Shown one piece after another: positions 1 through 64,000 of a stretch of 64,000 nucleotides of DNA. Position 1 is the stretch's first letter; each line of letters opens with the position of its first letter. Under the pieces are notes generated by a model. It was not told the origin of the DNA. It saw only the letters and a program-made list of their open reading frames with translations, and searched no databases. The stretch is from Chthoniobacteraceae bacterium (GTDB taxonomy: Bacteria; Verrucomicrobiota; Verrucomicrobiia; Chthoniobacterales; Chthoniobacteraceae). Location: the NCBI GenBank assembly GCA_947476045.1, contig CANJNZ010000011.1, positions 1 through 64,000 of the forward strand. Reading direction: 5' to 3'. Both the position numbers and the translations under genes were made by a program.

Positions 1-47
1 CTTTGCTTCATCTTTTCGAGCACTTCTCGACGGCTTTGTTGACTCAT
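1..47 (-). CDS. Possible 5' end of a divergent gene (partial)
   Basis: Reading leftwards from an ATG at 47, the minus strand is open to the window edge and encodes a charged, helix-like start (MSQQSRREVLEKMK). It is divergent to the ribosomal operon. Only 15 codons are visible, no family can be named, and a GGAG lies about 15 bases upstream, too far for a convincing ribosome site. It could equally be chance. Confidence 0.3.
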   Translation of the reverse strand, partial: MSQQSRREVLEKMKQ

Positions 48-509
48 TTCTAATGGCATCCGCTCCGGTGTCATCAGTTGTGAGGCATCGTTCCATCCTT
101 ACCCCTCTTCTGTTTTCCAGCTCGGTGTCATTTCATGTGAGGCAATTCGTCACGGCACTTTTTTCAAAAAACCGCTTGCCATGTCTGGGCGGGACAACTA
201 GAAGCCGCATCCCTTTTTCTCCGCGCTCTGACTAACATGTGCATTCGCGGTTCCGGTGACGGGTTTGCAAAAACTCGCATTGTGGACGCGGGTGAGGTGT
301 CGTCGGACGATGAGGGGAAGGGAAAATAATTGGTCGCGGTTGCAGAAAGTGCTTGCCAAGTGGCTCTCAATTTCTAGTTTCCGCGCCCCTCGCCGCAGGT
401 GGCTCGCACCAAACCACGGCGGATTTAGTTGTCCGACTCTCTCAAAGGCAAGGATGGCAAAGGGCTGCAAAGCCAAGCGTGGTGCGAAATATTTAATACT
501 AACTTTCAC
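48..509. other. Untranslated leader/promoter region upstream of rpsL
   Basis: About 460 bases without a credible gene. Several short ORFs exist on both strands, but none resembles a known protein and they overlap one another. The region probably carries the promoter and the 5' leader of the ribosomal superoperon. An A/T-rich stretch lies just before the rpsL start (about 487-505). I could not fix a -35/-10 pair or a terminator with confidence. Confidence 0.5.
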
Positions 510-917
510 ATGCCAACTATCAACCAGCTCGTTCGCAAAGGACGCACCAAGGTGAAATACAAAAGCAAGTCACCCGCTTTGGTGAACTGCCCGTTTCGCC
601 GTGGAGTCTGTCTGCAAGTCATGACGCGCACGCCCAAGAAGCCAAACTCTGCGCTTCGTAAAGTGGCCAAGGTTCGCCTGACGAATGGCATCGAAGTGAT
701 CGCTTACATTCCGGGTGAAGGGCACAACCTTCAGGAACATAGCATCGTCCTCGTCCGTGGCGGTCGTGTGAAAGATTTGCCCGGTGTTCGTTACCATCTC
801 GTCCGCGGTGCGCTCGACGCGCTCGGAGTGGAAGGTCGCCGTCGCAGCCGCTCGAAATACGGAGCGAAGCGTCCGAAGCCAGGCGCTGAAGCCACCACCG
901 GCAAAAAGAAGAAATAA
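510..917 (+). CDS. rpsL: 30S ribosomal protein S12
   Basis: Protein of the decoding centre of the small subunit. The frame is open from a TTG at 429, but I chose the ATG at 510 because translation there opens with the canonical [12 protein letters not shown]; this gives 135 aa. The [11 protein letters not shown] loop and the GVRYHLVRG segment, where resistance mutations to streptomycin fall in other bacteria, look wild type. The tail ends in a short lysine run. There is no Shine-Dalgarno motif. It is the first gene of a run of co-directional translation genes reaching 18.3 kb. Confidence 0.97.
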
Positions 918-938
918 TTTTTAACCCTATCTCACACC

Positions 939-1409
939 ATGTCCCGTCGTCGCCGAGTCATTCATAAAGAGGAGAAATCAGACGCCCGCTATGCGAGCCC
1001 GGTGGTTGCCCGTTTGATCGGAACCATCATGCAGAGCGGCCAGCGTTCGCTCGCTGAGCGTGTTGTTTATTCGGCCATCGAAGAGAGCCGTCAGAACAGT
1101 GAGGCCGTTGACCCGCTGGAGACACTCAATAAGGCGGTGGAGAATGTTCGTCCCCGTCTCGAAACGAAGAGCCGCCGCGTCGGTGGTGCCACGTATCAAG
1201 TGCCGATGGAAGTCGCGCCGGCCCGTGGAACCGCACTCGCTCTCCGCTGGATCGTTACCTACGCGCAAGCTCGCAAGGGTTCCTTCCGCAAGGCGCTCGC
1301 CAATGAATTGAAAGAAGCCGCGTTGGGGCAGGGGAATGCCGTCAAGAAACGCGACGACACACACAAGATGGCCCAGGCCAACCGCGCCTTCGCTCACTTC
1401 CGCTTCTAA
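939..1409 (+). CDS. rpsG: 30S ribosomal protein S7
   Basis: Primary binder of the 3' major domain of 16S rRNA, needed to nucleate the head of the 30S subunit. The 156-aa length is normal. The basic start (MSRRRR), the VGGATYQVP segment and the carboxyl end HKMAQANRAFAHFRF are all characteristic. It lies 21 bases after rpsL and 18 before fusA, the standard str order. Confidence 0.97.
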   Translation: MSRRRRVIHKEEKSDARYASPVVARLIGTIMQSGQRSLAERVVYSAIEESRQNSEAVDPLETLNKAVENVRPRLETKSRRVGGATYQVPMEVAPARGTALALRWIVTYAQARKGSFRKALANELKEAALGQGNAVKKRDDTHKMAQANRAFAHFRF

Positions 1410-1427
1410 GCGACTAATTTTTCAGGA

Positions 1428-3575
<2,148 letters not shown>

Positions 3576-3586
3576 CACAAAATCGC

Positions 3587-3895
3587 ATGAACGGACAACG
3601 CATTCGCATTCGACTCAAGGCTTTTGACAGCCGCGTCCTCGACGCATCGGCGGTTGATATCGTCGAGACGGCCAAGCGCACAGGCGCTCGTGTCGCCGGA
3701 CCAATCCCGCTTCCTACACGAATTGAAAAATTCACCGTGAACCGCTCACCCCACGTGGACAAGAAGAGCATGGACCAATTTGAAATTCGCACCCACAAGC
3801 GCCTGCTCGACATCATCGAGCCGACCGCAAAAACCGTGGACGAGCTCCGCAAACTCAATCTACCGGCGGGCGTAGACATCACCATCAAGATCTGA
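3587..3895 (+). CDS. rpsJ: 30S ribosomal protein S10
   Basis: Component of the 30S head; in other bacteria it also pairs with NusB in antitermination. At 102 aa it has the normal length. The opening ([13 protein letters not shown]), PIPLPTR and the FEIRTHKR loop are diagnostic. It begins the S10 section directly behind fusA, with no room for tuf. No Shine-Dalgarno motif precedes the ATG. Confidence 0.97.
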
Positions 3896-3902
3896 CGAAC
3901 CA

Positions 3903-4550
3903 ATGAAGATCGGACTACTGGGTAAAAAACTGGGCATGACCCGCGTGTATGACGCGAAGGGCGTAATCACGCCTGTCACCGTCATCGAAGCAGGTGGCAA
4001 TTCACTTCTCCAAAAGAAGACCGCTGACAGCGACGGTTACGTCGCTGTGAAAGTGGGCTTCGATGGACAAAAGGAAAGCCGCGTCAACAAAGCGAACCTC
4101 GGCGTCTTCAAAAAGGCCGGAAGCGAGCCGAAAAAGCTCGTGAAGGAGTTTCGTCTTCCCGACGACGCGAAGCTGGAGGACAGCGTGGATCTTTCCGTGA
4201 AACAATTTGCAGTCGGCGATGTCGTGGACGTCATCGGCCAGAGCAAGGGTCATGGTTTCCAGGGCGTCATGAAGAAACACAACATGAGCGGCCAGCCGGC
4301 CTCGCATGGTCACATGATGCATCGCCGCAACGGCGCCATCGGTAACCGTTCGACGCCCGGTCGCGTGTGGAAGAACATGGGCATGCCCGGCCACATGGGT
4401 GACGAACGCATCACCGTTCAGAATCTCAAAGTAGTCCAGGTGCGCGAGGAAGAGGGAGTCATCCTCATCAGCGGCGCAGTTCCCGGAAAACCCGGCACCT
4501 ACGTCGTCATTCGTCCAGCTATCAAAGCCAAGAAGGAGGCAGCTAAATAA
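3903..4550 (+). CDS. rplC: 50S ribosomal protein L3
   Basis: Early assembly protein that reaches towards the peptidyl-transferase centre. The 215-aa protein opens with the family signature [14 protein letters not shown] and carries the central [14 protein letters not shown] and [11 protein letters not shown] segments of the extended loop. It lies 7 bases after rpsJ. Its TAA stop shares one base with the rplD start, so the two are probably translationally coupled. Confidence 0.97.
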
Positions 4551-5161
4551 TGAGCGCTACAATTCTCACAGTCGAAGCAGCAAAGGCTGCAAACATTGAT
4601 GTCGTCCTCAATGGCCGATACACACAAGCCGTTCACGAAACCATCGTCGCCTACCGCGCGGGTCGCCGCAGTGGAACCGCCTCGGTGAAGACCAAGGGCA
4701 CGGTCAACGGCTCCGGTGCAAAACCATGGAAGCAAAAAGGAACCGGTCGCGCCCGCGCTGGTTACCGCTCCAGCCCTGTTTGGGTCGGTGGCGGCGTTGT
4801 TTTCGGCCCGCATCCCCGTGACTACTCGAAGAAAATTTCTAAGCAGACCCGTCGCGTGGCTCTCCGCAAGGCGCTCAGCGTCCGCATTCTCGCAGGCGAT
4901 GTGACTATTGTCGAAAAATTCGCAGTAGCGCAGCCGAAGACGAAAGAGTTCATCAAACTCCTAGCATCGCTATCTACTGAGCCAAAGACACTCGTCATCG
5001 CCAAGGATTTCGACGTCAACACGCTTCTGGCTTCACGCAACGTCCCAAGGACTGAGCTAATCACCAGCGCAGACGTGAACACGGAACATCTCCTCGGCTT
5101 CAAGAAAATCGTCCTCACCAACGACGCGCTCACAGAGATCGCGGAACGCATCAACAAATGA
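4550..5161 (+). CDS. rplD: 50S ribosomal protein L4
   Basis: Large-subunit protein lining the exit tunnel; in E. coli it also represses its own operon. The protein (203 aa) shows the tunnel-loop region with KTKGTVNGSGAKPWKQKGTGRAR and the following GGGVVFGPHPRDY. The N-terminus is slightly divergent, but the length is normal. It overlaps rplC by one base (TAATG) and rplW by four (ATGA). Whether autogenous control by L4 operates here cannot be seen. Confidence 0.95.
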   Translation: MSATILTVEAAKAANIDVVLNGRYTQAVHETIVAYRAGRRSGTASVKTKGTVNGSGAKPWKQKGTGRARAGYRSSPVWVGGGVVFGPHPRDYSKKISKQTRRVALRKALSVRILAGDVTIVEKFAVAQPKTKEFIKLLASLSTEPKTLVIAKDFDVNTLLASRNVPRTELITSADVNTEHLLGFKKIVLTNDALTEIAERINK

Positions 5162-5442
5162 ACGAGCCATACGACATCATCAAGACCGTTCACCTTACGG
5201 AGAAGGCAAGCATTCTCTCTGAGAAGCACAATCAATACGTCTTCAAAGTGCGCATGAACGCCAACAAAGTTCAGATTCGCCAGGCGATTGAGAAGCTTTT
5301 CAAGAAGAAGGTTGTTCGTGTGAACACCACCACAGTCGGAGGTAAATTCCGCCGTGGTCGCACACAACACCCCGGTCGCACCAGCGATTGGAAAAAGGCA
5401 ATCGTCACACTCGCACCCGGCGAAAAACTCGAATTCGCCTAA
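5158..5442 (+). CDS. rplW: 50S ribosomal protein L23
   Basis: Large-subunit protein at the tunnel exit, the docking site for trigger factor and SRP. The 94-aa product has the expected TEKASILSEKHNQYVFKV and the Asn-Lys-rich segment NKVQIRQAIEKLF, ending in a normal tail. Its ATG overlaps the rplD stop (ATGA). It is followed by one of the few clear Shine-Dalgarno motifs in the operon, in front of rplB. Confidence 0.96.
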   Translation: MNEPYDIIKTVHLTEKASILSEKHNQYVFKVRMNANKVQIRQAIEKLFKKKVVRVNTTTVGGKFRRGRTQHPGRTSDWKKAIVTLAPGEKLEFA

Positions 5443-5446
5443 ACAT

Positions 5447-5451
5447 AGGAG
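5447..5451 (+). promoter_or_regulatory. Shine-Dalgarno motif of rplB
   Basis: AGGAG lies 6 bases before the rplB ATG. It is notable because nearly all neighbouring ribosomal-protein genes lack such a motif and instead have A/C-rich upstream bases. Confidence 0.75.
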
Positions 5452-5457
5452 CACACC

Positions 5458-6312
5458 ATGGGACTTAAATTTTTCCGACCAATCACACCCTCGAACCGCT
5501 TTAAGGCGCTTCCTGATTTCAAAGAGATCACGAAGAAGAAGCCCGAGCGTTCGCTTGTCGAAGCCAAGCCAAAGACCGGTGGCCGCAATAACAACGGACG
5601 CATCACCACCCGTCACATCGGCGGCGGACATAAGCAGAAGTATCGTATCATTGATTTCAAACGCAGCACGCGTGGAGTCACCGCGAACGTCATCGCCATC
5701 GAATACGATCCGAACCGCACCTGCCGCATCGCGCTCATCCAGTATCCCGACGGCACGAAGGCATACATCCTTGCACCTGCTGGTCTCGGAGTTGGTGCGC
5801 AAGTCACCGCCGGTCCCGGAAGTGAGCCAAAAGTTGGCAACGCTCTTCCACTCGGTGAGATTCCGCTCGGTCTTTCGATTCACAACGTCGAATTCCAGCC
5901 CGGTCGCGGTGGTCAGATTGGCCGCAGCGCAGGCACGCAGATCATCCTGAACAACCGCGAAGGTGATTACGCTTTGATCAAAATGCCTTCCGGCGAAATC
6001 CGCCGCGTCCACGTCAAGTGCTACGCAACCATCGGGCAAGTCGGCAACATTGACCACATGAACGTAAGCTCCGGCAAAGCAGGTCGCAGCCGCTGGCGCG
6101 GTGTTCGTCCGACCGTTCGCGGTATGGTGATGAACCCTGTTGACCATCCAATGGGTGGCGGTCAGGGCAAATCCAAGGGTGGTGGCGGACGCCATCATCC
6201 GATGTCTCCATGGGGTCAGCTCTCGAAGGGCTTCAAGACCCGTCGCAAACACAAGCCAAGCGATCGCTTCATCCTCCAACGCAAAAAATCAACCAAGAAA
6301 GCCGCACTTTAA
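5458..6312 (+). CDS. rplB: 50S ribosomal protein L2
   Basis: Highly conserved 23S rRNA-binding protein required for subunit association and peptidyl-transferase activity. At 284 aa it is slightly longer than the usual 273-276. It contains [20 protein letters not shown] near the N-terminus and, near the C-terminus, the strongly conserved [16 protein letters not shown] segment, whose His is functionally important in other bacteria. The Shine-Dalgarno motif is good. rpsS follows after 3 bases. Confidence 0.98.
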
Positions 6313-6315
6313 TCT

Positions 6316-6594
6316 ATGGGACGCAGCCTCAAAAAAGGACCTTTCGTCGAGCAACATTTGCTCGAGAAGATTGATAAGAACAACGCCAGTGGTTCGAAGA
6401 AGCCGATCAAAACATGGTCGCGCCGCTCGACCATCGTGCCCGATTTCGTGGGGCACACGTTCATGGTGCATAACGGAAAAGTTTTTAACTCGGTGTTTGT
6501 CACCGAGAACATGGTGGGTCACAAGCTCGGGGAGTTTTCGCCAACGCGAATCTTCAAGAAGCATGGGGCGCACACCGCTAAAGTAGCGAAATAG
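6316..6594 (+). CDS. rpsS: 30S ribosomal protein S19
   Basis: Small-subunit head protein that contacts S13 and the A-site finger. The 92-aa protein shows the canonical [11 protein letters not shown] opening, [25 protein letters not shown] and a conserved GEFSPTR tail. In most bacteria rplV follows directly; here a gene for an exported coiled-coil protein intervenes 30 bases downstream. Confidence 0.97.
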
Positions 6595-6624
6595 CGCCGC
6601 CGGTGGCGAAAACGGACGTCAGCA

Positions 6625-7401
6625 ATGAAATCCGCAATCACCATCAGCATCGCAATCGCTCTCGCGCTTAACGCGAGCGCCGGTCAACCCGGCGACAGTT
6701 CTTTGCCAGCTACAGATTCTGAAAACTCCGAGACGACAGCCATTGTCGCCTTGGAGAAACTGTTCGCAGAAAATAGAAAGCTGAAAACCGAAGTGGAAGA
6801 GGCCAAAAAACGGGCCGCAACCGCATCGGTCGAAGCGGAAATTTTCAAGCGACAGGTCAAGGAACTCACAGACCGCATGGAGGCGCTCGGAGCCAGCACG
6901 ACGAACCCCTCGAAGCTGGAGCAGCGACTCCTTCAAGCAGTCCACGACCTTCAACTCAGCGACAAAGCGCGAAAGGAACTCAGTGCAGAACTGGTTCGTC
7001 TCGCAAAAATCGTCTCCGAACTTATCAAAAACCCGGATGCCGAAACCAAACTTGTCGCGGAAGCCGAACTGAAGAAAGTGGACGAAGTGCTCAACAAGGC
7101 GGTGCTCGGCGACATGATGGACGAAGTCGCCAGGGCAAACGCTCCCGCGCCGGACATCCTCAACGGAAAAGTTAGCGCGATGAAGCCGGAACTCGGATGT
7201 GTAGTCATCAATCTCGGCAGCAAAAGCGGCGTCAAAATAGGAATGCCGTTCCAAGTGCTCCGCGGTTCCAAAATAATCGCAACGCTCCGAGTAGTGGATG
7301 CGCGACAGACGTTCGCAGGAACAGTGATTCAGAATCTAGTGACAGACAAAGACCCGATACAACTGGGTGACGCCGTAAAGGTGGACGCCCAACTCAACTA
7401 A
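6625..7401 (+). CDS. Exported coiled-coil protein inserted in the S10 operon
   Basis: I do not recognise a named family. The 258-aa protein begins with a likely Sec signal peptide (MKSAITISIAIALALNASAG). Residues about 35-80 are a charged coiled coil (ALEKLFAENRKLKTEVEEAKKR), followed by further helical segments. The last 75 residues form a beta-rich region (VVINLGSKSGVKIGMPFQVLR, then LGDAVKVD) resembling the small SH3-like barrels found at the C-terminus of FlgT-type and related exported proteins. It is co-directional, 30 bases after rpsS and 32 before rplV, so it is presumably on the ribosomal mRNA. An envelope scaffold role is possible; its link to ribosomes is unknown. Confidence 0.85.
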   Translation: MKSAITISIAIALALNASAGQPGDSSLPATDSENSETTAIVALEKLFAENRKLKTEVEEAKKRAATASVEAEIFKRQVKELTDRMEALGASTTNPSKLEQRLLQAVHDLQLSDKARKELSAELVRLAKIVSELIKNPDAETKLVAEAELKKVDEVLNKAVLGDMMDEVARANAPAPDILNGKVSAMKPELGCVVINLGSKSGVKIGMPFQVLRGSKIIATLRVVDARQTFAGTVIQNLVTDKDPIQLGDAVKVDAQLN

Positions 7402-7433
7402 CCATTTCAAACCAACAACAATTTAAAGCTCAC

Positions 7434-7853
7434 ATGGAAGTCAAAGCCATCTACCGTTCAGCTCGAATGTCGGCCTTCAAGGTTCGCGACGTGACTCGCG
7501 AAATCCAAGGCCGTCCAGTCGCTGCCGCACTCGACATCGTGGCCTTCAGCCCGAAGAAAGCCGCTTTTTTTGTGCAGAAGACGCTCAAGAGCGCCATCGC
7601 CAACGCCGAAAACAACCACAACCTCCGCGCTGACAAACTCGTCGTGAAGGAAGCGGTCGCAGGCGAGGGCATGACCATCAAGCGTTTCATCCCCAAGGCG
7701 CGCGGCAGTGCAGGCCCGATTCGCAAGCGCACCTGCCATATTTTCATCACACTCACCGACGAAATCGAAATCAAACGTCGTGCACCAAAAGCGAAAGCCA
7801 AAACCGGCGCCACAAAGAAGGCTCCGAAGAAGGCTGAAACCTCCAAAGAATAA
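7434..7853 (+). CDS. rplV: 50S ribosomal protein L22
   Basis: Exit-tunnel protein contacting all six 23S rRNA domains. The family core covers roughly residues 1-112 and includes the RKRTCHIFITL strand after the tunnel hairpin. The protein is 139 aa because of a 25-residue Lys/Ala-rich C-terminal tail (RAPKAKAKTGATKKAPKK) beyond the usual end. rpsC starts 2 bases after its stop. Confidence 0.95.
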   Translation: MEVKAIYRSARMSAFKVRDVTREIQGRPVAAALDIVAFSPKKAAFFVQKTLKSAIANAENNHNLRADKLVVKEAVAGEGMTIKRFIPKARGSAGPIRKRTCHIFITLTDEIEIKRRAPKAKAKTGATKKAPKKAETSKE

Positions 7854-7855
7854 TC

Positions 7856-8596
7856 ATGGGACAGAAAACCAATCCGATCGGCTTCCGCCTCGCAGTCAAC
7901 AAAGACTGGCGCTCCAAATGGTTCGCCTCGCGCAAGGAATTTCCTGAATTCCTTTCCAGCGACATCAAAATCCGCGCCTACGTCAAAGACAAACTGCGCC
8001 TGGCCGCAGTGTCGAAAATCGTCATCGAACGCGCATGGAACAGCCTTCGCGTCACCGTTCACACCGCACGTCCCGGTATCGTTATCGGTCGCAAAGGTGC
8101 TGAGATCGAGAGCATGACTGCTGAAATCTCCAAGCTCGCAGCAGGCAAGCAGGTTAAAATTGACATCATCGAAATCAAGAACGCTGACATTGATGCGCAA
8201 CTCGTGGCGGAAAACATCGCCATGCAGATCGAGCGCCGTATCAGTTTCCGCCGTGCGATGAAGAAGACGATGCAAATCACGATGGAACAAGGTGCGCAAG
8301 GCATCAAAGTCCGTTGCGCAGGCCGTCTCGGTGGAGCTGAAATCAGCCGTGCAGAGTGGTATCGCGAGGGCAAAATCCCGCTCCATACACTGCGCACCCC
8401 GATTGACTACGGTTTTGCAGAGGCGCACACGACCTACGGAATCATCGGCATCAAATGCTGGATTTGCAGGGGCGACAACGCTGCTGCGAATGAAGTGAAA
8501 GAAGGGGAGCAACAGCCCCGCCGCGAACGCCGTGAGCGCCGCGGACCACAAGACGAGGCACCTGCGGAAGCAGCGCCCGCACAAGTAACCGCCTAA
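7856..8596 (+). CDS. rpsC: 30S ribosomal protein S3
   Basis: mRNA-entry protein with helicase-like action on the 30S subunit. It opens MGQKTNPIGFRLA, contains the KH-domain loop VIGRKGAEIE, and has the C-terminal domain segments RRAMKK and GIKVRCAGRLGGAEI. After the usual end (GIKCWI) it continues with about 40 residues rich in Arg/Glu and Ala/Pro (QQPRRERRERRG...), which looks disordered. The length of 246 aa is somewhat longer than E. coli S3. Confidence 0.97.
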   Translation: MGQKTNPIGFRLAVNKDWRSKWFASRKEFPEFLSSDIKIRAYVKDKLRLAAVSKIVIERAWNSLRVTVHTARPGIVIGRKGAEIESMTAEISKLAAGKQVKIDIIEIKNADIDAQLVAENIAMQIERRISFRRAMKKTMQITMEQGAQGIKVRCAGRLGGAEISRAEWYREGKIPLHTLRTPIDYGFAEAHTTYGIIGIKCWICRGDNAAANEVKEGEQQPRRERRERRGPQDEAPAEAAPAQVTA

Positions 8597-8605
8597 TTTA
8601 GCGAA

Positions 8606-8611
8606 AAGGAG
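8606..8611 (+). promoter_or_regulatory. Shine-Dalgarno motif of rplP
   Basis: AAGGAG with an 8-base spacer to the rplP ATG. Together with the motif before rplB it is one of only two strong ribosome-binding sites I found in the operon. Confidence 0.75.
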
Positions 8612-8619
8612 ACACGACT

Positions 8620-9033
8620 ATGCCTTTGATGCCCAAACGAGTGAAGTATCGCAAATCCCACCGCGGCAGCCGCGCGGGAATGGCTTCACGCAATATCAAC
8701 CTCGACTACGGAATTTTTGCACTTCAAACGCTCGAACGCGCTTGGATTACCAACACCCAGATTGAAGCCGCGCGCGTTGCCCTCACCCGCAACATGAAGC
8801 GCAAAGGCAAACTCTGGATCCGCATTTTCCCCGACAAATCCGTCACCGCCCGCCCGCCTGAAACCCGAATGGGTAAAGGTAAAGGCCAGCCCGAATACTG
8901 GGTCGCCACAGTGCGTCCTGGAAACATCCTCTTTGAATTGGACGGCGTCTCCGAGACGACGGCACGCGAGTCACTCCGCCTTGCAGCGGACAAGCTCCCG
9001 GTGCGCACCAAATTCCTGACACGCCATAGCTAA
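8620..9033 (+). CDS. rplP: 50S ribosomal protein L16
   Basis: Large-subunit protein near the A-site tRNA elbow. At 137 aa it is normal length. Diagnostic segments are [36 protein letters not shown] and [15 protein letters not shown]. The Arg in the RPPETRMG loop, which is hydroxylated in E. coli, is present. It is followed after 9 bases by rpmC. Confidence 0.97.
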
Positions 9034-9042
9034 CCGCCGCGC

Positions 9043-9249
9043 ATGAAGATCCAAGAAATCCGAGAACTCACACCTGACGAACTCCGCGCCCGCAAGCGCG
9101 AGTTGCGCGAGCAAGTCTTTCACCTGCGCCTTCAACAGGCCAGCGGTCAGCTCGAAAAACCGAGTGAACTTCGCAGCCTCCGTCGCGAAATCGCACGCAT
9201 CGAGACCGTGCTCACACAAAAATCCAAGCCTGCACAGGCGGCTAAATAA
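9043..9249 (+). CDS. rpmC: 50S ribosomal protein L29
   Basis: Small two-helix protein beside L23 at the tunnel exit. The 68-aa sequence has the family pattern: ELTPDELRARKRELREQVFHLRLQQASGQLE and then RREIARIETVLTQK. Spacing is 9 bases on either side (rplP, rpsQ). Confidence 0.96.
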   Translation: MKIQEIRELTPDELRARKRELREQVFHLRLQQASGQLEKPSELRSLRREIARIETVLTQKSKPAQAAK

Positions 9250-9258
9250 CCAATTACC

Positions 9259-9537
9259 ATGAGCGAACCCGCAACCATCGAAACGCCCGCCAAAGGCTCC
9301 AGCAAAAAGGAGCGCGTCGGAACCGTTGTATCGAACAAAATGCAAAAAACTCTGGTGGTTGAAACAACCACCCGCGTGCCGCATCCGAAATTCGGAAAAA
9401 TCGTGAAGCACATCAAAAAGTTTTACGCCCACGACGAAGAAGGAAAGGCGCAAATTGGCGACCTCGTCCGCATCGTCGAAGGCCGTCCGCTCAGCAAGCT
9501 CAAGCGCTGGCGCTTGGTAGAAATCCTCAAGCACTAA
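9259..9537 (+). CDS. rpsQ: 30S ribosomal protein S17
   Basis: OB-fold protein binding the 5' domain of 16S rRNA. The protein is 92 aa: a short polar N-terminal extension, then the core [57 protein letters not shown]. The start at 9259 follows directly behind rpmC. No Shine-Dalgarno motif is visible. Confidence 0.96.
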
Positions 9538-9566
9538 GAGCGCACTAGAAACGCGCAAACAATCTA

Positions 9567-9932
9567 ATGATTCAAATTCGCACCAGACTCGACGTAGCCG
9601 ACAACACAGGCGCCCGTATGGCCAAGATGATCGGCGTCATCGGCAAACCCACACTCACTGCCCATGTCGGCGACATCATAACTGCCCACATCCGCGAAGC
9701 TCAGGCTGGCGGTTCTGTCAAGAAGGGTGAAGTCGTTCGCGCAGTAATCGTCCGCACTAAACATTCGCTCCGGCGTGAAGACGGCGGCTACCTCCGCTTC
9801 GACAACAACGCCATCGTCATCATTGACAAGGATTCGAATCCCAAGGGAACCCGTATCTTCGGCCCAGTCGCTCGTGAACTTCGCGAGAAGAATTTCATGA
9901 AGATCATTTCACTCGCTCCGGAGGTGCTCTAA
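9567..9932 (+). CDS. rplN: 50S ribosomal protein L14
   Basis: Interface protein forming inter-subunit bridges with 16S rRNA; it opens the spc section. The 121-aa length is standard. It starts [16 protein letters not shown] and contains [21 protein letters not shown] and a [20 protein letters not shown] end. It lies 29 bases after rpsQ and 3 before rplX. Confidence 0.97.
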
Positions 9933-9935
9933 ACC

Positions 9936-10196
9936 ATGGCTAATCGTCCTAAATTTCACGTCAAAAAGGGAGACACTGTGCAGGTCATCAGCGGCAACCA
10001 CAAAGGTGCCTCTGGGAAAATCCTCGCCGTTCTTCCGAAGAAGGAGCAAGTCCTCGTCGAGGGTGTGCGCATCATCAAGAAGCACACACGCAAGAGTCAG
10101 GAAAACCCGAACGGGGCAATCCTCGAACGCGAAGGCCCAATTCATATTTCCAATGTAAAACTCGTCTCCAAAGGCGAGCCAGTCGCTAAAAAATAA
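9936..10196 (+). CDS. rplX: 50S ribosomal protein L24
   Basis: Assembly-initiator protein of the large subunit. The N-terminal KOW motif is clear ([20 protein letters not shown]), followed by [20 protein letters not shown]. The 86-aa protein is short but complete, lacking the longer C-terminal extension of E. coli L24 (104 aa). rplE follows after 3 bases. Confidence 0.95.
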
Positions 10197-10199
10197 GCC

Positions 10200-10781
10200 A
10201 TGGCTGTAGAACTCTATAAAGAATACCAGGAGCGCGTCATTTCCGCGCTCAAAGCACAGCAGGGATACAAAAATATCCATCAAGTGCCTAAAATCACCAA
10301 AGTGGTCGTGAACACCTGTATCAATGCAGGACTCAGTGACTACAAACAGGCGCTCGAAGACGCGAAGAACGAACTTACGACCATCACGGGTCAGAAGCCC
10401 GCTGAGACTCGCTCAAAAAAGAGCATCGCGAATTTCAAACTTCGTGAAAATCAGGCAATCGGCGCAAAAGTCACGCTTCGTGGAACACGCATGTATGAGT
10501 TCCTAGAGCGTCTCATTAAGACAGCGCTACCGCGTATTCGCGACTTCCGCGGAGTCTCCACCAAGGCATTTGATGGCAATGGAAACTACACGCTCGGCGT
10601 GGCAGACCAGTCCATTTTCCCTGAAATCGAACTCGACAAAATCAAACGTAACATCGGTTTCGATGTTTGCATCGTCACAACCGCCAAAACCAACGCCGAG
10701 GCAAAGGCGCTTCTCACTGAACTTGGGATGCCATTCGCCGACAAAGGCCGCAAACCAAAGGCGCAACCAGTAACCGCGTAA
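10200..10781 (+). CDS. rplE: 50S ribosomal protein L5
   Basis: 5S rRNA-binding protein of the central protuberance. The protein is 193 aa, with NIHQVPKITKVVVN, KKSIANFKLRENQAIGAKVTLRG and a GLDVCI-like strand near the end (NIGFDVCIVTTAKT). In most bacteria rpsN (S14) follows. Here the next gene, rpsH, starts after only 7 bases, so S14 must be encoded elsewhere. Confidence 0.96.
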   Translation: MAVELYKEYQERVISALKAQQGYKNIHQVPKITKVVVNTCINAGLSDYKQALEDAKNELTTITGQKPAETRSKKSIANFKLRENQAIGAKVTLRGTRMYEFLERLIKTALPRIRDFRGVSTKAFDGNGNYTLGVADQSIFPEIELDKIKRNIGFDVCIVTTAKTNAEAKALLTELGMPFADKGRKPKAQPVTA

Positions 10782-10788
10782 TTAGAAC

Positions 10789-11187
10789 ATGAGCGCACTC
10801 ACCGATCCAATCGCAGACTTCCTGACCCGGCTCCGCAACGCTAGCCGCGCCGGTAAGCACGAAGTCCTCGCACCTTATTCCCGCATCAAGGCCGACATCG
10901 CCCGTATCCTCAAACAAGAGGGCTACATCTCGGCGTTTGAAGTCGAGAGCACCGGCAAATTTCCACAACTCAAAGTTGTGACGAAATTCGTCAATCGTGC
11001 TCCGGCCATCACTGGCCTCAAGCGAGTTTCCAAACCCGGCCTCCGCAAATACGTGAACACCGAGAAGGTGCCACGCGTGCTCGGCGGTCTCGGTATCACA
11101 ATCCTTTCGACGTCCAAGGGCGTCATGAGCGGCCGCGAGGCCAAAAAAGAAAACGTCGGCGGCGAGCTGCTGGCCTACGTTTGGTAA
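10789..11187 (+). CDS. rpsH: 30S ribosomal protein S8
   Basis: Central-domain 16S rRNA binder; in E. coli it is the spc operon autoregulator. At 132 aa it opens DPIADFLTRLRNASRAGK, and the C-terminal domain carries RVLGGLGITILSTSKGVMSGREAKKENVGGELLAYVW, which includes the conserved STSKG rRNA-contact loop. It directly follows rplE because rpsN is missing. Confidence 0.97.
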   Translation: MSALTDPIADFLTRLRNASRAGKHEVLAPYSRIKADIARILKQEGYISAFEVESTGKFPQLKVVTKFVNRAPAITGLKRVSKPGLRKYVNTEKVPRVLGGLGITILSTSKGVMSGREAKKENVGGELLAYVW

Positions 11188-11193
11188 AAGCCT

Positions 11194-11733
11194 ATGTCGC
11201 GAATCGGAAAAAAAATCATTGAACTGCCTGCAAAGGTCAGCGTGAAAGTCGGTGCCGATGGTGCCGTCAACGTCGAAGGTCCCAAGGGGAAACTCTCATG
11301 GACACTTCCTGGCGGAATCGCCTGTAAAGTCGAAGGAACCATAATCACGGTTGCTCGTTCCAACGAAGACCGCCAGACACGTGCATTGCACGGCCTCAGC
11401 CGCGCTTTGATTAACAACATGATCAACGGCGTGAGCAACGGCTACGTCAAGGATCTCGAAATTCAGGGCGTCGGTTTCAAGGCCGCCGTGAAAGGAAAAG
11501 TCCTTAATCTCAATCTCGGCTACAGCCACGACATCAATCAACCAATTCCTGAAGGCCTGAAGGTCACGGTGACTGATAACACCAAGATCAAAGTCGAAGG
11601 AATTGACAGACAAGTAGTCGGCCAGTTCGCAGCCGAAGTCCGCAGCTACTATCCGCCGGAGCCTTACAAGGGCAAAGGTGTCCGTTACGTCGGCGAAAAA
11701 ATCATCCGCAAGGAAGGCAAGACCGTCCAATAA
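11194..11733 (+). CDS. rplF: 50S ribosomal protein L6
   Basis: Two-domain protein next to the sarcin-ricin loop. The 179-aa sequence begins MSRIGKKIIELPAKV, has the RALHGLSRALINNMINGV helix and ends with the family signature PEPYKGKGVRYVGEKIIRKEGK. Gaps are 6 bases from rpsH and 3 bases to rplR. Confidence 0.97.
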   Translation: MSRIGKKIIELPAKVSVKVGADGAVNVEGPKGKLSWTLPGGIACKVEGTIITVARSNEDRQTRALHGLSRALINNMINGVSNGYVKDLEIQGVGFKAAVKGKVLNLNLGYSHDINQPIPEGLKVTVTDNTKIKVEGIDRQVVGQFAAEVRSYYPPEPYKGKGVRYVGEKIIRKEGKTVQ

Positions 11734-11736
11734 GCC

Positions 11737-12099
11737 ATGGCTACCGCATATCGCAGAGAAAAAATCCAAATGCGCCACGCGCGTCTTCGCAAGAAGGTCG
11801 CTGGCACACCAGAACGTCCACGTCTCGCCGTCCATTTCAGCGGCAAGAACATCTACGCACAGATCATTGACGACAGCGTCGGCAAGACTGTCGCTAGCGT
11901 GAACACCACTGAGGCGGAACTTAAAACCCAAAAGCCCCACGCAAACATTGCCACGGCAACCGTCGTCGGGAAGCTTGTCGCTGAACGCGCCAAAGCCAAG
12001 AACGTGACGAAAGTCGTGTTCGATCGCGGTGGTTATATCTACCACGGTAAAGTCAAAGCCCTAGCCGACGCCGCCCGTGAAGGTGGACTCCAATTCTAA
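11737..12099 (+). CDS. rplR: 50S ribosomal protein L18
   Basis: 5S rRNA-binding protein. The protein is 120 aa, with [34 protein letters not shown] and the C-terminal [25 protein letters not shown]. It is of standard length and sits between rplF (3 bases) and rpsE (5 bases). Confidence 0.97.
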
Positions 12100-12104
12100 A
12101 AAGT

Positions 12105-12794
12105 ATGTCCGAAGAGACCGCTCCTATTTCTACTCCTGCAACTCAAGCTCCCGTCGAAAATCGTGACCCTCGTGGTCGTGGTCCCGGTGGACCCGGCGGC
12201 AATCGCGGCGGCGGCAACCGTGGCCCAGGCCGTGGTGGCCCAGGTCGTGGCGGCCCAGGTCGTGGACCGCGCAAAGACGCTGCTCCAGTTCCGCCGAATG
12301 CCGATGGCACTCCCGGTGCCGAGTTGGTTGAAAAAACCGTTTTCATCAATCGCTGCGCCAAAGTCGTCAAAGGTGGTCGTCGCTTCAGCTTTAGCGCACT
12401 GCTTGTCATTGGTGACAAATCCGGTCGCGTCGGCTTCGGCTTCGGCAAAGCCAAGGAAGTCAGCGAAGCCATCCGCAAGGCTGGCGAACGCGGACGCAAG
12501 AGCCTCAAGAAAATGGCTATCACCGACCACACCATCCCGCATGAAGTCATCGGGCGTCACGGTGGTGGCTACGTTATCCTCAAGCCAGCCAGCCCGGGCA
12601 CTGGAATCAAGGCCGGCGGCGCAGTGCGTGCCGTATGCGACGCAGTGGGCATCAAGGACATTCTAGGCAAGAGCCTCGGTTCTTCGAATCACGCGAACGT
12701 GCTACACGCAACGCTCCATGCACTCGGTCAACTCCGTCAGCGCGAAGACATCTTCAAAGCACGCGGCATCACCCAGCAGCCCAAAGGCGCTTAA
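12105..12794 (+). CDS. rpsE: 30S ribosomal protein S5 with RGG-rich N-terminal extension
   Basis: Mediates translational fidelity and contacts the mRNA entry channel. The conserved S5 core begins around residue 70 ([38 protein letters not shown]) and ends normally. Ahead of it lies an unusual disordered extension dominated by Gly, Arg and Pro (repeats such as [13 protein letters not shown]), making the protein 229 aa against about 166 in E. coli. No alternative start would remove it cleanly. rpmD (L30), which usually follows, is absent: 72 non-coding bases lead to rplO. Confidence 0.95.
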
Positions 12795-12866
12795 ACTTAA
12801 ACTTTCCCGGTGTCCCGCTTCAGATGCGAGGCCTGATGGGAGAAAAAATCCAACAAGAGCAAGAAT

Positions 12867-13313
12867 ATGAACCTCTCCAATCTCAAACCACGCCCAGGCT
12901 CACGCCATCGCATCAAACGTGTCGGTTGCGGCGAAAGCAGCGGCCACGGCAAGACCTGCGGCAAAGGCCACAAAGGTCAAAAAGCACGTAGCGGCGGCAG
13001 CATCCGCTTAGGCTTCGAAGGCGGCCAGATGCCGTTGATTCGTAAGATTCCAAAACGTGGCTTTAACAACGCTGTATTCCACACCAACTACGCGACTGTG
13101 AATCTCGGCGAACTCAACGAGAAGTTTGCAGATGGCGCAACCGTTGATGAGGCATCGCTTCTCAAGTCCGGCCTCATTCGCCAGCCGTATGACGGAGTGA
13201 AAATTCTCGGCAGCGGTGAGTTGAAAAAGAAACTCGCCGTCACCGTCAACAAAGCCAGTGAATCAGCAAAAGCCGCCATCCAAAAAGCGGGCGGATCGCT
13301 CACTCTGAAGTAA
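12867..13313 (+). CDS. rplO: 50S ribosomal protein L15
   Basis: Late assembly protein of the large subunit. The 148-aa sequence starts MNLSNLKPRPGSRH and carries the glycine-rich CGESSGHGKTCGKGHKGQKARSGG loop and GFEGGQMPLIRKIPKRGFNN. The 72 bases upstream are where rpmD would normally lie; I find no L30-like reading frame there. Confidence 0.97.
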   Translation: MNLSNLKPRPGSRHRIKRVGCGESSGHGKTCGKGHKGQKARSGGSIRLGFEGGQMPLIRKIPKRGFNNAVFHTNYATVNLGELNEKFADGATVDEASLLKSGLIRQPYDGVKILGSGELKKKLAVTVNKASESAKAAIQKAGGSLTLK

Positions 13314-13324
13314 TGATCTTTCGC

Positions 13325-13385
13325 AGAGCCGACGTGACGAAGTTCACGCTGCCACCGGCAGAATGAATTTCATCGGGTCGGCTCT
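13325..13385 (+). other. Hairpin between rplO and secY
   Basis: AGAGCCGAC (13325-13333) pairs perfectly with GTCGGCTCT (13377-13385) across 43 bases. A smaller GTGA/TCAC hairpin lies inside. No U-run follows, so it is more likely an RNA processing or pausing structure than a terminator. It occupies most of the 87-base gap before secY. Confidence 0.45.
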
Positions 13386-13400
13386 TGCATTTAAACCACA

Positions 13401-14906
13401 ATGATTTCCGCGTTCTTCAACATCCGTAAAATCCCGGAACTCCGGAACCGGGTGATCTTCACGCTCCTGATGGTGGTTCTCTACCGCATCGGCTGCTCGA
13501 TCACTTGCCCCGGTGTGAACGCGAATGTTCTTCGCCACTACTTCACGGACCGCATCTCGGATGCCTCGGGTGGCGGCGTGGTTGCCCTTTTCAATATTTT
13601 CAGCGGCGGCGCTCTTGAGCAATGTGCGGTGTTTTCGCTAGGCGTGATGCCCTATATCAGCGCTAGCATCATGATTCAGTTGTTGACCGCAGTGGTTCCA
13701 CAACTCGGCAAACTGGCCAAAGAAGACGGTGGTCGGCAGAAGATCACCCAGTTTACGCGCTACGTCACTATCATCCTTTGCCTCATTCAAGGATGGTTCA
13801 TGACTCGCCAGTTTGTGAATCCCTCTGCGGGAATGTTTCCTGGCATGACGGAGACCATGGCGAAATTCGGTCCGCTCGTTCCGGTTACAGGTTTTTGGTT
13901 TGAGTTCGTCAGCGTCATGACGCTGACCGCCGGCACCATGTTTCTTATGTGGCTGGGCGATCAGATTACAGACCGCGGCATTGGCAATGGGATGTCGCTC
14001 ATTATTTCGGTGGGTATCGTAGCCCGTCTCCCCGCAGGCCTTATGCAGGCTTGGAAGACTGTGGTTCCGTCGGGCGCTGGCGCGGGAGATGTGGCGCCGA
14101 TGAAACTGGTGCTCATGATCGCGTTCCTTGTGATCGTGATTGCAGCGGTGATCTGCATCACACAGGCGCAACGTCGCATTACTGTTCAATACGCCAAGCG
14201 TGTTGTCGGGCGCAAAGTCTATGGCGGCGTCGCCCAGTATATGCCTTTGAAAGTGAACTATGCAGGCGTGATGCCGATCATATTTGGTCAGGCACTGCTG
14301 GTTTTCCCTGCGACGATGTTCCAAATGATGTCGCCTACTGCTGGCGGCTGGATGAGCAATCTTTCGCAAGCACTCCAAACTGGCTGGCCGCACTATGTTC
14401 TCTACGCAGTGCTCATTTTTTTCTTCAGCTACTTCTGGGTTGCTACGCAATTCCAGCCTCAGCAGATCTCTGATGATTTGAAAAAGGCTGGCGGTTACAT
14501 CCCCGGCGTCCGCCCCGGCAAGCCAACCGCTGACTTCCTAGATAACTCGATGACTCGCCTCACATTTGCAGGCGCGATATTTCTCACGGTTATTGCGCTG
14601 CTTCCAGAGGCGTTGAGCAAATGGGCAAAGATTCCACCACTCGCTGCGCAGTTTTTTGGCGGGACTAGTATCTTGATCGTAGTAGGTGTGGTGCTCGATA
14701 CGATGCGTCAGATTGAGACGCATTTGTTGCAACGGCATTACGACGGATTTTTGCGCAAAGGAAAACTACGCGGTCGCTTTGATCGGACTCCTGAGCAGCG
14801 CAGCGAGACTGTGAGCAATACAGCGCTGATTTGGATTTCTGTAGGCGTGGCATTATTGATCCTCGGCGGCATCGTGGTGTTCCTCATGGGGCAGCTCAGC
14901 AAGTAG
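13401..14906 (+). CDS. secY: Preprotein translocase subunit SecY
   Basis: Channel-forming subunit of the Sec translocon in the inner membrane. The 501-aa protein has about ten hydrophobic segments. Typical motifs are IGCSITCPGVN in the first helix region, GVMPYISASIMIQLL and the cytoplasmic TFAGAIFL region; RRITVQYAKRVVG lies in the loop that contacts the ribosome. It is longer than E. coli SecY (443 aa), mainly in loops. Its TAG stop overlaps the first base of the adk GTG start. Confidence 0.97.
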   Translation: MISAFFNIRKIPELRNRVIFTLLMVVLYRIGCSITCPGVNANVLRHYFTDRISDASGGGVVALFNIFSGGALEQCAVFSLGVMPYISASIMIQLLTAVVPQLGKLAKEDGGRQKITQFTRYVTIILCLIQGWFMTRQFVNPSAGMFPGMTETMAKFGPLVPVTGFWFEFVSVMTLTAGTMFLMWLGDQITDRGIGNGMSLIISVGIVARLPAGLMQAWKTVVPSGAGAGDVAPMKLVLMIAFLVIVIAAVICITQAQRRITVQYAKRVVGRKVYGGVAQYMPLKVNYAGVMPIIFGQALLVFPATMFQMMSPTAGGWMSNLSQALQTGWPHYVLYAVLIFFFSYFWVATQFQPQQISDDLKKAGGYIPGVRPGKPTADFLDNSMTRLTFAGAIFLTVIALLPEALSKWAKIPPLAAQFFGGTSILIVVGVVLDTMRQIETHLLQRHYDGFLRKGKLRGRFDRTPEQRSETVSNTALIWISVGVALLILGGIVVFLMGQLSK

Positions 14907-15550
14907 TGAAGCGACGTATCGTGCTGCTTGGGCCACCGGCTTCTGGAAAAGGGACAATCGCTGACAATATCCGCGTTCATTTTCAACTGCCCAGTGCTTC
15001 GCCGGGAGCCATGCTCCGTGAAGAAAAAGCCGCTGGGACTCCACTAGGTATCGAAGCCGAAAACCTGATGTGCGGCGGAAATCTGGTAGGTGACAAAATT
15101 ATAAACAGCGTAGTTGCCGCGTGGCTCAGCAAGCAGGGTGGGGATGGTTTCGTTTTTGACGGCTATCCGCGCACGCTTGGTCAGGCCGAAGCGCTGGAGC
15201 AGATGCTCGCTGATCGAAAGCAGCCTCTTGACCTTGTGCTGCTGCTTGAAGCCGACATCGCCACGCTTCGTTCGCGCGTTGAAAATCGCGCCACGTGCAA
15301 AGCGTGTGGCAACATCGTTAGCATCGGTCTGCACGTTGGTGACGCGAGTGCAAACTGCCCGCGCTGCGGCGGAGTGCTCACACGCCGCGTTGACGATAAT
15401 GCCGAAACTCTCGAACGACGCTTTGCCCAGTATGCGGAAAAGACTGCGCCGCTGATTAGCTATTACGAAAAGCGCCAACTGTTGCACCGCGTGAACACCG
15501 AGCGGTTGCCAGAGCAAGTCTTCGCCGAAGTCTGCCAAATTTTGAATTGA
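14906..15550 (+). CDS. adk: Adenylate kinase
   Basis: Interconverts AMP + ATP and 2 ADP. The start is taken as the GTG at 14906, which overlaps the secY stop and gives the canonical opening VKRRIVLLGPPASGKGT; an upstream in-frame start would add 25 unrelated residues inside secY. The protein is 214 aa, as in E. coli. The P-loop is GPPASGKGT, the NMP motif is DGYPRT, and the LID carries a four-cysteine zinc site (CKAC ... CPRC). map follows with a TGATG overlap. Confidence 0.95.
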   Translation: MKRRIVLLGPPASGKGTIADNIRVHFQLPSASPGAMLREEKAAGTPLGIEAENLMCGGNLVGDKIINSVVAAWLSKQGGDGFVFDGYPRTLGQAEALEQMLADRKQPLDLVLLLEADIATLRSRVENRATCKACGNIVSIGLHVGDASANCPRCGGVLTRRVDDNAETLERRFAQYAEKTAPLISYYEKRQLLHRVNTERLPEQVFAEVCQILN

Positions 15551-16314
15551 TGATTATCATTAAAAACGAACGTGAAATCGAAAAGATGCGCATCGCGTGC
15601 GCTTGTGCCGCGCGTGTGTTGGATCGGATTTCTGCGTTGCTCCGCCCCGGTATCACCACCGGCGATGTGGATGCAGCAGCCGCTGAGTTTATGGCCGAGG
15701 AAAAATGCAAAAGTGCATTCCTTGGCTACCGAAAATTCCCGGGCCACATTTGCATTTCGGTGAATGAAGAGGTCGTCCACGGAATCGGTGGAGCACGCCG
15801 CATTCAATACGGTGACATTGTCAAACTCGACGTCGGCGTTGTGAAAGACGGATGGGTCGGCGATACGGCGAAGACCGTTCCCGTTGGTGCGATCCGTTCT
15901 GATTGGAGCCGTCTGCTGACCGTGACCGAGGAAGTCCTCGAACGCGCGATCCCGATGGCCACGGCAGGACGTCGCCTCGGCGATCTGTGCGCGTTCATCG
16001 AGGATGAATGTGTCGCCAATGGCTACAACGTCGTTCGCGAATTTGTCGGCCATGGAGTCGGTCGTAGCCTACACGAAGATCCACAGGTGCCTAACTTTGG
16101 ACGCCCAGGAACCGGCCCGCGCTTGAAAGCAGGAATGACCATCGCTATCGAGCCCATGGTGAATTTAGGCACCGCCAGCGTCCGCACTTTGGACGACAAT
16201 TGGACCGTCGTGACCGCCGATGGCCAGCCGAGCGCGCACTTCGAGCACACCATCCTGATTACCAAGGAAAACCCCGAAATTCTTACATGGCGCCAACGCC
16301 ATGCATCGAAATGA
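15550..16314 (+). CDS. map: Methionine aminopeptidase, type I
   Basis: Removes the initiator methionine from nascent proteins using a two-metal site. The ATG at 15550, overlapping the adk stop, is preferred over a TTG one codon upstream. The 254-aa protein has all metal ligands: Asp in KLDVGVV and in GDTAKTV, His in GHGVGRSLHE, Glu in IAIEPMV and Glu in HFEHTI. The end is normal. Its stop overlaps (ATGA) an ATG for an IF-1-like fragment. Confidence 0.97.
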   Translation: MIIIKNEREIEKMRIACACAARVLDRISALLRPGITTGDVDAAAAEFMAEEKCKSAFLGYRKFPGHICISVNEEVVHGIGGARRIQYGDIVKLDVGVVKDGWVGDTAKTVPVGAIRSDWSRLLTVTEEVLERAIPMATAGRRLGDLCAFIEDECVANGYNVVREFVGHGVGRSLHEDPQVPNFGRPGTGPRLKAGMTIAIEPMVNLGTASVRTLDDNWTVVTADGQPSAHFEHTILITKENPEILTWRQRHASK

Positions 16315-16448
16315 GCATCAACGCATCCAGCACTATTTGCAGAAAAATGCAGATGCAGCTCATTCACATCTTGCCAGATGCCAAAGTTTCGCTAGAACTC
16401 ACTCCCCTTCGACCGATCAAGGGGCGTGTAAAAGACCGCCACAAGTAG
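16311..16448 (+). pseudogene. infA: Half-length infA: C-terminal part of initiation factor IF-1
   Basis: The 45-codon frame starts at an ATG that overlaps the map stop. From residue 11 it aligns with the C-terminal half of IF-1: KM, I-IL, KVSLELTP and KGRV--RHK match, by memory, E. coli KMRKNYIRIL, KVTVELTP and KGRIVFRSR. The first half of the OB fold, about 35 residues, is absent, and the upstream bases encode an intact map C-terminus. infA normally sits exactly here, between map or secY and rpmJ, so this is probably a decayed resident copy. A translated mini-protein is possible given the start overlap. A full infA should exist elsewhere. Confidence 0.7.
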
Positions 16449-16476
16449 CGTCGAAAGCCTTACGCACCGAGTGTTG

Positions 16477-16491
16477 GCGTTTAAAAAACGC
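16477..16491 (+). other. Small hairpin before rpmJ
   Basis: GCGTTT-AAA-AAACGC is a perfect six-pair stem in the 92-base gap between the infA fragment and rpmJ. A possible GTG/CAC extension lies outside it. No function can be assigned; a T-rich stretch (16507-16519) follows some 15 bases later, so a weak attenuator is conceivable. Confidence 0.3.
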
Positions 16492-16540
16492 AGGCACCAC
16501 GGGCGATTTTTTGTCCTTTTAAACCGACCACCAACAAAAC

Positions 16541-16654
16541 ATGAAAGTCCGAGCTTCAGTCAAACGGCAGTGCGAATCCTGCCGCATCGTCAAGCGCAAG
16601 AACGTCCTCCGCGTCATTTGCAAAAACCCGCGCCACAAACAGCGCCAAGGCTAA
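16541..16654 (+). CDS. rpmJ: 50S ribosomal protein L36
   Basis: Smallest large-subunit protein, 37 aa. It starts MKVRASVK and contains the zinc ribbon C-x2-C ... C-x4-H (CESC and CKNPRH) followed by KQRQG. This is the zinc-binding (C+) form. It lies 27 bases before rpsM, its standard neighbour. Confidence 0.95.
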
Positions 16655-16681
16655 TTTTACCAACCAACAAAACACACAACC

Positions 16682-17083
16682 ATGCCCCGCATTCTCGGCA
16701 TTGATATTCCCGGCGACAAGCGCATCGAAGCATCGCTCCCATACATCTACGGCATCGGCCCGAGCAACACGAAGAAAGTGCTCGAAGCCGCCAATGTGGA
16801 TCCAAACATCCGCGCAAAGGACCTCGCTCCCGAGCAGCTCAACGCGATCATCCACGCCATCTCGGCACAGAAAATTTTGATCGAAGGCGACCTTCGCCGC
16901 GATCTTCAGCAAAACCTCAAGCGCCTGCAGGCGATCAACTGCTACCGTGGCATCCGCCATCGTCGCGGGCTTCCAGTGCGCGGTCAGCGCACGCAGACCA
17001 ATGCCCGCACGCGCAAAGGTCCTCGTAAGACAGTCGGCGTCCAGCGCGCCAAAGAAGCACCTGCTGCAGCAAAGAAAGCTTAA
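16682..17083 (+). CDS. rpsM: 30S ribosomal protein S13
   Basis: Head protein that contacts P-site tRNA and forms inter-subunit bridges. The 133-aa protein has [24 protein letters not shown], the [23 protein letters not shown] motif and a basic tail. It begins the alpha-operon part, with rpsK 12 bases downstream. Confidence 0.97.
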
Positions 17084-17095
17084 TAAATCCGATAT

Positions 17096-17668
17096 ATGGC
17101 CGAAAACGAAAACGCACCAGCCGCACCAGCCGCACCTGAAGCGCCAGCCGCTCCAGCCGCTCCAGCGGAGGCAAAACCCAAAGCCGCAAAGAAAACAGCG
17201 GCAACTAAAAAATCCAAGGAAGCTGCGACAGCAGAAGCAGCCGCACCAGCCGTTGACACTTCGCTCGACCTCAATGCAGGCATTGAGCCGATCAAAGTCA
17301 TCAAGGCTAAGGGCAGTAAAAACGTCCTCGTCGGTCTTGTTCACGTCTTTGCCACCTTCAACAACACATCCGTCACCATCACCGACCTCCGTGGCAACGT
17401 CATCGGCTGGTCGAGCGCTGGCAAAGTCGGCTTCAAAGGCTCGCGTAAAAGCACCGCCTACGCCGCCCAGATGGTCGCGCAGGACGCCTGCCGTCAGGCA
17501 ATGGGACATGGTCTTCGCGAAGTCGAAGTTCGCGTCAAAGGCCCCGGCCAAGGTCGCGAATCCGCTATCCGCGCAATTCAGGCCGTCGGCTTGGAAATCA
17601 GCACCATCAAGGACGTCACACCAATCCCGCACAACGGCTGCCGTCCACCAAAAGCACGTCGCGTTTAA
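17096..17668 (+). CDS. rpsK: 30S ribosomal protein S11 with Ala/Pro/Lys-rich extension
   Basis: Platform protein lining the mRNA exit channel. The normal S11 core starts near residue 70 ([26 protein letters not shown]) and includes [14 protein letters not shown] and the end [13 protein letters not shown]. The first 60 or so residues are a low-complexity Ala/Pro/Lys tract ([14 protein letters not shown], then [15 protein letters not shown]) not present in most S11 proteins, taking it to 190 aa from about 129. No start codon nearer the core gives a conventional length. Confidence 0.95.
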
Positions 17669-17687
17669 TTTTTAGCACCCGCAAACC

Positions 17688-18302
17688 ATGGCACGTAATA
17701 CAGGTCCCAAAGACAAAATCTCCCGCCGCTACGGCATCGCGCTGTTCGGCCCAACCAAATATCTCGAACGGAAGAACTATCCTCCCGGCCAGCATGGCCC
17801 TAAGGGCAGCCGTCGCAAACAAAGCGAATACGGCATCGCGCTCGCTGAAAAGCAGAAGCTCCGTCATCAATACGGAATTCTCGAGCGTCAATTCCGTCGT
17901 TTCTTTGAAATCGCGAGCAAGCGTCGCGGCGTCACCGGCGAAATCCTTCTCCAGCTTCTGGAAACCCGTCTCGACAACGTTGTTTATCGCATGGGCTTCG
18001 CAAATTCACGCGCAGCAGCACGCCAGATGGTTAGCCACGGCCACGTTGCACTGAACGGCAGGAAGACCAACATCAGCAGCTGCACCTGCAAGCCCGGCGA
18101 TGTCGTCACTGTCCGCCAACGCGACAAGAGCCGTCGTCTCGCTACGAAAAACATCGAGCTCACAGCCATCGCTCCGGTTCCAGACTGGCTCACCGTTGCG
18201 AAGGATCAATTCAGCGGCACCGTCGTCCGTATTCCTACGCGCGAAGAGATCGCTCCGATTGTCAACGAGCAGCTCATCGTCGAGCTTTACTCGAAGTCAT
18301 AG
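17688..18302 (+). CDS. rpsD: 30S ribosomal protein S4
   Basis: Initiates 16S 5'-domain assembly. The 204-aa protein has the opening KISRRYGIALFG, YPPGQHGPKG, and the S4 RNA-binding domain ETRLDNVVYRMGFANSRAAARQMVSHGHVALNG. The zinc Cys motif of some S4 proteins is not present at the N-terminus. rpoA and rplQ, which usually follow, are missing; the operon ends at the hairpin just downstream. Confidence 0.97.
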   Translation: MARNTGPKDKISRRYGIALFGPTKYLERKNYPPGQHGPKGSRRKQSEYGIALAEKQKLRHQYGILERQFRRFFEIASKRRGVTGEILLQLLETRLDNVVYRMGFANSRAAARQMVSHGHVALNGRKTNISSCTCKPGDVVTVRQRDKSRRLATKNIELTAIAPVPDWLTVAKDQFSGTVVRIPTREEIAPIVNEQLIVELYSKS

Positions 18303-18316
18303 GAAGCCCTGCTTCA

Positions 18317-18352
18317 AAAAACGGCGCGTCCTGCAAGGGTCGCGCCGTTTTT
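18317..18352. terminator. Bidirectional intrinsic terminator between rpsD and clpB
   Basis: AAAACGGCGCG pairs perfectly with CGCGCCGTTTT around a 12-base loop, giving an 11-bp stem flanked by A-run and T-run. Because the stem is flanked by A on one side and T on the other it can terminate in both directions. It sits 15 bases after rpsD and 20 bases beyond the clpB stop, and marks the end of the ribosomal superoperon. Confidence 0.9.
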
Positions 18353-18371
18353 GTTTTCGCGCACAACGCGC

Positions 18372-20936
<2,565 letters not shown>

Positions 20937-21111
20937 AATATTTAGTGTGCGCATGCATCTGGCAGAAAGCATACCCCCATTTGTTCAGAGATACGCGTGA
21001 CTTGGTGCGACAATACGACACCCGCATCGTGACATTTGTTTTAATGTGAGCGCCAATATTTCACGTGAACGCGTGGTTGTGTCGTGGAAGTCTCGTCCTA
21101 TTCTCATCAAC

Positions 21112-21936
21112 ATGAAGAAACTCGCCGCACTTACCGTCATTCTCTCGTTTGCTGCCTGCCACAAGAAGGAGACGACGGTAGTTGAGTCCCCGCCACAAGC
21201 TGGTGCACCGTTTCAGGGCGAAGTTGCAGAGCCGGCTCCAACCGGTTCCGGCTCTGTGGCAAAACAAACACCCTCATTGAAAACCGACGATACCGCGTTG
21301 CTTGTCGGCCTTTCTCCTGAAGACAAAACGAAATACGAAGCATGGTTTAAGAAATACAATCTCACGCCCGACCCATCGGTGATGGATCAGGATGCGGATG
21401 CTGATGGTTATTCCAATCGCGAAGAGTTTCTAGCTGGCACAAATCCGCGCGATCCGAATTCCCTCCCCGGCGTGATCGAGGGCGTGAGCGTAAAAGCGAT
21501 GAATGAAATCAAAATCCCGATGATCCTGCGCGAGGTGAAACCCGGCAAAGCGCATATCGAGCGGACTGATGGTCTTGGTGAGGAAGACCTGCGTGAAGGT
21601 TCGCAACCCAAAGGGCTCGCTTACCGTGTCACAGGCATCAAGCAGGAGGTGAAAGCTGATAAACACGGTGTTTTCACAGATGTATCGAACGTGACCCTTA
21701 TGAATCCGCAGACGAAGGAAACGGTCGTGCTCGTCCTCGACCTTCCAGCACGCAGCAGCGAAACCCATGCTGTGGTTGTAGGGGCTGATGGCGTTGAGCA
21801 GAAAATTCACGTGGACGACGTAGTCACGCTGCCTGAGCAGGGGAGCAGGAAATTCAAAGTGCTGGAACTAAGAAACGATCAGGTTGTTGTGGAGGAGCTT
21901 GGCACAAAACGGCCGCTTACGATTCCGAAACGCTGA
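21112..21936 (+). CDS. Lipoprotein with an EF-hand-like calcium motif
   Basis: No named family recognised. I start at the ATG at 21112 because it gives a lipoprotein signal (MKKLAALTVILSFAAC; lipobox FAAC, lipidated Cys about residue 16); an in-frame upstream ATG at 21046 would bury it. The 274-aa product then has a polar linker, a helical segment (LSPEDKTKYEAWFKKYNL) and a DxDxDG loop (DQDADADGYSNREEF) followed by GTNPRDP, as in thrombospondin-3/EF-hand-like motifs common in secreted Verrucomicrobia proteins. The C-terminal 170 residues look beta-rich and are unassigned. It lies 60 bases before the cNMP/Fe-S gene and may share its transcript. Confidence 0.8.
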   Translation: MKKLAALTVILSFAACHKKETTVVESPPQAGAPFQGEVAEPAPTGSGSVAKQTPSLKTDDTALLVGLSPEDKTKYEAWFKKYNLTPDPSVMDQDADADGYSNREEFLAGTNPRDPNSLPGVIEGVSVKAMNEIKIPMILREVKPGKAHIERTDGLGEEDLREGSQPKGLAYRVTGIKQEVKADKHGVFTDVSNVTLMNPQTKETVVLVLDLPARSSETHAVVVGADGVEQKIHVDDVVTLPEQGSRKFKVLELRNDQVVVEELGTKRPLTIPKR

Positions 21937-21996
21937 GCGTTTGGAATATCCCGCTTCCCCTTTGAGCTGTTGATGTGATAACTAAAAATAAATCGC

Positions 21997-23877
21997 ATGA
22001 GTGAAGCCCCTGAAAAACTATCCACTGGCGAACCTCTCGGTCTTGAGGAGCTGCTGAAATTTCTCCCTGCGTTGGGCGAGATATCACAGGGTTTACTAAA
22101 AAACTACGCATTGGGCGCAGCCGTTTTGCGACGCTTCAGTGAGGGCGATATTGTATGCGAGGAAGGCGAATTTGGTTCCACGGCATTCTATATCGTCGAG
22201 GGTGAGGTGGACATCTACATCGCCAATCCACTTGCTAGAGTGCAGAGCGAGCGACGCGGCGGATTTTTTGGTTTTTTGAAAAAGGCTATTGGTCTGGGCA
22301 GCAAGTCCACTGGCAGCGAAGCGGATGGATTCATCACCATCGATGCCGATGTGGATCTTCCAAAGACGAAGCCGCTCGCCGTGCTCGGTGTTGGCGAGCT
22401 TTTCGGCGAAATGACCTGCCGCACTTTCCAGCCGCGCAGTGCGACCGTGCGTGCAAAGGGCGATTGTGTGATGGTGGAAATGCTCCGGGTCATCCTCGAT
22501 ATGCTCGTGGGCACGCGCGATGTGGACGCCGAGACAAAAGCTTCCACAAAAGTGAAGGCGGCGACGTTCAAGGGCACGTCGTTCAAAAAGCAGCTCGACG
22601 AAAAATACCGCCAGCGTTCGCTCATCAACCACCTGAACAGCGTCCCGCTTTTCAGCGGGCTGGGAGATGAATTTCTCGGCTACCTCAAAGACCACGCGGA
22701 ACTCATCTCCTGTGGAAAAGGTGAAATCATCTGCAAGCAGGGGGACACAGCGGATGCTTTTTATCTCATTCGCAGCGGTCTCGTGAAAGTCGCCCAAGCG
22801 ATGCCCGGCGGCGAGATGGTCCGCACCTATTTGAAACGCGGTGAATACTTCGGCGAAATCGGACTGCTTCACGATTCGCCGCGCAACGCGACTTGCTCTG
22901 CGCTCGACGCTGTCTCACTTGTGAAAATTGCGGGCGCTGATTTTCGCGTGATGCTGGAAAAGTTTCCTGATGTTCGCGAGTCACTGCTGAAAGTCGCAGC
23001 CGCACGCATCGCCGCAAACGAACAGCGAAAAATTCCGGTTGGGATCCAACTCGATGATTTCCTCAATCAAGGTCTCTACGAAGCGCAAAATCTCCTCCTC
23101 ATTGACCTCGATCACTGCACACGGTGCGACGCCTGTGTGAATGCCTGCGCGGAGGCCCACGAAGGCGTTACGCGACTCATCCGCGATGGTCTTCGCTACG
23201 ATCATTTCCTTGTTCCCACAGCCTGCCGCTCCTGCCGCGATCCGCTGTGCATGACGCAGTGTCCCGTCGGCTCAATCCGTCGTAAAGAGTCGCTCGAAAT
23301 CGTCATCGAAGACTGGTGCATCGGCTGCGGAAAATGCGCCGAGCTTTGCCCCTACGGGAACATCAACATGCACCCTTTCGAGGAGTGGCAGCTCAAGCCA
23401 GCGGAGATTCCCAAAGCTCCCGCACCGGCAGCGAAGCCTGCTGCAGCCCCTGCGAAACCCGCTGCCGCGCCCGTCGTGAAGGCGCCCGCTGCCGCCGCAC
23501 CTGCTCAGGAAAAAGCAGCGGCAGCCGCCACGCCTGCGCCGCCTGTTGCGGTCGCGCCGCCAGCACCCGCCAAAGTTGAGACCGCAAAACCGGAGCTTGC
23601 CGCGCCAGCACCCGCTGCTGCGAAGCCAGCCACATCGCCCGCCGCTGCAAAGCCCGCCGTCCCACCTGCGAAAAAAGAAGAACCGCCGAAGAAAATGGTG
23701 AAGAAAAAAGTCACTGTTACCAAGGCGACGACATGCGATCTATGCAGCGACCTCAGCGTCCCGAGCTGCGTGTATGCCTGCCCGCACGACGCCGCCAAGC
23801 GCGTGGATCCCGCCGTGTTCTTCGCCGCTGGCAGCAAAGGCTGGAGCTTCCGCAAAAAGACCCGCACCACTCACTGA
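21997..23877 (+). CDS. Tandem cNMP-binding-domain protein fused to a four-cluster ferredoxin
   Basis: A 626-aa fusion. Two cyclic-nucleotide-binding domains lie at about residues 25-180 and 205-345. Both keep the phosphate-binding cassette, with Glu and Arg present (GELFGEMTCRTFQPRSAT and GEYFGEIGLLHDSPRNAT). The C-terminal half is a NrfC/HybA/DmsB-like iron-sulfur protein with four Cys quartets: CTRCDACVNAC (near 374), CRSCRDPLCMTQC (near 409), CIGCGKCAELC (near 440) and CDLCSDLSVPSCVYAC (near 579). An Ala/Pro-rich linker of about 100 residues separates the third and fourth quartets. No signal peptide is visible, so the site is probably cytoplasmic. The gene is one base from the cytochrome b-like gene. 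I infer an electron-transfer subunit whose activity or docking responds to cNMP. Confidence 0.88.
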   Translation: MSEAPEKLSTGEPLGLEELLKFLPALGEISQGLLKNYALGAAVLRRFSEGDIVCEEGEFGSTAFYIVEGEVDIYIANPLARVQSERRGGFFGFLKKAIGLGSKSTGSEADGFITIDADVDLPKTKPLAVLGVGELFGEMTCRTFQPRSATVRAKGDCVMVEMLRVILDMLVGTRDVDAETKASTKVKAATFKGTSFKKQLDEKYRQRSLINHLNSVPLFSGLGDEFLGYLKDHAELISCGKGEIICKQGDTADAFYLIRSGLVKVAQAMPGGEMVRTYLKRGEYFGEIGLLHDSPRNATCSALDAVSLVKIAGADFRVMLEKFPDVRESLLKVAAARIAANEQRKIPVGIQLDDFLNQGLYEAQNLLLIDLDHCTRCDACVNACAEAHEGVTRLIRDGLRYDHFLVPTACRSCRDPLCMTQCPVGSIRRKESLEIVIEDWCIGCGKCAELCPYGNINMHPFEEWQLKPAEIPKAPAPAAKPAAAPAKPAAAPVVKAPAAAAPAQEKAAAAATPAPPVAVAPPAPAKVETAKPELAAPAPAAAKPATSPAAAKPAVPPAKKEEPPKKMVKKKVTVTKATTCDLCSDLSVPSCVYACPHDAAKRVDPAVFFAAGSKGWSFRKKTRTTH

Positions 23878-23878
23878 C

Positions 23879-24838
23879 ATGGTTTTAAACCGCACGCACA
23901 TCCCGTGGTTCATTTTCACACTGCTCGCCACACTGGCGACATTCGCAGGCTATGCCGCGCGCTTTCATCCTGACTGGCTTCCGTTTTCGATCCCGCTCCC
24001 CGAGATACTTCGAGATGCCACCACGAAGAGGAACACAGTCGGCGGCACGCGAATCGGCCTGCTCTATGGCACGCTCGGTTTTGCGATCTTCCTTTTCGCT
24101 GCCGCGCTCGGTGCGCGGAAAAAGAAACCGCTCTGGCGCGTGGGACGCGTTGAGTTTTGGCTCAAAGGACACATCTGGCTCACCATCCTCACCATTCCGC
24201 TCGTCGGATTTCATTGCGGGTGGACGTGGGGAAGTCCTCACACCACCGTCGTGTTGCTCATGTATATCATCGTCATGGCATCGGGCTTTTTCGGTCTTGC
24301 GATGCAGCAATTCATGCCCGGCCTCATGAAGGAGCGTCTGCCGCGCGAAGTTGTCTTCGAGCAAATCCCGAACATCCGTAAGCGCATCCTCGAAGCGGCC
24401 GACGAACTGCAAAAAGATTGCACGCCGCCTGATCCTACAAATGCAGGCAAGGCCGTGGCTGGAAAAGTGAGCCTCATCGGCATGACTGAAATCCCGCCCG
24501 AGGATTTGCAGAGCGCCGAGCAGATTCGCACCTTCCTAAATACCGATGCGCTCACATATCTCCGGCTCAAGCGCGGCGGCGGTCACAAATTTGGAAGCCA
24601 GCGTCTAAGCGAAGAGGCATTTCGCATTTTAAAACTCAACGTGACACCGAAATGGCGGCCGCGCGTGGAGGAACTTCAAGGCTGGTGCGATGAGCGCCGC
24701 CGGATGGATGTCCAGACACGCCTTCAACACTGGCTCCACGGCTGGCTGCTCATCCACGTGCCCGTCTCAATGCTCCTCATCGTCGTCACGCTCTGGCACG
24801 CCATCGTGGCAGTGCGTCTCTTCATCGTGAATCCCTAA
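23879..24838 (+). CDS. Cytochrome b-like integral membrane protein
   Basis: The start at 23879 (MVLNRTHIPWFIF) lies one base after the previous stop; the frame is open further upstream but there overlaps the Fe-S gene. The 319-aa protein has about five hydrophobic helices: WFIFTLLATLATFAGYAARF, GLLYGTLGFAIFLFAAALGA, GHIWLTILTIPLVGFHCGW, TVVLLMYIIVMASGFFGLAM and LLIHVPVSMLLIVVTLWHAIVAV. Histidines in GHIWL, GFHCGW, LLIHVP and TLWHAI are well placed to ligate two b-type hemes. A soluble domain of about 140 residues lies between helices 4 and 5. Probably the quinone-facing subunit linking the Fe-S protein and the decaheme cytochrome. Confidence 0.82.
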   Translation: MVLNRTHIPWFIFTLLATLATFAGYAARFHPDWLPFSIPLPEILRDATTKRNTVGGTRIGLLYGTLGFAIFLFAAALGARKKKPLWRVGRVEFWLKGHIWLTILTIPLVGFHCGWTWGSPHTTVVLLMYIIVMASGFFGLAMQQFMPGLMKERLPREVVFEQIPNIRKRILEAADELQKDCTPPDPTNAGKAVAGKVSLIGMTEIPPEDLQSAEQIRTFLNTDALTYLRLKRGGGHKFGSQRLSEEAFRILKLNVTPKWRPRVEELQGWCDERRRMDVQTRLQHWLHGWLLIHVPVSMLLIVVTLWHAIVAVRLFIVNP

Positions 24839-24843
24839 GAGCC

Positions 24844-26511
24844 ATGCCCGAGAACACGCAAAAGCAAATCGCGGCCAAGTATAAGGACGACCTCACTTAC
24901 TATCGTCGCACCCATTACATGCGGCGCTGGCGCTTTTGGCTGAGCGTGCTGGCCGTTGTGGGCGGACTCGTTTGGGCGCTTGGCTTCCAGTATTTCGGCG
25001 GCAAGCCAGAGTTTTTCAACACCGGCCCCATCTCGCAAAATCACGCACTCTTCGCAAACGACTGCGCCGTCTGTCACGACGGAGCCAGCACCGACATGCT
25101 CTCGATACTCCCAATCGCTGAGACGAAAGCCGCGATGCACGGAGGCAAGACGTCCGTGCTGGAAATTTTTAAGAGCAAGGGAAGCGAGGTTTACAAAGGC
25201 GCAAAGGAAAATCTTTCAGATACAAAGAAACTCGCCGCTGCCGCACACGCAGCACTTGGCTCGCTGAATCTCGACAACATCGATCGCGCCTGCATCAAGT
25301 GCCACGAAGGCATGGCGCTTCACCAGCCCGGGACAAAAGCGGTGATGTTCCGCGAGGGTCTCAAGGAACTGAGCATCGTCGCCGCTGGCGAGTGCAGCAC
25401 CTGCCACCTAGAACATGTCGGCACCGCGCGTATGAAACTACCGGGCGGGGAGAGTTGCGTGAGTTGCCACGGCGATGAAAAGAAGCTCGCTGATTCACTG
25501 AAACGCGCACCTTTCGATGGGAAACATGCCGCCGTTCACAGTCAGAATCTCCACATCGGAGACAGCGTGCAATGGCTGCCTGCCGCGACAGTCGGCGCAA
25601 AGCCGCAGGTCGTCCGCGCATTTGCAGACGGCCATCCCGCTTTTCTCTTCGAGGCTGCTGGCGCAAAGGACAACGCGCAGATCAAATTCAACCACGCACG
25701 CCATTTTGCTGACGACATCACCGCGCTCAATAAAGGCAAACTTGAGTGCCGCACCTGCCACACGCCGGATGCAGACGGCGTGGGCATGGGCCGAATCAGC
25801 TACGATCAGCACTGCCAGAGATGCCACTCACTCGGTGCAGATACCGATCTCCCCGGCTTCAACATCCCGCACCATGATCCGCAGAAAGTGCGCGATTTCC
25901 TGAGCAGCCTCCGCACGCAGTGGATTGATTACGCGAAGACACGTTTCCAAATCACCGATGCAGCCACGCTCAAAGCGTTCATTGATCAGCGCGAGCAGAA
26001 ATTTACGCAGCACTGGCCGTCATCGCTGGAGGAAGTCCAGAAGCGGGTATTTTTCACGGGCGATCCGCCAATTGAAAAAGCACGCAACGGTCAGTTTCTT
26101 CCCGCGTGCGCCAAGTGCCACACGGTCACTGATGCAGCGCCCGGCTCCACGGTGCCTAAGGTGGAACGCACGAACATCCCCGACCAGTGGCTCACGCGCG
26201 GCCCGTTTAAACATTCCGCCCATCTCCACATGATTTGCACTGACTGCCACGCAGGTGCCGAGAAGAGCAAGGACACAGCCGACGTGCTCCTGCCCTCGCA
26301 AAAGCTCTGCGCCGAGTGCCACCGAGAACGTGATTACACCAAAGTGGAAATCAATCCGACCAAACGGATCGCGCCGACCTTTGGGGAGTTCAGTTCAGAA
26401 GCCGCAAAAAAACAACGCAAAGAAGGTGGAGTCTTCGATTCCTGCCTCGGCTGCCACAAATATCACGTCCCCGCTGCGGAGATCGAAATCGCCAAATCAC
26501 TGGCGAAGTAA
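24844..26511 (+). CDS. Membrane-anchored decaheme c-type cytochrome
   Basis: The 555-aa protein has one N-terminal membrane anchor (RFWLSVLAVVGGLVWALGF, about residues 30-48) and ten CxxCH heme sites: CAVCH, CIKCH, CSTCH, CVSCH, CRTCH, CQRCH, CAKCH, CTDCH, CAECH and CLGCH. The first Cys is residue 74, the last site near residue 538. Several extra His could serve as distal ligands. The heme domain is presumably periplasmic. It starts 5 bases after the cytochrome b-like gene and ends 5 bases before a convergent gene. It likely passes electrons between the membrane subunit and a periplasmic partner. Confidence 0.93.
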   Translation: MPENTQKQIAAKYKDDLTYYRRTHYMRRWRFWLSVLAVVGGLVWALGFQYFGGKPEFFNTGPISQNHALFANDCAVCHDGASTDMLSILPIAETKAAMHGGKTSVLEIFKSKGSEVYKGAKENLSDTKKLAAAAHAALGSLNLDNIDRACIKCHEGMALHQPGTKAVMFREGLKELSIVAAGECSTCHLEHVGTARMKLPGGESCVSCHGDEKKLADSLKRAPFDGKHAAVHSQNLHIGDSVQWLPAATVGAKPQVVRAFADGHPAFLFEAAGAKDNAQIKFNHARHFADDITALNKGKLECRTCHTPDADGVGMGRISYDQHCQRCHSLGADTDLPGFNIPHHDPQKVRDFLSSLRTQWIDYAKTRFQITDAATLKAFIDQREQKFTQHWPSSLEEVQKRVFFTGDPPIEKARNGQFLPACAKCHTVTDAAPGSTVPKVERTNIPDQWLTRGPFKHSAHLHMICTDCHAGAEKSKDTADVLLPSQKLCAECHRERDYTKVEINPTKRIAPTFGEFSSEAAKKQRKEGGVFDSCLGCHKYHVPAAEIEIAKSLAK

Positions 26512-26516
26512 ATAGG

Positions 26517-27623
26517 CTACAGCCCGTCAGCGAATTTCTGCATCGCGTCCTCCTGACGCTCGATGCTTTCGACGAGGCGGAATTGCGTGCGTGCGCGGTC
26601 GAGATTGTGATTCGGACGATGCACCCGGAAATACGTATCGCCATTCAGGAAGTCCGTGAGGAAGCGCAGACCGATGGTGAAAGTGATCAATTTCCCTGCG
26701 AACGCGATGAGTGCCCGCTCGTGCTTGTTCAAAAAAGTTGCCGCTTCGAGATAGCCGCGGCACAGCGCCTTGAACATCGGCATCCGCATCTGGACTTTTG
26801 ATAAATCGAGTTCGTCCTCCAGTGTCGGGCTGGTCGTTGTCCGCACCATGTCACCGAAATCGTAGAGCGCACAGCCGGGCATCACGGTATCGAGATCCAC
26901 CACGCACATCGCCTTACCAGTCGCTACATCCAGCATCACGTTGTTAAATTTCGTATCGTTGTGCGTGATACGTTCCGGGATTCTTTTCGAGGTCATCGCA
27001 CGCAGGATTGTGTCGCATAGATTCTCATGCGCGAGCACCCACTCGACCTCCACCTTCGCAGCACTCGCACGGTTCACGCGATCTTCACGCACAGCTTTCT
27101 GTAGCGACTCAAAGCGTTTCCGTGTGTTGTGAAAGTGCGGGATCGTATCGTGCAGACGTCCGCCTGGAAGATCCACGAGCAAGTGCTGGAATTCGCCAAA
27201 CGCCTTGCCTGCCTCGTAAGCCTGCTCCGCACTTTCAACGGATTCAAACGTCCGCACCCGCTCGATGAAAACGAATGTGCGCCAGTATTCACCATCGGGT
27301 GAACGGTAGTAGCTGCGTCCGTCCTGCGCGGGGATCAATGTCAGCGCCCTCCTCGTCATATCCCGCACACCGCGCTCGGCCATCTTGCTGCGAAGATGCG
27401 CTGTCACACGCTGGAGATTGTCCATCAAGCCGCCCGGGTCTTTGAAAACCTCGTGATTGATACGCTGATGAATGTAGCGCACTGGCACGCCACCTTGATC
27501 GTATGTTGCCGTGTAGGTCTCGTTGATGTGGCCAACTTTGCACGGCTCGGCGTGAAGGAGTTCGCCGTAAATATGAAAATGACGCGAGACGCTGAGTAAT
27601 CGTGATGGGTCGTATCCGGGCAT
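26517..27623 (-). CDS. APH-fold sugar kinase, NahK-like
   Basis: Aminoglycoside phosphotransferase-fold kinase of 368 aa, started at the ATG at 27623 (MPGYDPSRLL); the frame runs 12 codons further upstream. The catalytic loop reads THNDTKFNNVMLD and the metal-binding motif CVVDLDTVMPG, matching N-acetylhexosamine 1-kinases rather than drug-resistance enzymes. N-terminal VGHINETYTA and QRINHEVFKDP also fit the NahK group, which makes sugar 1-phosphates from GlcNAc/GalNAc. Substrate is inferred from family resemblance only. It lies downstream of glsA on the same strand, separated by about 110 bases with no clear signal. Confidence 0.8.
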   Translation of the reverse strand: MPGYDPSRLLSVSRHFHIYGELLHAEPCKVGHINETYTATYDQGGVPVRYIHQRINHEVFKDPGGLMDNLQRVTAHLRSKMAERGVRDMTRRALTLIPAQDGRSYYRSPDGEYWRTFVFIERVRTFESVESAEQAYEAGKAFGEFQHLLVDLPGGRLHDTIPHFHNTRKRFESLQKAVREDRVNRASAAKVEVEWVLAHENLCDTILRAMTSKRIPERITHNDTKFNNVMLDVATGKAMCVVDLDTVMPGCALYDFGDMVRTTTSPTLEDELDLSKVQMRMPMFKALCRGYLEAATFLNKHERALIAFAGKLITFTIGLRFLTDFLNGDTYFRVHRPNHNLDRARTQFRLVESIERQEDAMQKFADGL

Positions 27624-27732
27624 GTGTGAGAAGAAAACCGCAGACAGTCGGGTGTGCAATGCTGACTACTGGGAATTTGCTATTTTGGACGCTATGTAGC
27701 TCAATAAAACGCTCTTGCGATCCCTCGTGCAA

Positions 27733-29583
27733 TCACGCGAGCAGTGATGCCTCCTGATTGGCCTTGCGTAGTTTGGAGCAGAGACTGAGGGCGAGGTTTT
27801 CGAGCAGACGGATTTTGATTTTCGGGTAGCTGATTCCAAGTGCTATCAGCTTTGCCATGCTGATGAGGTCGCAGGCGGTGTGGATGTCGGCGACGATGTT
27901 CGTGTAGTGCGGCGCACGGTCGAGGACTGCCATTTCGCCGAAGGCCATGCCGGCGGTGAAAACAGCCAACCGCTTGCTGCGTCCATTTTCCAAAGGGTAG
28001 TGGACGCTGACCCGGCCCCGGGCGAGGAGATAGATTTCCCGTGCGGCATCACCAGCGTTGCAGATGGTCTCGCCGGCCTTCCATTCGCGGCGCTCAAAGA
28101 ATTTCCGAAGGATGACGAGTTCGTCGGAACTGAATCCATTGAGAAGTTCGTAGTTGTCTGCACCGATGCTCATTTCCGGGAGTGGCGGCAGGACTCGCTC
28201 CAGCAGATGATCTTCGCACCATTGGAGTGCGGTGTCGTTATCCTCAAATACGCGGAAAAGCTCATCGCAGCGATTACCGAGCTTGGTTTTCAGCACGCGC
28301 CGGAGATGTGGAATGCTGTTGACGGCGCAAAACAGAACGTTTCGACCGGCACTGTGAAACTGGAGCAGAATGTCGTGAAAGAGCCTGCAGGCGGTTTCGT
28401 TCATCGAGTGAACGTAGTGGAAGTCGAGGATGATACTTTCGACTTCCGCTGGCACGGCGGTGAGTTCACGGATGATCGGTTCCGCAGTCGCGAAGACGAG
28501 ATTGCCCTGCAACTGATACTGAACCACGGAATTTCCGTGCTTGCCGATGGCCACCCGTTCACGCGCAGCACGGACCCGGCTGGAGCCGTATTCCGCTGCG
28601 GTGAAGCGGTGGCGGATCATCGAGTTGCCAACTCCGGCGCGATTGAAGAGATGGAGATCCCAGTCGCGCGAAAGCTCACTGCACGCACGGATTCCACGGA
28701 CGCTGTTGCCGTGTTTGTCGAGCCGTGGGGAAAAAACGCCGATGCCGAGTTGTCCCGGGAGCACGGCTGCGATACCGCCCGCGACGCCGCTTTTCGCAGG
28801 CATCCCGACTTCGTAAAGCCACTGGCCGGCGTAATCATACATGCCGCAGGTGCCCATGATGCCGAGGACGCTCTCGACGTATTCGCCACGGATGGCCTGC
28901 TGGCCGGTGATTGGATTGAGGCCTCGGTTGGCGAGCGTGGCGGCCATCGTGGCAAGGTCGAGGCAATGGCCGAGGATGGCGCATTGCTGAAAATAGGTCT
29001 CGGCGACAGGCATCGGGTCACCTGTGAGGATGTCGAAGTTGCGAAGCATATAGCTGATCGCGCGGTTGCGATGCCCTGTTGCACTTTCGGAACGATACAC
29101 GGCTTCATCCACAGTCATCGTGCGACCGGAATATTTACCAAACATATCAATGATCCGCTGGAGGCGAATGAGCGGTGTCTTGCCTTCGACGAGGCCGGTG
29201 GTGGCGATGGCCCCGGCATTGATCATTGGGTTGCGCGGGCACCCGGTGTCGGGATCGAGGCTGATGGAGTTGAAGGCATCGCCCGTTGGCTCAACTCCGA
29301 CTTTTCGCAGCACCGACTCGCGGCCCTGGTCCTCCAGCGCGAGGCCATATACGAATGGCTTCGAGATCGACTGTATGGTGAATGTCTGCCGCGTATCGCC
29401 AGCCTCGTAGATGCCGCCGTTCGCGGTTACGACGCAAATTCCCAACCAGTCGGGATTGGCCTTTGCCAGTTCGGGTATGTAGGTGGCGACATCCCCTTCG
29501 CTGATTCCTGAAAGCTCCCGATGCAGCGCCTGCAAACGCGCGTGGATTGGCGATTCAAATGAAGTAGTTTTCTCCTCGTTCAT
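27733..29583 (-). CDS. glsA: Glutaminase fused to STAS and cNMP-binding-like domains
   Basis: The enzyme part hydrolyses glutamine to glutamate and ammonia. The 616-aa protein has a serine-dependent glutaminase domain (about 1-310: FTIQSISKPF with the SxxK Ser/Lys, NPMINAGAIAT, SATGHRNRAI, SGVAGGI), a STAS domain (about 340-455: IILDFHYVHSMNETA) and a cNBD-like domain (about 465-610). In the last, FGEMAVLDRAPHYTN keeps the Glu, but the Arg normally after Pro is His. This suggests it no longer binds cNMP in the usual way. Glutaminase-STAS-cNBD fusions are known; the role of the tail is not clear. A 166-base gap with nothing obvious separates it from the DUF1552 gene. Confidence 0.9.
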   Translation of the reverse strand: MNEEKTTSFESPIHARLQALHRELSGISEGDVATYIPELAKANPDWLGICVVTANGGIYEAGDTRQTFTIQSISKPFVYGLALEDQGRESVLRKVGVEPTGDAFNSISLDPDTGCPRNPMINAGAIATTGLVEGKTPLIRLQRIIDMFGKYSGRTMTVDEAVYRSESATGHRNRAISYMLRNFDILTGDPMPVAETYFQQCAILGHCLDLATMAATLANRGLNPITGQQAIRGEYVESVLGIMGTCGMYDYAGQWLYEVGMPAKSGVAGGIAAVLPGQLGIGVFSPRLDKHGNSVRGIRACSELSRDWDLHLFNRAGVGNSMIRHRFTAAEYGSSRVRAARERVAIGKHGNSVVQYQLQGNLVFATAEPIIRELTAVPAEVESIILDFHYVHSMNETACRLFHDILLQFHSAGRNVLFCAVNSIPHLRRVLKTKLGNRCDELFRVFEDNDTALQWCEDHLLERVLPPLPEMSIGADNYELLNGFSSDELVILRKFFERREWKAGETICNAGDAAREIYLLARGRVSVHYPLENGRSKRLAVFTAGMAFGEMAVLDRAPHYTNIVADIHTACDLISMAKLIALGISYPKIKIRLLENLALSLCSKLRKANQEASLLA

Positions 29584-29749
29584 AATTGCGGCAAAATTTC
29601 TACGTCAGTGCGTAGTGTTCATTCCGAAAATGTTCGGCGGAGGAAAGTGAGAGTCGGGCAAATGCGCAAGACTGCCTGCCGGGAATTTATTTTTGTGCCC
29701 GCTGAAGCGCCCACGGCAGGGGTGGGAATCGGATTCGGGCAGTGGCGGA

Positions 29750-31090
29750 TCAGCCTTTTAAAACCGCGAGCGGGCCTGTGCTGTCGCCTACGGGCGTGCG
29801 GACGTCTATGCGTTCGAGCATGGAGACCCAGAGGTTGGTGACGGGTGTTTCGCCGGGCAGTAGGACGTGGCGTCCGGTCTTGATGGTGCCGCCGGCGCTT
29901 CCGGCGAGAAGCACGGGGAGGTCGTCGTGGTTGTGGCGGTTGCCGTCGGAGTTGCCGCTGCCATAGACGATCATGCTGTGGTCGAGGAGCGTGCCGTTGC
30001 CTTCTTTGATGGATTTCAACTTCCCGAGCAGGTAGGCGAACTGCGTGGTGTGAAAGGAATTGATCTGCCGAATCTTTGCGATCTTTTTGGCGTCGTTGCC
30101 GTGGTGTGAAAGTTCGTGGTGGCCTTCATTGATGCCAATCCACGGGTAGGCTTTGTTGCTGCCTTCGTTGGCCATGACGAAGGTGCAGACGCGTGTGGCG
30201 TCCATTTGAAATGCGAGGACCATGAGGTCGCACATGATGCGGATGTGTTCTTCGTAGTTACCGGGTTTTCCCTGCGGGATGGGGAAGTTTGCTGGCGGCT
30301 TGATGGGCGCAAGCGCGGCGTTACGGGCGATGCGCTGCTCGATGTCCCGGATGCTGGAAAAATACTCGTCCATCTTCTGCTGGTCGGCGCGTCCGAGGCG
30401 GGCGTTGAAGCTCTTTGCATCGTCGCTGATGTAATCCAGCACGCTCTTGCGCGCAGCAGCGCGGCGTGCGCGTTCGACGCCATCTTGATTTCCAAAAAGG
30501 CGCTCAAAAACGAGCTTGGGATTGGTCTCCTTTGGAATCGGCTGTGTCGCGGAGCGCCAGGATACGGTGCTGGAGTAAACGCACGAGTAGCCGCTGTCGC
30601 ATCCGCCCGCCATGTTTCCGTCCTCACAACCAATTTCCAGCGAGTCCAGATGCGTCTGGCCCGAGATTCGCGCAGCAGCGAGTTGATCCACCGAGGTCCC
30701 GCAGTGGATGTCCGCGCCGTCTGTCTTACGCGGTTGTGCGCCGGTGAGAAAAGCGGACATCGCTCGTGCGTGGTCGCCGCCGCCGTCGCCGTGTGGCCGC
30801 GCTTTATCGGCGGTAAGACCACTGATCACGAGCAGGTCTTTTTGATGTGCTGCGAGCGGCTGTAAAATTTCGGGCAGCGCGAACTTTTCACCCGTCTCGG
30901 CAGGCGTCCAACTTTTCATGTCTTTGCCATTGGGCACATAGACGAAAGCCATGCGGTTCGGCGCGGTCCGGCCCGGAGCAACTCCGGCTCCCCACGCGCT
31001 GAGGCTGCCCATTCCTTCGAGCCACGGAAGGGCGATGGTGGCACCGAGTCCGCGGAGGACGGTGCGGCGGGAGATGGGACGGTTCATCAT
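29750..31090 (-). CDS. DUF1552 protein with Tat signal
   Basis: The 446-aa protein opens with a twin-arginine signal (MNRPISRRTVLRGLGATIALPWLE) and matches DUF1552, a family resembling DUF1501/sulfatase-type hydrolase folds. Visible segments are MAFVYVPNGKDMKSWTP, GLTADKARPHGDGGGDHARAMSAFLTG and, near the end, DHSMIVYGSGNSDGNRHNHDDLPVLLAGSAGG. Two Met codons are adjacent; either may be the start. It begins 3 bases after the DUF1592 gene, so the pair is co-expressed. The biochemical activity is unknown to me. Confidence 0.88.
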   Translation of the reverse strand: MMNRPISRRTVLRGLGATIALPWLEGMGSLSAWGAGVAPGRTAPNRMAFVYVPNGKDMKSWTPAETGEKFALPEILQPLAAHQKDLLVISGLTADKARPHGDGGGDHARAMSAFLTGAQPRKTDGADIHCGTSVDQLAAARISGQTHLDSLEIGCEDGNMAGGCDSGYSCVYSSTVSWRSATQPIPKETNPKLVFERLFGNQDGVERARRAAARKSVLDYISDDAKSFNARLGRADQQKMDEYFSSIRDIEQRIARNAALAPIKPPANFPIPQGKPGNYEEHIRIMCDLMVLAFQMDATRVCTFVMANEGSNKAYPWIGINEGHHELSHHGNDAKKIAKIRQINSFHTTQFAYLLGKLKSIKEGNGTLLDHSMIVYGSGNSDGNRHNHDDLPVLLAGSAGGTIKTGRHVLLPGETPVTNLWVSMLERIDVRTPVGDSTGPLAVLKG

Positions 31091-31093
31091 GAT

Positions 31094-33460
31094 TTAGTTG
31101 TCGTTTTGATTTTTACCGCGACGGAGGCGGAACGGATCGCTCTTCGCAATGGCGCTGACGAGTGCTGAGAACTTATAGCCGCCTTTCGCGACCTCGCCGC
31201 ATATTTTTTCGATGGCGCGATCATCGTAGTAATCGAGCCCGCGGCCGATGGCGTAGATGATCATTTTCTCGGTGAGGCAGCGTGTGAATTGATCCTTTTC
31301 GTCGCGGAGCAGCTTCTTCAAATCATCGAAGCTCTTGAGTTCACCGCCGTTGTTCGGGAGTTTGCCGCCGACTTCTACCGGCTCACCTTCCTCGTTCTTG
31401 TCGCGCCACTGGCCGATGCCGTTGAAGTTTTCCAGCGCGAATCCCATCGTGTCCATCTTCGCGTGGCAGTTTGCACAGTTGGGATCGGCGCGGTGTTGTT
31501 CGAGTCGCTGGCGGAAAGTCCCGCTGAGTTCCTTGCGGCTGTTGTCGTCGAGACTCGGCACGAAAGGCGGCGGTGGCGGCGGCGGGTCGCCGAGGATTTG
31601 TTCGAGAATCCATTTACCGCGTTTGACTGGCGAGGTGCGCGTGGGATTCGACGTGACGGTGAGCACGCTCGCCTGTGTGAGCAGTCCCCCGCGCTGCGTC
31701 CCTGCAAGCGAGACACGTTTGAAATTTTCACCGTCATATCCGCCTGGTGGCCAGATGTTGTAAATTTCAGCGAGACGACGATTCAAGTAGGTGAAATCCG
31801 CATCGAGCAAATCGAGGATGCTGCGGTCTTCGCGGATGATTTCACCGAAGAACAGGCTCGTCTCTTGCAGCATGGAATCCCGTAGCGTCGGTTTCCATTT
31901 GTGAAATGTTTTTGCGTCTGCCTGATGCCCGGAGAGACGGCGCAGTTGCAGCCATTGCATCGCGAAATTATCCACCAACTCGGTGGCGCGCGGGTCCTTC
32001 AACATGCGGCGGATTTGTGCGTCGAGATTGGCAGTGAGCTGATTGGTGAGCGCATAGCGGAGCAATTCGTCATCCGGGCAACTGCTCCACAAAAAATAGC
32101 TCAGCCTGGTGGCGAGTTGAAATTCGTTGATCGGGTGCGGCTCGGGATTGAGCGGTTGATCGTCAATTTCCATGCGGAAAAGAAACTTCGGCGACGAGAG
32201 CACAGCGATGAGCGCCTGACGCACACCAGCCTCCCACGTTTCCCCACGCTTCATGGCACCATCCACGAGTCGCGCAACGCGTTCGGTTTCATCAGGCGTG
32301 ACAGGGCGGTGCCACGCTCGCGGCATGAAGTAGGAAAGCATGATGCGCGTTTGCTGCGCGGGCGTGGAGCCGGGTTGTGCCTGCGTCCAGCGCTTGAGAA
32401 ATGGCGAACGCGAATCATCGGGGCCGACCACTTCGAGCCATTTCACTAAAACCTTCGATGGCGGTCCGGCCGTGAAATCGCGCACCAGCGCAAGCCCGAT
32501 GCGTTCGACGCCCTGAATGCCGCTTAATTTTGCCTCCACCGTTTGTGCCTTCCCTTCCTCGCGTGCTTTCACCTCGATGACTTGCAGAATGCGGCACTTC
32601 GCCACCTGTGGAACTTTGTCCGCTTCGAGCTGGGACAAGCGAGCAGGCGGTTCGGGATTCGCGATGTTGGGGCCGGCGGCAATCAGTGCGACGCGCACAG
32701 TTTTTCCAACAGCAGCCTCGGCAAAAATATTCGCACGCACCGTGTAAGTGCCGCCCGGCTCCGCTTTGAACGGTGTATTCAGCGGCCCGGTGCCGATGTG
32801 ATCCTTGCCCGGTATCAATTCGCGCCACTCGCCGCGCATCGGCACATGCTCCGTTGCCGGTTCACAGTATTTGGACGCCATGTGCTTCGTGATCGGCTTA
32901 GGCGGGGTCACGGGGATGACTCTCTCAGCCACCGACTGCGCAGCATCGAGGTAGCGCTCCATCAGCAGCGGCGAAATCGAAAGCACATCGCCAATATTAT
33001 CGAAGCCGTAGCCCACGCCGTCCGCAGGGAAATCATTCGCGGGCTGCACGTCCACACCGAGCAAGTCGCGCAGTGTGTTGTTGTATTCGTTTTTGTTCAG
33101 GCGGCGGATCGTCACACGTCCGGGGTCAGGCTTGGCATTCTGATCAAAGTTTTTGAACACCGCATTTGCGGAGGCAATGAAAGCCTCGCGCTCCTTTGCG
33201 GTCGGCTGTGGCTTATCATCCGGCGGCATATCGCCATGCTTCACTGCATCCAGGATGCGCTTCCAAGTCTTGCGTTGTTTGAGCACCGAGAGGTCATCGC
33301 GAAATCCATGCAGAGTGAGATCGCCCTTCTGCTTCTTCTCTCCGTGACAGTCCGTGCAATATTTACCGAGAAACGCAGTGCCCGATTTTGAAAACGGCTC
33401 ATCAGCCACGGAGAAAACCGTGAGCGCAAAGAAATATAGTGCGATACGAAACGCAGACAT
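31094..33460 (-). CDS. DUF1587/1592/1588/1585 cytochrome-type protein
   Basis: Planctomycete/Verrucomicrobia-type exported protein of about 788 aa. The start at 33460 gives a plausible signal peptide (MSAFRIALYFFALTVFSVADE); the frame is open to 33493, with an alternative ATG at 33484. An N-terminal heme-c site (CTDCHGEKKQKGDLTLHG) is followed by the family order DUF1587 (RRLNKNEYNNTLRDLLG), a carbohydrate-binding-like middle, DUF1595/1592 (YFMPRAWHRPVTPDE, FLWSSCPDDELLR), DUF1588 (LTVTSNPTRTSPVKRGKWILE) with a second heme site CANCH, and DUF1585. It pairs with the DUF1552 gene. A periplasmic redox role is inferred. Confidence 0.87.
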   Translation of the reverse strand: MSAFRIALYFFALTVFSVADEPFSKSGTAFLGKYCTDCHGEKKQKGDLTLHGFRDDLSVLKQRKTWKRILDAVKHGDMPPDDKPQPTAKEREAFIASANAVFKNFDQNAKPDPGRVTIRRLNKNEYNNTLRDLLGVDVQPANDFPADGVGYGFDNIGDVLSISPLLMERYLDAAQSVAERVIPVTPPKPITKHMASKYCEPATEHVPMRGEWRELIPGKDHIGTGPLNTPFKAEPGGTYTVRANIFAEAAVGKTVRVALIAAGPNIANPEPPARLSQLEADKVPQVAKCRILQVIEVKAREEGKAQTVEAKLSGIQGVERIGLALVRDFTAGPPSKVLVKWLEVVGPDDSRSPFLKRWTQAQPGSTPAQQTRIMLSYFMPRAWHRPVTPDETERVARLVDGAMKRGETWEAGVRQALIAVLSSPKFLFRMEIDDQPLNPEPHPINEFQLATRLSYFLWSSCPDDELLRYALTNQLTANLDAQIRRMLKDPRATELVDNFAMQWLQLRRLSGHQADAKTFHKWKPTLRDSMLQETSLFFGEIIREDRSILDLLDADFTYLNRRLAEIYNIWPPGGYDGENFKRVSLAGTQRGGLLTQASVLTVTSNPTRTSPVKRGKWILEQILGDPPPPPPPFVPSLDDNSRKELSGTFRQRLEQHRADPNCANCHAKMDTMGFALENFNGIGQWRDKNEEGEPVEVGGKLPNNGGELKSFDDLKKLLRDEKDQFTRCLTEKMIIYAIGRGLDYYDDRAIEKICGEVAKGGYKFSALVSAIAKSDPFRLRRGKNQNDN

Positions 33461-33605
33461 TCGGAAGTAAATAGAGCGTATCATGCATACCATCCCGTGC
33501 CACGAACCTTGTGGACTTTCAAATGGGGTATTGTTTTCGGCCCACAGGTGATTCTCCTATCGCAGCCGTCTGATTGTGGCCGATGTGCAGAAACTAATGA
33601 GCAGT

Positions 33606-35228
33606 TTAAGCAAGGCGCGCTTTAAGCCCGCTCCAGCGGACCGCACGTCTTGCGAGTGCGGCGCGCAATGCGGGTTCGCTCCACCAGATCTCGGCGTTCG
33701 TTTTAGCGCGTGTGATTGCGGTGTAGAGTAGTTCGCGCGAGAGCACCGGGCTGTCGCGTTCTGGGAGCATGAGGAGGATGCTGTCAAACTCGCTGCCCTG
33801 CGCTTTGTGCACTGTCATCGCAAACGCCGTTTCGTGCTCGGGCAGGCGGGCGGGGAGTATGTCGCGAACGCCTGTTTCCTCATCAAAATATGCGCGCATT
33901 TCGCCGGCTTCATTTGGAAGGATCAGTCCGATGTCTCCGTTGAAAAGACGGAGTTGATAATCGTTGCGCGTGACGAGCAGTGGCATGCCTTTGTGATATG
34001 CGGAATCATTCTTTAGCAGTCCCGCATCGCAGAGTGCGAGCATGGCCAGGCGGTTGAGATGTGACACGCCTGATGGTCCGTCGCGTAGTGCGCAAAGGAT
34101 GCGAAACTTTCCGAAAGCATCGAGCGCGGCGTGTGGTTCGGTGAGCGTCAGATATTGCCGGAAGCCGGCAACGATGCGCGCGGGAAGAGCGGGCGATACG
34201 GGCAGTTCGCTGGCGGTAATATCTTCGCTGGATGTGCGAAGTTCAGCTAGCGCAGCATCCACGTTGCCAGCACGGATGGCCTGGCTCAAACGATGGATGC
34301 TGCTTTTTTCTGAAAATCGGTAATTACGCACCAACTGGCTGACTCCAGCCAGGCCGCTCGCGCAGATGTCGCCAAAGACATGACCCGCTTCCACGCTCGC
34401 AAGCTGGTCTGCATCGCCAAGCAGCAGCACTTGAGTGTCCGGTCGTAGTGCCGCGAAGAGGCGTGCCATCATTGGGAGGTCTATCATCGATGCTTCATCC
34501 ACGACGAGCACATCCACAGGCAGGGGGTTTGATAAATTGTGGCGGAATTCAGCAGAGCCGGACGAGCCACCAAGCAGCCGGTGTAGTGTGCTTGCGCTGG
34601 CTGGTAGAATTTTCCGGACTTCATCGGGGACTTGCAGGGTATCGAGAACGGCCGAGAGAGAGTCCTTCAGTCGTGCCGCAGCTTTGCCGGTTGGCGCTGC
34701 AAGTGCGAAACGGGCGGTCTTTTTTTGCGCGGCAAGTTGTGTTGCGATGAGAGCCAGCACAACGGTCGCCGTGCGAGTCTTGCCTGTGCCGGGGCCGCCG
34801 GTGATTACGCTGAAAGTCCTGCGCACGGCGTTCTCTGCAGCGGCCCGCTGTGCGTCATCGGCATTTGCGAGATATTTTCTGAGTCCGTCAGCGAGCAGCT
34901 TTTCGTCTATCTTCAGGTCTTGTGCGGATGCTCGTGTCCGCAGTGTGGCGGCGAGTCCGGTTTCGTGATGCCAGTAGCGCTCAAAGTAGAGCATTCCGGC
35001 ATCGAGAATCATCGGTTTGAACTCACCTGCATCTCCCACCACTGCGCAGGAGCGCAGCGAGCGTTCCGCATTTTGATCGAGTTCCGTGAGTGGCACGCAC
35101 ACGTGCCCGGCGTCAAGCGCGCTGCAAAGCATGTGAACCGCGCGTTCGAGTTCCGGCGAATGTGCGCCATTCAATCGCAGCATCAGGGCAGCGAGTTGAA
35201 GGGAAAGGGGAGTGGATGGCCGGTTCAT
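33606..35228 (-). CDS. recD: Exodeoxyribonuclease V subunit alpha
   Basis: 5'-3' helicase subunit of RecBCD. The ATG at 35228 overlaps the recB stop (ATGA) and gives a 540-aa protein; the longer upstream frame lies inside recB. Walker A is GGPGTGKTRTATVVLA, Walker B is VVDEASMIDL, and later helicase motifs include LLLGDADQLASVEAG and the C-terminal FAMTVHKAQGSEFD. The length is slightly under E. coli RecD (608 aa), mostly at the N-terminus. It is the last gene of a recC-recB-recD operon. Confidence 0.93.
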   Translation of the reverse strand: MNRPSTPLSLQLAALMLRLNGAHSPELERAVHMLCSALDAGHVCVPLTELDQNAERSLRSCAVVGDAGEFKPMILDAGMLYFERYWHHETGLAATLRTRASAQDLKIDEKLLADGLRKYLANADDAQRAAAENAVRRTFSVITGGPGTGKTRTATVVLALIATQLAAQKKTARFALAAPTGKAAARLKDSLSAVLDTLQVPDEVRKILPASASTLHRLLGGSSGSAEFRHNLSNPLPVDVLVVDEASMIDLPMMARLFAALRPDTQVLLLGDADQLASVEAGHVFGDICASGLAGVSQLVRNYRFSEKSSIHRLSQAIRAGNVDAALAELRTSSEDITASELPVSPALPARIVAGFRQYLTLTEPHAALDAFGKFRILCALRDGPSGVSHLNRLAMLALCDAGLLKNDSAYHKGMPLLVTRNDYQLRLFNGDIGLILPNEAGEMRAYFDEETGVRDILPARLPEHETAFAMTVHKAQGSEFDSILLMLPERDSPVLSRELLYTAITRAKTNAEIWWSEPALRAALARRAVRWSGLKARLA

Positions 35229-38200
35229 GCGGCACCTCCCAGCACAGCATCCAACGCATCGAGACGAGCAGATTGCGGAGTGATGCGCAGGATTCCCAAT
35301 TCCTGCTGTGAGGGATGCACTCCGCGCGCAAAAATATAAAAAACGGTGCCCAGTCTCTTTTCGCCGCCGGGTCCGAGTCGATGGCGGAGCCAGCGACGCA
35401 ACGCAACGGCGTAGAGTTGCCATTGTAGATCATAGCGGTGTCGCACCATTTCCGTTTTCATCGCTTCCTGCGTGTAGGCTGTTTCGTCCGCGCCCAGCCA
35501 GTTTGATTTCCAATCGGCGATATGGAACACGCCTTCGTTCTCGAATATGATATCCATATAGCCCTTGAGGATTCCCTGGCGCGGCTCAAAGCGCAGTCCT
35601 GCGCTGGTAAAATCGCTGAGTTTTTCCGCAGTCAGTCGCCCGGCGGGCAGATGAAACTCCAATTCACGCAGTGTCGCTCCGGGCGGCACATTCCGTAAAT
35701 GAAGCCCGGGTAAAAGCTCCGCATCGAGCGTGTGCGCAACACACGCAGAGAGTGCGCTGCGGTATGCGGTATCCATGCCGTGGCTTGTGAGACTATGCTC
35801 AACAAGAGTGTCGAGGGTGGTGAGATCTGTGAAGTCGAGGTGCTCGAAAATTGCATGCAGACAATTGCCGAAACGCTTTCCTCGAGGCAGCGCATGAACG
35901 CCTGCAAGCGGAACGTCGGGCTTTATCGAAGTCCCTGCGTCGCGATCCGCGCCCTCGTTTTCCGAGCCTTCTGTGAGGCCGGAGAAACTGAGTATGCGCC
36001 AGTTTTTCTCGATGTTCGCGTGAAAAGTCCGCGCATGTGGCGCACTCGTTTCGCTTTGCGGTGGCTGCCATTGTGCACCGTCGGCATCCGGCGGCGGCAG
36101 CACGGCGAAGCAGTCAGGCTTTGCCTTTGCGAAACGGGAAACATCGAGCGTGCTCTTGCCCGCTGCGTTGAGGAGTGTGCGCATCGCGGAGTATTCGCAC
36201 TTGTTAAACTCGCCGACCACGACATGGCACTCGTGTTTTGCCCTTGTGAGCGCCACGTAGAGCAGACGCATTTGCTCGGCCAGTCGCTCGGTCAGCATCT
36301 GCTGCATCTGCGGGCTGTCATTGTGCGCATTGAGATCGAGCACGAGTGATGTCGTGCCGTCCTTTTTCTCATGGTAAATTGCGGGCTCACCTTTGCGAAG
36401 CTCCGCATTTTCCCATGCGAATGGCACAAAGACGACCGCGTATTCGAGCCCCTTGCTTTTGTGAATGGTAACAACGTGAACAGCCTCGTCGTCGCGTTCC
36501 AGTCGCAGTTCGTGCTCCTTGTTGTCATCGCCTGATTGCAGGCTGAGCCAGCGCACCACGGCTGCCGCGCCAAGTCGCTGCCTGCTCGCGGCGTCGTGAA
36601 TCAGCTCTGCGAGTTGCAGCAGATTTGTCAGCGCGCGCTCACCGCCACGCCGGGCAAGCAGCGTCTCACGCACGTGGGCTGTCCGGATAAACTCGCGGAG
36701 CATCACGATGAAACCGCGCTCCCTCCATCGCGCATGAGCTTCGCGGATGACTTCGCCAAGACTGTCAGGAGTTGCGGACACGAAAAAATCCGTCAGCAGA
36801 GCAGCCCGCACCTTGTCCTCGCGCCACGGCTCAGCAAGCGCGGCAAGCAGGATGCGAAGCTGTCGCGATTCGCGGGAGCCGAAAACATTCGCATTGCTCA
36901 TCAAAACGGAAGGTATGTTACGGGCTGCGAGCGCGGCCTGCATCATGCGCGCCTGTTTGTTCGAATAGGTGAGCACCGCACAGTCGCCCGGCGTAAGCGG
37001 TGCGCCGTCAAGTGTTGCGGTTTCGAGCATGCGGCGGATTTCTGACGCAACAATTCCCGGCAGCACACGGTTTGCGAGACCCTTCGAGATGGGCTCATCC
37101 TCCTTCCAGTGCCATAGCCGCATCGGCTCCCGCTGTTTGCCTTGCACCAGCAGCGGGATTTTATCTGCGCGACCTGCAGCCGCTACTTTGTGAAAGGCGA
37201 TTCCATTTTCCAAAAAAGGCTGCGGGTGTGTTGAAAACAGTTCATTCACTGCGTTCACGAGCCGGCTTGTTGAGCGGTGGTTTGTGCCGAGATCGTATCG
37301 GTGCCCTTCCGGTGTGCGGGTTGTCGCATCGAGGTAGGTAAAGACATCCGCGCCCCGGAAGCCGTAGATGGCCTGCTTCGGGTCGCCGATGAGGAAGAGC
37401 CACGCATCGCCAGCGCCGAAGAGCCGCGAGAAAATAGCGTCCTGCACTGTATCGGTGTCCTGAAATTCATCGACGAGCGCGGCTTTGAAACGTGTGCGGA
37501 TGGCCGCGGTGAGTGCCTCGCCGCGTTCCGTGTGCAGCGCATGATGGAGTGTGGTGAGTAGGTCATCAAAGGAGCGCACCCCGAGTTCGGCTTTGCGGCG
37601 GGCAAGTTCGTCTCTCGCCCAATGTAAAAACTTCGCCCGTGCCGCAGGTCCATGAGCGGCAAGCAGTGCACTAAATTCTGTGGCGAGGTCAAAAAACGAA
37701 TGGGTTGGAGTTGCAGGCTTCCCGACTTTGGTCGTGTTTTCGCGCATCCATTCGTTCGTGAAAGTTGCGAGTGCGGCATAGCATGAGGACTGCGCTTCAA
37801 TGCTATTCGCAAGGACATCCAGTGCGTCCACATTCAAGTCGACCTTGCCGAGCTTCGCTTCGCTTTTGGCCCATTTATTTCCGGTTTGCGTAAGAAAGAG
37901 CGCGCGCACCTCCGCCCTCCAGCCGTGCCATGATTCTCTGAAATTTTGAAGCAGCGCACGGGCGCTGGTATGCAATGGGTGGAGCTTGTCAGGCTCCGGG
38001 AGGATTTGCATTTGTGGATTTGAAACTGCGCGCGGAATCAACTTCGCAAGCTGGTCCACATCAAGACCGGAGGCGAGCAGGAGGGCGGCGGGAATGGGAT
38101 CGCTGCCATAAGCTTCACGCCGCCAGAAATCAGCAGCGACTTCGCCGAGCAGTGCGTTTTGATCGGGCAGCAGTTCAGTATCGAATGCAGTGCCGCTTTC

Positions 38201-38593
38201 GAATGCGCGCTCTCGCAGCATGCGTTCGCAAAAACCGTGGATGGTATGAATCGCGGCCTCGTCGAAGTTGTTCAAGGCCGCGCTCAGGCGAGCTGTGGCC
38301 TCCACTCGATCGCACCGGGCGAGTAACGCGGGGAGCAGGGTGTCGGTGGTATCAGGTTGTCCCTCGCGGAAAACAGCAAGGGCACATTCCAGTCGTTCCC
38401 GGATGCGTCCTCGCAGTTCGGCTGTGGCGGCTTCGGTGTAGGTTGTTACGAGAATTTCCGCAGGCTGGAGCGCGTGCTCGACGATGAGGCGGAGGTAAAC
38501 ACCGGCAAGCGCGTAGGTTTTGCCCGTGCCTGCCGAGGCTTCGAGCACGGTGACGCCCTGTGGCAACGGAGTGCTGGCGAGATCGAAGTTCAT
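35225..38593 (-). CDS. recB: Exodeoxyribonuclease V subunit beta
   Basis: 3'-5' helicase and nuclease subunit of RecBCD, which resects double-strand breaks. The 1122-aa protein starts with Walker A EASAGTGKTYALAGVYLRL, then the UvrD-like motifs DEFQDTDTVQ, GDPKQAIYGFRGAD, THKSKGLEYAVVFVPF and LYVALTRAKH. The C-terminal nuclease domain keeps the catalytic segment GYMDIIFENEG and ADWKSNWLG, with the conserved Asp and Lys. It overlaps recC by four bases (ATGA) and recD likewise. Confidence 0.95.
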   Translation of the reverse strand: MNFDLASTPLPQGVTVLEASAGTGKTYALAGVYLRLIVEHALQPAEILVTTYTEAATAELRGRIRERLECALAVFREGQPDTTDTLLPALLARCDRVEATARLSAALNNFDEAAIHTIHGFCERMLRERAFESGTAFDTELLPDQNALLGEVAADFWRREAYGSDPIPAALLLASGLDVDQLAKLIPRAVSNPQMQILPEPDKLHPLHTSARALLQNFRESWHGWRAEVRALFLTQTGNKWAKSEAKLGKVDLNVDALDVLANSIEAQSSCYAALATFTNEWMRENTTKVGKPATPTHSFFDLATEFSALLAAHGPAARAKFLHWARDELARRKAELGVRSFDDLLTTLHHALHTERGEALTAAIRTRFKAALVDEFQDTDTVQDAIFSRLFGAGDAWLFLIGDPKQAIYGFRGADVFTYLDATTRTPEGHRYDLGTNHRSTSRLVNAVNELFSTHPQPFLENGIAFHKVAAAGRADKIPLLVQGKQREPMRLWHWKEDEPISKGLANRVLPGIVASEIRRMLETATLDGAPLTPGDCAVLTYSNKQARMMQAALAARNIPSVLMSNANVFGSRESRQLRILLAALAEPWREDKVRAALLTDFFVSATPDSLGEVIREAHARWRERGFIVMLREFIRTAHVRETLLARRGGERALTNLLQLAELIHDAASRQRLGAAAVVRWLSLQSGDDNKEHELRLERDDEAVHVVTIHKSKGLEYAVVFVPFAWENAELRKGEPAIYHEKKDGTTSLVLDLNAHNDSPQMQQMLTERLAEQMRLLYVALTRAKHECHVVVGEFNKCEYSAMRTLLNAAGKSTLDVSRFAKAKPDCFAVLPPPDADGAQWQPPQSETSAPHARTFHANIEKNWRILSFSGLTEGSENEGADRDAGTSIKPDVPLAGVHALPRGKRFGNCLHAIFEHLDFTDLTTLDTLVEHSLTSHGMDTAYRSALSACVAHTLDAELLPGLHLRNVPPGATLRELEFHLPAGRLTAEKLSDFTSAGLRFEPRQGILKGYMDIIFENEGVFHIADWKSNWLGADETAYTQEAMKTEMVRHRYDLQWQLYAVALRRWLRHRLGPGGEKRLGTVFYIFARGVHPSQQELGILRITPQSARLDALDAVLGGAA

Positions 38594-41500
38594 CGGCGGA
38601 TAGGGGGTGTCGGGACATCCAGTTTAGCGCGGTTTGCGAGGAGCGGTGCGAAGATTTTCACAGCCCATTTCTCGAATGATCCATCGAGAGGCTGTTCTTC
38701 ATGGCCAAAAAAGTAATCGTTCCAGTCGTCGTCGCCTTCCGTGCGCGCTCCCTCAAAATCGCTGCTCCACTTCATCATCGCTTTATCGAGCGGTGATTTC
38801 GGCGGCTTGGTCTCCGCGAATTCGAGCGCGCAAGCAGGGAAAAGTCGCACGGGTTCGCAGTGCGCCGCAGTGTAGAAGGCAAGGATGTCGCGGAGCAGTG
38901 CAGCAGGGTCGGCCACTGGAGTGAACTGCCATTCCTCCGTGCTGTTTTTTTGTTTTAGGCCGATGACAGCCGTGCGCTTTTCGATATTCGCAGGAGCAGA
39001 CGCGCAGAGAACAAGATGTGCCAGCCATGCCTTTAGGAAATCCTTCGCTTTCAAAGATGACGGCCTTGCATGTAGGAGACCGGTGGTGCGGGCTTCAGAA
39101 AAAGTGGCGCTGATGCGCCAGTCGTCCACGAGCGCAGTGACGCCGAGCGGTGGAAGTGGAGGACCCGGCGCAACAATGCGAATACGGTCGGCGAACTGAT
39201 GCGCTGCTGCGTCGGCGGTGCGAAAGATGTCGAGGCCCGGGTAGGCTGGCGGGAGTGCGCCGGAGGCCCGCTGGATTTGCTCTGTGGCGCCGGAGGGCTT
39301 TCCGGCAAGGGCTGCATCCGTGAGTGTTTTCGTGAGTTGATATTTTCCGATGCCAGCGAGTGTGAATGGCTCGCTGTCCGAGGCCTCGGATTCTTCAGCG
39401 GGCAGTCGAATACCCTGCACTTTCGCGAAGAACTTCGCTGGATGCACAAGACAACCGGAAAGCGCATCGAGGGTAATGGTGCGGGAGATTTCCGGCACCG
39501 GCAGCGGGGTGGAAAAGAGCGGGCCGCGCAGTTCGCGTGAGGCGCTGGCGATTTCACATGCGTGTGCATTTTCACGTGAATAGGAAAAGCGCGGTATGGT
39601 GAACGCGCGAGGGCTGAAGCCTTGCAGCGGATGTGTGATGGTGGCGATCTGCGATGGCTTGGTGTCACCGTGCGCGATGAATACCATATCGAGATGGTTA
39701 AGCAGTTCCGCCACGATCGGGCTCGGCGGAAGTGGCGCGTTGTCTGTTTGCGACAGACCCACATGGCTCAGGTGCAGCACGTCTCGCGCAGCGAGGATTG
39801 ACTCGATGAAAATCTGCCGATCGTCGTCGCGCGTGCTGCGATCACCCGCCTTAGGAAGGCGTGCAACGAGGTCGAATTGCGGCGCGCTGTCGCGGCGAGG
39901 AAACTTGTCACCATTCAGACCGAGAAGAGCGATGACACGGTGTGGAATGGAGCGCATCGGCTTCATGGAACAAAACGTGACACGGCCAGAGAGAAAGCCA
40001 GTTCCTGCGCGGTCTGTCCCAGCGAGGACGGTGTTTAGATGAGCGCGGATGATTGAGAGCGGGAGTTGTGCAGTGTGACCGGCTAGCGCCGTGTGTTTGG
40101 CAAGGGCGTCGAGGTGTGCGGAGACTTCGCCAAGGTCTTCCAGGAATTCGTCGTCCTGCGCGATGAAAGTCTGGAGCATCCCGTGGAGGGTGGGAGCCCA
40201 TTCTGCGGCAGTGCGTGGCGTTGCGAGTGAGCCAAGTGTTTTGAAAAGCGTGTCAGTAAATGCAGCGAAGGAACCCAGCAGCACCGCAGCACTGCCCTCG
40301 GCGACTGGTTCGGGGAGGATATTTTCAAAGAGCGTTGCGCCATCTCCGGGCATTGCGAAGCCAAGAAGCAGGCGATCCAATCCGTGTTGCCATGAATTTT
40401 GTGCAAAGGCAGGGACGCCAAATTCTTCACGATGGGCGGCGTCGCGCCCCCAGCGGATGCCGGCGCGTGCGGTCCAGTCGCGGAGTGTAACGAGGCTGGT
40501 TTCGTCGAGGTCGAAGCGTCGGCGGATGGGAGCGATGTCGAGGAGCGATAAAACATCGGGGGCGGTGAGGCGTGATCCGGCGAGAGAGAGTAAAGCGAGG
40601 AAGGCCTGCGCAACGATATTCTCGCGAGCAGCGGCACGGTCGGCGATGCTGAAGGGGATTCGCGTTTGTTCGGATTCCGGCGTGGAAAAAACGGCTTCGA
40701 TGAAAGGTGCGTAGGCTTCCACATCGGGCATCATCACAAGCACTTCGCGTGGTGCGATACCACGCTCAAACCATGCGAGCATCCGGTCATGCAGAATTTC
40801 AATTTCACGCAGCGGGGAATGGGTGGCGTGGAGTTGGATGCTTTCGTCATCGGAGAGGAACGAGTGCTTTTCCGCCTCCGGCGGCGTGCGGTCGTTTAGT
40901 TCGAAGATATCGCGCTGGATGCGGGCAAGTGCTGTGTCACCTGCCGGGGAAGTGAAGTAATCGAGTTCGAGCGCGCCTGTGACGTCGGCGACGGCATCGA
41001 AGAAATCGCGACCGACTTTTCCGAAGGATGCGAGGAGTGCATGCCCTTGTTCCCGATGCGCGGCAGCAGCGGGAGATTTTCGGCGCAGGCGTGCGTTGGT
41101 TTTTTCCGGGGAGATGTCGCCCCAATATTCTGGCGTTGGAGTGAACAGGAAAAGGTGCGCCTCTGTGTAATGCGCGGCTTCACTGAGGGCTTTAAAGAAA
41201 AAGGGTCCCAGCGAGGCTGCGCCGAAGATGGAGAATCGCGCAGGAAGCTTTTCCGCGCATTTGGAGATGCTTTTTTGAAATTGTTCAAAAAGCGCAGGTG
41301 CGTGAAGCCCGCCTCCTGAAATGGTGCGCCATAAGACCGGTTGCCACTCGCTGTCTTTGCCCCTCTCCCATTCCAATATCATTTCAGGCCGGTAGGCGAG
41401 ATAGCGATCGAAGACGCGGGCGATTTGCGAAGACAATTGGAAAGATTTCAGATCGCGATTCTCACCCTCGAGATAGCGGTGGAGTTCGGCAAAGGCGGGT

Positions 41501-41814
41501 TGCTCCAGGAGCGCCGGCAGTTTTGCCAAAATCCGCCACGGAAGCACTTCACGATCGAAGTCCCTGCCTGGCTCCGAACCATGCAATACAGCTTCGAAAA
41601 GTTTGGATACGAAACCAGCGGGAAAATGAAAGGCGATGTTCGCCGCAACGCCGAGACGCCCGGCAAGGGCAAAGCTGAGCCAGCGTTTCATGCCCAGGCT
41701 TTGCACGATGACTGGCTCGGGCGTCAGCGGAGGCAGGGGGTGGGCGCTCTGCACTTTGGCAAGCGCATCGGCGAGCGAATCGAGGGAGTTTCCGCGGTGG
41801 ATGGTCAGCGCCAT
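38590..41814 (-). CDS. recC: Exodeoxyribonuclease V subunit gamma
   Basis: RecC subunit, which holds RecB and RecD together and in E. coli reads Chi. The 1074-aa protein starts at the ATG at 41814 (MALTIHRGNSLDSLADAL). Recognisable segments are VIVQSLGMKRWLSFALA, the FGAASLGPFFFKALSEAA region, PREVLVMMPDVEAYAPFIEAVF, GRVTFCSMKPMRSIPHRVIALLGLNGDKFPR and the C-terminal YFFGHE. Nothing here allows its Chi sequence to be predicted. recB begins within its stop codon. corA lies upstream with 16 bases between. Confidence 0.93.
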   Translation of the reverse strand: MALTIHRGNSLDSLADALAKVQSAHPLPPLTPEPVIVQSLGMKRWLSFALAGRLGVAANIAFHFPAGFVSKLFEAVLHGSEPGRDFDREVLPWRILAKLPALLEQPAFAELHRYLEGENRDLKSFQLSSQIARVFDRYLAYRPEMILEWERGKDSEWQPVLWRTISGGGLHAPALFEQFQKSISKCAEKLPARFSIFGAASLGPFFFKALSEAAHYTEAHLFLFTPTPEYWGDISPEKTNARLRRKSPAAAAHREQGHALLASFGKVGRDFFDAVADVTGALELDYFTSPAGDTALARIQRDIFELNDRTPPEAEKHSFLSDDESIQLHATHSPLREIEILHDRMLAWFERGIAPREVLVMMPDVEAYAPFIEAVFSTPESEQTRIPFSIADRAAARENIVAQAFLALLSLAGSRLTAPDVLSLLDIAPIRRRFDLDETSLVTLRDWTARAGIRWGRDAAHREEFGVPAFAQNSWQHGLDRLLLGFAMPGDGATLFENILPEPVAEGSAAVLLGSFAAFTDTLFKTLGSLATPRTAAEWAPTLHGMLQTFIAQDDEFLEDLGEVSAHLDALAKHTALAGHTAQLPLSIIRAHLNTVLAGTDRAGTGFLSGRVTFCSMKPMRSIPHRVIALLGLNGDKFPRRDSAPQFDLVARLPKAGDRSTRDDDRQIFIESILAARDVLHLSHVGLSQTDNAPLPPSPIVAELLNHLDMVFIAHGDTKPSQIATITHPLQGFSPRAFTIPRFSYSRENAHACEIASASRELRGPLFSTPLPVPEISRTITLDALSGCLVHPAKFFAKVQGIRLPAEESEASDSEPFTLAGIGKYQLTKTLTDAALAGKPSGATEQIQRASGALPPAYPGLDIFRTADAAAHQFADRIRIVAPGPPLPPLGVTALVDDWRISATFSEARTTGLLHARPSSLKAKDFLKAWLAHLVLCASAPANIEKRTAVIGLKQKNSTEEWQFTPVADPAALLRDILAFYTAAHCEPVRLFPACALEFAETKPPKSPLDKAMMKWSSDFEGARTEGDDDWNDYFFGHEEQPLDGSFEKWAVKIFAPLLANRAKLDVPTPPIRR

Positions 41815-41830
41815 GCCTTGGTAATGAATC

Positions 41831-42916
41831 TCAGAGCCATTTCTTCCTTTTGAAGAAGATGATCTGGCAGATGGAGATGACGGCCATGATGGAGATGACG
41901 GTGAGGTAGCCGTATTTCCAGTGAATCTCTGGCATATTGGTTGGTGCGGGGGAGCCGTCAGCGGTCGTGTTTTGGAAGTTCATGCCGTAGAGGCCGACGA
42001 CGAAGGTGAGCGGGATGAAAATGGACGACATCACGGTGAGCACGCGCATGGTTTCATTCGTGCGGAGGCTCACGCTGCTGAGGTAAAGTTCGACGAGGCC
42101 GGTGGCGACATCGCGGTAGGACTCGATGAGGTCCATGATCTGCACGGTGTGGTCGTAGAGATCGCGGAGGAAGACTTTTGTTTCTGGCTGCACGATGGTG
42201 CTGTCGCTGTGGAGGAGGGCGCTCACGACATCGCGCTCGGGCCACACGAAACGCCGGAGTTGCATGAGCGAGCGCTTCAATCCGTGGAGTTGTGCAACGG
42301 TGTTTTTGCCGGGTTTTTCCAGCACGTCCTCCTCGATCTCTTCGAGTGTCTCACCCACTTTTTCCAGCACAGGGAAACAGTGATCTACAATGGAATCGAG
42401 CAGTGCGTAGGCGAGATAGTCCGCGCCCAGTTTGCGAATGTAGCCGCCGCCGCCGCGGATGCGCTCGCGGACGGGTGTGAATACATCGTCGTTGTCGTCC
42501 TCCTGGATGCTGATGAGGAGATTGTGCCCGATGAAAATACTGACCTGCTCTCCGCAGAGGCAGCTTTCCTTGTCGTGGTAGATCATCTGCGCGATGACGA
42601 AAAGATGAGCGCCATAGGGCTCAAGTTTCGGGCGCTGGCCGACGTTGAGCACGTCTTCGAGTGCAAGCGGATGGAGTCCATATTTTTCACCGAGAGCCCT
42701 GAGTGCACCTACGTCGCCAAGGCCGTTCATTTCGATCCATCGGATTTTTCCGTCGTCCGCTGGTAGCGGGAGATCAGCGACGCCCGCTGGTTTGCGCTCG
42801 GTTACTCCAGATTCGCAGTATTCTGTGACGTGAAAAACTGGTGACTGCGCCTCGGGCGGTGGCGTGGTGAGCGAGGCGGGCGCGCTGCCGGGGCGGGAGT
42901 ATTTTCGTTTGAACAT
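41831..42916 (-). CDS. corA: Magnesium/cobalt transporter CorA
   Basis: Pentameric inner-membrane Mg2+ channel. The 361-aa protein has a long acidic cytoplasmic domain (IRWIEMNGLGDVGALRALGEKYGLHPLALEDVLN) and two C-terminal transmembrane helices. The first ends in the signature YGMNF (near residue 319), and the protein finishes with a basic tail (FKRKKWL). The cytoplasmic part shows LIESYRDVATGLVELYLSSVSLRTNETMRVLTVMSSIFIPLTF. It is upstream of recC and divergent to hslO, with a 111-base spacer. Confidence 0.95.
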   Translation of the reverse strand: MFKRKYSRPGSAPASLTTPPPEAQSPVFHVTEYCESGVTERKPAGVADLPLPADDGKIRWIEMNGLGDVGALRALGEKYGLHPLALEDVLNVGQRPKLEPYGAHLFVIAQMIYHDKESCLCGEQVSIFIGHNLLISIQEDDNDDVFTPVRERIRGGGGYIRKLGADYLAYALLDSIVDHCFPVLEKVGETLEEIEEDVLEKPGKNTVAQLHGLKRSLMQLRRFVWPERDVVSALLHSDSTIVQPETKVFLRDLYDHTVQIMDLIESYRDVATGLVELYLSSVSLRTNETMRVLTVMSSIFIPLTFVVGLYGMNFQNTTADGSPAPTNMPEIHWKYGYLTVISIMAVISICQIIFFKRKKWL

Positions 42917-43027
42917 GGGCGCGCTTTAGCGTCTGCGCAGGCGGTGTGCGAGCGGACAGTTGTGAAAGATTTTACACAAAGCAGGACGGGCTTCCCGTCG
43001 GCGCGGTGCTGTGAGTAGGTTGAAACT

Positions 43028-43813
43028 ATGAGCGAAGAAAACGAACCACCACAAGGTCTGGAAGTGCGCACGTATTTTGTCCGCGAACGGAATGCGCTCG
43101 TGGCTCGCGCCGACTTTGGCGAGATGTATGTGGATTACTATCTCCACCAAAGCACTCTCGGGCACCGTCCTGCGCCGGGGCCGGATGCGATGCTGAAGGA
43201 TGCGCTCGCCGCGCTCACGCTGCACTGTGCATCGCGTCCGTGGAATGAGACGACGGCATGGACGATCCATTTCGCCGACCCGCTCGTGAATTTATTCGTT
43301 ACCGGCGATAACAATCGCGGTGCGGTCGTCGGCCAGCTTTTCACGGACAATGTGAAGCGCGACGGGCGCAGTGTTTTCATCAGTGATGTGCTGCGTGGCA
43401 CGGGGCAGCCACGACGGAGCATCGTGGAATTGCGCGACGCCGATGTGTTTCTCGCGGTCGAGCGATACTACGAGCAGAGTGAGCAGTCGCCTGCGCGGCT
43501 CTTCCGGCATGGCGATGAGGATTTCGTGATGGTGAGTGCGCACCCGGATTGCGATCTCGCGTGGTTCGAGGCGCTGGACGAGGAGGCGATTCGCACGATC
43601 GATCAAAAGGAACAGCTCAGCCTGCTGGAGAAGCGTTTTTACCGATGGGACTGCGGCTGCAACGAACAGCGCATGATGCAAGTGCTCGCTCCCACTTTCC
43701 GACAGGAACCGGCGGATTTGTTCGGACCCGATGAAGTCCTGCGCATGAGTTGCCCGCGCTGCGGTGCGTGGTATGCCATCACGCGCGAGGCGATGGAAGC
43801 TTACGTGAAATGA
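43028..43813 (+). CDS. hslO: Redox-regulated chaperone Hsp33
   Basis: Cytosolic holdase switched on by oxidation of a zinc-bound Cys cluster. The 261-aa protein has the Hsp33 core (LVNLFVTGDNNRGAVVGQLFT, GQPRRSIVEL) and the C-terminal zinc motif C-x-C ... C-x2-C (DCGCNEQRM, then SCPRCG), so the redox switch looks intact. Similarity in the core is moderate; the Cys pattern and length support the call. Its stop overlaps the start of tcdA (ATGA). Confidence 0.88.
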   Translation: MSEENEPPQGLEVRTYFVRERNALVARADFGEMYVDYYLHQSTLGHRPAPGPDAMLKDALAALTLHCASRPWNETTAWTIHFADPLVNLFVTGDNNRGAVVGQLFTDNVKRDGRSVFISDVLRGTGQPRRSIVELRDADVFLAVERYYEQSEQSPARLFRHGDEDFVMVSAHPDCDLAWFEALDEEAIRTIDQKEQLSLLEKRFYRWDCGCNEQRMMQVLAPTFRQEPADLFGPDEVLRMSCPRCGAWYAITREAMEAYVK

Positions 43814-44613
43814 CGAAGGATTCTGACTACGAGGCGCGCTTTGGTGGTGTCGGGCGTCTTTTTGGAAAGAACGGACTTGAGCGACTACGCGCAGCGCATG
43901 TGTGCGTCATCGGCGTCGGCGGTGTCGGCGCGTGGACGGTCGAGGCGCTTGCTCGCTCAGGGATTGGTGCGCTTACGCTCGTAGATGCAGACGACGTGTG
44001 CGTGACAAACATCAACCGTCAACTCCCCGCGCTCGATGGAAATGTCGGGCGCCCCAAAGTCGCCGTCCTCGCCGAACGCGTGCGCCTCATCGCGCCGGAA
44101 TGTCGTGTCGTGGAAGTGATGGAGTTTTACACCCGCACCAACGCCGCTGAACTGCTCGCCCCCGCGTTCGATTTCGTTGTGGACGCCGTGGATCGCATGA
44201 GCATCAAAGCCCACCTCATCCACACCTGCCGCAGCTTCGGGCGAAATGTGATCACGTGCGGCGCGGCGGGCGGGAAGCGCGATGCCACCCTCGTGCGCGC
44301 TGTGGATCTCGGCCTTGCCGGAAAAGACGAACTCCTCCGCCAAGTCCGCCGTGAACTCCGCCGCGAACACGGCTGGCCGCAAGGCACCTCAAAAATCCCG
44401 TCGCCCATGGGCGTGCCTTGCGTCTATTCGCCCGAGCCCCCGATGTATCCCCGCGCAGACGGCACCTGCTCTGTGGAGCCCGAAGCGGGCGAAAGCCTCC
44501 GCATGGATTGCGCCAGCGGCTACGGCGCCGCCACCTTCGTCACCGGCGTCTTCGGCTTCATCGCAGCCGGTGAAGTCGTGAGGAGGCTGGCCGATGTTTC
44601 AGCACTGGCCTGA
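43810..44613 (+). CDS. tcdA: tRNA threonylcarbamoyladenosine dehydratase
   Basis: E1-like ATP-dependent enzyme that cyclises t6A37 of tRNA to ct6A. The start is the ATG at 43810, overlapping hslO; the frame extends upstream into hslO but gives no homologous sequence. The 267-aa protein has the nucleotide-binding VCVIGVGGVGAWTVEALARSGIG, LVDADDVCVTNINRQ, and FVVDAVDRMSIKAHLI with the conserved Asp. The end GYGAATFVTGVFGFIAAGEVVRRL is typical. A ThiF/MoeB role is less likely, given the TcdA-type RFGGVGRLFG opening. Confidence 0.93.
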   Translation: MTKDSDYEARFGGVGRLFGKNGLERLRAAHVCVIGVGGVGAWTVEALARSGIGALTLVDADDVCVTNINRQLPALDGNVGRPKVAVLAERVRLIAPECRVVEVMEFYTRTNAAELLAPAFDFVVDAVDRMSIKAHLIHTCRSFGRNVITCGAAGGKRDATLVRAVDLGLAGKDELLRQVRRELRREHGWPQGTSKIPSPMGVPCVYSPEPPMYPRADGTCSVEPEAGESLRMDCASGYGAATFVTGVFGFIAAGEVVRRLADVSALA

Positions 44614-44630
44614 TGGTGCGCGCGGTAGTT

Positions 44631-45212
44631 CTATTTTGAATCGCTGCGCAGGAGATGTTCGCTGATTCGTTTTGTGCCGGATGGGATTAAACGTCCGTCT
44701 TTGTCGTAGGTGAGTTGGATGACCCAGTCGAAAGTGTCATCGGGCCATTTGCCGCCGGGCAGGAGACTTTCGGGATTCGCTCCGAGCGCGCGGATAAGTC
44801 CTGGAAGCTCATGGTGCCGCCAGCAGATGAGGACGGTTTTGTTTTTCTGTCTGCTGCGAATTTCCTCCGCGAATTGCGGGATCTGATTGTTGCCGAAACT
44901 GGTATCGGTTTGCAGGCTCATCGCCTTTGCAAGCGGGGCGACGGTGAGGCGCGGGCGCTGGCTCTCCGAGGAATCCGCAGCGGCGAAAATCTTATCAATG
45001 TGCAGTGGCTTTGAGTTCACCGAGAAGGTTCGAAAATAGCGCTCGTAGGCTTTTGCTCGCTCGTTGCCACTTGATGAGAGGCCGCGGTCAATCAATGGTT
45101 TTTCAGCGTGGCGAATGATCAGCAAGGTGGCTCCTTTTGGCCCGTCTTGGGCAGATGCAGGAAGTGCGTTAGTGATGGCGGACAGGAGGATGGCGATGAG
45201 TATATGGCGCAT
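44631..45212 (-). CDS. Exported histidine phosphatase-superfamily protein
   Basis: A 193-aa protein with a signal peptide (MRHILIAILLSAITNALPASAQ) and the catalytic RHAEKP motif of the histidine phosphatase (phosphoglycerate mutase-like) superfamily, followed by LSSSGNERAKAYERYF. A later His in CWRHHELPGLIRAL would complete the catalytic pocket. The export signal points to a periplasmic phosphatase, but no substrate can be inferred. It is convergent with tcdA and co-directional with yraN. Confidence 0.8.
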   Translation of the reverse strand: MRHILIAILLSAITNALPASAQDGPKGATLLIIRHAEKPLIDRGLSSSGNERAKAYERYFRTFSVNSKPLHIDKIFAAADSSESQRPRLTVAPLAKAMSLQTDTSFGNNQIPQFAEEIRSRQKNKTVLICWRHHELPGLIRALGANPESLLPGGKWPDDTFDWVIQLTYDKDGRLIPSGTKRISEHLLRSDSK

Positions 45213-45257
45213 GGTGTGATGATGAGTGGAGCGGGGTAATGCTGGCGTTTGAACGTG

Positions 45258-45707
45258 CTATTTCTTGCGGTTTTCCGGGAGGCAGAAGGCGGCTTTCATT
45301 TGATTGATGTGGGGTTCTTCGCCGTCGCCGATGATGATTTCGATGATGTCGAAGCGGTAGTTGACGTCTTGCCGGTCGAGCAGGCGAATCCAGCGGCGCG
45401 CTCCTCGGGCGATGAGTTCTTCCTTGTCGCGCGTGACGGCGTCGGCGGGGCGGCCCCAGCCTTCCTGGCTGCGCGTTTTTACTTCGGCGAAGACGAGTTC
45501 GTTGGTGGTGGTGTCGCGGCAGACGATGTCCACTTCGCCGCCGGCTTTGGGGCGGAAGTTTTTGCAGAGGATCTTGTGGCCGTTTTTGCGGAGGAATTTC
45601 GCGGCGAGTTTTTCGCCACGGCGTCCGAGCGCATGGCGAGGGTCAGAGCCCGAGCGCGGCTTGCTGGACGGGGAGAAAAGATCGGCGATGAATTGGACAA
45701 GGCCCAT
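45258..45707 (-). CDS. yraN: UPF0102 (YraN) family nuclease-like protein
   Basis: A 149-aa member of the UPF0102 family, a restriction-endonuclease-like fold. The conserved [29 protein letters not shown] (with the D ... E-x-K layout continuing in [10 protein letters not shown]) and the following Arg-Arg segment are present. Normally it follows rnhB directly; here it follows only a 3' fragment of rnhB, because the PSD1/DUF1501 pair has separated the two genes. A truncated copy of its own 5' end remains at 50172-50261. Confidence 0.92.
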
Positions 45708-45796
45708 GTTGGCGGAATGCGGCGAGGTGTTGTGGTGAATCGAGTTCTAGCATGATGCGGTCGCGTGTCACCTTCGCGATGATGCTGGCTGTGGCG
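45618..45796. repeat. Direct repeat, copy A (rnhB-yraN junction)
   Basis: 179 bases matching copy B at 50172-50395 with about ten substitutions by hand count and one 45-base deletion. The copy spans the 5' end of yraN and the 3' end of rnhB. It forms the left border of the PSD1/DUF1501 insertion. Confidence 0.92.
45643..45796 (-). pseudogene. rnhB: 3' fragment of rnhB
   Basis: The minus-strand frame ending with TGA at 45643 encodes [18 protein letters not shown], then [30 protein letters not shown], nearly identical to the end of the full rnhB at 50158-50808. Fifteen residues, [15 protein letters not shown] in the intact gene, are deleted in frame. They belong to the most conserved C-terminal part of RNase HII. 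Upstream of ASIIAK the resemblance stops. This is a non-functional remnant that preserves the ancestral rnhB-yraN overlap. Confidence 0.9.
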
Positions 45797-45873
45797 GCTG
45801 AGGTGGCAGGTCGAAAAAACTCCTCGGAATGGGGAGTGGCATCCACGGGCGGTATCGTGCAAAATGTTTCCTC

Positions 45874-48678
45874 GTGAAGTCCGCAACTCTACATTTTATC
45901 CCGATTGTCCTCGCGGTTTCCGCGTGCGCGGCAGCGTGCGGCGCGGGGGCTGCCACGACAGAGGCGGTGGATTTTGAAAAACAGATCAAGCCGCTGCTGG
46001 AGGATCGCTGCTACGATTGCCACGGGGAGGACAAACAGAAGAGCAGGATGCGGCTGGATACGGTGGTGGGAATTTTGCGCGGCGGAGAATCGGGAGAGCC
46101 GTTGTTTCTCAAAGGCAGGAGCGCCGATAGCCACATCATCAAGAAAGTGACAGCGGAGAATAGAAAGGAGCGGATGCCGCCGAAGGGCGACCCGCTCACT
46201 GCGGAGCAGATCGCGTTGCTGCGTGCGTGGATCGATCAGGGCGCGAAGATGCCGGGGGCCGAGGTGGCGGAGGCTTCGCTGCGAATGAAGACGGATCATT
46301 GGTCGTTTCAGCCGGTGAAGCGCCCCGCAGTGCCGAAGAGCGGAGATGCCTTTGTGCGTGGGGAGATTGACGAGTTCGTGCTGGCGAAGCTGCGCGAAAA
46401 GCGGCTGGCACCTTCACCCGCCGCGGACAGGGCTACGCTCATCCGCCGCCTGTATCTCGTAATGCACGGGATGCCGCCGACGCCGCAAGAGGTGGACGAT
46501 TTTCTGAAAGACGCGCGGCCTGATGCGTATGAGCGGCTGGTGGATCGCGTGCTCGCGAGTCCGCGTTATGGCGAGCGATGGGCGCGGCATTGGATGGATG
46601 TTGTGCGGTATGCGGACACGAATGGCTTCGAGACGAATCGCGAGCGGAAGACGGCGTATCCTTACCGCGACTACATCATCGAGTCGCTGAACGCCGACAA
46701 ACCCTACGACGTATTTATTAAAGAGCAGATCGCGGGTGATGCGGCTGGCGTGGATGCGGCGACCGGATTCCTCGTGGCGGGGCCGTATGACATCGTGAAA
46801 AGCCCGGACATCAATCTCACGCTCGCGCAGAGGCAGGACGAACTGGCGGACATGGTGAACACGACAGGAACGGCGTTCCTCGGTCTCACGATGGGCTGCG
46901 CACGCTGCCACAATCACAAGTTCGACCCTATTTTGCAAAAGGACTTCTATTCGATGCAGGCGGTGTTTGCCGGGGTGAATCACGGAGAGCGTGCGCTGCG
47001 GACGAAGCCGGGTCCAGGTGCGGAAAAGGAATTGGCGGCGTTGAAGGCCGCAGAGGCGGCGAGGAGCGCGGAACTGGAAACTTTCCGCAACAAGGCGGCG
47101 GCGGGCGGAGCCTCGGGCGATGGAAAATCTTTGCGTCCGCCGGTGAATGCGAAGCTGAACGAGGAGACATTCCCGTCGGTGGACGCGATGGCGGTGAAGT
47201 TCAAGATTCTTGCGACAAACAGTGGAGAGCCCTGCATTGATGAATTGGAAATCTACGACGAAACTGGGATAAATATCGCGCCCGCCGGGAAGTCGGCCGC
47301 ATCGGGCACGCTGCCCGGATACGCGATTCACAAGCTGGAGCACATCAACGACGGCATGCAGGGCAACGGGCATAGTTGGATTTCCAGCACGCCAGGGAAT
47401 GGCTGGGTGGAAATTGATTTCCGGGAAAAAGTCCGCATTGCGCGCATCGTGTGGAGCCGCGATCGCGAGGGGCGGTTCGCCGACCGCGTCGCGACGCAAT
47501 ACAAGATTGACGCCGCTGCGGAGCCGGGGAAGTGGACGACGGTCGCGAGTTCGGATGACCGCCTGCCATTTTCCGGAAAGGAGGATTCAAACGCGTTCCT
47601 CGCAAAACTCTCCGCAAACGATGCCGCCGCTGCGCGCAAACTACAGACCGAACTTGCCGACTTGAAGCAGCGGATGAACAAACCCTCCGGCACCGGGATG
47701 GCGTGGATCGGGACGTTTTCAAAGCCGGGAACGACGAACCGGCTCTACCGGGGTGATCCGTTGCAGAAACGCGAGGTGGTCGCGCCGGATGCACTCACGG
47801 TGCTTGGCACGCTCGGCCTCGTCGTCGAAGCTCCCGAGCAGATGCGCCGCTTGAAGTTTGCAGAGTGGATTTCGAACCCCGAAAATCCGCTCACGGCGCG
47901 GGTGTTCGTCAACAGGCTCTGGCATTACATTTTTGGCAATGGGATCGTGGATACGCCGAGTGATTTTGGCGCAAACGGCAGCCGCCCGACGCATCCCGAA
48001 ATGCTCGACTGGCTGGCCGATGAGTTCGTAAAAAGCGGATGGTCCATCAAGCACATGCAACGGCTCATCCTGTTGTCCGCGACGTTCCGGCAATCCTCCG
48101 CATTGCGCGCGGATGCCGCGGCGGTGGATGCGGGCGGACGCTTCCTGTGGCGCTACACACCGCGTCGGCTCGAGGCCGAGGCGATCCGCGACAGCATGCT
48201 CGCTGTTTCCGGTGCGCTGGATTTGAAAATGGGCGGCCCTGGCTTTTACCTCATGGATGTGGTTCCCGAGAACGTGATGCACTATTTCCCGAAGGAAAAA
48301 TACACGTCCGCAGACTTCCGCCGGATGGTCTATCTCTTCCGCATCCGTGCCGCGCAGGATGGTGTCTTCGGCTCGTTCGACTGCCCCGATGGCGGTTCCG
48401 TGATGGCCAGACGCAGCCGCTCCAATACGCCGTTGCAGGCGCTCAATCTGTTCAACAGCAGCTTCATTGTGGAGCAGGCGGAGATCCTCGCGAAACGCCT
48501 GCGCACCGAGGCTGGAGATAAACCGGAGGCGGAGGCGGAACTCGCATTCCGCCTTTTCTACGGTCGCCCGCCGGATACGTTCGAGACGAACAATTCCGCC
48601 GCGCTCATCCGCGAGCACGGCATCCAGTCCTTCGCGCGCGCACTTTTCAATACAAGCGAGTTTCTCTTCGTTTTCTAG
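45874..48678 (+). CDS. PSD1-family cytochrome-type protein
   Basis: Exported protein of about 934 aa of the PSCyt1-PSCyt2(DUF1549)-PSD1(DUF1553) type. The GTG at 45874 gives a good signal sequence ([21 protein letters not shown]); the frame continues to an ATG at 45829. Heme site CYDCH starts at residue 46, followed by the PSCyt1 segment [12 protein letters not shown]1549 shows [23 protein letters not shown] and [16 protein letters not shown] discoidin-like domain (about 440-560) is inserted, then DUF1553 ([46 protein letters not shown]). It stops 3 bases before the DUF1501 gene and is transcribed opposite to rnhB/yraN. Confidence 0.9.
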
Positions 48679-48681
48679 GCC

Positions 48682-50148
48682 ATGCATCCATTTCTCAGCC
48701 GGCGAAATTTCCTCTCCCACACCGCCACCGGACTTGGCGGCATCGCCCTTGCGCATTTGCTCGGACGGGATCGCGTGCTCGCCTCGGGCGCGCCCATCCG
48801 GCCCGACATCAATTCTGCAAACCCGAACGCACCGCGCCTGCCGCATTTCCCCGGCAAGGCGAAACGCGTGCTCATGATCTTCTGCTCCGGCGCGGTCAGC
48901 CAGATGGACACGTTTGATTACAAGCCCGAACTGATCAAACGCCACGGCCAGCCGATGCCCGGCGGCAACAAGCTCATCACCTTCCAGGGCGAGCAGGGCA
49001 ATTTGAACAAGAGCCCCTGGGAATTCCGCCCGTATGGACAGACCGGCAAGATGATCTCCGATCTCGTCCCGCATCTCGGCGCGCTCGCCGACGACATGTG
49101 CTTCATCCATTCGCTCACGGGAAAGACGAACACCCACGGCCCTGGCGAAAATTTCATGGCCACTGGCTTCACCCTCGACGGCTTCCCCAGCATGGGCGCG
49201 TGGACTACCTACGCGCTCGGGAGCGAAAACGACACGCTGCCCGCGTATGTCGCCATCCCCGACCCGCGCGGGGCTCCGCAATCCGCCGGCAATTTTTGGG
49301 GCTGCGGATTTTTGCCCGCCGCATTTCAGGGCACCGACTTCAATGCAATCAACCCGCTCCGCAACCTCTCACGCCCGTCCGCATTTTCGCCCGCGACGGA
49401 CAAGGCCACGCGCGACTTCATCGCCACGCTCAACCGCCATCACCTTGAGCGTTTTCCCGGCGACATGGAGCTTGCCGCCCGCATCTCCAGCTACGAACTC
49501 GCCGCCCGGATGCAACTCTCCGTGCCCGAGGTGGCCGACATTTCCTCCGAGCCCGCGCACATTTTGAAAATGTATGGCGCAGACGAAGCCGGCAATCCCG
49601 TGAAGGATCTCAAGGCCCGCTATGCGCGCAACTGCATCCTAGCCCGCCGCCTCGTCGAGAAAGGCGTGCGCTTCGTCCAGCTTTTCAACGGCGCCTACCA
49701 GACCGGCGGCGAAGGCGTCAGCAATTGGGACGGACACAAGACGCTTCAGCCGCAATACACCAAGCACGGCGAAGTCATGGATCAGCCCACTGCCGCGCTC
49801 CTCGCCGACCTCAAACAGCGCGGCCTCCTCGCTGATACGCTGGTCGTCTGGTGCACGGAATTTGGACGCATGCCGACTTTTCAAAAAGGTGCGAGTGGCC
49901 GCGACCACAACCCCAACGGCTTCACCGCGTGGATGGCGGGCGCAGGTGTAAAACACGGTTTCAGCTACGGTGCCACCGACGAGTTCGGATATCAGGCCAT
50001 CGAAAACGCAGTGACCGTTTACGACTTCCACGCGACCATCCTGCAAATCCTCGGCCTCGACCACGAGCGCCTGTCCTTCTACCACAACGGCATTGAGCGT
50101 CGGCTCACGGACGTCCACGGGCACGTGATCAAGGACGTGCTGACTTAG
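48682..50148 (+). CDS. DUF1501 protein with Tat-like signal
   Basis: A 488-aa partner of the PSD1 protein, as always found paired in this group. The N-terminus has a twin-Arg leader ([23 protein letters not shown]). The DUF1501 core includes [68 protein letters not shown] and [32 protein letters not shown]. The fold resembles sulfatase/phosphatase-type metal hydrolases, but no substrate is known. It ends 24 bases before the right-hand repeat, convergent with rnhB. Confidence 0.92.
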
Positions 50149-50261
50149 CGCGTTTCGTCATGCCCCGGATGACGGCGTCCGAGTGCGTGGCGGGGGGCAG
50201 AGCCCGAGCGTGGCTTGCTGGACGGGGAGAAAGGATCGGCGATGAATTGGACAAGGCCCAT
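50145..50261 (-). pseudogene. yraN: 5' fragment of yraN
   Basis: A 38-codon frame beginning [20 protein letters not shown] and matching the first 30 residues of the complete yraN at 45258-45707, then diverging (HPGHDETR) and stopping. The homology ends at 50172, where the inserted DUF1501 segment begins. It is overlapped by the extended end of rnhB in another frame. It is the right-hand relic of the split rnhB-yraN operon. Confidence 0.88.
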
Positions 50262-50808
50262 GCTGTCGGAGTGCGGCGAGGTGTTGTGGTGTGCCGTAGC
50301 CTTTGTGCTTTGCGAAGCCGTAGGCCGGATGGCGTGAATCGAGTTCTAGCATGATGCGGTCGCGTGTCACCTTCGCGATGATGCTGGCTGCGGCGATGCT
50401 GAAGCTGAGGGCGTCGCCGCCGACGAGCGCGGTTTGTGGAAAGGGGAATTCGCGCACGGGGAGTCCGTCAATGAGCACGTGGTCGGGCGTAAGTTGTCGG
50501 GCGGCGCGGCGCATGGCTTCGTGGGTGGCGCGGAGAATGTTGATGCGGTCAATTTCCTCCGGCTCGACGATGGCGAATGCGATGCGGATGTCGGCGCGGG
50601 CGGTGAGTTCTTCGTAGATGCGCTCGCGTCGGCGCTCGGTGAGTTGCTTGGAGTCGTTCAGCACGTCGTGCGTGAAACCGGCGGGGAGGATGACTGCCGC
50701 CGCTACGACCGGGCCGGCGAGCGGGCCGCGCCCGGCTTCATCTATGCCCGCTATAAAATGCAAACCTCGCGCACGGAGAGAATCCTCGTGCGCGAGGTTG
50801 CAGGACAT
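50158..50808 (-). CDS. rnhB: Ribonuclease HII
   Basis: Cleaves the RNA strand of RNA-DNA hybrids and single ribonucleotides in DNA. Catalytic acids are visible in [14 protein letters not shown] (DE) and [23 protein letters not shown] and [14 protein letters not shown] are also conserved. The protein is 216 aa. Compared with the remnant at 45643, the original TGA after VQQATLGL has become TGC, so the frame reads 13 codons further ([13 protein letters not shown]). The ATG at 50808 lies 15 bases after rplS, but the first codons form a GC-rich hairpin. A TTG at codon 16, six residues before IDEAGRG, is an alternative start. Confidence 0.93.
50172..50395. repeat. Direct repeat, copy B (rnhB-yraN junction)
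   Basis: 224 bases matching copy A (45618-45796) apart from the 45 bases missing there and about ten substitutions. It contains the 3' part of intact rnhB and the first 30 codons of yraN, and borders the PSD1/DUF1501 insertion on the right. Confidence 0.92.
50764..50798 (-). terminator. Possible attenuator/terminator hairpin at the start of rnhB
   Basis: ACCTCGCGCACG (50764-50775) pairs perfectly with CGTGCGCGAGGT (50787-50798), loop 11. Read on the minus strand it lies 26 bases after the rplS stop and is followed by TTTGCATTTTAT. It falls on rnhB codons 4-15. It could end most rplS transcripts and leave limited read-through into rnhB. Confidence 0.5.
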
Positions 50809-50823
50809 TTTTCGCTTTGCGGA

Positions 50824-51192
50824 TTAAGCAGCGGCCTTGGCCGGTTGCTTTTGCTCCTTCACCGTCATCGCGGCTTTGCCGGTGCGGTTGCGGAGGTAGT
50901 TGAGAGCGGCGCGACGGACGCTGCCTTTGGTCTCGACTTCGATTTTGGAAATACGTGGTGAGTGCAGCGGGAAAACACGCTCGACACCCTCGCCGTAGCT
51001 GATGCGGCGGACGGTGAACGAGGAGTTGATCGCGGTGCCTTTGCGGCCAATCACGATGCCGGTGAATTTCTGCACGCGCTCCTTGTCGCCTTCCTTGACG
51101 ATGGTGTGGACGCAGACGGTGTCGCCGACGGTGAATACGTTGCGGTCTGCCTTGAGTTGTTCGTTGTTAATCTTCGAGATGATATTGGACAT
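50824..51192 (-). CDS. rplS: 50S ribosomal protein L19
   Basis: Large-subunit protein at the subunit interface. I start at the ATG at 51192 ([16 protein letters not shown]), giving 122 aa; the open frame runs 30 codons further but without similarity. [53 protein letters not shown] and [16 protein letters not shown] are diagnostic. It heads the ancestral rplS-rnhB-yraN unit and is divergent to tadA. Confidence 0.96.
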
Positions 51193-51230
51193 AAAGCGCG
51201 GAAAGGTTGGAAAGGGGCGGGGTATGTAGC

Positions 51231-51244
51231 GTATTGGCCAATAC
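51231..51244. promoter_or_regulatory. 14-bp palindrome in the rplS/tadA intergenic region
   Basis: GTATTGGCCAATAC is a perfect palindrome, 38 bases from the rplS start and 24 from the tadA start, in a 76-base divergent spacer. Position and symmetry suggest an operator, but no cognate regulator is known. Confidence 0.4.
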
Positions 51245-51268
51245 ACGCAACCGAAATCTCTGCCTGAT

Positions 51269-51742
51269 ATGCAAGACATCATAGACCTACATAGCGACCA
51301 CTATTTTATGGGCGAAGCCCTGCGGCAGGCGCACCGGGCCTGGGAGCACGAGGAAGTGCCGGTCGGCGCGGTCGTCGTGCGCGAGGGCCACATCATCGCG
51401 CGGGCCCACAATCAGGTCGAGGCGCTGAAGGACGCCACCGCTCATGCCGAGATGCTGGCCATCACGCAGGCCGAGAGTGTGGTGGAAAGCTGGCACCTCA
51501 ATGAATGCGACCTTTATGTGACCAAGGAACCCTGCCCGATGTGCGCGGGCGCGCTCGTCCACGTGCGGATGCGCCGGGTGATTTTCGGCTGCTCTTCGCC
51601 AAAGGACGGCGCGGCGGGCGGTGTGGTGGATTTGCTGCGGCATCCGAAATTGAACCACCGCTGCGAAGTGCTCAGCGGCGTGCGCGATCAGGAATGCGCC
51701 GAGTTGCTAAAAGCGTTCTTCCGTGAGCGGCGAGGGGGATGA
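51269..51742 (+). CDS. tadA: tRNA-specific adenosine deaminase
   Basis: Converts the wobble adenosine 34 of tRNA-Arg to inosine. The 157-aa protein keeps the zinc and catalytic residues: HAE in ATAHAEMLAI, and PCPMCAGALVHVRM. The opening HYFMGEALRQAHRAWEHEEVPVGAVVV and the late GAAGGVVDLL also fit TadA rather than a free-base or CMP deaminase. It converges with the serpin gene 20 bases downstream. Confidence 0.94.
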   Translation: MQDIIDLHSDHYFMGEALRQAHRAWEHEEVPVGAVVVREGHIIARAHNQVEALKDATAHAEMLAITQAESVVESWHLNECDLYVTKEPCPMCAGALVHVRMRRVIFGCSSPKDGAAGGVVDLLRHPKLNHRCEVLSGVRDQECAELLKAFFRERRGG

Positions 51743-51761
51743 GGGAAATAATCTGCGCATA

Positions 51762-53018
51762 CTACTTCCCCTTTTGTTCAGGATCGGTCACGCGACCGAG
51801 GAAGAGACACGCGCCGGTGGGAATGTGCTGAATCGCGAAGAGGAACGGGTGATCGACGCGAACTTCGATAGGCTTAGGTTTCTCCTCTGGCGCGGCACCC
51901 GGGAACATCGTAACCGCTGTGGCGGCGGCCGCCTCGGTGCCCTTCTCGTCGAGCGCGATGAATGTCTTGTGATAGACTTCCGATACAAACAGGTATTCGT
52001 CGGGCCTGCGCGGAGCCATCCGATCGAAATCCGCGCTGCCGGGCGGCATGTCGAACGCGGACTTCATGCCGAGTTGCTGAAGCACTAGGGCCAACTGCAT
52101 GGTGGGCGGTTCGATTTTAAACTTGGGAAGATGGAGAATCACTTCGCGCTCTTTTGCCGTGGCGCAGGCGGTGAGTGCGGCTGGCGAAAGTTTTGCCTCC
52201 ACTTCGGATACGCCTTTGATGTCATCGGGCAGGATGACGACGAATTGCAGATCCGCACCGATGTAGGGGATTCCGACGGTTGTATATCCGTCGCCTTTTG
52301 CGTAGCGGTAATCCGACTGGTTGCGCATGGTCGGCACGTTCTGCGCGGGGCCTCCATTGACATGAAACGGCGCTTTTGTGGTCGCTCGCTCGCTGAATTC
52401 GTCAGCCCACGCGGCCTTGAAGTAGAGCGCGTTCACGAGAACGAGACGCGTGCTTTCGTTCAATACTTGGGCTGGGATCAAATCGCGGATGCGGCCTCGG
52501 GTCTGGTTGGACACCCAGTTGTTGATGTCCCGAGTTGCGCCTGCTGCGTTCTTTCTAAAATCAAGCATCGCAAGAGGAGCACCGTAATTTGCCTTTACGA
52601 GCGATGTGAACGGAACGCGGAATGCGTAGTCCTTTTGTCCAAAGAGCCGGTTCGCAATATTGAGCGTGATGGGTTCGCTGGGCCCGCCGAATCGTTTTGA
52701 TTCGCCGGTGAGTTTGATGGACTTTGATGCCGCAGTCGCGAGCGAGTTTTGTAACGCGGCGAATGACCCGTGGATGGATTCATCGCCTTTCGGATAATGC
52801 AGCACGCGCTCCATTTCGGTCCGCGTCGCTCCCGCTGCACCGGCGAACGTCATCGCGAGCGCGGCTTGGATCGAATACGGGGAAATGCAGGCGTTGCCCG
52901 TCGCGGGAAGCGTCCGGTGTAGTTCGATGCCAAGTTGATTCACCGCGAGTGCGGCTGCGTCCGGCGTAGCGGGGTGTGCAGCAAGTGACATGGCGAGAAT
53001 AGCTGCGGAGATCTTCAT
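51762..53018 (-). CDS. Exported serpin (serine protease inhibitor)
   Basis: The start at 53018 (MKISAAILAMSLAAHPATPDA) gives a signal peptide; the frame reads 30 codons further upstream. The 418-aa protein has the serpin signatures ISPYSIQAALAMTFAGA, TLNIANRLFGQ, NNWVSNQTRGRIRDLIP, LVNALYFKAAWADEF and the end DHPFLFAIQHIPTGACLFLGRV. The reactive-loop hinge GTEAAAATAVTM has the small residues typical of inhibitory serpins, so it is probably functional against an extracellular or periplasmic protease. Serpins are patchily distributed in bacteria. The P1 residue cannot be fixed by eye. Confidence 0.92.
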   Translation of the reverse strand: MKISAAILAMSLAAHPATPDAAALAVNQLGIELHRTLPATGNACISPYSIQAALAMTFAGAAGATRTEMERVLHYPKGDESIHGSFAALQNSLATAASKSIKLTGESKRFGGPSEPITLNIANRLFGQKDYAFRVPFTSLVKANYGAPLAMLDFRKNAAGATRDINNWVSNQTRGRIRDLIPAQVLNESTRLVLVNALYFKAAWADEFSERATTKAPFHVNGGPAQNVPTMRNQSDYRYAKGDGYTTVGIPYIGADLQFVVILPDDIKGVSEVEAKLSPAALTACATAKEREVILHLPKFKIEPPTMQLALVLQQLGMKSAFDMPPGSADFDRMAPRRPDEYLFVSEVYHKTFIALDEKGTEAAAATAVTMFPGAAPEEKPKPIEVRVDHPFLFAIQHIPTGACLFLGRVTDPEQKGK

Positions 53019-53186
53019 TTTGGAGAGCAAGGTTGGAGTTATGACGTTCGCCGTAAGTAGCGTGTTAGGGAACCACCGGTTTATGCCGGCAAAAATGCAA
53101 AAGGACACGAAGCAAATATTACTACGTCGCTTGACTGTCCCCGGCTTGGTCTCCGCGATCTTTTTCAGGCTTCAATCGGTGTTTTC

Positions 53187-54164
53187 CTACAGGATCAACA
53201 TACAGTCGCCGTAGCTGTAGAAGCGGTAGTGTTCGCGGATGGCTTCGGCGTAGGCGCGGTGGATGAAGTCGCGGCCGGCGAAGGCGCTGACGAGCATGAG
53301 GAGGGTGCTTTTGGGGAGATGGAAGTTGGTGAGGAGGGCGTCCACGGCGCGCGGGGTGTAGGGCGGGTAGATGAAGATGTTGGTGCTGCTTTCGCACGCG
53401 GCGAGGGGGCGACCGAGGGTTTCGAGGACGCGGGCGGTGGTGGTGCCGACGGCGACGATGCGCTGGGCGGTGTTGATGGCGGCGGCGGTTTCGGCGCTAA
53501 CGACGAAGCGCTCGGAGTGCATGCGGTGCTGGGTGATGTCGTCCACCTGCACGGGGCGGAAGGTGCCGACGCCGACGTGGAGGGTGAGGAAGGTGTGTGG
53601 GATTTGCGCCAGCAGCTCGGGTGTAAAATGCAGGCCGGCGGTGGGTGCGGCGACGGCTCCGGGTTGGCGGGCGAAGACGGTCTGGTAGCGTTCGGCGTCG
53701 GCGGGATCAGGGCGTCGGTCGAAGTAATGGGGCAGGGGGATTTCGCCGCATTTTTCCAAATCCACGGGCGCGTCAAAGGCGACGATGCGTTCGCCGTCGG
53801 GCTCGATGCCGATGACTTTCCCCCGCACGCCGCCGACGGTGACTTCGGCGCCGATGCGCATTTTGCGCCCGGGTTTGACGAGGCATTTCCACGTGTGCGG
53901 GGCGTGGGCGGTGGGTTCGAGGAAGAAGAGTTCGATTTTGCCGTCGCTGCTGAAGGTGCGGGCGGGGATGACGCGTGTGTCGTTGAGCACGACGAGGTCG
54001 CCGGTGTGCAGGAACGTGGGGAAGTCGCGGAAGGTGCGGTGCTCGATGCGCTGTTCGGCGCGGTGCAGCACCATCATGCGCGATTCGTCGCGGCGCTGCG
54101 CGGGGTGGCGGGCGATGAAATCGTCCGGCAACTCGTAGTCGTAATCGGCGGTGAGGAGGCTCAC
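53187..54164 (-). CDS. queA: S-adenosylmethionine:tRNA ribosyltransferase-isomerase
   Basis: Makes epoxyqueuosine from preQ1 at position 34 of tRNA. The 325-aa protein starts at a GTG at 54164 (VSLLTADYDYELPDDFIARHPAQRRDESRMMVL). GDLVVLNDTRVIPAR, VAAPTAGLHFTPELL, LHVGVGTFRPVQVDDI, HRMHSERF and TNFHLPKSTLLMLVSAFAG are family motifs. The gene follows the NIL-domain gene by 12 bases and may be at the end of the thrC transcript. Confidence 0.95.
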   Translation of the reverse strand: MSLLTADYDYELPDDFIARHPAQRRDESRMMVLHRAEQRIEHRTFRDFPTFLHTGDLVVLNDTRVIPARTFSSDGKIELFFLEPTAHAPHTWKCLVKPGRKMRIGAEVTVGGVRGKVIGIEPDGERIVAFDAPVDLEKCGEIPLPHYFDRRPDPADAERYQTVFARQPGAVAAPTAGLHFTPELLAQIPHTFLTLHVGVGTFRPVQVDDITQHRMHSERFVVSAETAAAINTAQRIVAVGTTTARVLETLGRPLAACESSTNIFIYPPYTPRAVDALLTNFHLPKSTLLMLVSAFAGRDFIHRAYAEAIREHYRFYSYGDCMLIL

Positions 54165-54176
54165 GCGTCCGGTCGG

Positions 54177-54422
54177 CTATCCTTCGATGGTGTTGATTTC
54201 GACAGGCTCGACTTTCACGCCCTGCTCTTCGAGCCAGGCGATGGAGCGTTTGACTTCGTCGCGGTCGCCTTCGAGTTCGAGTGAGACGAGGCCGATTTCT
54301 TCATTCACGCTGCACTGGCGGATGTTGGTGATGACTTCAAATATCTTCCCCAACTCCCAGATGATGGGACGCGTGATGAGCTTGGTGGGGAACATGAGCC
54401 AGAGGCGGTGTTTGTCGGTCAT
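54177..54422 (-). CDS. NIL-domain protein
   Basis: A small 81-aa protein started at the ATG at 54422 (MTDKHRLWLMFP); an upstream in-frame extension would run through an inverted repeat. It matches the NIL domain, known from the C-terminus of MetN transporters and from proteins linked to sulfur/methionine metabolism. Segments such as PTKLITRPIIWELGKIF, ANIRQ-like TNIRQCSVNEEIGLVSLELEG and SIAWLEEQGVKVEPVE support this. It is third in a thrC, ThiS-like, NIL gene set. A sulfur-trafficking or methionine-sensing role is inferred from that context. Confidence 0.8.
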   Translation of the reverse strand: MTDKHRLWLMFPTKLITRPIIWELGKIFEVITNIRQCSVNEEIGLVSLELEGDRDEVKRSIAWLEEQGVKVEPVEINTIEG

Positions 54423-54427
54423 ATTCA

Positions 54428-54515
54428 ATTGCGGATTTCGGATTTGGGATTGCGGATTGGTGTTTGAATGGCGCACTGCGGGACGATCCGCAATCCGCAA
54501 TCTGAAATCCGCAAT
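54428..54515. repeat. Long imperfect inverted repeat between ThiS-like and NIL genes
   Basis: Two 30-base arms (54428-54457 and 54486-54515) pair with three mismatches around a 28-base loop. The arms are built from the short words GCGGATT and GGATTTC. It fills the gap between the two genes and looks like a dispersed intergenic palindrome; it may also form an mRNA hairpin. Confidence 0.7.
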
Positions 54516-54519
54516 CGCT

Positions 54520-54792
54520 CTAGCCGCCTGCGAGGGCGGGGGTGATGCTCACTTCGTCTTTGTCGCCGACGGGCGTGTTGAGGCCGTCGAGGAAGCGGAT
54601 GTCTTCGCCGTTCACATGGACGAGGATGAAGCGGCGGACTTCTCCGGCTTCGTCGAAGATGCGCTCTTTCACGCCGGGGAATGCGCGTTCGAGATTGGCG
54701 AGGACTTCGCCGATGTTCGCGCCTGCGGCGGAGACTTCGGAGAGGTCGTTGGTGAGTTTGCGGAGCGGTGTGGGAATGAGGACGGAGGCCAT
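54520..54792 (-). CDS. MoaD/ThiS-family sulfur-carrier protein
   Basis: The 90-aa protein is a ubiquitin-like sulfur carrier. It starts MASVLIPTPLRKLTND, has the middle AFPGVKERIFDEAGEVRRFILVHVNGEDI and ends in DEVSITPALAGG, the C-terminal Gly-Gly that is adenylated and thiocarboxylated. The VNGEDIRFLDGLNTPVGDKDEVSI pattern fits the MoaD/CysO/HcyS branch. It lies between thrC and the NIL gene, not near molybdopterin or thiamine genes, so a role in amino-acid sulfur assimilation is more likely. No dedicated E1 (MoeB-like) is in the window apart from tcdA. Confidence 0.85.
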   Translation of the reverse strand: MASVLIPTPLRKLTNDLSEVSAAGANIGEVLANLERAFPGVKERIFDEAGEVRRFILVHVNGEDIRFLDGLNTPVGDKDEVSITPALAGG

Positions 54793-54827
54793 GCGATTTA
54801 TGATTTACGATTTAAGATTTAAGATTT
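54793..54827. repeat. Tandem heptanucleotide repeat at the end of thrC
   Basis: Five consecutive 7-base units (GCGATTT, ATGATTT, ACGATTT, AAGATTT, AAGATTT on the plus strand). On the minus strand they read as variants of AAATCTT. They span the thrC stop codon and the whole thrC-to-ThiS spacer up to the ThiS ATG, so copy-number change would alter the thrC end or the spacing. Confidence 0.85.
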
Positions 54828-56093
54828 GGCGGCGGTTGCGGCCATGTCGGGGTTGTAAATTTGTTCCTCGAATTCGCGCAGGCTGGGTTTGATGAGGCGC
54901 AGTTCGCCACATTTGCCGGCGATGGCTTCCTGTGTTTTCAAGCCGTGGCCGGTGATGCAGAGGACGGCTTCTTCGTCGCGCGGGATTTTTCCGCTGGCGA
55001 TGAGTTTTTTCGCGCAAGCGACGGTGACGCCGCCTGCGGTTTCGGCGAAGATTCCGGCGTGCTCGGCGAGGAGTTTGATGCCGTCCACGATTTCGTCGTC
55101 GGTCACGTCTTCCGCGCCGCCGCCGGTCTGGCGCATGGCGTGGATGGCGTAGTAGCCGTCGGCGGGCGTGCCGATGGCGAGGCTCTTGGCGATGGTGTCG
55201 GGCTTTGGCACGGGCTTCACGATGTCGGTGCCGCGCTGCATGGCGTGGGCGATGGGGGCGCAGCCGGTGGCTTGTGCGCCGTGGACGGAAAATTTCGTTT
55301 CCTCGACGATGCCGACTTTGACGAATTCGTTGTAGGCTTTGTGGATCTTGGTGAGCAGGGAGCCGCTGGCCATCGGCGCGACGGTGTGGCGCGGGATGCG
55401 CCAGCCGAGTTGCTCGCAGATTTCAAAGCCCATCGTCTTGCTGCCCTCGGCGTAGTAGGGGCGGAGGTTGACGTTGACGAAGCCCCAGCCGTATTTGCCG
55501 GCGATTTCGGAGCAAAGGCGGTTCACTTGGTCGTAGGGGCCGTGGATGCCGATGACGTTCGTGCCATAGACGAGGGAGCCGAGGACTTTGCCCTGCTCGA
55601 GGTCGGCGGGGATGAGGACGTAGCTTTTCAGCCCCGCTGCGGCGGCGTTGGCGGCGACGCTGTTGGCGAGGTTGCCGGTGCTGGCGCAGGCGACGACTTT
55701 GAAGCCCAGTTCACAGGCGCGGCTGAGTGCGACGGAGACGACGCGGTCTTTAAACGAGAGGGTGGGGTAGTTGACGGTGTCGTTTTTGATGTAGAGCGAT
55801 TTGATGCCGAGCTTGGCGGCGAGGCGGTCGGCTTTGACGAGCGGTGTGAAGCCGACTTGCGCGCCGACGGTGGGCTCGCCGTCAATGGGCAGCAGCTCGC
55901 GGTAGCGCCACATGGTCTGCGGGCGGCTCTCGATGGCTGCGCGCGAGATGCTCGTGCGGATGGCGTCGTAGTCGTAGGCGGCTTCGAGCGGGCCGAAGTC
56001 GTATTCGCAGACGTGGATGGCTTTCTTTTCGTAAAGCTTTCCACATTCGCGGCACTTCAAGTTGCTAAAAAAGGGACGGTTGCTTTTGTCCAT
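54819..56093 (-). CDS. thrC: Threonine synthase or thrC-like PLP enzyme
   Basis: PLP enzyme converting O-phosphohomoserine to threonine. The 424-aa protein has an N-terminal zinc-ribbon-like part (CRECG near residue 14, HVCEYDFGPLEAAYDY); the usual fourth Cys is Asp here. The PLP lysine is in PTLSFKDRV, with ASTGNLANSVAANAAAAGL and AETAGGVTVACAKKL. The C-terminal tail MAATAAKS ends inside a heptamer repeat. Clustered with a sulfur carrier and a NIL protein, it might instead combine phosphohomoserine with carrier-bound sulfide to make homocysteine; this is inference. Confidence 0.88.
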   Translation of the reverse strand: MDKSNRPFFSNLKCRECGKLYEKKAIHVCEYDFGPLEAAYDYDAIRTSISRAAIESRPQTMWRYRELLPIDGEPTVGAQVGFTPLVKADRLAAKLGIKSLYIKNDTVNYPTLSFKDRVVSVALSRACELGFKVVACASTGNLANSVAANAAAAGLKSYVLIPADLEQGKVLGSLVYGTNVIGIHGPYDQVNRLCSEIAGKYGWGFVNVNLRPYYAEGSKTMGFEICEQLGWRIPRHTVAPMASGSLLTKIHKAYNEFVKVGIVEETKFSVHGAQATGCAPIAHAMQRGTDIVKPVPKPDTIAKSLAIGTPADGYYAIHAMRQTGGGAEDVTDDEIVDGIKLLAEHAGIFAETAGGVTVACAKKLIASGKIPRDEEAVLCITGHGLKTQEAIAGKCGELRLIKPSLREFEEQIYNPDMAATAAKS

Positions 56094-56116
56094 GGCGTTT
56101 ATATTTCTCGACCCTG

Positions 56117-56270
56117 ATCGAGAGTGGCGAAACGGGGACGGAACGCCCTCGCTTCGCTCTCATCTTCCCCCACGCCCGGAGGCGCAGAGCTGGATGGGGC
56201 ACCTGGTCCCCCGCTTGCGCGGGGCGGTTGCCGTGGCTTCATAGGGCCAGAACCCTCTGCCACTCTCGAT
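56117..56270. repeat. MITE-like segment bounded by 12-bp inverted repeats
   Basis: ATCGAGAGTGGC (56117-56128) and GCCACTCTCGAT (56259-56270) are perfect inverted repeats enclosing 130 bases without a gene. The inside has a CCCCGC/GCGGGG hairpin (56209-56224). It lies in the 243-base gap between thrC and the next gene. It could be a small non-autonomous element or a genome-specific repeat; no target-site duplication is obvious. Confidence 0.5.
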
Positions 56271-56319
56271 AAGAGCGGCGGGACTGTTAGGGGCGCGCAC
56301 TCCGCGCGTCAACGGATTT

Positions 56320-56336
56320 TTTCCGCAGAGCGGAAA
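56320..56336 (-). other. Hairpin directly after the membrane-protein stop codon
   Basis: TTTCCGC-AGA-GCGGAAA, seven pairs with a three-base loop, abuts the stop at 56337-56339. On the transcribed strand it is followed by A rather than U residues, so it is not a classical terminator; it may protect the mRNA 3' end. Confidence 0.45.
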
Positions 56337-58214
56337 CTACTGGCGCTCCGTCCAGCGGTCGCGGTCTGCGTAAAGGATGTAGTGGTTCGCGCTGACGACG
56401 GGGAGCGGCTTCGGCACGGAAAGCGGGAAGCCGGCGCGCGCGCGAGGATTGCGCATGATGAAATCGGACCACTCGCGGAATTCGCCGATGCCCACGTCGT
56501 TGAGCAATCCGCGGAAGCCGGTGACGGGGGTGAGCAGCAGGCCGGTGATGTGCTGGTTGAAACGGAAGTCGTTCAGCTCATTGAAATCGGGGATCGTGAG
56601 CGGGAGCCAGAGGCTCTTGCGGTCCGCATACCAGGCCACAGCCCACGGCATGTCGCTGCAGATGATGTCCGCATCGCCATACCAATCGTTCAGCTTTTCG
56701 ATCATCGGCGGGTAGTAGGGAGGGAAGCTGATCGGCAGGCGCGGGGGATTCAGGAATGTGCCCACGAGCGGGAATGCGCACACGGCGACGATGGCGGTTT
56801 GAAAACCGATATTGAGCACTCGGATGCGACTGATTTCCCGTCCATCAACTTCAACGCGGCCCCACATGAGCAGCAGCAGCGCGAGGCCGTATGCAGCCAT
56901 CATCGGGATGAAAAGGAGATGCAAGTTATTCGACTGTTGCGAAGCTAGCAGGTCGTAATCGCTGAATCCAAAGAACGACATTCCGAACAGCCCGAAAATC
57001 CACATCGTAAACACGCCCCAACGCAGGCTTCGGGTTTCAGGCCGCTTGAATGCAAAGAGAAGTGCGAGGAAGAAAAACGGAGCCGCGACGACTTTGCCGA
57101 GGTATTCGTAGAGATGATCGAACTGCGCGTTCGTTTGCGATAGGAGTTTGTTTTTGTAATCCGTCGGCTCGACGGTGTCGTCGCCCTTCACCAGCGTGCG
57201 CATGATTTGGGACTCCGTTCCACGGATTTGAAAGGCCCGCGTCTGCCAACCGAGGCCCATCATATCTCCGCAGACATTTTTGTTTCTCACCATCCAGGGT
57301 GTGAAGCACAGCAGGAAAACTCCCAGCATAATGCCCGCATCGCGCCCATGCGGACGAAATGCCATCGCCACATAAACGAGCGCACCTACAAAAAGCCAGA
57401 TCGTGAGTGCGTGCGACAGCGCCAGCAGGCCGAAGCACAGGCCCGCCCCCGCAAGCCATGGCCATGCCATTCGGTTTTCCGTGCGTGCAGTCAGCGCCCG
57501 CACAAAGCAAAGATTCGCCACACTAAAAAGGAACAGCATCAGCAACTGCGGCAAACCCGTGGAGGAAAACTGCCAGAAATGATCGCAGAGCATTAGAATC
57601 AAAATGAGGATGACCGCGAGTCGGCGGTCGAAAATCGCCTTCGCGATGAAGTAGTTGATCGCGACTGCACCGAGTAAAAATATCACACTCAGCGCGGCAA
57701 TAATCCGATCCGCAGGATGCGTGAACTCACCCTGCTGCAACGGCCAGAAGTCCGGCTTTCCATCCTTGTCCACACGCAGCTTGAACGAGTCACTCAGTGC
57801 AACACATCCGTGTATCGCGAGTGAATTCACCCATGGGTTGAGAGGCGCATGATAAAAATCCGGAATGTGACCACCTGTCGGCCCCTTTGGGTCCAGTAAG
57901 GAAGCGAACGCCCCTTCACCACGCTTCGTATCAACGACCTGAATCGCCGCCGGTTTGATCACGTTCGTCGAAAAGCCGTGTCCACGGCTCAACTCCCGTG
58001 CGATCACCGCCTGCTCCATTCCTTTCGCGTGAGTCAGTCCACGGAAAAGCGGCGTCGAATCCTGCTTTTGAATCGCCTTCAGCGGATTGATGAAAACATG
58101 GAACAAAGTCAGCAGCAGTGCCGTCGCGCAGATGAGCAGGAAAATGATCCACCATTTTCCACGACCGAGTTCGAGACTGTGGACGAGTTCCTGTGCTTTG
58201 AGTTCTGACGCCAT
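56337..58214 (-). CDS. Multi-pass membrane protein, possibly GT-C glycosyltransferase
   Basis: The 625-aa protein has about ten hydrophobic helices (WWIIFLLICATALLLTLFHVF, IIAALSVIFLLGAVAINYF, LAVILILILMLCDHFW, LLMLFLFSVANLCFV, further ones to about residue 480) and a C-terminal soluble part of about 150 residues (SDMPWAVAWYADRKSLWLPLTIPDF). The layout resembles ArnT/PMT-type GT-C transferases, and the early GMEQAVIARELSRGHGFSTN could be the acidic loop. No decisive motif is seen. It starts 8 bases after the sigma-54 regulator gene, so the two probably form an operon. Confidence 0.7.
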   Translation of the reverse strand: MASELKAQELVHSLELGRGKWWIIFLLICATALLLTLFHVFINPLKAIQKQDSTPLFRGLTHAKGMEQAVIARELSRGHGFSTNVIKPAAIQVVDTKRGEGAFASLLDPKGPTGGHIPDFYHAPLNPWVNSLAIHGCVALSDSFKLRVDKDGKPDFWPLQQGEFTHPADRIIAALSVIFLLGAVAINYFIAKAIFDRRLAVILILILMLCDHFWQFSSTGLPQLLMLFLFSVANLCFVRALTARTENRMAWPWLAGAGLCFGLLALSHALTIWLFVGALVYVAMAFRPHGRDAGIMLGVFLLCFTPWMVRNKNVCGDMMGLGWQTRAFQIRGTESQIMRTLVKGDDTVEPTDYKNKLLSQTNAQFDHLYEYLGKVVAAPFFFLALLFAFKRPETRSLRWGVFTMWIFGLFGMSFFGFSDYDLLASQQSNNLHLLFIPMMAAYGLALLLLMWGRVEVDGREISRIRVLNIGFQTAIVAVCAFPLVGTFLNPPRLPISFPPYYPPMIEKLNDWYGDADIICSDMPWAVAWYADRKSLWLPLTIPDFNELNDFRFNQHITGLLLTPVTGFRGLLNDVGIGEFREWSDFIMRNPRARAGFPLSVPKPLPVVSANHYILYADRDRWTERQ

Positions 58215-58222
58215 GCTTTTTT

Positions 58223-59620
58223 CTAGGGTTGTGGATTTTCGGGTTCGGTGCGCAACTCTTTGAGTCGGCGATGTAGGGTCCGGCGGCTCATGCCGAGCTT
58301 TTGCGCGGCCTTCGTTACGTTGCCCCCGGTTTCTTCGAGGGCGCGGACAATCATTCGTTGCTCCGTATCGTGCAAGTTCAAATGCCCGCCGGGTTTGCTG
58401 AAAGCGGGCAGCTTCACTCCGCCGATGCTCGTCGGCGCGTTCGCGGCACCGTCGCGCACGCTCGGGGGTAAATCACGCAGTGTGAGTTTCGCGCCCGGCC
58501 CCATCACCACCGCGCGCTCGATTGCCGCTCGCAATTCCCGCACATTTCCCGGCCACGCATATTTCTCCAGCGCCGCCAGCGCATCGCTCGTCAATTCCCT
58601 CACAGGCTTCCCGTTTTCCTCCGCAGCGACCTTGAGGAAATGCGCCGTGATGAGCGCGATGTCCTCACGCCTCTCGCGCAGCGGCGGCATGTGGATGCGC
58701 ACCACGCTCAGTCGAAAAAACAAATCATCGCGGAAGTCGCCGCTCTCCACCATCCGCTCCAGCTCCCGATTCGTCGCAGCCACGAGGCGCACGTCCACTT
58801 TGATCGGCACATTCCCGCCCACGCGCTCAAAACTCCGCTCTTCGCCCAGCACGCGCAGCAATTTCACCTGCGTATTTTTTCCAATCTCTCCGATCTCATC
58901 CAGAAACAGCGTCCCGCCATTCGCCTGCTCGAACCGTCCTATGCGCCGCTCCGTCGCGCCGGTGAACGAACCTTTCTCGTGACCGAAAAGCTCGCTCTCC
59001 AGCAACTGATCGCTGAACGCCGCCATGTGCATCGCTACAAATTTCTCCTTCGACCGCCCGCTCAGCGTGTGAATCGCCTGCGCCACCAGTTCCTTGCCCG
59101 TCCCGCTCTCGCCCGTGATGAGCACCGTCGCGCGCGAAGGGGCGACTTGTTTGATCGTGTCAAAAATCTCCTCCATCGCCGGTGAGTGCCCGATGAGCCG
59201 CTCCAGCCCGAATTTTTTCTCCACCACCTTCTTCAACTCCACCACCTGCTTCTCCACCTGACGCGACCGCAGCGCGCGACGGATCAGGATTTCCAGCCGG
59301 TCAATGTTCAGCGGCTTCGTCACAAAATCATACGCCCCGCGCTTCATCGCCTCCACCGCCGTATCCACGCCGCCGTAGGCCGTCATCATGATCACCACCG
59401 GCGGATGCGGACGCGCCAGCGCCTTCTCGATCACCGCCATGCCATCCTCGCCGCCGAGCCGCAGGTCGGTGAGCACGAGGTCCACATGCTCGCTTTCCAA
59501 AACATTCAGCGCACTCGCGATGTCGGCAGCCACATACACATCGAACGAATCTTCCAACGAATCACGCAGCCCTTCGCGGGTGTGTTTTTCGTCGTCAACA
59601 ATGAGGATGGTGGGTTGCAC
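58223..59620 (-). CDS. Sigma-54-dependent response regulator (NtrC family)
   Basis: The start is taken as the GTG at 59620 ([18 protein letters not shown]); the frame runs 17 codons further. The 465-aa protein has a receiver domain with acidic pocket VDDE and phospho-acceptor Asp in [10 protein letters not shown], an AAA+ domain with Walker [17 protein letters not shown], the sigma-54-contacting [13 protein letters not shown] (Ser for the usual Ala) and Walker [13 protein letters not shown] Fis-type helix-turn-helix is near the end ([22 protein letters not shown]). No histidine kinase is adjacent. Targets are unknown; the membrane protein downstream is a candidate. Confidence 0.94.
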
Positions 59621-59738
59621 AGCGCGGGGGATGTAGCCGCGCCCGCCCTTTCGCGCAAGCGTCAGTCCCACAGTTGCACTGGGAAACAGTGGATCAATTT
59701 GAGTGAGCGAGGCTCTTTGTGAGCCGGAGGCTCAACGG

Positions 59739-59778
59739 AGCCGGGGGTCGAGCGAGCAAAGCGAGCGACCACCCCCGG
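59739..59778 (+). repeat. REP-like element, copy 1
   Basis: Starts AGCCGGGGGTCGAGCGAG and ends GACCACCCCCGG; CCGGGGGT (59741-59748) pairs with ACCCCCGG (59771-59778). It resembles copies 2 and 3 but has a longer G/C-rich stem. Confidence 0.75.
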
Positions 59779-59906
59779 AACCCGCCCCCACAAATCCATG
59801 CACCCCGGAGGCGGTGCGGGAACTTGGCAGGCACACTCCGAAGCCGAAGGCATTTCCATCCCTCAGCCGCTGAACACTCCCTGAAGCCGAAGGCTTCCCA
59901 GCCATT

Positions 59907-59944
59907 AGCCGGAGGTCGAGCGAGGAACGAGCGACTACCACCGG
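59907..59944 (+). repeat. REP-like element, copy 2
   Basis: Begins AGCCGGAGGTCGAGCG and ends GCGACTACCACCGG, the same pattern as copy 1 with a weaker outer stem. It lies left of the 22-bp hairpin, opposite in orientation to copy 3. Confidence 0.75.
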
Positions 59945-59962
59945 ATCACCAGACCAACACCC

Positions 59963-60023
59963 CGCATCCCATCGGGATGCCAGCGAATCGCCGCCGCCCC
60001 GGCTGGCATCCCGATGGGATGCG
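59963..60023. repeat. 22-bp perfect inverted repeat (hairpin)
   Basis: Arms 59963-59984 and 60002-60023 are perfectly complementary around a 17-base loop. Each arm itself contains a small palindrome (ATCCC-ATC-GGGAT and ATCCC-GAT-GGGAT). It is the centre of a larger symmetrical block with REP-like copies 2 and 3 on either side. Confidence 0.85.
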
Positions 60024-60043
60024 TTCGCCTCGCGCATCATTTT

Positions 60044-60074
60044 CCGGTGGTGTCGCTGCGCTCAACCTCCGGCT
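60044..60074 (-). repeat. REP-like element, copy 3 (inverted)
   Basis: The minus strand reads AGCCGGAGGTTGAGCG ... AGCGACACCACCGG, matching copy 2 except for 7 bases missing in the middle. It is inverted relative to copy 2, giving a head-to-head arrangement as in BIMEs. Confidence 0.75.
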
Positions 60075-60212
60075 GGGAACCCTTCGGGTTGGTTGTTGCG
60101 TTGCCTCTCCTTTTTTCTACACGCCTCGTCTTGTGCGAGGATGGCGGGGTGAGGGAAGTTTGTGAATGTGACGTGCGGGTCGCGTTTGTTTGAATTTGGA
60201 AACCACGAAGCC

Positions 60213-60284
60213 ATGAAAGCAAAGTTGTCGCGCCTGCTGGATTGGCTGTCCCAGTTCTTTCCTAATTTTCTGGCTTCCAAATGA
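60213..60284 (+). CDS. Possible 23-aa amphipathic peptide upstream of metH
   Basis: A short frame (MKAKLSRLLDWLSQFFPNFL...) ends 65 bases before metH. The alternating hydrophobic and basic residues would make an amphipathic helix. No Shine-Dalgarno motif is seen and such short frames arise by chance, so it is only a candidate leader peptide or small protein. Confidence 0.2.
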   Translation: MKAKLSRLLDWLSQFFPNFLASK

Positions 60285-60349
60285 TCACATCACCGACGTG
60301 CGAGTTTGTTTCTTGAGACGATTGGCGACTCTGTTCTTACTGGCCGACT

Positions 60350-63300
60350 ATGCATCCACTCGAAGCACTCCTGCGCCAGCGCATCGCCATTATTGATGGC
60401 GCGATGGGCACGACTATCCGCACTTACGGAATGACGGAGGCGGATGTGCGGGGCGAGCGGTTTGCGGACGTGAAGAAGGACATGCTCAACTGCGGCGATT
60501 TCTTTTCACTCACGCAGCCGAAGATGATTTGCGACATTCACCGCCGTTTCCTCGAAGCGGGCGCGGACATCATTGAGACGAACACGTTTGGCGTGACCTC
60601 GATCGCGCTGAGCGACTTCTTTGTGGAAGACCCGCGCGAGCATGGCGGACGGAAGGACCCGGAGTTTTTCCAGAAGATTATCGAGGACAAATTTCTCAAC
60701 GACCTTTCGTGGGAGATGAGCGAGACCTCCGCGCGTCAATGCCGCGAGTGGGCGGATCGCGTGGGGAATGCGACGGGGCGTCAGCGTTTCGTAGCGGGTG
60801 CGGTGGGGCCGATGCAGGTGTCGCTGAGTAATTCGCCGGATGCCGATGATCCCGGGTTCCGCGTCTGCACGTTTGATCAAGTGAAGCACGCTTACATGCA
60901 GCATATTCGCGGGCTCATTGCCGGTGGCTCGGATGTGATTTTGGTGGAGACGATTTTTGATTCGCTGAACGCAAAGGCCGCGCTTGTGGCGTTGCAGGAG
61001 GTCTATGAGAAAGACGGAGTCGTGCTGCCCGTGATGATCTCCGCAGCAGTCGGACGCGGAGGTGAGACGCTCGTTTCGGCGCAGAAAGTGGAGGCGTATT
61101 GGAATGCGGTGAAGCATCTGAAGCCGCTTTCGGTCGGTCTGAACTGCTCGCTCGGGCCGGACCTCATGCGGCCATTCCTCGCGGAGCTTGCGGAGAAATC
61201 CGGCACGTTCGTATCGGCGTATCCGAACGCCGGACTTCCGAATCCGCTTTCGCCGACGGGCTTTGATTTGAAGCCGGAAGACATGGCGCGCTACCTCGGC
61301 GATTTCGCAGCGAGCGGTCTGCTGAACATCGCCGGCGGCTGCTGCGGCAACACGCCGGAGCACATCGCGGCGATTGCAAAAGCGGTGGAGATCAGCAGGC
61401 CGCGTGAGATGCACGATGAGGTGAAGTTTTCCACGGGAGCAGCGCTGCCGCTGCGTCTTTCGGGGTCGGATGCGTTCACGCAGCAGATCGGAAGTTTCCT
61501 GATGATCGGCGAGCGCACGAATGTCGCGGGGTCGCCGAAATTTGCGAAGCTGATCAAGGAGAACAAATACGAGGAGGCCGTGGCCGTGGCGCGGCAGCAG
61601 GTGGAGAACGGAGCCAACATCATAGATATTTGCATGGACGAGGGGATGATTGATGGAGTCGCGGCGATGTCGCGCTTCCTGCAACTCCTCGGCAGCGAGC
61701 CTGACGTGGCGAAGGTGCCGTTCATGGTGGACTCGTCGAAGTGGGAAGTCATCGAGGCCGGACTGAAATGCCTGCAAGGAAAAGGCATCGTGAACTCGAT
61801 CTCGCTGAAGGCGGGAGTGGATGAGTTCAAGCGGCAGGCCCGGCACATTTTGAAATACGGTGCGGCGGTGGTGGTGATGGCATTTGACGAGCAGGGACAG
61901 GCCGCGACTTACGCAGAGAAAATCCGTATCTGCGAACGCGCATATCGCATCCTCGTGGATGAAGTCGGCTTTCCGTCGGAGGACATTATTTTCGATCCGA
62001 ACATCCTCACGGTCGGCACCGGGATAGATGAGCACAACAATTACGCGGTGGATTTCATCGAGGCGACGCGCTGGATCAAAGCGAACCTGCCGAACGCAAA
62101 AGTGAGCGGCGGCGTGTCGAATGTGTCGTTTAGTTTCCGTGGCAACAATCCTGTGCGCGAGGCGATGCACTCGGCGTTTCTTTACCACGCAATCCGCGCG
62201 GGGATGGATATGGGCATCGTGAACGCCGGGATGCTGGAGGTGTATGAGGAAATCGAGCCGGAGCTGAAGGAACTCGTCGAGGACGTGCTGCTGAACCGTC
62301 GCGCCGATGCGACGGAGCGATTGGTGGAGCATGGCGAGAAATTGAAAGCCGGCGGAAGTGTGGCGGATCAAAAGGCGAACATTGAAGTGCTGGAGGCGTG
62401 GCGCAAAGGCACGGTCGAGGAGCGTCTGTCGCACGCGCTCGTGCGAGGCATTGATGCTTGGATCAACGAGGACACCGCCGAGGCGTTGGAAAAATACGGC
62501 AAGCCGCTCACGGTGATCGAAGGGCCGCTGATGGCGGGCATGAGCGTGGTGGGCGATTTGTTTGGCTCGGGGAAAATGTTTTTGCCGCAGGTCGTGAAGT
62601 CGGCGCGCGTGATGAAAAAATCCGTCGCGTGGCTGGAGCCGCACATGCAGGCCGAAAAGGCGGCGATGGCCGCGCGTGGTGAGGTCGTGAAAGCGCAGGG
62701 CAAGATCGTGCTCGCGACGGTGAAGGGCGACGTTCACGACATCGGCAAGAACATCGTCGGCGTCGTGCTCGCGTGTAATAACTATGAGGTCACCGACATG
62801 GGCGTAATGGTCGCGTGCGACAAGATTTTGGCGAAAGCCGTCGAGATCGGCGCGGACATCATCGGCCTCAGCGGACTCATCACTCCATCGCTCGATGAAA
62901 TGACGCACGTCGCGAAGGAGATGAAGCGCCGTGGCATGAAGCAACCGCTTCTCATCGGCGGAGCAACGACATCGCGCGCACATACCGCTGTGAAAATCGC
63001 GCCGCACTACGACGGTTCCGTCGTCCACGTCCTCGACGCCTCGCGCGCCGTGCCGGTCGTGAGTTCACTGCTGAGCACCGATGGACTCGCTGATTTCGTC
63101 GCGAAGAATGCGACGGACCAGGAAGCATTGCGCCAGCACCACGCAGGCAACGCGTCGGTGCTCGTGAGCATCGAAGAAGCGCGGGCGAAAGCGCCGAAGC
63201 TCGAATTCACCGAGATTGCAAAGCCGGAGTTCACAGGGGTGCGTGTGCTGGAAGACTTCCCGCTGGCGGAACTGCGTGCGTTCATTGACTGGACGCCATT

Positions 63301-64000
63301 CTTCCACACGTGGGAATTGCGCGGCGTTTACCCGAAGATTCTCGACCACGAAAAATACGGCGAGCAGGCGCGCAAGATTTTTGCCGACGCCAATACGATG
63401 CTGGATCGAGTCATCGCGGAGAAACTTCTCACTGCGCGCGGCGTGTATGGTTTTCTCCCGGCGAATCGTATCGGCGACGACATCATCGTTTGGACGAACG
63501 AGACGCGCACTACCGAGCGCACGCGCCTGCACCACCTCCGCCAGCAAGTCGCCAAGGACAATTCTGACCCGTATCGCTGCCTCGCTGATTTCATCGCAGA
63601 GAAGGGCGACGATTACATCGCTGCGTTCGCCGTCACGAGCGGCATCGGGCTGGATGAACTCGTGAAGAAGTTCAAAGCGGATAACGACGACTACAACGCC
63701 ATTATGGCCGAGGCCGTCGCGGATCGTCTCGCCGAGGCATTTGCCGAGTGTCTGCACAAGCGCGTGCGCAACGAATGGGGCTACGGCAAAACCGAGGGCC
63801 TCTCGAACGAAGATCTCATCGCCGAAAAATACCGCGGCATCCGCCCCGCGCCGGGCTATCCCGCGTGCCCCGACCACACGGAAAAGCAAACGCTCTGGAA
63901 GCTCCTCGACGTGGAAAGCGCCACGGGCATGAAGCTCACCGAGTCCTGCGCCATGTGGCCCGGCAGCAGCGTGAGCGGCTTCTACTTCGCACACCCCGAG
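60350..64000 (+). CDS. metH: Cobalamin-dependent methionine synthase (partial, runs off window)
   Basis: Transfers a methyl group from methyltetrahydrofolate to homocysteine through cobalamin. The frame is open from the ATG at 60350 ([21 protein letters not shown]) to the window end, 1217 codons, so only the last few residues are missing. The homocysteine domain has zinc ligands in LNCSLGP (Cys 266) and GGCCGN (Cys 331, 332). The pterin domain has [13 protein letters not shown]. The cobalamin domain has [11 protein letters not shown], with the cobalt-binding His at 796. The activation domain has [14 protein letters not shown]-like and SGFYFAHPE. No Shine-Dalgarno motif or riboswitch was seen. 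Confidence 0.97.

Follow-up and report, generated by a model that had tools for sequence, protein, structure and literature searches.

Genes for a cyclic-nucleotide-domain Fe-S protein, a putative bis-heme membrane protein and a decaheme cytochrome form a conserved trio in Verrucomicrobiota and probably encode the inner-membrane segment of an envelope electron conduit

The window (64,000 nucleotides, positions 1 to 64,000 of contig CANJNZ010000011.1 in assembly GCA_947476045.1 of a Chthoniobacteraceae bacterium) carries three genes, here called A, B and C, that together span positions 21997-26511 on the + strand with intergenic gaps of 1 base (A/B) and 5 bases (B/C) (Table 1). The coordinates, gaps and Cys/His motifs listed for the three genes in an initial annotation were all reproduced. 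Outward neighbours of the trio are a gene with a TSP3-like repeat, ClpB, an APH-type kinase and a glutaminase; no molybdopterin enzyme or NrfD-type subunit adjoining A was found among the neighbours at this locus, and no NAD(P)H module adjoins the trio at loci of the window type.

Table 1. Positions of the trio genes and their features within the window.
Feature	Position	Strand	Description
A	21997..23877	+	626 aa, cytoplasmic; two cNBDs, then four [4Fe-4S] motifs
A cNBD 1	22114..22506	+	about residues 40-170; phosphate cassette FGEM..PRSATV at 136-151
A cNBD 2	22633..23031	+	about residues 213-345; cassette FGEIGLL..PRNATC at 285-300; intact here
A three [4Fe-4S] motifs	23104..23382	+	residues 374-451; DmsB/NrfC-like
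A Ala/Pro-rich linker	23392..23712	+	residues 466-572; short or missing in many relatives
A fourth [4Fe-4S] motif	23734..23781	+	Cys 580, 583, 591, 595
B	23879..24838	+	319 aa, ATG at 23879; five-helix membrane protein, putative bis-heme b
B helix 3, H98 to H112	24170..24214	+	spacing 14; putative heme ligands; 14/14 and 23/23
B helix 5, H293 to H307	24755..24799	+	spacing 14; putative heme ligands; 14/14 and 23/23
C	24844..26511	+	555 aa, membrane-anchored decaheme c-type cytochrome
C N-terminal membrane anchor	24934..24990	+	residues 31-49; 8 Lys/Arg in preceding 30 residues
C ten CxxCH motifs	25063..26457	+	residues 74-538

Protein A matches PF00027 above the cut-off in two domains (E 3.1e-35), followed by sixteen Cys in four motifs (C374xxCxxCxxxC, C410xxCx4CxxxC, C441xxCxxCxxxC and C580xxCx7CxxxC) that stand in the order of the DmsB/NrfC family. 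The Fe-S part also has sub-cut-off NCBIfam matches to FDH3 beta, DmsB, DsrO and NrfC. A shares its four Cys motifs and their order with DmsB/NrfC-type ferredoxins but differs from them in having neither a molybdopterin catalytic subunit nor NrfD alongside, and in the two cyclic-nucleotide-binding domains (cNBDs) fused in front. A scan of viral contigs with A returned no relative.

The cNMP cassettes had been described as intact, and both cNBDs do have their Glu and Arg, which are invariant in 13 close relatives of A. Across all module types aligned (see below), cNBD 1 always keeps its Gly-Glu and Arg whereas those of cNBD 2 are lost in the NqrF-linked type, so that at most one site can be universally competent. 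Three class III cyclase-domain matches in the window genome make a cyclic-nucleotide ligand plausible. Binding of cyclic nucleotide by A, as predicted from these residues, is plausible, as is cNMP gating of the putative electron flow through it. Further cNBD proteins are encoded in the same genome, including the glutaminase that neighbours the trio.

For protein B, five helices are predicted and neither Pfam nor NCBIfam gives a match. Seven His (H7, H98, H112, H284, H287, H293 and H307) are invariant among 23 aligned B proteins; when distant relatives (to about 14% identity) are included, the sole invariant His are H98, H112, H293 and H307 (14/14). The four well-placed helix His of the initial annotation are thus kept in 23/23 and 14/14 relatives while other His drop out, which argues that the pattern is not due to chance. 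It is the His pattern of a transmembrane bis-heme b protein, with putative hemes. B carries, as a sequence pattern, the four axial His on helices of the two-heme b561-like family, and no profile of that family in Pfam or NCBIfam matches B above cut-off. This putative few-helix bis-heme b architecture would also be that of cytochrome b561, Ni-hydrogenase b and DUF4405 two-heme proteins, but matches to these are weak for B relatives and missing for the window B; some relatives weakly match PF01292/PF14358, the best (Sphingobium B, E 1.4e-4) falling below the Pfam cut-off. Helices 2 and 3 are joined by a Lys/Arg-rich loop (RKKK) and helices 4 and 5 by a large, charged one of 140 residues, so both loops are probably cytoplasmic, which would put H98/H293 on the cytoplasmic side of the membrane and H112/H307 on the periplasmic side.

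Protein C contains exactly ten CxxCH motifs, matches PF14537, PF14522 and PF09699 above cut-off (c3/c7-type) and has a single N-terminal helix, in agreement with its earlier description as an anchored decaheme cytochrome. The ten motifs are kept in C relatives wherever the C frame is complete. Two loci, the distant L070 (no single intact ten-heme C frame) and L069 (broken A and B frames), were excluded from the evidence on heme number and are probably decayed or mis-sequenced copies. AlphaFold2 models built from 12-row alignments reached pLDDT 68.7 and pTM 0.52 for B and pLDDT 46.4 for C. Foldseek/VIA-align comparison with the low-confidence B model gave non-specific matches to generic helical bundles and receptors, and PDB sequence searches with B, a B profile and C gave nothing meaningful. 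Because the models are too uncertain and the matches generic, no fold is claimed for B or C.

A scan of bacterial genomes with A yielded twelve loci, all but one labelled Verrucomicrobiota, in which B follows A in every case (12/12) and C follows B in all but L007, where the contig ends within B. B is present in 24 of 57 related genomes, and C followed it in the loci read. The A-B-C order is kept in the related contigs that span the trio, as expected of a conserved, syntenic unit; the lack of synteny in relatives that the initial annotation had set against its own proposal does not apply to the trio type. The module is spread over several families, classes and a second phylum. Seven of the genomes that lack A next to B-C were searched, and each encodes an A relative at some other locus; in six the relative adjoins a NuoEF fusion and is 61-67% identical to the clustered ones. 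No described complex of A-B-C composition was found in the open-access papers searched, which is consistent with the earlier suggestion of an apparently undescribed complex.

The same core occurs in four cytoplasmic contexts: with no adjacent module, with a NuoEF fusion, with an NqrF-like gene and with a Pyr_redox fusion. Several relatives from the same family carry B-C, then the NuoEF fusion (NADH/FMN and Fe-S domains), then an A relative in which a NuoG-like 2Fe-2S/Fe-S N-terminus is fused before the cNBDs. In other classes an NqrF-like FAD/NAD/2Fe-2S gene adjoins A-B-C. Twelve Sphingobium plasmids encode A fused to a pyridine-nucleotide oxidoreductase (Pyr_redox), with B adjoining; in the record read in detail, C comes next and has an FHA domain in addition to ten CxxCH. 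A plasmid search with B of the NqrF-linked type gave no match, and its A did match the Sphingobium plasmids. On a tree of B, the module types cluster yet have changed several times, the A-B-C label requiring at least four changes on well-supported branches, so that the input side appears to have changed around a constant core. These varied NAD(P)H modules on one core are the best evidence for the role that the cytoplasmic arm would have. Against the NAD(P)H-fed reading stand the absence of any such module beside the trio in the window lineage and the window genome's NqrF-like matches, all of them weak. Its NuoEF belongs to an ordinary complex I (nuo) operon and was for that reason dismissed as a dedicated donor.

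On the outer side, a C554-type triheme gene adjoins B-C or A-B-C in many relatives. Six loci (L030, L033, L068, L071-L073) and Sphingobium add an HbpS-like gene, a large decaheme cytochrome of about 1,300 residues with LVIVD repeats and a barrel; some loci show only part of this set because contigs or the stretches read come to an end. The barrel is a probable outer-membrane protein judging by its signal-like N-terminus, aromatic C-terminus and lack of a Pfam match. Best identities between the two phyla, Verrucomicrobiota and that of Sphingobium, are about 31-39% for the C554-type and HbpS-like proteins, about 41% for the barrel and about 44% for the large decaheme. Homologues of the C554-type protein, the large decaheme (62%) and the barrel (65% over its C-terminal part) are present in the window genome, where they lie at three other places unlinked to the trio, which counts against a conduit. 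Together, these components would form an electron path from the cytoplasm to the outer membrane.

Gene order, motifs, conservation and the association of the core in relatives with NAD(P)H modules and with outer cytochromes are observed. The explanation that fits them best, and that we hold to be probable, is an electron conduit of the cell envelope that draws on NAD(P)H and has A-B-C as its inner-membrane segment. We infer from them the chemistry, His pairing and direction of flow of such a conduit, its donor in this species, its final acceptor and its control by cNMP. Electrons would leave the NAD(P)H pool of the cytoplasm through a flavoprotein, which in relatives is encoded beside A or fused to it, reach the four [4Fe-4S] clusters of A, and from there cross the membrane via the two b hemes of B, the cytoplasmic-side heme held by H98/H293 and the periplasmic-side heme by H112/H307. 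Next would come the ten hemes of C, a periplasm-facing protein with its anchor in the inner membrane, and C would most likely pass electrons to the C554-type cytochrome, the outer-membrane barrel and the decaheme of about 1,300 residues. The cNBDs would probably regulate docking or electron flow upon binding cyclic nucleotide. A broader proposition, that the trio represents a widespread and undescribed class of quinone-independent NAD(P)H-to-envelope conduits with a constant bis-heme b and decaheme c core, interchangeable dehydrogenase modules, a cNMP-switched Fe-S arm and an outer decaheme acceptor, is offered only tentatively, as less likely than not.

Bis-heme b proteins often bind quinone, and the initial annotation had called the complex quinol-linked. 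B would then oxidise or reduce menaquinol while A and C relay electrons, as in Cbc or NrfCD-type systems. The quinone-binding habit of bis-heme b proteins, the resemblance of the A Fe-S domain to NrfC/DmsB/DsrO, whose partners are quinone-reactive, and the window lineage, with no NAD(P)H module adjacent, all fit such a complex. Yet relatives have A linked or fused to NAD(P)H-oxidising modules of three kinds, for which a quinol-fed complex would have no need, and no NrfD- or NarI-type subunit was matched in Pfam or NCBIfam. The quinol link is not supported, relatives having cytoplasmic NAD(P)H-oxidising modules instead, and we consider it unlikely.

The same parts could be run inward, from an external donor (reduced minerals, humics or other) through C and B to A and on to NAD(P)+ or ferredoxin. 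The architecture is symmetric and porin-cytochrome systems are known to run in both directions, but the potentials of multiheme c cytochromes usually lie above that of NAD(P)H, making inward flow uphill without coupling, and no ion-pumping subunit occurs in the clusters read; this direction seems distinctly improbable. We give still less credence to a redox sensor in place of a respiratory conduit, in which the cNBDs, and FHA in some relatives, would take in a signal, with the redox centres reporting on the redox state of the envelope. Both cNBD and FHA are signalling domains, but the sixteen redox centres predicted in the trio, the NAD(P)H modules dedicated to it and the large set of outer cytochromes are in keeping with bulk electron transport, nor was any output domain seen.

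What is known of periplasmic and extracellular electron transfer comes mostly from a few model bacteria, whose inner-membrane cytochromes are linked to quinol. If the NAD(P)H-fed conduit is real, it would offer a different route for discharging cytoplasmic electrons into the envelope, via exchangeable NAD(P)H modules, with the cNBDs in the core as a possible direct link to second-messenger control. Because the trio also lies on plasmids of culturable Sphingobium, this conduit can be tested.

The Tmc, Hmc and DsrMKJOP complexes of sulfate reducers have CCG-domain Fe-S subunits and NarI-like b subunits. Like the trio as read here, they link cytoplasmic Fe-S, b-type membrane and periplasmic multiheme c subunits across the inner membrane; they differ from it in that A has cNBDs and a four-cluster DmsB-type domain, B matches no family of Pfam or NCBIfam and relatives carry NAD(P)H modules. 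No CCG-domain or NarI-like match was found among the Pfam/NCBIfam matches of the trio. In Geobacter, the extHIJKLMNOPQS cluster joins porin-like and multiheme c proteins with an inner-membrane b-type cytochrome and an Fe-S protein (PMC5877670), a set that resembles the trio loci with their probable barrel, multiheme c, putative b-type and Fe-S proteins. Its ExtO and ExtP are a Rieske protein and a bc-type cytochrome b, respectively, and its description includes neither a cNBD nor an NAD(P)H module (PMC5877670); in contrast, A is a cNBD/4Fe-4S protein and B has no NCBIfam match. ExtM and the large Sphingobium decaheme have a short stretch in common. The core would work like the Tmc, DsrMKJOP and Ext transmembrane complexes, yet it lacks their CCG, Rieske, NarI-like and bc-type subunits. 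Freshwater Verrucomicrobia have porin-multiheme cytochrome clusters for which a part in extracellular electron transfer has been proposed (He et al. 2017, PMC5615132). By description only, these are likened to the barrel/decaheme set, both being verrucomicrobial porin and multiheme c combinations; their periplasmic cytochrome has eight hemes. The model of He et al. leaves the inner-membrane step generic ('ET in IM'), and the trio is a candidate for this missing step of verrucomicrobial porin-cytochrome systems.

The system is carried on large plasmids, namely pMSHV of Sphingobium herbicidovorans (L090/L117) and 11 other Sphingobium plasmids. On pMSHV the trio is adjoined by genes for a C554-type cytochrome, an HbpS-like protein, a barrel, and a decaheme cytochrome of ~1,330 aa. 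Close to the trio and this outer set, the plasmid also encodes a transporter of the two-partner secretion type, metallophosphoesterases, and a protein with an EAL domain. The Sphingobium decaheme cytochrome C (L090, 9111-10910) has an N-terminal FHA domain; in the NqrF-linked locus L067 (8642-10714, 10834-12591), an FHA domain is present in the NqrF-like protein and, judged by eye, also at the N-terminus of the iron-sulfur protein A. These FHA domains hint at phospho-dependent control.

The membrane protein B of five relatives (L005, L006, L008, L012, and L041) contains a long Pro/Ala-rich insert in the predicted cytoplasmic loop, at about residues 190-210 in the numbering of the window B. Locus L009 also contains A-B-C and bears the label Blastochloris (Pseudomonadota); its B groups with verrucomicrobial B proteins, and the contig is probably mis-binned.

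Genes in the neighbourhood of the window trio
Feature	Position	Strand	Remark
Glutaminase, STAS, and cyclic-nucleotide-binding domain (cNBD) fusion	27733-29583	-	Two genes downstream of the trio
DUF1552 gene and adjoining planctomycete-type cytochrome/DUF1592-family gene	29750-33493	-	

The glutaminase fusion is a second cNBD protein in the trio's neighbourhood. DUF1552 and planctomycete-type cytochrome/DUF1592-family pairs are of a kind known from the phylum of the window.
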